A stretch of 37,120 nucleotides of DNA, from contig CALVEY010000022.1 of the NCBI GenBank assembly GCA_944326705.1, positions 1 through 37,120 of the forward strand, read 5' to 3'. A program made the translations under genes and the position numbers. The notes beneath the pieces were generated by a model. That model had not been told where the DNA came from, ran no database searches, and saw only the letters and a list, made by a program, of their open reading frames with translations. The stretch is from an uncultured Mucispirillum sp. GTDB taxonomy: Bacteria; Chrysiogenota; Deferribacteres; Deferribacterales; Mucispirillaceae. Positions 1-37,120 of the stretch are shown in pieces (positions within the stretch are counted from its first letter, which is position 1; every line of letters starts with the position of its first letter).

Positions 1-18
1 AGAAAATATAAAACACAA

Positions 19-33
19 ATTTTACTGTAAAAT
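19..33. repeat. 15-bp palindrome upstream of pyk
   Basis: The arms ATTTTAC and GTAAAAT flank a single central T. It lies about 70 bp upstream of the putative pyk promoter. A second small palindrome, GGGGTACCCC, is at 63-72. Either could be an operator or the edge of an upstream gene's terminator. Function unknown. Confidence 0.3.
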
Positions 34-87
34 AATTACTTTTCTATGCAGTTTTAAAAAATGGGGTACCCCCAGTTATAAAACTTC

Positions 88-116
88 TTGAAATATAAAG
101 TAAAAAATAATATTCT
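88..116 (+). promoter_or_regulatory. candidate sigma-70 promoter of pyk
   Basis: TTGAAA (88-93) and TATTCT (111-116) are separated by 17 bp. Transcription would start near 123, just before the GGAG ribosome binding site at 134-137. Prediction from sequence match only. Confidence 0.45.
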
Positions 117-146
117 TAATAGACTAAATAATTGGAGTAGTTAATA

Positions 147-1565
147 ATGAAAGCAATCACAAAAACAAAGCTGATATGCACAATAGGGCCTGCATCTAAT
201 GACCCTGCAATAATTAGAAAAATGATAGAAAACGGTATGAATGTGGCGCGTCTTAATTTTTCTCACGGCACACATGAAAGCCATAGAGCAACAATTAAAC
301 TTGTTAGAAGCATTGCTCAGGAAATGGGTGTGCGTGTTGGCTTTTTACAGGATTTATGCGGACCAAAAATACGCCTTGGCAAGCTTCCTGAAGAAGGTGT
401 CAGGTTAATTGTTGGTGACTATATTGCACTTGCTTCTACTAAAGAAAAATGCGAAAACGCTCTTCCTGTAGAGTATGATGATTTACATAAGGAAGTAAAT
501 GTTGGGGAAAGGATTCTTTTAGCTGACGGTATGATGGAGCTTCGTGTTACAGGTATCGATGGGGTTAAGGTAATATGTGAAGTAATCACTGGGGGAGTAG
601 TTTATACAAAAAAAGGTGTAAATATGCCTCAGTCTGATTTACATGTTCCAGCGTTCAGTGAAAAAGACAGGGTGGATTTACAAATGGCGTTAGAAGAAAA
701 ACTTGATTTTGTAGCCCTTTCTTTTGTCCGCTCTGCAAAGGATTTAGAAGAAATAAAAAACATTATAGATAAAAGCGAACATAAACCGCTGCTTATTGCA
801 AAAATAGAAAAACCACAGGCAGTGGATAATCTAGAAGAAATACTTGATGTGGTAAACGGAGTAATGGTAGCCCGCGGAGATTTAGGTGTTGAAATGCCTT
901 TAGAAGAGATACCACATGTGCAGAAATATATTATTAAGCAGGCAAAAAAAGCGGGCAGAATAACTATTACTGCAACACAGATGCTTGCAAGTATGGTAAA
1001 AGCACAGCGTCCAACAAGGGGCGAGACAACAGATGTAGCAAATGCAGTAATTGACGGCACGGACGCATTAATGCTTTCAGATGAAACAGCTAATGGTGAT
1101 TATCCAGATACAGCAGTTGCAACATTAGCTAAAATTGCCAGTGCTGCAGAAAGGTATACTAAATATACTCCTGATTTTGATTACTCATTATTTAGAGATA
1201 ACCATTCCTTTACTCTTGCAATAGGAAGAGCTGCATGCTGGCTTGCAAAAGATGTTGGTGCAAAATGTATAGTATGTTATTCTGCAACAGGACTTGCTCC
1301 ATACTGTATTTCCAGATTTCGTCCAGAGTGTGAGCTTTTAGTGCTTACTTTTGATGAAAAAGTATGTAATATGACAAGTCTTATATGGGGTGCTCAGGGT
1401 GTAATATCTGAAGTAATGACAGACTTAGACTCTGTAATGGAAACAGCAAAAATTAAAGCTATTGAAGCAGGTCTTGCAGAGCAGGGAGATACAATTATTG
1501 TTACTGCTGGTATGCCTTTTGGCAAAACAGGCACAACAAGTCTTTTACGATTAATTCAGTTATAA
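147..1565 (+). CDS. pyk: pyruvate kinase
   Basis: Catalyses phosphoenolpyruvate + ADP to pyruvate + ATP, the last step of glycolysis, in the cytoplasm. The 472-residue length is normal for a bacterial PykF/PykA-type enzyme. The N-terminal KTKLICTIGPAS motif is visible, as are the substrate-binding MNVARLNFSHG segment, the active-site lysine segment IAKIEKPQAV, and the family signature with MVARGDLGVEMP followed by TATQML. The C-terminal domain ends in a typical GTTSLLRL segment. There is no additional PEP-utiliser domain. The start is supported by GGAG at 134-137, nine bases before the ATG. The gene is monocistronic, with its own predicted promoter and a strong terminator. Confidence 0.97.
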   Translation: MKAITKTKLICTIGPASNDPAIIRKMIENGMNVARLNFSHGTHESHRATIKLVRSIAQEMGVRVGFLQDLCGPKIRLGKLPEEGVRLIVGDYIALASTKEKCENALPVEYDDLHKEVNVGERILLADGMMELRVTGIDGVKVICEVITGGVVYTKKGVNMPQSDLHVPAFSEKDRVDLQMALEEKLDFVALSFVRSAKDLEEIKNIIDKSEHKPLLIAKIEKPQAVDNLEEILDVVNGVMVARGDLGVEMPLEEIPHVQKYIIKQAKKAGRITITATQMLASMVKAQRPTRGETTDVANAVIDGTDALMLSDETANGDYPDTAVATLAKIASAAERYTKYTPDFDYSLFRDNHSFTLAIGRAACWLAKDVGAKCIVCYSATGLAPYCISRFRPECELLVLTFDEKVCNMTSLIWGAQGVISEVMTDLDSVMETAKIKAIEAGLAEQGDTIIVTAGMPFGKTGTTSLLRLIQL

Positions 1566-1593
1566 TCTAAACTGTATATAAAATATAAGTTGG

Positions 1594-1619
1594 GGCGGAA
1601 ATATTTTTCCGCCTTTTTT
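1594..1619 (+). terminator. rho-independent terminator of pyk
   Basis: An 8-bp GC-rich stem, GGCGGAAA (1594-1601) with TTTCCGCC (1606-1613), has a 4-nt loop and is followed by a run of six T. Confidence 0.9.
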
Positions 1620-1620
1620 A

Positions 1621-2028
1621 CAATATTAACATAGTCAATTTATAGTCAATAATCAAGGGTTTTTCCATATTACCTAAAAAAATAAGGCAGAAAATAAGAT
1701 TTTAAACTTATTTAATAGTCTAGTAAATATTAGGATATTTAGAAGTAAAAAAGACAATTACTATCCATTTTAAATGAATTTATACTGTTTTGGAAAAATA
1801 ATATAAGCAAAAAAACATAAAAAAGAAAATAAAAAAAGATAAAAAATAAAAAATATAACTAGAAAATAAATTTATAGTATTTTTATATGAATGTATAGTT
1901 TTTATTTATCAATAATTTACTAAAGAAAGCAACTTTTTTAATAAATTTGATTTTTTTAAGGTTAAATAATTATATCTATTGTTTTATTTTTAAAAGTATG
2001 CTATAAGAATAATATATTAGTGTGTGCC
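1621..2028. other. AT-rich intergenic region, no gene seen
   Basis: About 400 bases of very low complexity A/T sequence with frequent stops in all frames. I see no coding segment, RNA gene or clear repeat here. A weak promoter candidate for the hydrogenase operon lies near its 3' end. Confidence 0.6.
1979..2007 (+). promoter_or_regulatory. candidate promoter of the hydrogenase operon
   Basis: TTGTTT (1979-1984) and TATAAG (2002-2007) are 17 bp apart. The -35 match is poor, which would suit an activator-dependent promoter. If used, it leaves a leader of about 170 nt with several inverted repeats before hybO. Confidence 0.35.
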
Positions 2029-2110
2029 TATACTAATATTAAGTATAATTCACAGTAACCTGGTAAGTATCTTTAGATGTAAAAACGGTATTTTACATGG
2101 TTTATCCATG
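2029..2110 (+). promoter_or_regulatory. stacked inverted repeats in the hybO leader
   Basis: Three inverted repeats follow one another. TATACT/AGTATA is at 2029-2034 and 2042-2047. ATGTAAAA/TTTTACAT is at 2077-2084 and 2091-2098. CATGG/CCATG is at 2096-2100 and 2106-2110. The last two share bases 2096-2098, so the RNA hairpins would compete. They may be operator sites or a structured leader; I do not recognise a known riboswitch class. Confidence 0.4.
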
Positions 2111-2186
2111 ATAAGAATATATCATATTTCAAATTAAATAAGTGCAAACGCACCATTGACGATGTGGAATGCACCAGGGGGTTTGT

Positions 2187-3353
2187 ATGATCGAACGTAG
2201 TTTATTATCCGCCGGGATATCTAGGCGGGATTTCATGAAGACAGTTTCAACAGCAACTGCAATCATGGGATTACCACTTGCAATGGCTGAAGAAGTTGTT
2301 GCTCAAGCAGGCAATGAAGATAAACGTCCGCCTGTAATATGGCTTCATTTTCAGGAATGTACTGGATGTTCTGAAGCATTATTAAGAGCTAACCATCCTA
2401 GCATTGCAGAAGTTGTTCTTGATATTATTAATCTTGAGTATCAAGAAACATTAATGGCAGGTTCTGGTGACCAGGCTGAAAAATCACTTCATGATGCTAT
2501 TGAAAAACATGCAGGTAAATATATACTTGTAGTTGAAGGCTCTATTCCAACAGAAGATATGGTAGTATGCTGTCAGGTTGGCGGTAAAACTGCATTAGAT
2601 TCTTTTAAAGAAGCTGCTGCAAAAGCTGCTGTTGTTGTATCTCTTGGTGCATGTGCATGTTCTGGTGGTATTGTTGCTATTGAGCCAAACCCAACAAAAG
2701 CTAAAGGTGTTATAGATATTCTTGCTGGCGAAATGCAATGGTCTGATGATGATTTAGATGCAAAATATATTTCACTCCCAGGCTGCCCACCTAACCCATA
2801 TAATATATTAAGTGTTATTTTATATGTAGCTACTTTTGGAAAACTTCCAGAAAAAGGCTTAAAAATACCAACAATTTCAAATCTTTCTAAAAAAGATGAA
2901 AGAGCTCACCGTCCAACATTTGCTTACGGCAGATTAATTCACGAACACTGCGAACGCAGACCACACTTTGATGCTGGCCGTTTTGCAAAAGAATTTGGTG
3001 ATGATGGCCATAGAAACGGATGGTGCTTATATCACTTAGGATGTAAAGGTCCTGAAACTTATGCTAACTGTTCAATAATCCATTTTAATGATGGTGCTGC
3101 ATGGCCTATCGGAAATGGCTGCCCATGTATCGGCTGTACAGAAGGCACAGTATTATTTAAAGACAGTTTATTCTCATTAGCTAAAGTGGCTCAACCAAAA
3201 CCACATTCAAATATACTTGAAACACAAGGTAGAGGTAAAGAATCCTCCGTTGCACAGGCAGCTGTAGTTGGCGGTCTTGTTGGCGCAGCAATTGGTGCAG
3301 GAGCAGTATTCGCAACTAAACTTCCAAAGGAGCCAGAGGATGAAAACAAATAG
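2187..3353 (+). CDS. hybO: [NiFe] hydrogenase-2-type small subunit
   Basis: Electron-transfer subunit of a periplasmic uptake hydrogenase; it carries electrons from the NiFe site through three Fe-S clusters. From the start at 2187 it has 388 residues. AGGGGG at 2176-2181 supports this start over the in-frame ATG at 2169. A Tat signal (SRRDFMK near residue 12) exports the folded heterodimer. Proximal-cluster cysteines are in ECTGCSE (C58, C61), GACACSGG (C156) and LPGCPPNP (C200). Distal and medial cluster ligands are in HEHCERR, WCLYHLGCKGP, YANC and CPCIGC. The motif is ECTGC, not the ECTCC of oxygen-tolerant enzymes, so a standard oxygen-sensitive enzyme is likely. A C-terminal membrane helix (about 354-377) anchors it. 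The gene order O-A-B-C matches E. coli hyb. Confidence 0.95.
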   Translation: MIERSLLSAGISRRDFMKTVSTATAIMGLPLAMAEEVVAQAGNEDKRPPVIWLHFQECTGCSEALLRANHPSIAEVVLDIINLEYQETLMAGSGDQAEKSLHDAIEKHAGKYILVVEGSIPTEDMVVCCQVGGKTALDSFKEAAAKAAVVVSLGACACSGGIVAIEPNPTKAKGVIDILAGEMQWSDDDLDAKYISLPGCPPNPYNILSVILYVATFGKLPEKGLKIPTISNLSKKDERAHRPTFAYGRLIHEHCERRPHFDAGRFAKEFGDDGHRNGWCLYHLGCKGPETYANCSIIHFNDGAAWPIGNGCPCIGCTEGTVLFKDSLFSLAKVAQPKPHSNILETQGRGKESSVAQAAVVGGLVGAAIGAGAVFATKLPKEPEDENK

Positions 3354-4404
3354 ACGCGATTTTTTAAAGGCAGCAGCAGGCTCTGTGGCAACAGCAGGTG
3401 CGCTTACTTTAACTCCGTCTTATGCATTGGCATCAGATGAAGGAGAGCCTTTTGCAAAAGACACTATGGTTAAATTTTATGATTCAACTGTATGTGTTGG
3501 CTGCCAGGCCTGCGTTGTAGCATGCTATGAAACAAACTTTGTAAATAGAGCTGATAATCTTAATAAACCTAAAGAGGAACGTAACTTTATTGAAAATAAT
3601 GATGTTATTCCTGTTTTAGCAGATGAAGATAAGTTTGATGCACAAGCTCCATGGATACGCATCGACGGTCTTGATTACAGACTCAGAACTATTATTAGAA
3701 AATATGTTGATGAAAATGAAAAATCTCATTTCATTAAACAAAACTGTATGCACTGTAAAAAACCAGGCTGCGTATCTGCATGCCCAGTAAGTGCATTACA
3801 AAAAGATAAAGATGATGGTGTTGTTACTTATGACCCTAACCGCTGCATAGGCTGCCGTTACTGTCAAATGGCATGTCCATTTAACATACCAGCATTTGAA
3901 TGGCACAGAGCTAACCCAAAAATTACTAAATGCGATATGTGCCGCTCAACAATTAACCCTAAAACTAATGATTTTGATATTGATGCAGAGGGTAATGCTA
4001 CTTATAAAGATAACCCTGATAAAGGCACTGCATGTACAAAAGTATGTCCTACTGGTGCTGTTTTATACGGCAGAAGAGAAGATTTACTTAAACTTGCTCA
4101 TGACCGCATTAATCAATCAAAAGAAAAAGGCGAAAACAAATACTATGAAGATACAGCTAGAGGCGAATCTGTTCTTGGTGAAAAAGTTTACGGTGGAACT
4201 GGCGAGCTTGTAATTGCAGCTGTTGATTTCAGAAAACTTGACTTCCCTGTTGATAAAATAGGTGATAGAGCAACTGCTTATAAATCAGAAGGTATCCAGC
4301 ATACAATCTATAAATATGGTATTGCTCCAATAGCCCTTTTTACAGCATTATCTTTAGTTGTTCGTAGAAATGTTAAAAAACATCACGAACATGAGGAGGA
4401 CTAA
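3340..4404 (+). CDS. hybA: hydrogenase-2 ferredoxin-type subunit
   Basis: A periplasmic four-cluster ferredoxin-like protein that passes electrons from HybO to the membrane quinone-reactive subunit HybB. I place the start at 3340, after AAAGGAG at 3326-3332, giving 354 residues and a 14-nt overlap with hybO. A Tat signal, NRRDFLK, is at the extreme N-terminus. Four cysteine groups are visible: CVGCQACVVAC (C52-C62), CMHCKKPGCVSACP, CIGCRYCQMACP, and CDMC with CTKVCP. A single C-terminal hydrophobic helix (GIAPIALFTALSLVV) followed by a basic, His-rich tail fits the membrane-anchored HybA family. An upstream extension to 3268 in the same frame lies inside hybO and has no ribosome binding site. 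Confidence 0.95.
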   Translation: MKTNRRDFLKAAAGSVATAGALTLTPSYALASDEGEPFAKDTMVKFYDSTVCVGCQACVVACYETNFVNRADNLNKPKEERNFIENNDVIPVLADEDKFDAQAPWIRIDGLDYRLRTIIRKYVDENEKSHFIKQNCMHCKKPGCVSACPVSALQKDKDDGVVTYDPNRCIGCRYCQMACPFNIPAFEWHRANPKITKCDMCRSTINPKTNDFDIDAEGNATYKDNPDKGTACTKVCPTGAVLYGRREDLLKLAHDRINQSKEKGENKYYEDTARGESVLGEKVYGGTGELVIAAVDFRKLDFPVDKIGDRATAYKSEGIQHTIYKYGIAPIALFTALSLVVRRNVKKHHEHEED

Positions 4405-4406
4405 TA

Positions 4407-5603
4407 ATGAGTAAGCAAAGAGAATATGCAATTCATAAAGCCCCTATTCTTACTCCTGCATTTTTCATTGTGTTAGCAGTAATATGCATAGGTATGGCTA
4501 TTGTTGTTTACAGATATTTTGTAGGTATTGGTCCTGTATCTAACCTTTCAAACGGCTATCCTTGGGGTATCTGGCTTTCTTATGATGTTGCAACTGGTTC
4601 TGCAATTGCCTGCGGTGGTTATGTATTAGCAGTTACAGTATATGTAATGAATAATTTCAAATATCACACAATGGTTAGGTCTGCAGTGCTTGCAAGTATG
4701 TTTGGATACTGCTTAGCTGGTCTTTCAGTTATGGTGGATATAGGCCGTTACTGGAACTCTTACGGCTTTTTTATGCCTAGCAGAATGAACCCTAATTCAG
4801 CACTTTTTGAAGTTGCTCTTTGTATTATGGCATACTGTGTGGTATTAATACTTGAATATATCCCTGCAGTATTTGAAAAATTTGCAGACAGTGATAAAGC
4901 TAAATCTCCAAAACTTGTAGAATTTGGCAAAACATGGGAAAAAAGATTTTCTAAAGCACTTTTTGTTATTGTTGCAATAGGCGCTACTCTGCCAACAATG
5001 CACCAGTCATCATTAGGGACATTATATGTATTAATGGGCTATAAACTTGACCCTATGTGGCAGACTGGCTTTTTACCACTGTTATTTTTAAGCAATGCTT
5101 ATTTAATGGGTTTTGCTATAACAGCTTTTGAAACAGTGCTTTCTACAAGGTTATTAAAAAGACCGTTTGAAAAAGAGATAGTAGATTTATCAAAAGTAAT
5201 TCCTTTTGTTGTAGCTTTCTGGCTTATAGTAAGGGTTATATCAGTTACTTTAAATGGTGGCTGGGCAAATGCTTTTGCATTTTCTACTCAATCAATATGG
5301 TTCTGGCTTGAACTTATATTAGTTATTGTTCCATCACTTATGATTTTAACATGCAAATATGCTAAAAGCGAAAGCGGTATATTCTTAGTTGGTATGCTTC
5401 TTTTAATCGGTGGTAGTATGTACAGGATTGGTGTATATAACGTAGGCTTTAATCCTGGACCAGAATGGAATACATATTTTCCAAGTGTAGCAGAATTTTT
5501 AATTACTTTAAGCTTTATTGCTATAGAAGTATTTGGATATATGGTACTTGTTAAATTAACCCCTGTGCTTCCAAATCTGGAAAACCATGGGCATCATCAC
5601 TAG
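4407..5603 (+). CDS. hybB: hydrogenase-2 membrane subunit, NrfD/PsrC family
   Basis: An integral cytoplasmic-membrane protein that links the HybOAC hydrogenase to menaquinone. It has 398 residues with about nine to ten hydrophobic segments spread over the whole length. The NrfD-like segment around NLSNGYPWGIWLSYDVATG lies near the N-terminus. The C-terminus is NHGHHH, a natural His-rich tail. It begins three bases after the hybA stop, with AGGAGG at 4394-4399, so translation is tightly coupled. HybB proteins work with HybA in place of a cytochrome b subunit, which separates this class from hydrogenase-1 types. Confidence 0.93.
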   Translation: MSKQREYAIHKAPILTPAFFIVLAVICIGMAIVVYRYFVGIGPVSNLSNGYPWGIWLSYDVATGSAIACGGYVLAVTVYVMNNFKYHTMVRSAVLASMFGYCLAGLSVMVDIGRYWNSYGFFMPSRMNPNSALFEVALCIMAYCVVLILEYIPAVFEKFADSDKAKSPKLVEFGKTWEKRFSKALFVIVAIGATLPTMHQSSLGTLYVLMGYKLDPMWQTGFLPLLFLSNAYLMGFAITAFETVLSTRLLKRPFEKEIVDLSKVIPFVVAFWLIVRVISVTLNGGWANAFAFSTQSIWFWLELILVIVPSLMILTCKYAKSESGIFLVGMLLLIGGSMYRIGVYNVGFNPGPEWNTYFPSVAEFLITLSFIAIEVFGYMVLVKLTPVLPNLENHGHHH

Positions 5604-5657
5604 GCTTTAAGCCTATAAATTGCATATAAATAATATGCTAAAAAGGCTTGTTAGCCT
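5601..5657 (+). promoter_or_regulatory. three consecutive hairpins between hybB and hybC
   Basis: TAGGC/GCCTA (5601-5605, 5611-5615), GCATAT/ATATGC (5622-5627, 5633-5638) and AGGCT/AGCCT (5644-5648, 5653-5657) follow each other in the 81-nt gap. None has a T-run, so they are more likely RNA processing or stability elements than terminators. The hybC ribosome binding site AAAGGAG follows at 5672-5678. Confidence 0.55.
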
Positions 5658-5684
5658 AAAAGATTATAAAAAAAGGAGATTTAT

Positions 5685-7394
5685 ATGCCAGTTAATGGAA
5701 ATAGAATTACAGTAGACCCAATTACAAGGATTGAAGGTCACCTGCGTATAGATGTAGAAGTAGAAGGCGGTAAAGTATCTAACTCTTGGTCATCTGCCCA
5801 AGCATTTAGAGGAATTGAAACTATTATGAGAGGTAAAGACCCACGCAGTGCATGGGCTATGACTCAGCGTTTCTGTGGTGTTTGTACAACTACTCATGCA
5901 TTATGCTCTATTAGAACTGTTGAAGATGCATTAAATGTGCCTGTGCCAGTTAATGCTCATATGCTTAGAAACTTAGTAAGCACTATGCAGTCTTTACAAG
6001 ACCATATAGTTCATTTTTATCATTTAACAGCATTAGACTGGGTTGATATTGTAAGTGCATTATCTGCAGACCCTGCTAAAGCTGGTAAAATAGCAGAAAG
6101 CCTTGCAGCTTATTCACCAATAGGCAAAGCATGGCCAGCAAACTCATTTAACACTATGAAAAATGCTAAAGACCGTTTAGCTGCATTTGTTGGCACTAAA
6201 AATTTAGGTATCTATGGCTCTGGTTACTGGGGTCACAAAGATATGAGACTTACTCCAGAAATTAACTTACTTGCTTTTGCTCACTATTTAGAAGCATTAG
6301 AATACCAACGCAAAATTGCAGAAGCAGTTGCAATCATCGGTAGTAAAAACCCACATATTCAAAACTTAACGGTTGGTGGTGTATCTACTGCAATTAACTT
6401 TGACAGTATGGCTGCACTTAACATGGAAAGAGTTCAATGGATTAAAAAACTTCTTGATGAAACAGCTGATTTCGTAAGATGTGTATATATTCCAGATGTT
6501 ATTGCAATTGCAGGTGCATATAAAGACTGGTTTGACCTTGGTAAATGCTCACCAAACTATATTGCAGTGCCAGATGTTCCAATGAACAGCGAATTAACTG
6601 AATTTGGTTTAAAAGGCGGTATTATTATAGGCGATAAATTCAGAGAAATCAAAACATGGAAAGACGAAGCATTAAGAAAAGGTATTACAGAAAATACTAC
6701 TCATGCATGGTATAAAAATGCAAAAGATACATTACATCCTTATGAAGGAGACCAAATTCCAGCATATACTGACTGGCAGGAAAATGGTAAATATTCTTGG
6801 GCAAAAGCACCACGCTTTGAAGATAATGTAACTCAAACTGGTCCTATCGCTCAAGTATTAGCAGGCTATATGGCTGGCGACCCACTTGTTAAAAAATATG
6901 TAGATTTCGTTGCTTCAAAAGTTGGTGTAACTATTCCACAGCTTAACTCTGTAATGGGCCGTAATGCAGCAAGAGCTATCAGAGCATTATTAATGGTTGA
7001 CCATGCATATCTCTGTTTAGAAAAATTACTTGATAACTGCAAAACAGACCAAAGCTATGTAAACTACTTAAAAGAAGTTCCAACTGATAAAGAATATATC
7101 GGTGTTGGCTTTAACGAAGCTCCACGCGGTATGCTTTCTCACTGGATTAAAATTAAAAATGGTGTAATAGAAAACTACAGCGCAGTTGTTCCTTCTACAT
7201 GGACAGCAGGTCCAAGAGATGATAAAGGCAGAAAAGGTCCTTATGAAGAATCATTAATGAACCTTCCTGTTGCAGAAATGGATAAACCACTTGAAGTTAT
7301 CCGTTCTATTCACTCTTTTGACCCTTGCATAGCTTGTGCCGTTCACACTATTGACCCAGAAGGCAAAGAAGTAGTGAATGTTAAAATCAGATAA
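5685..7394 (+). CDS. hybC: [NiFe] hydrogenase-2-type large subunit
   Basis: The catalytic subunit that oxidises H2 at a NiFe(CN)2CO centre in the periplasm. It has 569 residues. The N-terminal nickel motif RFCGVCTTTH holds C64 and C67; the C-terminal motif DPCIACAVH holds C548 and C551. After H554 there are exactly 15 more residues, beginning TIDPEGKE. This is the classic propeptide removed by a HybD-type endopeptidase once nickel is inserted. No hyp or hybD maturation gene lies in this window. There is no signal peptide; export is by piggy-back on the HybO Tat signal. AAAGGAG ends six bases before the ATG. Confidence 0.97.
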   Translation: MPVNGNRITVDPITRIEGHLRIDVEVEGGKVSNSWSSAQAFRGIETIMRGKDPRSAWAMTQRFCGVCTTTHALCSIRTVEDALNVPVPVNAHMLRNLVSTMQSLQDHIVHFYHLTALDWVDIVSALSADPAKAGKIAESLAAYSPIGKAWPANSFNTMKNAKDRLAAFVGTKNLGIYGSGYWGHKDMRLTPEINLLAFAHYLEALEYQRKIAEAVAIIGSKNPHIQNLTVGGVSTAINFDSMAALNMERVQWIKKLLDETADFVRCVYIPDVIAIAGAYKDWFDLGKCSPNYIAVPDVPMNSELTEFGLKGGIIIGDKFREIKTWKDEALRKGITENTTHAWYKNAKDTLHPYEGDQIPAYTDWQENGKYSWAKAPRFEDNVTQTGPIAQVLAGYMAGDPLVKKYVDFVASKVGVTIPQLNSVMGRNAARAIRALLMVDHAYLCLEKLLDNCKTDQSYVNYLKEVPTDKEYIGVGFNEAPRGMLSHWIKIKNGVIENYSAVVPSTWTAGPRDDKGRKGPYEESLMNLPVAEMDKPLEVIRSIHSFDPCIACAVHTIDPEGKEVVNVKIR

Positions 7395-7418
7395 TTAAAA
7401 ACCTGATAAATTCTAATG

Positions 7419-7448
7419 GGGTATGCTTTTAAAGCATACCCTTTTTTT
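7419..7448 (+). terminator. rho-independent terminator of hybOABC
   Basis: A perfect 11-base inverted repeat, GGGTATGCTTT (7419-7429) with AAAGCATACCC (7431-7441), is followed by seven T. Confidence 0.93.
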
Positions 7449-7606
7449 ATAATCAAAATACACTTTACATTAAGGAAAAAATATATTTATTAATATTTAT
7501 TATAATATTTTATAAAGTTCAATATATCAGTGATAAAGTTTTTTTAAAATTAATGCCTGTAAAGTATATATTATGGTGAAAATATACTTCCTAAAGAATA
7601 CAGTAA

Positions 7607-7939
7607 AAAATAGAAATCATATTTGGCAGTATTAGAAGAGCTGTAGATATTAAGTTTAATTTTAATAACAAATATAGTATAGTCTGCAACAGTTGTGGAA
7701 CAGCATGTTCTTATATAACATTAAGAGCCGTATCAAATGGCAGCAAATAGAATCTTATATTTTAATATTATAGTTTATCAGAAGCAGGCAGTATAATAAT
7801 TAATAATGCAAAATATATATTTATACCTGTAACAAAAGAAAATAGTAATGGAATAATTATTAAATATAATCCATTATTTAAAAGTAATGAAATATGCTAT
7901 GAGTAGAAAATAGGAAATGGCAGTTTAAAAATATTATAA
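7607..7939 (+). pseudogene. decayed protein-coding remnant, family unknown
   Basis: One frame reads as protein-like sequence interrupted by three stops (TAG at 7748, TAA at 7763, TAG at 7904). The first piece, from 7607, contains VCNSCGTACSYITLRA with three closely spaced cysteines. The second, from 7766, runs YYSLSEAGSIIINNAKY and on to NEICYE. No start codon or ribosome binding site is evident. A further open stretch in another frame (7918-7971, WQFKNIINKVKAKYPKF) may be the old C-terminus after a frameshift. Composition and codon choice resemble the neighbouring real genes, which is why I list it. I cannot name the family. The rest of 7449-8021 shows nothing else. Confidence 0.35.
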
Positions 7940-8021
7940 ATAAAGTAAAAGCAAAGTATCCTAAATTTTAATATTTAAAATATATAATCAGATAAAATAA
8001 ATTATACCAATATATAATACA

Positions 8022-8051
8022 AAACCCGTGTAACAAAAATCACACGGGTTT
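8022..8051 (-). terminator. rho-independent terminator of bipA
   Basis: AAACCCGTGT (8022-8031) pairs with ACACGGGTTT (8042-8051). On the minus strand it is followed by a T-rich stretch. It lies 28 bases past the bipA stop. Confidence 0.8.
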
Positions 8052-8079
8052 CTTTATAAAAAAGGATTACTTAATGTAA

Positions 8080-9936
8080 TTAATCATCTAAATCCTGTTC
8101 AATACCCTGCAGCATTTTTCCGCGGAGAGTATGTCTTTCTTGAGCAGAAAGGATTGTTTTTCTAATGCGGATAGATTGTGGAGTTACTTCCACCATTTCA
8201 TCATCTGCAATAAAATGTATTGCTTTTTCAAGTGTCATAGGAAGAATAGGGCGCAGAGTAAGTGCCTCATCTTTTCCTGATGCTCTCATATTTGTAAGTT
8301 TTTTCTCTTTACATGGGTTTACATTTAAGTCGTTATCTTTGTTATATTCCCCAATAACCATACCTTCATATACAGGGTCACCAGGAACAACAAAAAGCTG
8401 TCCTCTTGGCTCTAAATGGAATAAACCATAACCAACAGCAACACCTGCCCTGTCAGATACTAATGAGCCGGTATGACGCACAGGGAAATCGCCTCTGTAT
8501 TCTTCATATCCTGCAAAAAGAGTGTTCATAATACCAGTTCCTTTTGTATCAGTCAGGAAATCATCTCTGTAACCAATAAGGCCACGAGATGGAACAGAAA
8601 ATTCTGCTCTAACCCTGCCTGTGCCTTTATTAACAAGGTTAGTCATTCTGCCTTTTCTCATAGAAAGTTTTTCAGTAATAACACCAAGAAATGGTTCTTC
8701 GCAGTCAATATATACATTTTCTACAGGTTCTAAACGAACACCATTCTGTTTTTTAAATATAACCTGTGGTCTGCCTACATTTAATTCAAAGCCTTCTCTT
8801 CTCATTTCTTCAATTAAAATAGCAAGCTGAAGTTCGCCTCTGCCTTTAACAATAAAGCTGTCTTTTTCTGCTGCATCTTCTACTTTAATTGATACATTTC
8901 TAAGCACTTCTTTTGCAAGCCTTTCTTTAATTTTAGCAGCCTGAACAATCTTACCCTCTTTACCAGCAAGTGGAGATTTATTGATAGTAAATTTCATAGC
9001 AACTGTTGGCTCATCAACTGATATTCTAGGAAGCGGCTCTGTATTATCTTTTGAGCATATAGTATCGCCAATAGTAACTTCTGCCATACCAGCTACAACT
9101 AATATATCACCTGGCTGCGGGTTAGGGTTGTCTACCAATTCCATACCAGAATATGACTGAATTTTAGAAACTCTTGCAGGTTTTGCTTCGCCTTTTTCGT
9201 TAAAGATAATAAGTCCGTCATTAATATTAGTAACATTACTTCTTATTTTACCGATAGCAAGCCTGCCAAGATAATCAGAATATCCTAAGTCTGAAACAAG
9301 CATTTTGAAGGTAGATTCTTCATCATAGCTAGGAGCTGGTATTTCTTTTAAAATCATATCAAAAAGTGGTTTTAAATCTTTTCCAGGCTCTTCAAGAGTA
9401 AGAGAAGCAACACCATCTCTTCCCACTGCATAAAGAATAGGAAAATCAAGCTGGTCTTCTGTTGCATCTAAATCTATAAATAAGTCTAATACTTCATCTA
9501 TAACTTCATGAGGTCTTGCATCTTTTCTATCTATTTTATTAATACATACAATAACTCTTAAACCTCTTTCCAGTGCTTTTTTAAGAACAAATCTTGTTTG
9601 TGGAAGTGGTCCTTCAGAAGCATCTACTAAAAGGATAGCACCATCAACCATAGATAAGGCTCTCTCTACCTCACCACCAAAGTCGGCGTGTCCTGGAGTA
9701 TCTAAAATATTGATTTTAGTGCCGTGCCAGTTAACAGAGCAGTTTTTAGCAGTAATAGTGATACCTCTTTCTCTTTCAATATCCATACTATCCATTGCTC
9801 TTTCTTCAGTAACCTGATTATCTCTGTATACACCACTTTGTTTGAACATAGCATCTACGAGAGTTGTTTTACCATGGTCAACATGGGCAATAATAGCAAT
9901 ATTTCTTAATGAATCATTTTGTGATAAATTTTTCAT
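8080..9936 (-). CDS. typA: ribosome-associated GTPase BipA/TypA
   Basis: A translational GTPase of the EF-G/LepA superfamily that binds the ribosome and helps 50S assembly and stress or low-temperature growth. It has 618 residues, close to the usual 600-615. From the N-terminus: P-loop AHVDHGKTT (about 17-25), switch I ERERGITI, G3 motif DTPGHADF, G4 motif NKID. Then come the beta-barrel domain, the EF-G-like domains and the TypA-specific C-terminal region (GRGELQLAILIEEMRREGFE, then SVPSRGLIGYRDDFLTDTKG). These distinguish it from EF-G and LepA. GAGG at 9941-9944 (minus strand) precedes the ATG. It appears monocistronic. Confidence 0.96.
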   Translation of the reverse strand: MKNLSQNDSLRNIAIIAHVDHGKTTLVDAMFKQSGVYRDNQVTEERAMDSMDIERERGITITAKNCSVNWHGTKINILDTPGHADFGGEVERALSMVDGAILLVDASEGPLPQTRFVLKKALERGLRVIVCINKIDRKDARPHEVIDEVLDLFIDLDATEDQLDFPILYAVGRDGVASLTLEEPGKDLKPLFDMILKEIPAPSYDEESTFKMLVSDLGYSDYLGRLAIGKIRSNVTNINDGLIIFNEKGEAKPARVSKIQSYSGMELVDNPNPQPGDILVVAGMAEVTIGDTICSKDNTEPLPRISVDEPTVAMKFTINKSPLAGKEGKIVQAAKIKERLAKEVLRNVSIKVEDAAEKDSFIVKGRGELQLAILIEEMRREGFELNVGRPQVIFKKQNGVRLEPVENVYIDCEEPFLGVITEKLSMRKGRMTNLVNKGTGRVRAEFSVPSRGLIGYRDDFLTDTKGTGIMNTLFAGYEEYRGDFPVRHTGSLVSDRAGVAVGYGLFHLEPRGQLFVVPGDPVYEGMVIGEYNKDNDLNVNPCKEKKLTNMRASGKDEALTLRPILPMTLEKAIHFIADDEMVEVTPQSIRIRKTILSAQERHTLRGKMLQGIEQDLDD

Positions 9937-10056
9937 ATAACCTCAAATATATTTAAAGTAACAATCTACTCTTTTGCCTTTTTTTTACCAAATAGTCAAG
10001 CAATTTTATTTAAAAAACAGACATATTAGCTGATAATGCACTGATAAATAATAAAA

Positions 10057-10086
10057 TAAGCCTGCAGTATTTAAACTGCAGGCTTA
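10057..10086 (-). terminator. terminator of the chemoreceptor gene
   Basis: A 12-base inverted repeat, TAAGCCTGCAGT (10057-10068) with ACTGCAGGCTTA (10075-10086), with a 6-nt loop. A T-rich tract follows on the minus strand. It lies 22 bases past the stop codon. Confidence 0.8.
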
Positions 10087-10107
10087 ATATAATATTAATG
10101 ATAGAAA

Positions 10108-12105
10108 TTATCTGCCCACATTAAATTTGCTGATAATATTTTTAAGCTGTTCAGTTCTCATTTGCAGATGTTCCACAGTAGATGCTATCTCATTAACTGC
10201 TGAGCTGCTTTCTTCAACTCCTGCAACGATAGCCTGTGCATCATCATTTGTTTTTACTATTGTAGTAAACTGATTTGAAACCTGTTCTGCCACATGAACC
10301 ATATCAGATTGAAGTTCTTTAATACCGCTTACCACTTGAATAAAGCCGCTGTTTGTTTCGCCTATATTATCAACACCCTGCTGAACACTGTCAATAGATT
10401 TACTCATTTCATTAGAAACCGTATCTGTATCTTTTTGCAGAGATGTTATAATCTGTTCAATTTCACCAGTTGCATGCTGTGTTCTTTCTGCAAGTTTTCT
10501 TACTTCATCAGCAACTACAGCAAAACCGCGTCCAGCTTCTCCTGCTCTTGCAGCCTCAATTGCAGCATTAAGTGCTAAAAGGTTTGTTTGGTTTGCTATA
10601 TCATTAATAACACCAAGTATTTCGCCTATCTGGTTAGAGCTTGAAGCAAGCCTGTCTATAGCTTCAGATAATGATATAGTTTCATTTTTAATATTTACCA
10701 TATTTTCTTGAACGCCATTAAGAGCATTTGCACCGCGGTCTGTCTCATTAGCAGTATTTTCTAAAATACTCATGTTAGTTTCAAGTGCATTTGATGTATT
10801 TTGGGAAATTTCTTTAATAGTATCCATACTTTCAGCCATTGTAGAAAGCTGCTGAGCTTGAGCAGAAAATGTTGTAGATAATTCTTCCATAGTAGCAGAA
10901 AGCTGAACGCTGCCGCTTGCAACTTCTTCACTTGATGATTTTACTTCAATAATTATTTCCTGAACATTTGAAATAAACATATTAATATAGCCTGCAAGTT
11001 CTCCAAGTTCATCTTTAGAGTGAATATTAACTCGTTTTGTTAAATCTCCATCGCCCTGAGTTAAGCTGCTGATTAATCTTGTAGTATATTTCAGTGGTGC
11101 AATAACGCTTCTATTAAGTACATACATAATGATTAATGCAAAAACAATAGACATAATAACAAATACAACAGAAATAGTAAATGATGTATACTGAGAAACT
11201 ATTGTTGCTTTTGCATCTGAACGCATAATGTCATTAAGAGCAGATGACATTGTTAATAAATCAGCAGAAATCACATCACCAGCTTCTCTTGCATCAATAA
11301 AGGCTTTAACATATACTTTAAATGTTGGTGAAACTTGTCTTGCCATCTTAATCATTTCATTAACATTTTCTAAGATAGTATTTAAAAGTTTTCTATTGCT
11401 TTCAACTCTGGATACATTATAGAGTTCTTGAGCAGATTTTCTTAATGTAAGCAGGTCTTTTCCAATATTTTCAAAAAGCATCTCGTTAGTGTTGGTACCT
11501 GATAAGATAGCATTAGCATCATTTTGTACTTTATTTATGTCTTCTTTCATAGTAGAAAGAGAGTTTAGGAAGTTTGCATAATATATTCTTGTATCAATAT
11601 CCTGTTCTAAGAAATTTCTAGCATTATCATTTGCTGTCTTATTTATTTCATAAACAAGATTTCTTGTTTTATCTAATCTTTTTAAAAAATCAACCCCTTT
11701 TGAAGCAAAACCAGAAAATATATTATAACTTTGCTGAACATGCATTTTATAAGAATTAAAATATTCACTTGATGTGTTATATGTATCATTTAATAGTTTA
11801 AACTCATTTTTATGCTGAGTAATAAATTTAATATAGTTAGTCAAAGCTGGACTTTCTGAAATCTGTTTTAATTTGCTTAAATCTTCATCTTTTTTTTGAG
11901 TAACATACTGCAGTAAAAGTGAAGAGGTTTCATTTACATTAACACTTACATCAGATAAAAGCTGATTTGCTGTTAAATAAAGTGAATCAAGATTTTTTGA
12001 TGAATTTAAAGAAGAAAAACTTGAAAAAACAGAAAAAATATTACTAATAATGCAAAGCAAAGCAAGCGAAATAGTAAATATATTAATTTTTTTAGCTATG
12101 GACAT
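10108..12105 (-). CDS. methyl-accepting chemotaxis protein
   Basis: A transmembrane chemoreceptor that signals to CheA/CheW. It has 665 residues. One membrane helix is at about 8-30. A predicted all-helical periplasmic ligand domain covers about 31-300, rich in Asn and Ser; no cofactor motif is seen. The second helix is at about 308-330 and a HAMP domain at about 331-385 ([22 protein letters not shown]). The cytoplasmic coiled-coil follows, with the highly conserved hairpin tip [20 protein letters not shown] near residues 504-523. The C-terminus ends shortly after the coiled coil with no NWETF-like CheR-docking pentapeptide. The ligand cannot be inferred from sequence. GGGGGA precedes the ATG on the minus strand. 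No chemotaxis partner genes are adjacent. Confidence 0.94.
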
Positions 12106-12469
12106 ATAATTCCCCCGTTAATAAAAAAAAGTGCTTATATAAATAGATTGAAATTAATTAATATGCAACATTCAGCATATTTATATAATATGATATAGTA
12201 CTTTAATATGTCAGTTAATATAAATAAGTATGTTTATTTATTGATTTAACCAAATATTTTAATGTAAAAAATAATCATATTATAAAAAAGTTAAAAAAAG
12301 AATTTAACTAATCTACATATTTTCTATACATTTGTAAAAGAATTGTTACTAGGGGAGGGGTGGGGGATAAAAAAGATATTTTTAGTTTATATAACTTGTT
12401 ACAATATAAAAGAAAATTAAACAAATACAATTGAAATATAAATAATTTAAAAATAAAACAATGGCTGTA
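12106..12469. other. intergenic region with a G-rich tract and a 16-bp direct repeat
   Basis: No convincing gene. It holds three closely spaced G-runs at 12352-12366 (GGGG, GGGG, GGGGG with single-base spacers), very unusual in this AT-rich DNA. The 16-mer AAAAATAATCATATTA occurs at 12267-12282 and again at 12479-12494, the second copy inside the downstream promoter. Confidence 0.5.
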
Positions 12470-12498
12470 TTGACATATAAAAATAATCATATTAGAAT
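12470..12498 (+). promoter_or_regulatory. sigma-70 promoter of the RCK/antiporter operon
   Basis: A perfect TTGACA (12470-12475) and TAGAAT (12493-12498) with a 17-bp spacer. The predicted transcript starts about 12505, only some 13 bases before the GGAG ribosome binding site at 12518-12521. One of the best promoter matches in the window. Confidence 0.75.
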
Positions 12499-12528
12499 AC
12501 AGGAAAAATATAACCATGGAGCATTACT

Positions 12529-13944
12529 TTGGCAGCTAAAAAAGTGTTACTTTTTGGGCTTGGTTTTTTTCAGCGCAGATTATTAAAAATGCTTGCAGAT
12601 GAAAGACCATGCGTTGTTGTAGATATAAATGGTGACCTTGTGGAGCGGGTAACTAATGAATATAGTAATGTAACAGGTATAGAGGGTGAAGCTTCCAGTA
12701 TTGTTATATGGAAGAAAATAAATTTAGAAGATATTTCTCACATTGTTTCATCTCTGCAGGATTTTGATGTTGTATTAGAAATATGCAGGATAGCCCGCCA
12801 GGTATATAATCTTCAAATACCAATTATACTAATGCTTTATAAAAATGACAGGCGTGAAGAATTAGAGCAGTTTGATGTAAAAGTTATAAACCCTATACTT
12901 ATTGCATCAGAATCAGTTTTAAATATTATACAAAAAAACTATGCAAGGCCAAATAATATAGGACTTGGCAATGGTGAGATTGTAGAAGTTATTATTCGCA
13001 GGCGTTCCCATATAGTAGATAGGAAAATGCGCTTTTTAGCACCAAGCAGGTGGAAAGTTGCTGCAGCATATAGAAACGGCTCATTTATGGTGCCGGATGG
13101 TGATTTTAAACTGCAGATTGGGGACAGGGTTGTGCTTGTAGGCGAGCCAAAAGTAGTAGAAAATATTGTAAATATTTTAATGATAGGCAAGCCGGAATTC
13201 CCACTGCAGTATGGCCAGAGTTTTGCTGTGCTGACAGGTGGTCTTATAGATAAAGATTCTGTTGAAATCAATTACTTTTTTAATAATACAAAAGCAAAAA
13301 AATACCTGTGGTATGATACAGAAAGTTATAAAGTAACAGATACAAAAGAAATAGAAATCATACAAAAAGCAGGCTGTGAATTTGGCGGCACTCTTAAAAA
13401 TTTCCGCAGTGCAGCATATCTTCATGATGTGGGCACATTAGCAGTTTCAGGAAGTGCAGGCTTTGGTTTATTTAACAGAAAACTAAAATATTATTTTAAG
13501 AAAACTCATCATCCTATACTTATATGCAGGGGCAGAACTCCTTATGATGAAGTAGTTGTATCCTTAAACGGCAGCATACCAGAAAGGCTTATTGAAACAG
13601 GTGCGGAAATAGCTGCCCATTTTGGTGTGCCTTGCAGATGTATATATGTTGTGCCTCCTGGTGCATTAAAAACTAATCAGGATGCTCACGATATGGAGTC
13701 CCGCAAAAACTTTGTTAGAGATTATGAAAATTTAACAAGAACAAAAATACCTCTTTTAATATTAGAAGGTAATCCTGTTCATAAAGTTTTAGCTGAAGTG
13801 GACGATAAGTTGAACAGCCTTTTAATAGTGGCAGCAAACTCTAAAGACAGTATATCATTTTTAAATCCTCATGCATCATTTTTAATAGCATCGCGTGCAA
13901 ATAACAGCGTGCTTGTGCTGCCAGATGAGGATTCTAATGACTGA
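12529..13944 (+). CDS. RCK-domain (TrkA-like) regulatory protein with C-terminal Usp-like domain
   Basis: Probably the cytoplasmic regulatory subunit of the antiporter encoded next. It starts with TTG at 12529, supported by GGAG at 12518-12521; the ATG at 12516 leads straight to a stop. It has 471 residues. Residues about 5-130 resemble a TrkA-N/RCK Rossmann domain, but the glycine motif reads FGLGFFQ, with Q15 replacing the third Gly, so nucleotide binding may be altered. Residues about 145-225 resemble TrkA-C (IVEVIIRRRSHIVDRKM, then LQIGDRVVLVGEPKVV). The last 130 residues (VVVSLNGSIPERLIETGAEIA, ending in SFLIASRANNSVLVLP) look like a UspA fold. It overlaps the antiporter gene by 8 nt. 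The family assignment is from motif pattern only. Confidence 0.75.
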   Translation: MAAKKVLLFGLGFFQRRLLKMLADERPCVVVDINGDLVERVTNEYSNVTGIEGEASSIVIWKKINLEDISHIVSSLQDFDVVLEICRIARQVYNLQIPIILMLYKNDRREELEQFDVKVINPILIASESVLNIIQKNYARPNNIGLGNGEIVEVIIRRRSHIVDRKMRFLAPSRWKVAAAYRNGSFMVPDGDFKLQIGDRVVLVGEPKVVENIVNILMIGKPEFPLQYGQSFAVLTGGLIDKDSVEINYFFNNTKAKKYLWYDTESYKVTDTKEIEIIQKAGCEFGGTLKNFRSAAYLHDVGTLAVSGSAGFGLFNRKLKYYFKKTHHPILICRGRTPYDEVVVSLNGSIPERLIETGAEIAAHFGVPCRCIYVVPPGALKTNQDAHDMESRKNFVRDYENLTRTKIPLLILEGNPVHKVLAEVDDKLNSLLIVAANSKDSISFLNPHASFLIASRANNSVLVLPDEDSND

Positions 13945-15115
13945 GCATGAAGCACTGTTTTTATTTTTTATGGCAATAGGTGCTTTTTTTATGCCATTTA
14001 TAAGCAAACGGCTTCTTCTGCCTGCTGCTGTTGGAGAAATAATATACGGCATAATTATCGCATCTCTTTTACCCCATGGGGAAAACCAGCTTGAAATGGT
14101 TGAATATTTTTCTGCCCTTGGCTTTTTAATATTAATGTATTTAGCAGGGCTTGAAATAGATTTTGATAAATTTAGAGACTTATCAAGAAAAGAATTCTGG
14201 CTTTATGTATTAGCATTTGTTCCTGTAGCAGTTGTTGCATGGTATTTATCATTTTACTTAGACCTGCACTGGTCATTTGCTATTATATTTTTTACTTCAG
14301 GCATAGGTCTTTTATTTCCTGTGCTTAGAGATACAGAGCTTATTAAAACAGATTTTGGTCAGAAGCTGTTAATTATAACAATGATAGGTGAAATATTAAC
14401 TCTTGCAGGGCTTACAGTATTTACTATTATCTCTAAATACGGCTATACTGTAAACAGTGCCAGGCAGATTTTATATTTAGCTGTGTTTTTCATTGTAATT
14501 TATTTATTTATGAAAATATTAAAGGTTGCACTTTGGTGGAAGCCTAATTTACAGTCTATATTTTTAGAAGTGGGTAACCCTACAGAAACAGGTATGCGGG
14601 CAAATTTTGTAATACTTTTTGCATTTGTTGCTTTTGCTGCTGTTTTAGAAATAGAGTTTGTTGTGGGAGCATTCGTTGGGGGCATGATGTTTGCTCTTGT
14701 TTTTGCAGGCAGAGATGGGGTGCTTGATAAACTTGGTGGTGTAGGTTATGGCTTTTTCATACCAATATTTTTTATATCAGTAGGTATGCGTGTAACATTT
14801 AATGATTTTCTGCAAAAAGATGTTATTTTGCTTGCACTTGTGATTATAACTTCCCTGTTTTTATCAAAAGTAGCAGGCACAATTCTGCTTTTATTTTCAT
14901 CTATTCCTAAGCAGAAACTTTTACTTGTTGCAACAGGCCTTTCTTTTCCACTTACTATGCTTGTTGTTGTATCAAGTATCTGTTATGATTTAGAGTTAAT
15001 AGATAAAATGCAGACATCAGCAGTGCTTTTAGCATCAATGATTTCTGCTATTGTATTTCCATGGATTTTTAAAGCTATTGCAGCGGTAATTATGCCAGAC
15101 GAAGATATAAGGTAG
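13937..15115 (+). CDS. CPA2-family cation/proton antiporter (Kef/NhaP-like)
   Basis: An integral membrane protein expected to exchange K+ or Na+ for H+. I place the start at 13937 (MTEHEALFLFF), giving 392 residues. GAGG at 13927-13930 precedes it, and the ATGACTGA overlap couples it to the RCK gene. In-frame starts further upstream would overlap more and lack a ribosome binding site. About 11-12 hydrophobic segments cover the chain, with typical CPA2 motifs: LPAAVGEIIYGIIIASLLP in helix 2, FLILMYLAGLEIDFDKF, and the GAFVGGMMFALVFA and FIPIFFISVGMRV segments late in the protein. Unlike KefB/C, it has no C-terminal RCK domain; that function is supplied by the separate upstream protein. Ion specificity cannot be read from sequence. 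Confidence 0.88.
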   Translation: MTEHEALFLFFMAIGAFFMPFISKRLLLPAAVGEIIYGIIIASLLPHGENQLEMVEYFSALGFLILMYLAGLEIDFDKFRDLSRKEFWLYVLAFVPVAVVAWYLSFYLDLHWSFAIIFFTSGIGLLFPVLRDTELIKTDFGQKLLIITMIGEILTLAGLTVFTIISKYGYTVNSARQILYLAVFFIVIYLFMKILKVALWWKPNLQSIFLEVGNPTETGMRANFVILFAFVAFAAVLEIEFVVGAFVGGMMFALVFAGRDGVLDKLGGVGYGFFIPIFFISVGMRVTFNDFLQKDVILLALVIITSLFLSKVAGTILLLFSSIPKQKLLLVATGLSFPLTMLVVVSSICYDLELIDKMQTSAVLLASMISAIVFPWIFKAIAAVIMPDEDIR

Positions 15116-15127
15116 TGATAATGCGCA

Positions 15128-15206
15128 TAACAGGTGCAGGAAGCACCTGCTTTAGTGAGCGCTGGAGCATTTATTGCGACTAAGCGATTAAATAAAAAAT
15201 ACAGGG
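15128..15206 (+). repeat. 79-bp direct repeat, copy 1
   Basis: It matches 15227-15305 over 79 bp with a single mismatch (T15174 versus C15273). Inside is the hairpin CAGGTGC/GCACCTG (15131-15137, 15143-15149). Its end forms half of the AAAAAATACA/TGTATTTTTT hairpin at 15194-15217, which can also terminate the antiporter transcript. No coding capacity seen. Confidence 0.9.
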
Positions 15207-15217
15207 ATGTATTTTTT
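15194..15217 (+). terminator. hairpin AAAAAATACA-GGGA-TGTATTTTTT
   Basis: Ten-bp perfect arms with a 4-nt loop, ending in six T. A nearly identical hairpin occurs in inverse orientation at 19737-19764; the core 24-mers differ by one base. It probably acts as a bidirectional terminator and as the core of a dispersed repeat. Confidence 0.65.
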
Positions 15218-15226
15218 ATTATTGAT

Positions 15227-15305
15227 TAACAGGTGCAGGAAGCACCTGCTTTAGTGAGCGCTGGAGCATTTACTGCGACTAAGCGATTAAATAAAAAATA
15301 CAGGG
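15227..15305 (+). repeat. 79-bp direct repeat, copy 2
   Basis: The second copy of the 15128-15206 repeat, starting 99 bp downstream. Here the AAAAAATACAG arm (15293-15303) meets its partner CTGTATTTTTT only at 15368-15378, with 64 bases of different sequence between. Confidence 0.9.
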
Positions 15306-15378
15306 GGAGCTTGCGACGCAAGGACTTTCCTAGCGAGTAGCGACGGAATCAAAAGTCCGTAGCTGGACTGTATTTTTT
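15293..15378 (+). repeat. long nested hairpin element
   Basis: The outer arms AAAAAATACAG/CTGTATTTTTT (11 bp) enclose CTTGC/GCAAG (15310-15314, 15318-15322) and GGACTTT/AAAGTCC (15322-15328, 15352-15358). The loop holds tandem AGCGA/AGCGAC words. Its GC content is well above the neighbourhood. It looks like a version of copy 1's hairpin with an added structured cargo. It could be a non-autonomous mobile repeat or a structured RNA. Confidence 0.6.
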
Positions 15379-15404
15379 GTTATAAATAATAAGATAATAA
15401 AAAC

Positions 15405-15433
15405 TTTACATTTAACGATATGGTGTATATAAT
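15405..15433 (+). promoter_or_regulatory. sigma-70 promoter of the hybrid kinase operon
   Basis: TTTACA (15405-15410), a 17-bp spacer and a perfect TATAAT (15428-15433). AAGGA at 15439-15443 then precedes the ATG at 15453. Confidence 0.7.
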
Positions 15434-15452
15434 ACTATAAGGAATAGGTTGA

Positions 15453-18400
15453 ATGAATAATATTAAGTTATTGGTTATTGCTTTTGTTGTTATAGAGATA
15501 TTTGTATCTATCTTTATTCTTCGTGACTTAAACAGAAGAATAGATACAGAAATATCATCAAAAGTAAATACCATTACTACCCAGAAAGAAATAATATATA
15601 ACAATGTAGTAAATGATGCCCTGTCCAAATTCCAAATATTATATACTAACCAGGCTTTTTTCAAAGATATTGAAGAAATCAATAAACTTACAGGTAAAGA
15701 AAGAGAAAATGCAATCAGGCGTATGCATCATCATTTTCTTGATATGTATGTTAATTTTATTCCCGGCTCTGTTAACTTAATAAGAATATATGACAAATCT
15801 GGTAAATTGATAGGCAGATATGTAGATGGGGAGCTTGACCCATCATCTTTTAACAGCAGCTTTCATATAATCTATCCTACAAAAGAAAGCAGACTTTTTA
15901 CAATAGACTCTAAAGATATTGCTGTTATTATTCCCCACAGGCTGCAGTATAATAATGAAATATATGGATATATTGAGTTTGGTATGACAGCAGATTCATT
16001 TTTAAACCATATAGAAACACTCTATTCCAGCTCATACATATTTTTAATTAAAAATACATATATAGATAAAGGCGGATTAGAAGATATACAGGGTCAGGAT
16101 ATAAGCAAATATAAAGTAATGACAGGCAGCCATTACTATATACCAGATATTATATTAAAAGCTATTATTAATAATATAGACTATGTAGTATCTTCTAGAA
16201 AAGATGTAAAAAACTTTATAAAAGACATATATATAGACGGCACAAGATACTGGGGCGTATTTATCAGTATTTATGATATTGATAATAACGAGCTTGGATA
16301 TGTAGCAGAGATTATGCCAAATAACTATATATATCAGCTTAAAAATGTTGCATTTTTCTTATGGCTTTTAATCACTGTAGCATTATGGCTTTTTGCTTTT
16401 ATTGTTATAGTTATGGAAAGAAATAAATATTCTATTATGCAGCTTAACAGGGTATTAGAAGGTTATAAGCTGGCGGTAGATAATTCTTCTCAGATTATAG
16501 AATTCAGCAGTGATTTAGTTATAACTAATGTGAACCAGAAATTTTTAGACTTAATGGGTGGTCAGATTGATGAATATATTGGTGAAACACTTACCCATTT
16601 TGCAAAAAGATGCAGTGAACCTAAAAAGTTTATAAATTCTTTTAACAGTGAAAATACTAATACTGTTTTTAATGGCATATATGAATTTACTACAAAACAC
16701 AGCAAAAAGGCAGTTTTATCAATATCCAGCACGCCTATTATGACAAGTCAGGGAGATGTAGTAAATATTTTATGTGTTATGAGTGATTTAACTCCAGAAT
16801 ATTCTGCGATTAATGAATTAAAGGCAGCAGAAGATAGAAGTGAAGAGTTTATTACAATTTTAACAGACTATATTAATGCAACAGGCAATACGTTAGTAGT
16901 TTATAAAAAGGATTTTACACTGGAATACTCTAACTCAAGCCATGCATCAGACCCTTATGATAATATAGTAAACTGCTATAAGCATTATGTGGGCAGGTGC
17001 ACAAGGGCGTGTCAGGAATGTTATGTAAAACAGGTATTTGAAGAAAAAATCAAAATATCTTATGAAGTAATAGAAGAAGAGAATAATATATATGAAATGA
17101 TAAGTTTTTTTCCTATCCTTGATAAGCGTGGCAATGTAAGGCTTGTAGTATGTGAGCACAGAAATATTTTTGATAAAGTTGAATCTCAGAAAACACTGCT
17201 TGAATCAAACGAGAAAGAGCGAGCAATGGTTGCTCAGCTGCAGGAAATGGTGCAGGCACGCGATATTGCAAAAGCAGAAGCAGAGCATGCAAGTAAAGCA
17301 AAAAGCTCATTTTTAGCAAATATGAGCCATGAAATAAGAACTCCAATTAATGGTATTTTAGGGTTTTTAGCTCTTTTAAAAGACTGCAAAATGGACGATA
17401 CAGCAAAAGAATATCTTAAGATTATAAGCGCCAGTTCAGAAAGTCTGCTAGGTGTTATTAATGATATATTAGACTTTTCTAAAATTGAAAGTGGTAAAAT
17501 GGAGCTTGAAAAAGTGCCATTCAGCATTGTAACAGACATTGAAGCAATAGCAGATATGTATATGGCACGAGCAGAAGAGAAAAAAATAGAGCTTACAAGC
17601 TATACAGACCCGCGTTTACCACGGAAAGTTTTAGGGGATTCATTAAAAATCAAGCAGATTATGACAAACCTTTTATCTAATGCAGTAAAATTTACACCTG
17701 CAGAAGGCTTTATTTCAGTAGATGTTCGCTGTATCTATAAAGAAAATGGCACAGTAAGAGTTAAATTTTCTGTAACAGATACTGGTATCGGTATAAATAA
17801 CGACACTAAGGAAAAAATATTCTCTCCATTTGCTCAAGGAGACACATCTATTACAAGAAGATTTGGCGGCACAGGGCTTGGGCTTTCCATATCTCACAGT
17901 ATGCTTGAAATGATGAACTCTAAACTAGAGCTTGAAACAGAAGAAAATAAAGGCTCAACATTCTCCTTTGAGCTTTCTCTTAAAATAATTGAAGAAGCAG
18001 ACTATATTGAAAAATTTGACACAAGTTTTAAAATGCTGCTTTTTGAAAGCCATGGGGAGTGCGGCAGAGTGTTAGAAGAATATATGTCATCATTAAATAT
18101 AAAAGTTACTGACTGCCATGGGGATTACAGTAAAATTACAGAAGATACAGACTATGTTCTTATAGATTCAGGCAGGGATATAGAGCATTTTAAAGAAATA
18201 TTTGCTAAAATGCCATATAAGGATAAAGTTAAATATATTGTAGGCTCATACAGTATATATAAAAATGAACTTAGTAAAATAGATGGAATAAGCCATATTT
18301 TTCTAAAACCTGCCACATTAACAAGAATACATGATATGTTTGCAAGGCTTATGCAAAAAAATTATAAAGAAGATGAAAAATTATCCGATACAGATAAGAA

Positions 18401-18773
18401 AGTGACGCTGAAAGGCGATATTTTAGTGGTGGAAGATAACCCTGTTAACCAAAAACTTATAGTTATCTTTCTCCAAAAAGCAGGCTTTAATGTTACTGTT
18501 GCAGGTAATGGTAAGGAAGCTGTAGATATAGTATCAAGCGGCAAAGTATTTGATATTATATTTATGGATATACACATGCCGGTTATGGATGGTGTTACTG
18601 CCACAAAAGAAATCAGAGCTATGGGTATAACTACTCCTATTATAGCATTAACTGCAAATGTTATTAAAGAAGATATGGATAATTTTATTGCAAGCGGTAT
18701 GAACAGCCATATTGCAAAACCAATCAACTTTGATAAACTTCAGGAGGTGTTACTCCAGTATCTAAAAGCCTGA
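15453..18773 (+). CDS. hybrid sensor histidine kinase with double PAS and receiver domain
   Basis: A membrane-bound hybrid kinase of 1106 residues. Order: membrane helix (about 5-23), large periplasmic sensor of dCACHE type (about 24-298), second helix (about 300-320), PAS (about 335-450) and a second PAS (about 465-575). The second PAS has four cysteines, C508, C516, C520 and C523 (CTRACQEC), a pattern known from redox or Fe-S-type PAS domains. A coiled coil leads to HisKA with [12 protein letters not shown] (phospho-acceptor H626). HATPase motifs: NLLSNAVKF (N box), DTGIG (776-780), GTGLG (806-810). A degenerate receiver (about 858-965) precedes a true receiver with D1039, T1067 and K1089. 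Hpt follows in the next gene. The promoter and the 16-nt gap to the hpt gene suggest one operon. Signal unknown. Confidence 0.93.
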
Positions 18774-18789
18774 AAATAGGAGGCTTTTA

Positions 18790-19122
18790 ATGAAAGTTGA
18801 TATGGAAACACTTGCAAAATCTACAGGAATAGCTAACACAGAGCTTTTAAAAGGCTTTGTTCGTGATTTTTTTGCTATCTGCTCAAAAGATTTGGAGCGT
18901 ATACCACAAAGTATTGAAAAAGGCGATAATGAAGCAGTAATACGCCACTCTCATAATATTTACGGTGCAGCTTACAGGCTCAGACTTGAAGATATTAAAC
19001 AGGCTGCTGCATCTCTTGTTCGTGCTGCAAACAATATGGAAACAGAAAAATATGACAAACTTTATGATGAACTGGCAGAAGTATTTACTGCAGGTCAAAC
19101 AGATTATAAGGAAACAGCGTAA
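18790..19122 (+). CDS. histidine-containing phosphotransfer (Hpt) protein
   Basis: A small helical protein of 110 residues that should receive phosphate from the receiver of the hybrid kinase and pass it on. The phospho-acceptor is most likely H55 in RHSHNIYGAAYRL, because its Gly lies four residues on, as in the usual HxLKG motif. The conserved Lys at that motif is Tyr here. H53 is nearby and cannot be excluded. It begins 16 nt after the kinase stop, with AGGAGG just ahead (ending about 18784). No response regulator that would be the next acceptor is adjacent; phoB is 5 kb away and has its own kinase. Confidence 0.82.
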   Translation: MKVDMETLAKSTGIANTELLKGFVRDFFAICSKDLERIPQSIEKGDNEAVIRHSHNIYGAAYRLRLEDIKQAAASLVRAANNMETEKYDKLYDELAEVFTAGQTDYKETA

Positions 19123-19131
19123 AAAGATTAT

Positions 19132-19515
19132 ATGAAAATCAGAGAAGAATTTACATGCCCTTTAGAATTAGTGCAGGATATGATAAAAGGCAAATGGAAG
19201 CCTATTATTATATGGCTTTTAAGGAAGGGCAGCTATTCTCTTGCAGCTCTTGAAAAAGAAATTGACGGTATAAACCAGAAAATGCTTTTAGAGCAGTTAA
19301 AAGAGCTGCAGGAATATGGTTTTGTTGATAAAAAAACATACAGCGGCTATCCGTTAAAGGTGGAATACTTTTTAACAGAAAACCATGGCAGAAGGCTTTT
19401 ACAGGCACTTGAAGTTATGCAGAAAATAGGTATAGAATATATGATAGAGCATGGCAGAAAATGTGTGCTTGTAGAAAAGGGCATAATCAGTGAAGATTAT
19501 GAAATAGAAAGTTAA
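19132..19515 (+). CDS. HxlR-family transcriptional regulator
   Basis: A winged-helix DNA-binding protein of 127 residues, in the cytoplasm. The N-terminal FTCPLELVQDMIKGKWKPII segment is the family hallmark, including the conserved C9, which in several HxlR proteins senses redox or electrophilic stress. The recognition region is IDGINQKMLLEQLKELQEYG and the wing ends at EYFLTENHGRRLL. It begins nine nt after the hpt stop and three nt before the ABM-domain pseudogene. HxlR regulators often control adjacent redox or quinone-related genes, so the ABM gene was its likely target. Whether it is co-transcribed with the kinase is an inference from spacing. Confidence 0.9.
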   Translation: MKIREEFTCPLELVQDMIKGKWKPIIIWLLRKGSYSLAALEKEIDGINQKMLLEQLKELQEYGFVDKKTYSGYPLKVEYFLTENHGRRLLQALEVMQKIGIEYMIEHGRKCVLVEKGIISEDYEIES

Positions 19516-19518
19516 AAT

Positions 19519-19729
19519 ATGATTAAAATAACAGCAAAACATACAGTAAAGAAAGACTGTATAGAAAAATTATTGAAAGTATTAAAAGAGCTTGTGGAAA
19601 AAAAGCAGGCTTGAAGAAGGCTGTATAAGTTACAGCTTATATAAAGATATAGAAAGTGATAATGTATATACCATTATAGAAGAATGGCAGGATGCTGAAA
19701 GCCTTAATAATCATTTTAAAACTTTTTAA
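19519..19729 (+). pseudogene. frameshifted ABM-domain (YgiN-like) monooxygenase gene
   Basis: The first frame reads MIKITAKHTVKKDCIEKLLK and stops at TGA 19612-19614. Skipping one A in the seven-A run at 19598-19604 continues as SRLEEGCISYSLYKD, then TIIEEWQDAESLNNHFKTF, a clear antibiotic-biosynthesis-monooxygenase (ABM) domain pattern. It is followed by TAA at 19727. ABM proteins are usually about 95 residues; this would be only about 70, so the C-terminus is also lost, exactly where the repeat hairpin at 19737 begins. Either it is a real pseudogene, or transcriptional slippage on the A-run restores it. It lies directly downstream of hxlR. Confidence 0.75.
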
Positions 19730-19736
19730 ACTTTTA

Positions 19737-19764
19737 TTAAAAAATACATCCTTGTATTTTTTAA
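19737..19764. repeat. inverted copy of the AAAAAATACA hairpin
   Basis: A perfect 12-bp inverted repeat, TTAAAAAATACA (19737-19748) with TGTATTTTTTAA (19753-19764), loop TCCT. The core reverse complement differs from the hairpin at 15194-15217 by a single base. It can act as a terminator for the kinase/hxlR operon. Confidence 0.75.
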
Positions 19765-19769
19765 AGAAC

Positions 19770-19826
19770 GCATTTGCGGAATAAATCCGTCAAATGCTTA
19801 CGCAAGCGGCGGCTCATCCCTGAGCC
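19770..19826. repeat. two strong hairpins next to the repeat core
   Basis: GCATTTGCGGA (19770-19780) pairs with TCCG-T-CAAATGC (19786-19797), with one bulge. GGCTCA (19811-19816) pairs with TGAGCC (19821-19826). They lie in a GC-richer island (about 19770-19870) with no coding frame. It shares GCATTT and GCTTGCG-type words with the elements at 15128-15378, so it is probably part of the same modular repeat family. Confidence 0.55.
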
Positions 19827-19933
19827 TGAAATACACACAGCTCACTTTTATCCATTCTGGGCGTAAGTTCAGCTTTTAAAATTAAAAATATTTAATCAAT
19901 TTTATATTTCTAAAAATAAAATCAATACCTACT

Positions 19934-19975
19934 AAAAAGTGGGTAATAGACAAACACTTTTTCTTCCTGTATAAA
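19934..19975 (+). promoter_or_regulatory. promoter and inverted repeat upstream of the PEBP gene
   Basis: TAGACA (19947-19952) and TATAAA (19970-19975) with a 17-bp spacer form a good promoter. It is overlapped by the inverted repeat AAAAAGTG/CACTTTTT (19934-19941, 19955-19962), which straddles the -35 and could be a repressor site. Confidence 0.6.
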
Positions 19976-20003
19976 AAAATATAACTTAATACGGAGGAAT
20001 TAG

Positions 20004-20600
20004 ATGAAAAAATTAACACTTTTATTTGCAGCAGTTATGGCTTTTATGTTTTCTTTAGCTGCTGCAAGTTACAGTGCAGAAATGACTGTAATAAGCCCTG
20101 CAATTGATAAAAATGGAGTTCTTGCTGATAAATACGGCTATAATGATAAAACTCAGCTTGACAGCAAAGGTATGCCAATCACTTCATTTCCATTTGAAAT
20201 AAAAAACGCACCAAAAGGCACAAAATCTTATGCAGTATTTTTAGAAGATAAAGATGCTTTTCCTGTAAGCAAAGGTTTTTCATGGATACACTGGGTAGCT
20301 GCAAATATTACTGATACAAAAGTATTAGAAAATGCAAGCCAAAATAAACCAAAATTTGTTCAAGGTATGAACAGCTGGTGGAGCAGCCTTGGTGGTTCAA
20401 GAGATGCAAAAGAAGTAAGCTGTTACGGCGGTCCTGCACCTTATGACGGCAAAGAACATATTTATGAAATGCATGTTTATGCACTTGATACTAAATTAGA
20501 CTTAAAAAATGGCTTTTTAATGAATGAAATGTTCCGTAAAATGGAAGGCCATGTTTTAGGCAAATATACATTAAAATTTAAATATCAGCTTAAAAAATAA
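20004..20600 (+). CDS. secreted YbhB/YbcL-type PEBP-family protein
   Basis: A 198-residue protein with a clear Sec signal peptide (MKKLTLLFAAVMAFMFSLAA, cleavage probably near SYSA). The mature part has the phosphatidylethanolamine-binding-protein fold. TSFPFEIKNAPKGTKSYAVF, then EDKD and FSWIHWVAANI correspond to the conserved anion-pocket motifs of the YbhB/YbcL family. The biochemical role of bacterial members is poorly defined; some modulate host or proteolytic signalling. GGAGGA at 19993-19998 precedes the ATG. Monocistronic, with its own promoter and a strong terminator. Confidence 0.9.
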   Translation: MKKLTLLFAAVMAFMFSLAAASYSAEMTVISPAIDKNGVLADKYGYNDKTQLDSKGMPITSFPFEIKNAPKGTKSYAVFLEDKDAFPVSKGFSWIHWVAANITDTKVLENASQNKPKFVQGMNSWWSSLGGSRDAKEVSCYGGPAPYDGKEHIYEMHVYALDTKLDLKNGFLMNEMFRKMEGHVLGKYTLKFKYQLKK

Positions 20601-20629
20601 TTATTCTTCATACCATATCATACCAATAA

Positions 20630-20672
20630 AAGCCCTTAAATCATTTTGGTTTAAGGGCTTGTTTATATTCTT
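20630..20672 (+). terminator. rho-independent terminator of the PEBP gene
   Basis: AAGCCCTTAAA (20630-20640) pairs perfectly with TTTAAGGGCTT (20650-20660) around a 9-nt loop, followed by a T-rich tail. Confidence 0.88.
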
Positions 20673-20677
20673 TTATA

Positions 20678-20710
20678 TTTTACAAAAATTTTACATTATT
20701 CTAACCAGTT
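20678..20710 (+). promoter_or_regulatory. putative Pho box upstream of pstC
   Basis: The 11-bp units TTTTACAAAAA (20678-20688) and TTTTACATTAT (20689-20699) are tandem, with a weaker third unit (CTAACC at 20701). TTTACA hexamers at an 11-bp period are the known arrangement of PhoB/PhoP sites. The same pattern precedes pstS, and phoB is in the same operon, so PhoB binding is a strong inference. Confidence 0.7.
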
Positions 20711-20759
20711 TTATATTTATTTTTCATATACTTCATAAAAATAACTAAATGGAAGGTAT

Positions 20760-21686
20760 ATGAAAAAATCAAGCATTTTTCAATATAAAGATAAGCTTAT
20801 ATTTTCAGCATCATTAATATCTGCCTTATCAATTTTAGTAATAATTTTAGGAATACTTATTACACTTTTTATTGAATCTTATGATGCAATCAGCGCTTTT
20901 GGGTTTTTCAATTTTATTTTTTCTACTTCTTGGGATTATAACGAAGAAATTTTTGGAGCAGGCAGGGCGTTATTAGGCTCAATATTAACATCATTTATAG
21001 CAATAATTATTGCAGCACCAATGGGTATAGGTATGGCTGTATTTATTGTGGAAATATGCCCGTCATTTTTAAAAGGCTTTATAAGCACAGCTATTGAGCT
21101 TTTAGCAGCAATACCAAGTATTATATATGGTATGTGGGGGCTTTTTATTTTTGCACCATTTTTAGAAAACACTTTACAAAAATGGGTATCAGGTACTTTA
21201 GGTAATGTGCCAGTAATCGGCTCATTTTTCCAGATAAATTATGCAGGTGGTATCGGACTTTTAACTTCCGGCATAGTGCTAAGTATAATGATAGTGCCAT
21301 TTATTGCAAGTATAGCAAGGGAAGCATTATCAAGAGTGCCTAGAGAATTAAAAGAATCAGGCTACGGGCTTGGAGCTGAAAAATGGGAAACTATAAGAGA
21401 TGTTTCTCTTCCTTATACAAAAACAGCTGTATGGGGTGGTATTATTATAGCATTAGGCAGAGCATTAGGTGAAACAATGGCTATTGCATATATTATAGGC
21501 AATATGAATATATCATTAACTTCTATATTTGACCCATATATTACAGTAACAAGTGCACTTGTTAATGAATTTAATGAAGCATCAGGCTTGCAGATGTCAT
21601 CACTGTTTTTCTTAGCACTTTTACTTTTTATATTAAACTTTTTAACATTAATTGCTGCAAAAGTGTATATTTCAAGGAGCAGATAA
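20760..21686 (+). CDS. pstC: phosphate ABC transporter permease PstC
   Basis: One of the two inner-membrane permeases of the high-affinity phosphate importer PstSCAB. It has 308 residues with six main hydrophobic segments. The EAA-type loop that contacts the ATPase reads REALSRVPRELKESGYGLGA, followed by GGIIIALGRALGETMAIAYI. GGAAGG at 20751-20756 precedes the ATG. The pstA start follows the stop codon with no gap. First gene of the operon behind the Pho box, so expression is expected under phosphate limitation. Confidence 0.95.
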   Translation: MKKSSIFQYKDKLIFSASLISALSILVIILGILITLFIESYDAISAFGFFNFIFSTSWDYNEEIFGAGRALLGSILTSFIAIIIAAPMGIGMAVFIVEICPSFLKGFISTAIELLAAIPSIIYGMWGLFIFAPFLENTLQKWVSGTLGNVPVIGSFFQINYAGGIGLLTSGIVLSIMIVPFIASIAREALSRVPRELKESGYGLGAEKWETIRDVSLPYTKTAVWGGIIIALGRALGETMAIAYIIGNMNISLTSIFDPYITVTSALVNEFNEASGLQMSSLFFLALLLFILNFLTLIAAKVYISRSR

Positions 21687-22529
21687 ATGAATTACAGGTT
21701 TTTAAGAAAAATTAAAGGCTATATAATGCTTACTCTTTCAGCACTGGCTGCAGTTATTGGGGTTATGCTGCTTTTTGCTATCCTTTATAAAGTAATACAA
21801 ACAGGTATGGCAGGATTAAATTTGGCTTTATTTACAGAAGATGAGGCGCCTGCATTTATGGTTGGCGAAGGTGGTATGCGTCATGCTTTTGTTGGTCAGA
21901 TAGTTTTAACTCTTGCAGCTTCTATCATAGGTATCCCTGTTGGCATATTTGGCGGCATATATTTATCAGAATACGGCAGCGGCTCAAAACTTGGCAGGTT
22001 TATAAGCAGTTTAGCAGATGTAAGTGTAAGTATACCAACAATCATTATAGGTACATTTATATATTCATTACTTGTAAAACCACTTGGCGGTTTTAACGGC
22101 TGGGCAGGCTCTGCAGCATTAGCTGTAATATTAATACCTGTCATTATGCGGACAACTGAAGAATCATTAAAACTTATACCATGGCAGTTAAGGGAAGCTG
22201 CCCTTGCTCTTGGCACTCCTTATTATAAAGTAATAAAAGATATTATTTTAAAAAGTGCATTAACTGGTATTTTTACAGGTGTTTCTCTTGCAATAGCTCG
22301 TGTTGCAGGTGAAACAGCACCTCTTTTATTTACATCATTTAATAATAAATATTTATCACTAAATATGAATGAGCCTATGCCATCTTTAACAGTTACAATA
22401 TTTCAGTATGCAGGCTCACCGTATGATAACTGGATAATTTCAGCATGGGCATCTGCCTTAGTTATTACTGTTTTTATACTTTTAACAAATATTATATTAA
22501 AATACATTATGAAAAGAAGGAGCTTTTAA
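21687..22529 (+). CDS. pstA: phosphate ABC transporter permease PstA
   Basis: The second membrane permease of PstSCAB, 280 residues with six hydrophobic segments. The PstA-type coupling loop is [20 protein letters not shown], with [19 protein letters not shown] following, as is typical. Its ATG directly follows the pstC TAA, and AGGAG lies within the pstC end. Its own TAA overlaps the pstB ATG by one base. Confidence 0.95.
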
Positions 22530-23299
22530 TGGAAAATCAAGTAATTGAAAAGGAAATAGAAGTAAATAATCTTTCATTTTACTATGGCGATAAACTGGCT
22601 GTAAAAAATGTAACATTAGATATAGAAAAAAATAAAATAACAGCATTAATAGGTCCGTCAGGCTGCGGTAAAACTACACTTCTTCGCTGCTTTAACAGAA
22701 TGCACGATTTATATAAAGGCAACAGGTATGAAGGCAGCATAATGTTTAAAAATATAAATATACTTGATAAAAGTGTAGATATGACAAACTTAAGAGCAGA
22801 AATAGGTATGGTATTCCAAAAACCTACACCTTTTCCAATGAGTATTTTTGATAATATTGCTTACGGCTTAAGGTTAAGGGGCATAAAAAATAAAACAGAG
22901 CTGCAGGACAGAGTAGAAAACGCCTTAAAAAAAGCAGCAATCTGGAATGAAGTATCAGACAGACTTTCAACTTCTGCAATGGGACTTTCAGGTGGTCAGC
23001 AGCAGCGTTTATCAATAGCAAGAACATTAGCACCAGAGCCTGATGTAATACTTTTTGATGAGCCAACAAGTGCATTAGACCCAATATCTACAAAAAAAAT
23101 AGAAGAGCTTATGCAGGAGCTTCGCGGAAATATTACTATGCTTATAGTAACACACAATATGCAGCAGGCTGCAAGGATTTCTGACAGGACAGCTTTTATG
23201 TATATGGGCGAATTAATAGAAGACGGCCCAACTGATATAATGTTTACTAACCCAGAAAAGCAGATGACTGAAGAATATATTACAGGTAAATTTGGTTAA
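22529..23299 (+). CDS. pstB: phosphate ABC transporter ATPase PstB
   Basis: The cytoplasmic ATPase that powers phosphate uptake. I set the start at 22529 ([11 protein letters not shown]), after AAGGAG at 22517-22522, giving 256 residues; a longer in-frame extension lies inside pstA. Walker [10 protein letters not shown] (42-50), signature LSGGQQQR (153-160), Walker B VILFDEPT (173-180) and the switch histidine H209 (IVTHN) are all intact. The [10 protein letters not shown] segment after the Q-loop is a PstB hallmark. Confidence 0.97.
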
Positions 23300-23309
23300 G
23301 GAGAATAAC

Positions 23310-24008
23310 ATGTATTTAAACAGTGCAGAATATAAAGAATTAAAATCAATGGTTGCCTATATTTGCAGCATTACTCAGGAAATGGCACAAAACAGCTTTG
23401 ATGCTTATACAAATAAAGATATTAAAAAAGCGCAGTATATAAGGGAGCGTGATAAAGAGCTTGACAGCTACAGTTTAAAAATGGATGAGCTTTCTGGTAA
23501 AATTATTGCTTTATACTGGCCCCGCGGCAGTGATATGCGCTATATTTTATCTACTATTAAAACATCATCAGACTTTGAAAGGATAGGCGACCACTGCAAA
23601 AAAATAGGCAAACAGATAGTAAAACTGCAAAACAGCAGCTTTATTTTTGAAATGTCATCTATAAAAGACCTTTTTGAAAATGTTATTATGGCAGTAACAT
23701 CTGCATGCGATGCTTATTACAGGCTTGATGTTGAAAAAGCAGAGGATATTATAAAAAATGATACAAAAATTGATATCTTGAAAAGTGCAGCAATAAAAGA
23801 TATAATACAATTTATGAGCAGCTGCAAAAGTGAAACTGGAGAAGCAGCCGTACCAGATTTAAAAACGGGTATCAATTTAATCAATGTTGCAAGAAGATTA
23901 GAGCGTATGGCAGACCATGCAACTAATATTGCAGAGGCAGTATGCTATATTGTAAAAGGCACCCATGAATTAAAGGATAGTTTAAATGAGGAATGTGCTT
24001 CTAATTGA
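23310..24008 (+). CDS. phoU: phosphate signalling protein PhoU
   Basis: A cytoplasmic helical protein that couples PstB activity to the PhoR kinase and dampens the Pho response when phosphate is plentiful. I set the start at 23310, after AAGGAG at 23298-23303, giving 232 residues. Two repeated three-helix PhoU domains are visible. Each has the metal-binding E/D-x-DH signature: FERIGDHCKKIGKQI in the first and RLERMADHATNIAEAV in the second. The 3' end overlaps phoB by 23 nt. Confidence 0.95.
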   Translation: MYLNSAEYKELKSMVAYICSITQEMAQNSFDAYTNKDIKKAQYIRERDKELDSYSLKMDELSGKIIALYWPRGSDMRYILSTIKTSSDFERIGDHCKKIGKQIVKLQNSSFIFEMSSIKDLFENVIMAVTSACDAYYRLDVEKAEDIIKNDTKIDILKSAAIKDIIQFMSSCKSETGEAAVPDLKTGINLINVARRLERMADHATNIAEAVCYIVKGTHELKDSLNEECASN

Positions 24009-24663
24009 AGATGACTTAGATATAACAGAGCTTATCGCATATAATCTGCAAAAGGCAGGCTTTAAAGTCCACACAGCAGATAATGCAAACGACGGGCTTA
24101 TTATTTTAGATGAAGTTGCCTGCGATATTATACTTTTAGACTTAATGCTTCCAGGCCTTAAAGGTATGGATTTTTTAAAGATTATACGCAGCAAGGAAAA
24201 TACAGCAAATATTCCAGTTATTATAATCTCTGCAAAAAATGCAGAGCATGATATTATTTCTGGGCTTAATACTGGTGCTGATGATTATCTGCCAAAGCCT
24301 TTTAGTATGGAAATGCTTACTGCAAAAGTAAATACTATTTTACGCAGAGGCTCATCTATTACAGGCAGGTCATCAAATATTATAGAGCATAAGGGTATAA
24401 AAATAGATGATGCAAACCATAAGGTATATATTGACGGGCAGGAAATAAAGCTTACCCATAAAGAATATGAGCTTTTAAGGCTTTTTCTGCTTAATCCTGA
24501 TACAATATTTTCTCGTGACAGGCTTCTAAATTCTATATGGGGTTACGACAGTCAGTCATATACAAGAACAGTAGATGCCCATATAGCATCTTTAAGAAAA
24601 AAACTGCTCCATTATGGTGATTTAATCAAGTCTGTTTCAAAAACAGGATACGGTCTTCAATGA
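23986..24663 (+). CDS. phoB: phosphate response regulator PhoB (OmpR family)
   Basis: A DNA-binding response regulator of 225 residues. The receiver domain has the acidic pair D9/D10, phospho-acceptor D52 (IILLDLMLPG), S82 and K104 (LPKPFS). The C-terminal winged helix runs from about 130 (KVYIDGQEIKLTHKEYELLR, then RTVDAHIASLRKKL). It ends at KTGYGLQ. It should bind the two TTTACA-repeat boxes in front of pstC and pstS. The start overlaps the phoU end, with AAAGGA about eight bases before; its own stop overlaps the phoR ATG by four bases. Assignment as PhoB rests on the pst/phoU context. Confidence 0.92.
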   Translation: MRNVLLIEDDLDITELIAYNLQKAGFKVHTADNANDGLIILDEVACDIILLDLMLPGLKGMDFLKIIRSKENTANIPVIIISAKNAEHDIISGLNTGADDYLPKPFSMEMLTAKVNTILRRGSSITGRSSNIIEHKGIKIDDANHKVYIDGQEIKLTHKEYELLRLFLLNPDTIFSRDRLLNSIWGYDSQSYTRTVDAHIASLRKKLLHYGDLIKSVSKTGYGLQ

Positions 24664-26339
24664 TAAAATATTTTATTAAGATATTTTTAAAAATATTTCT
24701 GCCTTTTATGGCAGTTTTTGCTGTTTATATTTTTGCAAGCTATAATACTGCTGTAAAAAATGCAGAGCTTAGTTATAAAGATATTCTTAAAACATACTGG
24801 TTTTTAACATCAGAATATAAAAGTGATAACTTTGAAGAAACACTTGCATTTTTTAAAAAAATAGGCTCAAGCAGCGATATACGTATTACATTAATAAATA
24901 TGCAGGGCAGGATTGTTTTTGATTCATCAGTTGATGATAATAAACTTTCATCTCTTGAAAACCACTTAACAAGGAAGGAAGTAGAGCAGGCAGGAAAAGG
25001 TCAGGAATATTATGATATTAGAAAAAGTGCTACAACAGGCAGATATTCCATATATTATGCAGCACCTTATAACGATAAATATATCTTAAGGCTTGTATCA
25101 GACGGAAACATTTTCCACAATATTTATAATAAAGCTAAATCAGATGTAATATTATTTTTTATAATATTTCCTTGTTTTTTAGTTATAGTATCTCTTTATC
25201 TTACATACAGGCTTTTACTGCCAGTAATAGCATTATCTCGTGTTGCAAAAGCAATAAGTGAAAATAAGACTGATTTTATTATGCCTAAAATATCTGATAA
25301 TGTTTTAGAAGAAGCTGCATCATTAATATACAATATAAACAGGCAGCTTTTAAATGAGAAAGAAACTCTTGATGTAGAAAGGCATATTTTATCAAGCATT
25401 ATTAACCATATTGATGAGGCAGTAATATTATTTAACAGTGATAATGTAATAGTTAAATCCAACTTTCAAGCATATCATTTTTTCAGCAGCTCAGTAAAAG
25501 AGGGGATAAACCCTGTAACAGAAAGTGTTGATTATGAAAAGGCAGTATTTTTTGATAATATACTTCATCAGGAAAAAGGCACAATAAAAAGCATACTAGG
25601 TGATAATGTTTTTGAAATATATGTGCGTAATATGCATAAATACCGACTTGTAGTAATAAGGGATATTACAGCCAGTGCAGATTATGATGATTTTAAGGCA
25701 GAATTAACTGCAAATATTGCTCATGAAATAAAAACACCTATTGCTATAATTATGGGGGCAGCTGAAACTCTGCTTGCTGATAATAATATGTCGGAAGATT
25801 TAGCTAAAAAATTTCTTACAAAAATATATACAGGTTCATCAAGGTTAAATAATATTATCAACCAGACATTAGAGTTATACAGGGTGGAAAATACAGGTGT
25901 ATATATAGAAGAAAAGGCAGATATTTCTCTGATTATTTCAAATATTATTCTCCATGATACAAATAAGGCTGTCAGATATAATAATAAAACAGATAGAATA
26001 TATAATATAGACAGTTTTCATGTGGAAATGATACTTACAAACTTAATAAATAATGCAGTTAAATACTCAAATGGTGATATTATAGATGTATCAATATATG
26101 AAGAAAATTCTGCTTTGATTATAGAGGTGGCAGATATGGGGCCGCAGATAGCAGAAAAAGAAAGAAGCAGAATATTTGAAAGATTTTATACAGTATCAAA
26201 ATCGCGTAAAAATTCAGGCTTTGGGCTTGGGCTTTCTATTGTAAAGCATATTGCATTTATGTATGGCGGCAGTGCAAAAGTCTATCCAAATAATAATAAC
26301 GGCAACACTTTTAAAATAAAACTTTATGAAAGAAAATAG
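24660..26339 (+). CDS. phoR: phosphate sensor histidine kinase PhoR
   Basis: A membrane kinase partner of PhoB, 559 residues. An N-terminal helix (about 5-28), an extracytoplasmic region (about 29-160) larger than in E. coli PhoR, and a second helix (about 161-185) lead to a HAMP/linker and a PAS-like region (about 245-340). Dimerisation motif ANIAHEIKTPI has H355. N box NLINNAVKYS (461-470), the G1 box reads ADMGPQ (the usual second Gly is Pro), and GFGLGLSIV is the G2 box. Last gene of the pst-pho operon, starting inside the phoB stop. Confidence 0.92.
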   Translation: MIKYFIKIFLKIFLPFMAVFAVYIFASYNTAVKNAELSYKDILKTYWFLTSEYKSDNFEETLAFFKKIGSSSDIRITLINMQGRIVFDSSVDDNKLSSLENHLTRKEVEQAGKGQEYYDIRKSATTGRYSIYYAAPYNDKYILRLVSDGNIFHNIYNKAKSDVILFFIIFPCFLVIVSLYLTYRLLLPVIALSRVAKAISENKTDFIMPKISDNVLEEAASLIYNINRQLLNEKETLDVERHILSSIINHIDEAVILFNSDNVIVKSNFQAYHFFSSSVKEGINPVTESVDYEKAVFFDNILHQEKGTIKSILGDNVFEIYVRNMHKYRLVVIRDITASADYDDFKAELTANIAHEIKTPIAIIMGAAETLLADNNMSEDLAKKFLTKIYTGSSRLNNIINQTLELYRVENTGVYIEEKADISLIISNIILHDTNKAVRYNNKTDRIYNIDSFHVEMILTNLINNAVKYSNGDIIDVSIYEENSALIIEVADMGPQIAEKERSRIFERFYTVSKSRKNSGFGLGLSIVKHIAFMYGGSAKVYPNNNNGNTFKIKLYERK

Positions 26340-26372
26340 TTTTACAAATATTTTACAAATATTTAGACTATT
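26340..26372 (+). promoter_or_regulatory. putative Pho box upstream of pstS
   Basis: Two identical 11-bp units, TTTTACAAATA at 26340-26350 and 26351-26361, then a degenerate third (TTTAGACTATT, 26362-26372). It starts within the phoR stop codon region. It matches the arrangement in front of pstC. Confidence 0.75.
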
Positions 26373-26437
26373 TTAAATCTTCCTGTGGCATATATTTCTC
26401 ATAAGGGTTTTATCCCTTAACAAGTTAGGAGAATTAT

Positions 26438-27424
26438 ATGAAGAAAATACTAATCACATTATTATCACTTTTAGTAGCTGCGCCTTTAATGGCAGCAGAA
26501 GCATTAAATGGTGCTGGTGCATCATTTCCATTTCCAGTATATTCAAGCTGGGCATATTCTTATGAAAAAGAAACAGGTGTAAAAGTAAACTATCAGTCTA
26601 TCGGTTCTGGTGGCGGTATAAAACAAATTACAGCAGGCACAGTTGATTTTGGTGCAAGTGATGACCCATTAACTCAAGCTGATTTAGATAAAAGCGGACT
26701 TATGCAGTTCCCTGCAATTACTGGCGGTATTGTAGTTATAGTAAATGTTAAAGGCTTAAACAAACAAAAAATAACTCTTGATGGCAGCACTTTGGCAGAT
26801 ATTTTTATGGGCAAAATTACAATGTGGAATGATGCAAAAATTACAGCATTAAATAAAGGCTTAAAATTACCAGCAGCTAAAATCACAGTTGTTCGCAGGT
26901 CAGACAGCTCTGGCACAACAGCAGTATTTACTAAATATTTATCAGAAAGTTCTGATGTGTGGGCAAAAGAAATTGGCAGCGGCAAAGCAGTAAACTGGAA
27001 AACAGGTCTTGGAGCAAAAGGTAATGACGGAGTATCAAATATGGTGCGCCAGACAAATAACTCTATAGGCTATACAGAATATACTTATGCAGAGCAGGCA
27101 AAACTTGACTATACTAACTTAGTAAATAAAGCAGGCAAAGTAGTAAGTGCAAATTTAGAAAGCTTTGCAAAAGCAGTAGCAACAGTTGACTGGCATAAAA
27201 ACCCATCTTATGCAGTATCTTTAACTAACAGTGCAGATGATAAAGCATGGCCAATAGCTGCAGCATCATTTATCTTAGTTCGTAAAGATAAACCAGAAGC
27301 AACAGCAAAAGTTATGAAATTTTTTAAATACAGTTTTGAAAAAGGCGACCAGGCAGCACAGTATTTAAAATATGTGCCACTTTCTAAAGAAATAAAAGAC
27401 GAGATACTTGCAAAAGTTAAATAA
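26438..27424 (+). CDS. pstS: phosphate-binding periplasmic protein PstS
   Basis: The periplasmic phosphate-binding protein of PstSCAB. It has 328 residues, beginning with the Sec signal MKKILITLLSLLVAAPLMAA. Binding-site motifs are GAGASFPFPVYSSW near the mature N-terminus, IGSGGGIKQI, DFGASDDPL and RRSDSSGTTAVF. AGGAG precedes the ATG. It lies at the distal end of the phosphate cluster with a separate Pho box, so the binding protein can be made in excess over the permease. Confidence 0.96.
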   Translation: MKKILITLLSLLVAAPLMAAEALNGAGASFPFPVYSSWAYSYEKETGVKVNYQSIGSGGGIKQITAGTVDFGASDDPLTQADLDKSGLMQFPAITGGIVVIVNVKGLNKQKITLDGSTLADIFMGKITMWNDAKITALNKGLKLPAAKITVVRRSDSSGTTAVFTKYLSESSDVWAKEIGSGKAVNWKTGLGAKGNDGVSNMVRQTNNSIGYTEYTYAEQAKLDYTNLVNKAGKVVSANLESFAKAVATVDWHKNPSYAVSLTNSADDKAWPIAAASFILVRKDKPEATAKVMKFFKYSFEKGDQAAQYLKYVPLSKEIKDEILAKVK

Positions 27425-27472
27425 CATAATATCTCACAGTGAAAATCCCACAATCTATCATACTTATACTAA

Positions 27473-27500
27473 AAACCAGGGCTTAGGCTCTGGTTTTTTT
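27473..27500 (+). terminator. rho-independent terminator of pstS
   Basis: The stem AACCAGGGC/GCTCTGGTT (27474-27482, 27487-27495, one G-U pair) with a TTAG loop is followed by a run of T to 27500. Confidence 0.88.
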
Positions 27501-27664
27501 ATTAGACATATTCCAAGTTTAAAAAACAAGTATTATGATTTATAACTATGTTATAAATAAAATTTTGCACATAAATACTGCTGTAAAATAATATTTATTT
27601 GATAAAAAATACTTAATTTATAAAACTGTTCTATTCTATTTGAATGTTTATTTAACATAGTAAA

Positions 27665-27683
27665 TAAGACATGTTTTGTCTTA
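27665..27683. promoter_or_regulatory. inverted repeat upstream of the molybdoreductase operon
   Basis: TAAGACA (27665-27671) and TGTCTTA (27677-27683) are perfect 7-bp arms with a 5-bp spacer. It lies about 145 bp before the dmsA-like start and just upstream of a TTGACA (27713-27718). Looks like a dimeric regulator site; the regulator is unknown. Confidence 0.45.
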
Positions 27684-27712
27684 AAATATTAATAAATAAG
27701 AGATAAATAAAT

Positions 27713-27798
27713 TTGACAAATTATACAGATATGTTAATCTTGTATAAATTATGGATTTTTACCTATTGACTAAGTTAAAAAATTGATATAGTTATAAA
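27713..27798 (+). promoter_or_regulatory. promoter region of the molybdoreductase operon
   Basis: TTGACA (27713-27718) has no good -10 at standard spacing. TTGACT (27766-27771) has TATAGT/TAGTTA at 27787-27794, with a 15-17 bp spacer. The second is more likely because it lies 25-60 bp before the GGAGG ribosome binding site. The rest of 27501-27712 is AT-rich with no gene seen. Confidence 0.35.
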
Positions 27799-27825
27799 AA
27801 TAAATATTTATTGGAGGCGAAAAAT

Positions 27826-30800
27826 ATGGGAAAAGAAACTAATGTTTTAAAATCATTAGAAGAAAGCTCAGTTTCAAGACGTTCCTTTTTAAAGGGCACA
27901 GCAGCTCTTGGTGCTATGGCTGCTATGTATGGCTGCTCTAAAGATGGCGGCTCAGAAATTATATACGGGGGGGGGATTGACGGCTCAACCGATGTAGAAA
28001 TACCAGAAACTGGCGAAGTAAAATATTTTTACGGAGCAAGTGGTCACAACTGCGGCGGTCGCTGCATAAGTAAAGCCGAAGTAATCAACGGCACAATTAA
28101 AAGAATCCTTACAGACGAAAGTCTTTACACTCCAGATGGCACTTATATTGACCCAGAAAGCAGAAACTTTCCTCAAACAAGGTCATGCTCAAGATGTCGT
28201 TCATATAAATATCGTTTATATCATCCAGGAAGATTATTATATCCATTAAAACAAACTAAAAAACGTGGTGATTTATCAGGCTTTAAACGTATTACATGGG
28301 AACAGGCTTATAATGAGATTGCTGCAAAACATCAAAAAGTTTTAGCTAAATATGGTGTAGATGGTATATACCAAATATATGCCTGTGGTTCTGTTTCAAG
28401 CCAGTTTAATGGTTCTCAATCAGGTGCGATTGGTAAAACTAATGGTTATGTAATGAAGGCAATGGGTGGTGTAACCACTACAATGTTTGGTTCATATTCT
28501 ACTCACCAAAATACATATTTTGGTTTAAATTATACAGGTATGGATGCAGACATAGATGCAAACTTAGTTGCCAAATATACTCATAATTTAGTATTATGGG
28601 GCGACAACTCAATGACTACAGGAAATAACTCAGCATGGGCTTCTTCAAAGGCTGTTGAAGATATGAAAAACCGTGGTACTGGAGCATCTGTTACTTTTAT
28701 TGGACCAGAATTTGTTGAAACTGGTATGGTATTAGCAGATAAATGGATAAAATCAAAACCTTATACAGACCCTGCTTTAGTTGCAGTAATCGTTTATAAA
28801 TTACTTGAACAAACATTTAATCTTGAGACAGGTGAGTTACTTGATAATCCTGCATTAGATATAGATTATCTTGATACAATGGTGTATGGTTTCTTTGATT
28901 CTCCAGAATACTGGGTGCATAATACTACTGGTGAAATAGTGACAGAAAATCCATCAGATGATGTAAACTATCGCCATGTTCGAGCAGTTCCAGCTGGTGA
29001 GTCTTATTGCTCATGGGTGCTTGGTAATAATGCTAATGCAAAAACTTATGCAGAACTTGGAGCAGCTAGAAACTATACAGCATCTAAATTTGGTAATACT
29101 AAACGCTGGGCACCTTGCTCATATACAGTAACAAGTGGAAATGCTACAAAATATAAAACTAAACAAGATTTTCAAAAACCTAAAAATGCAGCATGGGCAT
29201 CTCCAATTACAGGCGTTTCTGAAAGTTCTATTGATTATTTAGTAAATATATTTAAAGATTCAAGACCTGTAAATTCAAGATGGTCTGGTGGTCAGCAGAA
29301 ACAGCATGATGGTATAGCTAACCTTTATGCAGTGCAGGCTTTACATATTATTACAAAACATGTTGGTCAAAAAGGTTCTGCTTTTTCATGGCATCCATTT
29401 ACAGCATCTGTATTAAAACAAGAAAGTGTTTATGATACAAACTTTAATCCTGCTACTACTCAAGTTATAGGAAAACGTCCTATTATATCATGTACAGCAT
29501 GGCATACTACAATCAAAAAATGTTTTGCAGGTGAAATGGCTGAAGGCGGCTATACTCACAATTCTATCCCTAACTATGAAGCAGGCAGTATAGATGATTT
29601 CTACTGGGACGATGGCGGTACAAAAGCAATGGTTCAGTGGAGAAGAAATGCTGATGGCTCATTAAAAGAGTATACTGATAATAATGGTAATACTTTCTAT
29701 GACTGGGAAGGAAGAACAAGCACAGCAGCAAGTGATACTGATACTGCAGAAGGTCATGCAGCAGGTACACCAATATATGCAGGTATAAGATTATTATATA
29801 ATGCTGGTGGTAATATATTTATGAATCAGCATGAAAACTCAAATGACTCAAGAGATATGCTTGAATCATTACCACAAAATGATGGTTCTGCTGATACTTT
29901 TTGCCTTGTATCAATAGATAACTTTATGTCTGCAACTCCAAGATACAGCGACTATGTACTTCCTGCTTCAACATTTTGGGAACAGCAGGATATAGTAGCA
30001 CCTTATGCATCACCAGCATTTTACACAGAACAAGTAATTCTTCCTCCTGGTGAAGCAAAACCAGTATGGGATATTGGTCAGCAGTTACTTAAAACTTATG
30101 AAAATGCTTATGGTGGTTCTCACTATCAAGAAGTTTATCAAGAAGGAGAAACTATTGAAGCAGTTATTAAAGGAAGATTTGAAGCATGGAAATCTTCTTC
30201 ACCATTTGCAGATAAAACTTGGGAAGAATATAAAGAAAATCCATTAATGCCTGCTAAACCAGATGATTTTACAGAATCTACACCAGCAAGAAAAACTGTA
30301 ATGGATAATTATAATAGTGCAAATAAAATGCTTGCTTTTATTAAACCAAATGATGCTGCATACAGTGTAAGCACAAATGAATATAATCAAGGTGGTTATG
30401 GTAATGAATATGCAAATACAACAACTGCACCACAGTCACCAAAAAGATTTCAAGTATATTCTCCAGTGCTTGTATGGCAGTATGAAAATAAATTCAGCAA
30501 ATGGCATGGTTATCTTCCAGCAGAAAAACGTGGTCAACAACATAAAGACCATGAAGGTGATGATATAGTTTTACCACTTCCAATCTACTATGCATATGAA
30601 GATTACTTTATGGAAGCTTATGGCTGTTATAATTCTGTAAACTCTGCAGAAGATATGAATACAAAATATCCATATTTATTAACAACTACACATGACAGAT
30701 TCCGTTCTCACTCATCATTGGCAGAAAATCCAATATTAAGAGAACTTTCTCACAGAGTGCCAGGTGTTAAACAAAATACTAAAAATCCTAATGCTCCATA

Positions 30801-31293
30801 CACTCGTAAAGAAGATACTTTTAAACCTGCTAATGACTATGGTTATTATGCAACTGGTCCAAGTGCTGCATTTAATATTAATGAAGGTGGCGAATATCCA
30901 AAATTAAGCAAAACTATTAATGATGATGGCACAGTAAACAGTGAATATAAAGATATCGCATCTTACACTGAAGTATGGCTTAATGAAAACACAAAAGATG
31001 CATCTGGTCAGCAAATTAATGATGGTGATTTAGTGCAGATTGAAAATCCAATCGGCGCTGTTCGCTGTGTAGCAAGGCTTTCTAAAAGATGTAGACCTGG
31101 GTTTATTGGTTTACACCAAGGCTGCTGGTATGACCCAAGAGAAGGAATATCTCCAATGGATAGTGCTCATACATATAAATCAGTAGATGTTGGTGGTAAC
31201 TGTAATACATTAATGGCATCACAGCCATCTCGTATTGACCATGGTAACGGTCAGCAGTCTGCAATGGTACAGATTTATAAAATAAATAATTAG
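27826..31293 (+). CDS. DmsA-like molybdopterin oxidoreductase, Tat-exported, likely lipoprotein
   Basis: Catalytic subunit of a respiratory reductase of the DMSO reductase family. I set the start at 27826, after GGAGG at 27813-27817, giving 1155 residues, far above the roughly 800 of E. coli DmsA. Tat motif SRRSFLK (R18, R19) is followed by a hydrophobic stretch and MYGC37, a plausible lipobox. Codons 48-50 are an unbroken run of nine G (27967-27975). The Fe-S motif reads SGHNCGGRC (C76, C80) and later RSCSRC (C121, C124); the usual first Cys is Ser72. FGSYSTHQ offers Ser225 as molybdenum ligand, as in DmsA. LPASTFWEQQD, TTTHDRFRSHS and the C-terminal GLHQGCWYDP region are family features. 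Substrate is unproven; DMSO, TMAO or another oxide are candidates. First gene of a five-gene operon. Confidence 0.9.
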   Translation: MGKETNVLKSLEESSVSRRSFLKGTAALGAMAAMYGCSKDGGSEIIYGGGIDGSTDVEIPETGEVKYFYGASGHNCGGRCISKAEVINGTIKRILTDESLYTPDGTYIDPESRNFPQTRSCSRCRSYKYRLYHPGRLLYPLKQTKKRGDLSGFKRITWEQAYNEIAAKHQKVLAKYGVDGIYQIYACGSVSSQFNGSQSGAIGKTNGYVMKAMGGVTTTMFGSYSTHQNTYFGLNYTGMDADIDANLVAKYTHNLVLWGDNSMTTGNNSAWASSKAVEDMKNRGTGASVTFIGPEFVETGMVLADKWIKSKPYTDPALVAVIVYKLLEQTFNLETGELLDNPALDIDYLDTMVYGFFDSPEYWVHNTTGEIVTENPSDDVNYRHVRAVPAGESYCSWVLGNNANAKTYAELGAARNYTASKFGNTKRWAPCSYTVTSGNATKYKTKQDFQKPKNAAWASPITGVSESSIDYLVNIFKDSRPVNSRWSGGQQKQHDGIANLYAVQALHIITKHVGQKGSAFSWHPFTASVLKQESVYDTNFNPATTQVIGKRPIISCTAWHTTIKKCFAGEMAEGGYTHNSIPNYEAGSIDDFYWDDGGTKAMVQWRRNADGSLKEYTDNNGNTFYDWEGRTSTAASDTDTAEGHAAGTPIYAGIRLLYNAGGNIFMNQHENSNDSRDMLESLPQNDGSADTFCLVSIDNFMSATPRYSDYVLPASTFWEQQDIVAPYASPAFYTEQVILPPGEAKPVWDIGQQLLKTYENAYGGSHYQEVYQEGETIEAVIKGRFEAWKSSSPFADKTWEEYKENPLMPAKPDDFTESTPARKTVMDNYNSANKMLAFIKPNDAAYSVSTNEYNQGGYGNEYANTTTAPQSPKRFQVYSPVLVWQYENKFSKWHGYLPAEKRGQQHKDHEGDDIVLPLPIYYAYEDYFMEAYGCYNSVNSAEDMNTKYPYLLTTTHDRFRSHSSLAENPILRELSHRVPGVKQNTKNPNAPYTRKEDTFKPANDYGYYATGPSAAFNINEGGEYPKLSKTINDDGTVNSEYKDIASYTEVWLNENTKDASGQQINDGDLVQIENPIGAVRCVARLSKRCRPGFIGLHQGCWYDPREGISPMDSAHTYKSVDVGGNCNTLMASQPSRIDHGNGQQSAMVQIYKINN
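27967..27975 (+). repeat. nine-G homopolymer inside the reductase gene
   Basis: An uninterrupted run of nine G encoding Gly48-Gly50, just after the presumed lipidated cysteine. With ten G the next codons become GAT TGA; with eight G the frame reaches TAG within about ten codons. Both lengths switch the gene off. Confidence 0.95.
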
Positions 31294-31304
31294 GAGCTAT
31301 GGAT

Positions 31305-31967
31305 ATGGAAATAAATAAAAAAACAGTTCAAGTAAAAAGATGGGCATTTTATTTTGACCAATCAAGGTGTCTTGCATGTAATGCATGTACAGTAGCCTGC
31401 AAAGACTGGTATGGTGTAAACCCTGGAGAAGTAAGCTATAGACATCAAATGACTTATGAAATGGAAACAGATGGTATTCCATCATTTTATTCACTTGTAA
31501 TGAGCTGTAATCACTGTGAAAATCCTGCATGTGTTTCAGCCTGTGCAGCAGGTGCAATCACAAAACGTTCTGATGGTATAGTTATAGTTGATAGAAGCAA
31601 ATGTCAGGAATTAAAGTCATGTTTATCAGCATGTCCATTTGGTGCACCAGGAATTGCAGATGACAGGCAGGAACCAGTAAAAGGTAACGAAAAATGGTCA
31701 TACAATCACCCAATGCAGAAATGTAATATGTGCTATGACTTACTTGATAAAGGCGAAAAAACAATATGCGAGCGTTCATGTGTTGGTCATGCAATAGAAG
31801 TTGGTGATTATGATGAATTAATGGCAAAACATGCTGGAGCTGTTCAAGTTAATATTTCTCAGTTCCCATATGCTTATAAAAATGGAACAGATACATCAAC
31901 AGGTCCAAGTTTCTTAATTAAACCAAGAAAAGCTTTATCTGTAGATAAAGCATATGGTGAAGAATAA
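31305..31967 (+). CDS. DmsB-like four-cluster ferredoxin subunit
   Basis: Electron-transfer partner of the molybdoenzyme, 220 residues, with no signal of its own, so it is probably exported with the Tat-borne subunit. AGGAG at 31292-31296 favours the ATG at 31305 (8-nt spacing) over the one at 31299 (2 nt). Cysteine groups: C22-C25-C28-C32; C68-C71-C76-C80; C100-L103-C106-C110; C140-C143-C155-C159. In the third group the second ligand is Leu (KCQELKSC), which in NarH-type proteins (Trp there) gives a [3Fe-4S] cluster. It starts 11 nt after the reductase stop. Confidence 0.92.
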   Translation: MEINKKTVQVKRWAFYFDQSRCLACNACTVACKDWYGVNPGEVSYRHQMTYEMETDGIPSFYSLVMSCNHCENPACVSACAAGAITKRSDGIVIVDRSKCQELKSCLSACPFGAPGIADDRQEPVKGNEKWSYNHPMQKCNMCYDLLDKGEKTICERSCVGHAIEVGDYDELMAKHAGAVQVNISQFPYAYKNGTDTSTGPSFLIKPRKALSVDKAYGEE

Positions 31968-31981
31968 TTAATAAAATATAC

Positions 31982-32013
31982 ATCATCTGCTGAATAATCA
32001 GCAGATGATTTTT
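31982..32013 (+). terminator. intra-operon terminator-like hairpin
   Basis: A perfect 12-bp inverted repeat, ATCATCTGCTGA (31982-31993) with TCAGCAGATGAT (31998-32009), loop ATAA, then T-rich to 32013. It lies between the ferredoxin and chaperone genes and ends three bases before the chaperone ribosome binding site. It probably attenuates downstream expression or protects the upstream mRNA. Confidence 0.75.
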
Positions 32014-32024
32014 ATGGAGATATA

Positions 32025-32696
32025 ATGCATCAAGAAGAAATAATCAGCAGTATGCAGGGCAGAGAAGTAATCTATGCTTTTTTTTCAGATATTTTTTTAT
32101 TTTTAGCAGATGATAAACATGTAATGCTGTTAAAAGAGATTCTGCCAGCATTAAAAGAAATATGTCAAGGCAGTAGTGAAGTAAAAGAAAGTATAGAGCT
32201 GCTTGAAAACTATACTGATAAATATATAAAAGCAGAAAATAAGCAGGAATTACTGGATAACTTGAATATATCCTATACTCGCTTATACTGTTTAGGTAAT
32301 GGAGTTCCATTATCAGAATCTGTATATGTATCTCCAATCCATTTAACAAGGCAGGAATCAGAAATAGAGGCAGGTAGAATATATAAGCTGTGCAGTTTTG
32401 ATATGAAACATAATGCAAATGAGCCTAAAGACCATTTATCTTATGAGCTAATGTTTATGTCATATTTAAGCAAAGGAATATCAAAACATCTTGCAGTAAA
32501 TAATATACAAGAAGCTTCTAAACTTACTGCTTTGCAAAAAGAGTTTTTAAATAACCATATACTAAACTGGATAGATGAAATGAGTATGCTGACTAAAAAA
32601 ATATCAGAATCTTATGAATTTTATTATCCACTTACAGTAGTATTACAAAGTTATTTAAAGGCGGATAATGAATATTTAGAAACCTTGGAATTTTAA
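32025..32696 (+). CDS. TorD/DmsD-family Tat maturation chaperone
   Basis: A cytoplasmic all-helical chaperone of 223 residues. The family binds the Tat signal of its molybdoenzyme and holds it until cofactor insertion is complete. The hallmark EPKDHLSYELMFMSYL (133-148) corresponds to the conserved EPxDHxxxELxFM motif, and FLNNHILNWIDEM to the later FLxxHLxxW motif. The partner is the DmsA-like protein encoded upstream. GGAGA at 32016-32020 precedes the ATG. Confidence 0.9.
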   Translation: MHQEEIISSMQGREVIYAFFSDIFLFLADDKHVMLLKEILPALKEICQGSSEVKESIELLENYTDKYIKAENKQELLDNLNISYTRLYCLGNGVPLSESVYVSPIHLTRQESEIEAGRIYKLCSFDMKHNANEPKDHLSYELMFMSYLSKGISKHLAVNNIQEASKLTALQKEFLNNHILNWIDEMSMLTKKISESYEFYYPLTVVLQSYLKADNEYLETLEF

Positions 32697-32716
32697 AAAT
32701 TAAGGAGCAAATGCCT

Positions 32717-34255
32717 ATGAAAAGGCTGATGTTATATACATTAACATGTTTGTTAGCTTTAGCAGTCCCAGCTTTTGCCTATGTTGGCGATGCCTATGTT
32801 ACACCAGACTCATGGAGTAAGCATGTAAACGCTAACGGAATCAAAGCAAGTTTAAACGGCTTAGATTTTGGTGATTCAGGGATATTAAAAATAGGGTTAA
32901 CAACAAGAGCCACAATGAAATTTGGCGAAGATGAAGACTGGTCAATATATCAATATGCTAGGCTTAGATTAAGTGATGCAAAACTTGGCCAGGGGACAGT
33001 GAATGTAAACTTAAATATGCGAGGCGCTTATGACAGCCTTCCAAGTATTGGCGGCAGCACAATGGACGGCATATCAGCAAGCCAGCAGGGAAGCAGTTAT
33101 AATCAGTTTTATGACGGTTTATATACATCAAGAAAATATGATGAATATACCCGCTTAAACGGACACTATGACGGCAACTTTAGAATATATCAAGCCAATG
33201 TAGAGTTTAAAAAAGTAGTGCCATACACAGATATAGCAGCAGGCAGAATCTACTTAAACAACTTAGATATGTATAAAATAGACGGGGGCAGCCTTCATTT
33301 TGATACATGCGACTACTTTAAACTTGATGTATACGGCGGTCTTCCAGTGAGCTATTACAGCAACTTAAAAACATCTGTAGTAGGTGCAGCATTAGAAGTG
33401 CCAATAGCAGTAAGCGGTACAAAAATCAGAGCAGAATACAACTACTTTATGCATGAAGATGGCGGCGATTTTAATACACATGTTGCCAAAGGCAGAATAG
33501 ACCAGAACTTAAACTTTCCAGATATAATATCATCAAATATATATCTTGAAGGCGCAATAGTAGGTAAAGCCATGCTTTATGAAGCAGGTTTAGATGCCAA
33601 TATAGATGCAAGCCGCACAGGTGTATCAGCATACATTGCAGGCCAGTATGATAAAAATACAGGTGATATCAACCCATATGTATCCATGTATGAAGATATG
33701 TTAGGCGGCTCAAGTGAATATGTAATGGGTGGCGTAATGCTGACACAAGGCATCACTGATTATGTAATAGTAGGAGTAGGCTGGGAAACAAGATTTAACT
33801 TCAGCGAAGCTTACGGAGACAGAGACTACCAAAGAGTATTTGGTAATGTAGACTTAGTAGGCTTAATCCATAAAAACAACTACTTAAGCTTAATAGTAGA
33901 CTGGTATGATGTGGCAGAATACAAAAGACAGGACAGCAACTCTAAAGTAATGGGTGGTTTTAGAATGACTCAGGTATTTACAGACAGAATAGAAGGCTGG
34001 GTAGGTGTGAATGTTCAGAATTACCAGTATAGAAACAGCCCAATAAAATCATACCCACAGTATGGAGAAGAAGTGCTGAATTTAAGCGAAAGAAACGAAA
34101 ACACAACAATGGCATACATTGGCGCAATGTATCGTCCAGTAGACTGGTGTGTATTACAGCTTGATTATACTTATGAATATGCAGACCTTTTTAAAAGTGC
34201 AGACTTACAGCCAGATATTCATACAGTAAGTATCTGGGCAAACTTTATCTGGTAG
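32717..34255 (+). CDS. outer-membrane beta-barrel protein, porin-like
   Basis: A secreted protein of 512 residues from this start; 514 from the ATG at 32711, which is only three bases from AAGGAG at 32702-32707. Sec signal MKRLMLYTLTCLLALAVPAFA. The mature chain is a long series of alternating polar/hydrophobic strands with many Tyr, Gly and aromatic girdle residues (ARLRLSDAKL, KFKLDVYGG-type strands), and it ends SIWANFIW with a terminal aromatic, as in BAM substrates. There is no CxxC or haem motif at the N-terminus, so it is not a recognisable MtrB. The neighbouring five-haem cytochrome (12 nt away) and lipoprotein reductase suggest it is a conduit or anchor across the outer membrane. Function is inferred from context only. 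Confidence 0.75.
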   Translation: MKRLMLYTLTCLLALAVPAFAYVGDAYVTPDSWSKHVNANGIKASLNGLDFGDSGILKIGLTTRATMKFGEDEDWSIYQYARLRLSDAKLGQGTVNVNLNMRGAYDSLPSIGGSTMDGISASQQGSSYNQFYDGLYTSRKYDEYTRLNGHYDGNFRIYQANVEFKKVVPYTDIAAGRIYLNNLDMYKIDGGSLHFDTCDYFKLDVYGGLPVSYYSNLKTSVVGAALEVPIAVSGTKIRAEYNYFMHEDGGDFNTHVAKGRIDQNLNFPDIISSNIYLEGAIVGKAMLYEAGLDANIDASRTGVSAYIAGQYDKNTGDINPYVSMYEDMLGGSSEYVMGGVMLTQGITDYVIVGVGWETRFNFSEAYGDRDYQRVFGNVDLVGLIHKNNYLSLIVDWYDVAEYKRQDSNSKVMGGFRMTQVFTDRIEGWVGVNVQNYQYRNSPIKSYPQYGEEVLNLSERNENTTMAYIGAMYRPVDWCVLQLDYTYEYADLFKSADLQPDIHTVSIWANFIW

Positions 34256-34267
34256 GGGGAAGAAGTA

Positions 34268-34771
34268 ATGAAAATGAAATTATTAATAATCGGCTTATTC
34301 TCTTTACTTATAGCAAGTGTAACACTAGCAGTAGACAGCACAAAGCCGTCTACTCATAATAGCACCTGGGAAAAACAGCACGGTCAGGCAGCAAAAACTA
34401 ATATGAGTGAATGCTTAATGTGCCACGAAGAAAGAAGTGAATGTATAGCATGTCACGAAGATACAGCACCAAGAAGCCATACAGTAACATTTGTAAATAA
34501 AACACATGGCTTAGAAGCAAGGTGGAACAGGACAACATGCCAGACATGTCATAAACAGGATTTCTGTGATGCATGTCATGAAACAGCATATCCAATGAGC
34601 CATGCAAGAGCAAACTTTGCATCAGGCGTGCAGACAGACCCAGGCTCACACTGCGGCACAAGCTGTGTAATCCCTGTAGGCAACTGGAGCAATACGCCAG
34701 CAAAAAACTGTATAGTATGTCATAAAACAAGACCAATGACAAAAGCAGGTGCACTGCATACTATGAAGTAA
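34268..34771 (+). CDS. five-haem periplasmic cytochrome c
   Basis: A small multihaem cytochrome of 167 residues with a Sec signal (LLIIGLFSLLIASVTLAV). Five CxxCH motifs: C49-H53, C59-H63, C91-H95, C100-H104 and C148-H152. A further C129-x3-C133 pair has no His and may be a disulphide. Additional histidines (H70, H80, H112, H164) could be distal ligands. It would shuttle electrons in the periplasm or within the barrel to the reductase. The preceding AGGGGGAAG gives the ribosome binding site. Last gene of the operon. Its small size contrasts with the decahaem DmsE/MtrA cytochromes of Shewanella. Confidence 0.9.
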   Translation: MKMKLLIIGLFSLLIASVTLAVDSTKPSTHNSTWEKQHGQAAKTNMSECLMCHEERSECIACHEDTAPRSHTVTFVNKTHGLEARWNRTTCQTCHKQDFCDACHETAYPMSHARANFASGVQTDPGSHCGTSCVIPVGNWSNTPAKNCIVCHKTRPMTKAGALHTMK

Positions 34772-34806
34772 CATATAAGATATTTTATTATCTTATTATA
34801 AAAATA

Positions 34807-34835
34807 TAGTCCGCCTTTAATATAAGGGCGGACTA
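34807..34835. terminator. GC-rich hairpin after the cytochrome gene
   Basis: TAGTCCGCC (34807-34815) pairs with GGCGGACTA (34827-34835). There is little T after it on the plus strand, so termination is uncertain. On the minus strand the downstream sequence is T-rich. It is 35 bases past the cytochrome stop. Confidence 0.6.
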
Positions 34836-34853
34836 CTATAAAAATTTACATAT

Positions 34854-34946
34854 TATAATATTTGTGACTAGATATCTTTTCCCATAAGGTATCTACCATT
34901 AACATTTGTAGGTCTGCTCTGTTTTTTTACAGGGTAGACTTTTTTA
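34854..34946 (+). ncRNA. possible small RNA (promoter -10 plus terminator)
   Basis: A TATAAT at 34854-34859 is followed 53 bases later by a strong terminator (34912-34946), with no open frame between. A transcript of about 80 nt is possible. The -35 is not convincing, so this may simply be the 3' end of the reductase operon mRNA. Confidence 0.25.
34912..34946 (+). terminator. strong rho-independent terminator
   Basis: An 11-bp stem, GTCTGCTCTGT (34912-34922) with ACAGGGTAGAC (34929-34939), including two G-U pairs, with a T6 loop and a run of T to 34946. It ends the reductase operon or a separate small transcript. Confidence 0.85.
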
Positions 34947-34997
34947 TTTATATAAGATTATTGAAACTTTTATCTTTGAAACTTTTAGACATAAAAA

Positions 34998-35017
34998 ATC
35001 GGGGTATATACCCCGAT
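34998..35017 (-). terminator. terminator of efp
   Basis: A perfect 20-bp palindrome with arms ATCGGGG (34998-35004) and CCCCGAT (35011-35017) around TATATA. On the minus strand it is followed by six T. It lies four bases past the efp stop. Confidence 0.85.
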
Positions 35018-35021
35018 AAAT

Positions 35022-35594
35022 TTATTTTTTAGAGCTTACTCTTTCTATATATGAAGCATCGCGTGTATCAATTTTTAATACATCGCCTTCATTAATAAAT
35101 AATGGCACTTGAATTTTACCGCCAGTGATAACTGTAGCACCTTTTGAACCGCCTGTTACAGTATCGCCTTTAACACCTGGCTCACATTCAGTAACTTCTA
35201 ACTCAACAAAGTTAGGAAGTGTAACACCTATTGGTTTACCATTGAAAAACTGCACTGCTACATCTAATGATTCTGGCATAAATAAGTATGCATCGCCAAC
35301 ACATTCATCATCAAGATGAACCTGCTCATAGCTTTCCTGGTCCATAAAAATATATTCAGTGCCGTCATGATAAAGATACTGCATTCTTTTTTCTTCAAAA
35401 TCAGGCTCTTTTAATTTTTCCCCTGAATCGTAAGTCCTTTCAAGCACTCTGCCTGATATTAAGTTTTTAATTTTAGTGCGAACTGTGGCTCCACCCCTGC
35501 CGCATTTAATGTGCTGCCATTCTATTACAGCGTATGGCTCACCATCAACTTCAATTTTAGAGCCTCTTTTAAATTGGTTTGGAGTAATTGGCAT
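35022..35594 (-). CDS. efp: translation elongation factor P
   Basis: Relieves ribosome stalling at polyproline stretches. I set the start at 35594 (MPITPNQFKR), preceded by AGAGG on the minus strand, giving 190 residues; a 13-residue longer reading has no ribosome binding site. All three beta-barrel domains are present (YAVIEWQHIK, then EYIFMDQESYEQV, then the C-terminal GGKIQVPLFINEGD motif with IDTRDASYIER). The tip of domain I reads KCGRGGATVR, so the modified residue is Arg33 rather than the Lys of E. coli. Arg-type EF-P proteins are rhamnosylated by EarP in some bacteria; no earP is in the window. Confidence 0.95.
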   Translation of the reverse strand: MPITPNQFKRGSKIEVDGEPYAVIEWQHIKCGRGGATVRTKIKNLISGRVLERTYDSGEKLKEPDFEEKRMQYLYHDGTEYIFMDQESYEQVHLDDECVGDAYLFMPESLDVAVQFFNGKPIGVTLPNFVELEVTECEPGVKGDTVTGGSKGATVITGGKIQVPLFINEGDVLKIDTRDASYIERVSSKK

Positions 35595-35623
35595 ATTTTC
35601 CTCTATTATCATAAATTTTTCAG

Positions 35624-35652
35624 AGTATACCATTATTTTTTATAAATTGCAA
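35624..35652 (-). promoter_or_regulatory. sigma-70 promoter of efp
   Basis: On the minus strand TTGCAA (35647-35652) and TATACT (35624-35629) are 17 bp apart, with a TGG just before the -10. Confidence 0.7.
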
Positions 35653-35671
35653 GCAAAAGCAGTATTTTATA

Positions 35672-35735
35672 TTTTTTGGAAAAATTTCCTAAAACTATAT
35701 AAACATATTATTTTTTTGGAAAAATATCCAAAAAA
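35672..35735. promoter_or_regulatory. two related palindromes 40 bp apart
   Basis: TTTTTTGGA/TCCAAAAAA (35712-35720, 35727-35735) is perfect. A diverged copy, TTTTTTGGA/TCCTAAAA (35672-35680, 35687-35694), lies 40 bp upstream, about four helical turns. They sit between the divergent efp promoter and the ATPase promoter (TTGAAA 35739-35744, TAAATT 35762-35767), so they look like paired operators. Confidence 0.5.
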
Positions 35736-35787
35736 TACTTGAAATGATAATGCAAATGGAATAAATTAAGTTTACAGGAGTTTTAAA

Positions 35788-36984
35788 ATGATTATTAGAA
35801 AAGAATATATTGATTATATTATAAAATTTAAAGATATGGCTTTAATAAAAGTTATTACTGGAATTAGAAGGTGTGGTAAATCAACTTTATTTATGCAGTA
35901 TATAGACTATCTTAAAAATAATGGAGTAAGCGATAACCATATTATTTTTATTAATTTTGAAGATTTGAAATATGAAGAGTTAAATAATTATAAAGCATTA
36001 TATGATTATATTGCTGAAAAAATAACGGATAATAATACATATTATATTTTACTAGATGAAATACAAAATGTAGAAAATTATGAAAAAGCTGTAGACAGCT
36101 TATTAGTAAAAGGAAACTGCGATATATATATAACAGGCTCTAATGCTTATATGCTTTCAGGTGAATTAGCTACTTTATTAAGCGGAAGATATATAGAAAT
36201 AAAAATGCTGCCCCTTTCCTTTAAAGAGTATGCTTCTCACTATAAAAATGATAATAACAGCTGTGAAGATTTATTTAATAAATACATAAATACTTCATCT
36301 CTTCCATACAGCACTTATTTTAATGAAGATACTATGCTTACTAACTATTTAGAAGATATTTATAATTCCATTATAGTAAAAGATATATCAAGGCGGATAG
36401 AAAAAATAGATATACCACTTTTAAACAGAATTGTTAAATTTATGTTTGATAGTATTGGAAGTATTCTCTCTATAAATAATATTGCAAATAAGCTCACATC
36501 AAGTGGTTATAAAGTAGATAACAAAACAGTAGGAAAATATATTAATGCATTAACAGACAGTATGCTTTTTTATAAAGTTGAAAGATATAATGTTAAAGGA
36601 AAACATATATTATCATCACTGGAAAAATACTATGCAGCAGATATCGGTATAAGAAATATTAAAATTGGAAGGAAATTTGAAGACTTAGGACATATTATAG
36701 AAAATATAGTATTTTTAGAGCTGCTGCGAAGAAAATATGAAGTGTATGTTGGTATGCTTAATGATGGTGAAGTTGATTTTACAGTATTTAAAAATGGAAA
36801 TATAGAGTATTATCAGGTAACTCTATCTCTTATGGATAAGAATGTAATGGAAAGAGAAACCAAAAGTCTCAAAAATATACATGATAATTATCCAAAATAT
36901 ATATTAAGCCTTGATAAAATAGGTACAAATATTAATGATGATGGTATTATACATCTTAACCTTATAGACTGGCTGTTGAAATAA
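35788..36984 (+). CDS. AAA-family ATPase with DUF4143 domain
   Basis: A 398-residue protein of the AAA_14/DUF4143 family. Walker A GIRRCGKST (25-33), Walker B YYILLDE (85-91) and a TGSN sensor motif (116-119) make up the ATPase half. LPLSFKEY (141-148) is a family hallmark. The C-terminal DUF4143 half ends with GEVDFTVFKNGNIEYYQVTLS, resembling a PD-(D/E)xK-like core. The physiological role of the family is not established; members are often variable in number between strains. AGGAG at 35776-35780 precedes the ATG. No partner gene is seen in the 136 bases that remain. Confidence 0.88.
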   Translation: MIIRKEYIDYIIKFKDMALIKVITGIRRCGKSTLFMQYIDYLKNNGVSDNHIIFINFEDLKYEELNNYKALYDYIAEKITDNNTYYILLDEIQNVENYEKAVDSLLVKGNCDIYITGSNAYMLSGELATLLSGRYIEIKMLPLSFKEYASHYKNDNNSCEDLFNKYINTSSLPYSTYFNEDTMLTNYLEDIYNSIIVKDISRRIEKIDIPLLNRIVKFMFDSIGSILSINNIANKLTSSGYKVDNKTVGKYINALTDSMLFYKVERYNVKGKHILSSLEKYYAADIGIRNIKIGRKFEDLGHIIENIVFLELLRRKYEVYVGMLNDGEVDFTVFKNGNIEYYQVTLSLMDKNVMERETKSLKNIHDNYPKYILSLDKIGTNINDDGIIHLNLIDWLLK

Positions 36985-37120
36985 TATTGATTTATTGTTT
37001 TTTTTACTTCATTAAAATAATACATTAATAAAATATGTCTAATAATGGTAAATTCTAAAAACGATTGCGAAAAATTATATAAATAAAAAGTGGTTGTGAA
37101 ATCTCTTTAAATAAAATAAT

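Follow-up and report, generated by a model that had tools for sequence, protein, structure and literature searches.

A nine-G tract in a Mucispirillum molybdoreductase gene as a putative phase-variation switch and joint of cassette exchange

The window analysed here, 37,120 nucleotides of a contig from an uncultured Mucispirillum sp. (CALVEY010000022.1, assembly GCA_944326705.1), carries a complete reductase operon whose parts are listed in Table 1. The catalytic subunit combines molybdopterin and dinucleotide-binding domains with a Tat signal, which fits the DMSO-reductase superfamily, and its match to the DmsA/YnfE profile TIGR02166 (E 2e-85, 287 bits) falls below the curated cut-off of 777.7 bits. 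Ser225 is invariant in 16 homologues, and a role as molybdenum ligand can be suggested by analogy only. The protein begins with a Tat motif, SRRSFLK, followed by a lipobox-like AMYGC with its cysteine at residue 37, from which we infer Tat export as a lipoprotein. The leader and linker (residues 1–62) are modelled with low confidence, and the whole-reductase model, itself of low confidence (pLDDT 63), was used solely for this disordered linker; because the region is predicted to be disordered, the number of its glycines could shift by threes without harm.

The predicted outer-membrane barrel is 99–100% identical in four other complete operon copies of the same genome and returned neither a Pfam match nor a PDB sequence match. 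An MtrB-like conduit was considered for it and is not supported, as the fold search gave generic barrels only. The pentahaem cytochrome gene adjoins the barrel gene in every relative examined; with five CXXCH motifs its product is not a decahaem, MtrA-like cytochrome. Rfam gave no known RNA in the operon. Surface exposure of the reductase is possible but unproven, since the lipobox, the adjacent barrel and the pentahaem cytochrome agree with it without deciding the matter. Upstream of most leaders (27636–27800 in the window) lie conserved palindrome-like sequences, AAGAYA...TRTCTTAA and TTRACA...TGTYAA, which are possible sites of a shared regulator. Elsewhere in the window, at 2169–7394, we noted an operon resembling a membrane-bound uptake hydrogenase (small, Fe-S, membrane and large subunits), judged by eye from translations, which could supply electrons from H2 to the reductases.

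Table 1 Features of the reductase operon in the window
Feature	Position	Strand	Basis
Inserted reductase operon, whole	27505..34992	+	the empty site of G008 (L161) aligns up to 27504 and again from 34993
Candidate promoter TTGACT-N15-TATAGT, alike in most paralogues	27766..27792	+	sequence and alignment; inferred
Ribosome-binding site GGAGG, inside the shared leader block	27813..27817	+	sequence, alignment
Leader of 47 codons in common with paralogues (Tat signal peptide, lipobox)	27826..27966	+	paralogue alignment
Catalytic subunit of the molybdopterin reductase, DmsA-like; ON (in frame) in the assembly	27826..31293	+	PF00384, PF01568, PF10518; TIGR02166
Lipobox Cys37 codon (AMYGC)	27934..27936	+	sequence; C37 invariant in 16 homologues
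G9 tract, putatively phase-variable; the 5' homology in cassette exchange ends with it	27967..27975	+	sequence, frames, locus comparison
4Fe-4S subunit (DmsB-like)	31299..31967	+	domain and profile matches
TorD/DmsD-type chaperone (Nitrate_red_del)	32025..32696	+	domain and profile matches
Predicted 22-strand outer-membrane beta-barrel	32711..34255	+	strand prediction, fold search, copy comparison
Five-haem cytochrome c (CXXCH x5), 167 aa	34268..34771	+	sequence; gene neighbourhood
Terminal element of the 3' side, GGTATCTTTTCCCATAAGGTATCTA (this copy has one mismatch), within a stem-loop-rich tail	34871..34895	+	sequence search, folding

The tract forms codons 48–50 (Gly48–Gly50) of the 1155-residue reductase and starts eleven residues after Cys37, just behind the signal and lipobox, where the sequence-only reading had placed it. 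It is the only run of seven or more G in the window, with one G9 match observed against 0.02 expected from dinucleotide-preserving shuffles. GGG is a rare glycine codon here, accounting for 45 of the 687 glycine codons in 24 window genes and for only 4 of 98 in the reductase gene, three of these four being the tract. While the G9 allele keeps all 1155 codons open, reading the other two frames bears out the earlier claim of early stops: the G10 version ends in YGGGD and the G8 version in YGGGLTAQPM, each followed directly by a stop. A homopolymer beyond chance length, in which a change of one G breaks the frame early, satisfies two of the criteria for a contingency locus.

Exact G-run counts over the whole genome (2.39 Mb) are 13 for G6, one for G7, two for G8, 32 for G9, three for G10 and none for longer runs; the peak at nine is a separate tract population and not the tail of chance runs. 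Seven of the 37 G8–10 tracts lie in molybdoreductases (six genes with the shared leader and a second type on contig C12), and others in MBOAT acyltransferases, glycan genes, a type I specificity subunit and a lipoprotein-like gene, while eight of the genome's tracts are C tracts between −35 and −10 hexamers. Most congeners hold 16 to 55 G9 matches, with only two in one incomplete genome, and more distant genomes of the order hold few in most cases, not all. The genome thus employs G/C runs much as other bacteria do at contingency loci, with respiration as one of the main targets.

Several individual tracts deserve record. The spacer tracts (C8–9; window's genome, G000, at C5:13200, C15:8611, C15:10332, C34:18150, C35:101, C36:37, C42:9924 and C66:2787) are of the type TTGACA-TT-C9-ATGA-TATAAT with a spacer of 14–15, where a change in length would alter promoter strength, and two of them precede genes for an outer-membrane barrel and a lipoprotein-like protein. 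In the Tat molybdoreductase of the second kind (L048, C12:34653), a G10 tract precedes the twin-arginine motif; this gene is out of frame, and a diverged copy of the barrel gene lies about 4 kb downstream. At C8:53432 a G9 tract lies mid-gene, in frame, in a type I restriction specificity (HsdS) gene. One genome of the same order, G037, holds 417 overlapping G9 matches in its whole genome, with many runs well over ten G, far above any relative.

Protein searches with the window gene gave matches split in two at the tract: the first 50 residues aligned at high identity, and the body aligned in a different frame. The relatives named by these matches were Mucispirillum and other Deferribacterales metagenome-assembled genomes. 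In the window's genome, six molybdoreductase genes share a Tat-lipoprotein leader that ends in G8–10, of which those on C22 (the window) and C16 are in frame and those on C10 (two genes), C33 and C79 are not. Across seven genomes, 11 of 36 tract-bearing genes are in frame and 25 are out (p = 0.86 against one third), a set that includes five genes at contig edges with only part of the leader. Each species is represented by one genome, and most are metagenome assemblies, the consensus of which may be wrong by one G in a tract. All 8 paralogues that have a related leader but lack the tract are in frame (Fisher p = 0.0004 for the comparison with 11 of 36), and some of them spell the same glycine linker in mixed codons. 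Beyond the tract, every out-of-frame gene keeps roughly 935–1180 open codons, and orthologue pairs with both members out of frame have a dN/dS of 0.13–0.32, similar to that of pairs with an in-frame member.

In the protein tree, in-frame and out-of-frame members are intermixed within orthologue groups, and related genomes differ in tract length or in ON/OFF state, a comparison that holds between species only. The nearest orthologue of the window gene (G002 C169, 92% identical) also has G9 yet is out of frame, because its post-tract linker differs in length. Genes that need G9 for their frame are ON in 9 of 15 cases, and those that need G7 or G10 in 2 of 21; we conclude from this, as a point against the phase switch, that ON/OFF state follows a length set-point near nine and not free variation. 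In some off states a leaderless enzyme could start at an internal ATG that lies in another frame 12 codons before the tract; no ribosome-binding site was seen for it. Phase variation by slippage, which the sequence-only reading had proposed for the window gene, is strongly supported by the comparative evidence (the frame states of the 36 tract genes, mixed states among orthologues, purifying selection, tract-free controls in frame), in the absence of read-level data. The case that would have refuted it, other glycine codons in relatives without length variation, was met only in the tract-free paralogues. The earlier remark that such variation is rare for a respiratory enzyme proved an understatement here, as a whole reductase family carries the tract.

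Comparison of the operons as units suggests a further role for the tract. The window leader is 95–97% identical in DNA to those of three paralogues in the same genome and 79–80% identical to two more; in all pairwise comparisons, identity is 94–98% among four paralogues and 71–82% for pairs that involve the other two. Similarity between paralogues falls off at the tract. The barrel gene, the pentahaem cytochrome gene and the terminal stem-loop element form a 3' module that is 92–98% DNA-identical among operons of the window's genome, and the three genes between the shared modules are unalike or match only in lower-identity patches. Leader dS within one genome is only 0–0.31 (0.07–0.22 in the window's genome), a small value for genes with such distantly paralogous bodies. 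The leaders of G011 all have their closest match within G011, whereas 8 of its 11 bodies are closest to one from another genus. We read this as concerted evolution of the leaders.

Exchange is seen at the pstS–efp site, which is occupied by a different reductase cassette in each of three genomes (the window's, G003 and G009) and is empty in four congeners (G001, G005, G007 and G008), where efp directly follows pstS. Between the window's genome and G003, DNA identity is 88.8% over the stretch that begins 3 kb upstream and stops at the tract's last G. The next 4.8 kb are unalike, and from near the signal–mature junction of the barrel onwards the two match again, at 91.3% identity. The oad locus of G000 and G006 has the same 5' joint with other cassettes. 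As a control, a pair alike in both locus and cassette showed 96.1% identity over the whole of 9 kb. In G009 the match of the 5' flank is broken once upstream of the promoter, and the contig ends before efp. The 25-base terminal element occurs in five copies in the window's genome, those that could be mapped lying at operon 3' ends, and among 16 genomes searched only in G000, G003 and G009; the fold of its tail has a z of −7.9, and it is possibly a terminator or a recombination mark. These breakpoints indicate that the tract, beside its putative role as an ON/OFF switch, is the 5' joint of cassette exchange.

Slippery runs can make a polymerase or a ribosome slip, and programmed frameshifting or transcriptional slippage at the tract would allow all copies to make some enzyme, tuning dosage without a heritable switch. 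Constant low expression of this kind would also account for purifying selection on the off copies, and tract lengths do cluster at nine. Nevertheless, the required frame differs between orthologues (G9 or G7/G10) with no matching change in tract length, and the −35/−10 spacer C tracts of the same genome cannot act by frameshifting, so that the genome appears to use such runs for variation in the DNA itself; frameshifting seems to us unlikely. It is also conceivable that the genes are really all in frame and that homopolymer errors in sequencing or assembly have displaced them, given that most sources are metagenome assemblies and that contigs break at the repeated modules. Such errors could hardly place 25 of 36 genes out of frame in six genomes, one of them a single contig, nor produce a peak at G9 with hardly any G7 runs. 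Closely related species agree in their orthologues (G000 C10 and G003 C15 are both G10 and off), and no such error could create a run conserved across genera. We therefore give this explanation scarcely any credence.

Two further accounts would deprive the out-of-frame copies of a function in place. The exchange of cassettes between loci, with joints at shared modules, recalls a silent archive of the pilE/pilS or vls type, in which an off copy would come into use only once recombined into an active locus. However, none of the six copies lacks an upstream region, a ribosome-binding site or a full leader of its own, so this is not an arrangement of a single expression locus with promoterless copies, and orthologues are ON in one species and off in another; we consider an archive very improbable. 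Finally, 25 copies cannot be fully translated from the leader start codon, as would be expected of decaying pseudogenes with the tract as a mutational accident. Their roughly 1000 intact codons beyond the tract, together with the low dN/dS between off–off orthologues, argue that they are not pseudogenes, and we regard decay as practically ruled out.

We have high confidence in a genome-wide set of contingency loci acting on anaerobic respiration, in which slippage switches each reductase and recombination swaps cassettes. This rests on the observed anatomy, frame states, conservation, purifying selection and exchange breakpoints, while slippage in vivo, loss of function when OFF and a bet-hedging benefit are inferred. 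In the proposed mechanism, each of at least six operons encodes a different DmsA-like molybdoreductase (catalytic subunit, Fe-S subunit and chaperone) between a 5' module, consisting of the ribosome-binding site, Tat signal, lipobox and G8–10 tract in a disordered glycine linker, and a 3' module of barrel and pentahaem cytochrome. Replication slippage would add or remove one G, giving an exported lipoprotein (ON) when the frame is kept and otherwise a stop within a few codons of the tract (OFF). With each tract slipping on its own, the cells of a clone would be expected to differ in which reductases are active. A point against this is that mutS1 is intact in the genome, so that slippage may proceed more slowly than in Campylobacter. 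Homologous recombination between the two shared modules, which are nearly identical from operon to operon, would exchange the reductase cassettes, with the tract as 5' joint. More tentatively, though on balance we favour it, the whole may work as a combinatorial respiratory switchboard, with interchangeable cassettes behind one slippery leader, independent flips and exchange at the tract between loci and species, so that clones diversify both the acceptors they use and the reductases they own.

Phase variation is usually linked to surface antigens, phage receptors and restriction systems, and Mucispirillum is a mucus-associated gut genus that expands in inflammation. A respiratory enzyme family under phase variation in such a genus points to a random choice of the compounds breathed. 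If this is true, the use of electron acceptors would be diversified at random within a clone, and gene presence and short-read annotation would misjudge metabolic capacity, since most copies look broken; G tracts could then be read from metagenomes as a record of the acceptors under selection. Our search of the open-access literature for phase variation, slipped-strand mispairing or DMSO reductase in Mucispirillum, or for phase-variable respiratory reductases, found nothing on point, and most subscription papers were not covered.

The poly-G/C loci of Campylobacter, Helicobacter and Neisseria are alike in having G8–10 near coding 5' ends or in promoter spacers, with frame-dependent ON/OFF states, in a host-associated bacterium, and the other tracts found here likewise lie in glycan, HsdS and outer-membrane genes. 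In contrast to those loci, the targets here are respiratory molybdoreductases, members of one family in the Deferribacterota that have a leader and tract in common, and the tract would double as an exchange joint. Also, mutS1 is present here, whereas mismatch-repair genes are missing from H. bizzozeronii and other epsilonproteobacteria (PMC3234257). Closer to home, M. schaedleri has an uncharacterised system resembling DMSO, tetrathionate and TMAO reductases that is induced in inflammation (PMC5285517); the genus is the same and the kind similar, although its identity with a member of the present family is unchecked, and the words 'phase', 'paralog' and 'frameshift' do not occur in that text. 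The window operon shares with E. coli DmsABC and YnfEFGH a Tat molybdopterin subunit, a DmsB-like Fe-S subunit and a TorD/DmsD-type chaperone, but scores far under the equivalog cut-offs, and no DmsC was seen in it. We take its combination of lipobox, outer-membrane barrel and multihaem cytochrome to resemble the extracellular DmsEFAB layout of Shewanella, although in comparison with DmsEF/MtrAB the cytochrome has only five haems and the barrel has no MtrB-family match. A further parallel is torCAD of E. coli, the stochastic expression of which gives cell-to-cell variation in an anaerobic reductase and has been read as bet-hedging. There the variation is regulatory noise, whereas here, by inference, it would be a heritable, DNA-level switching of many reductases.
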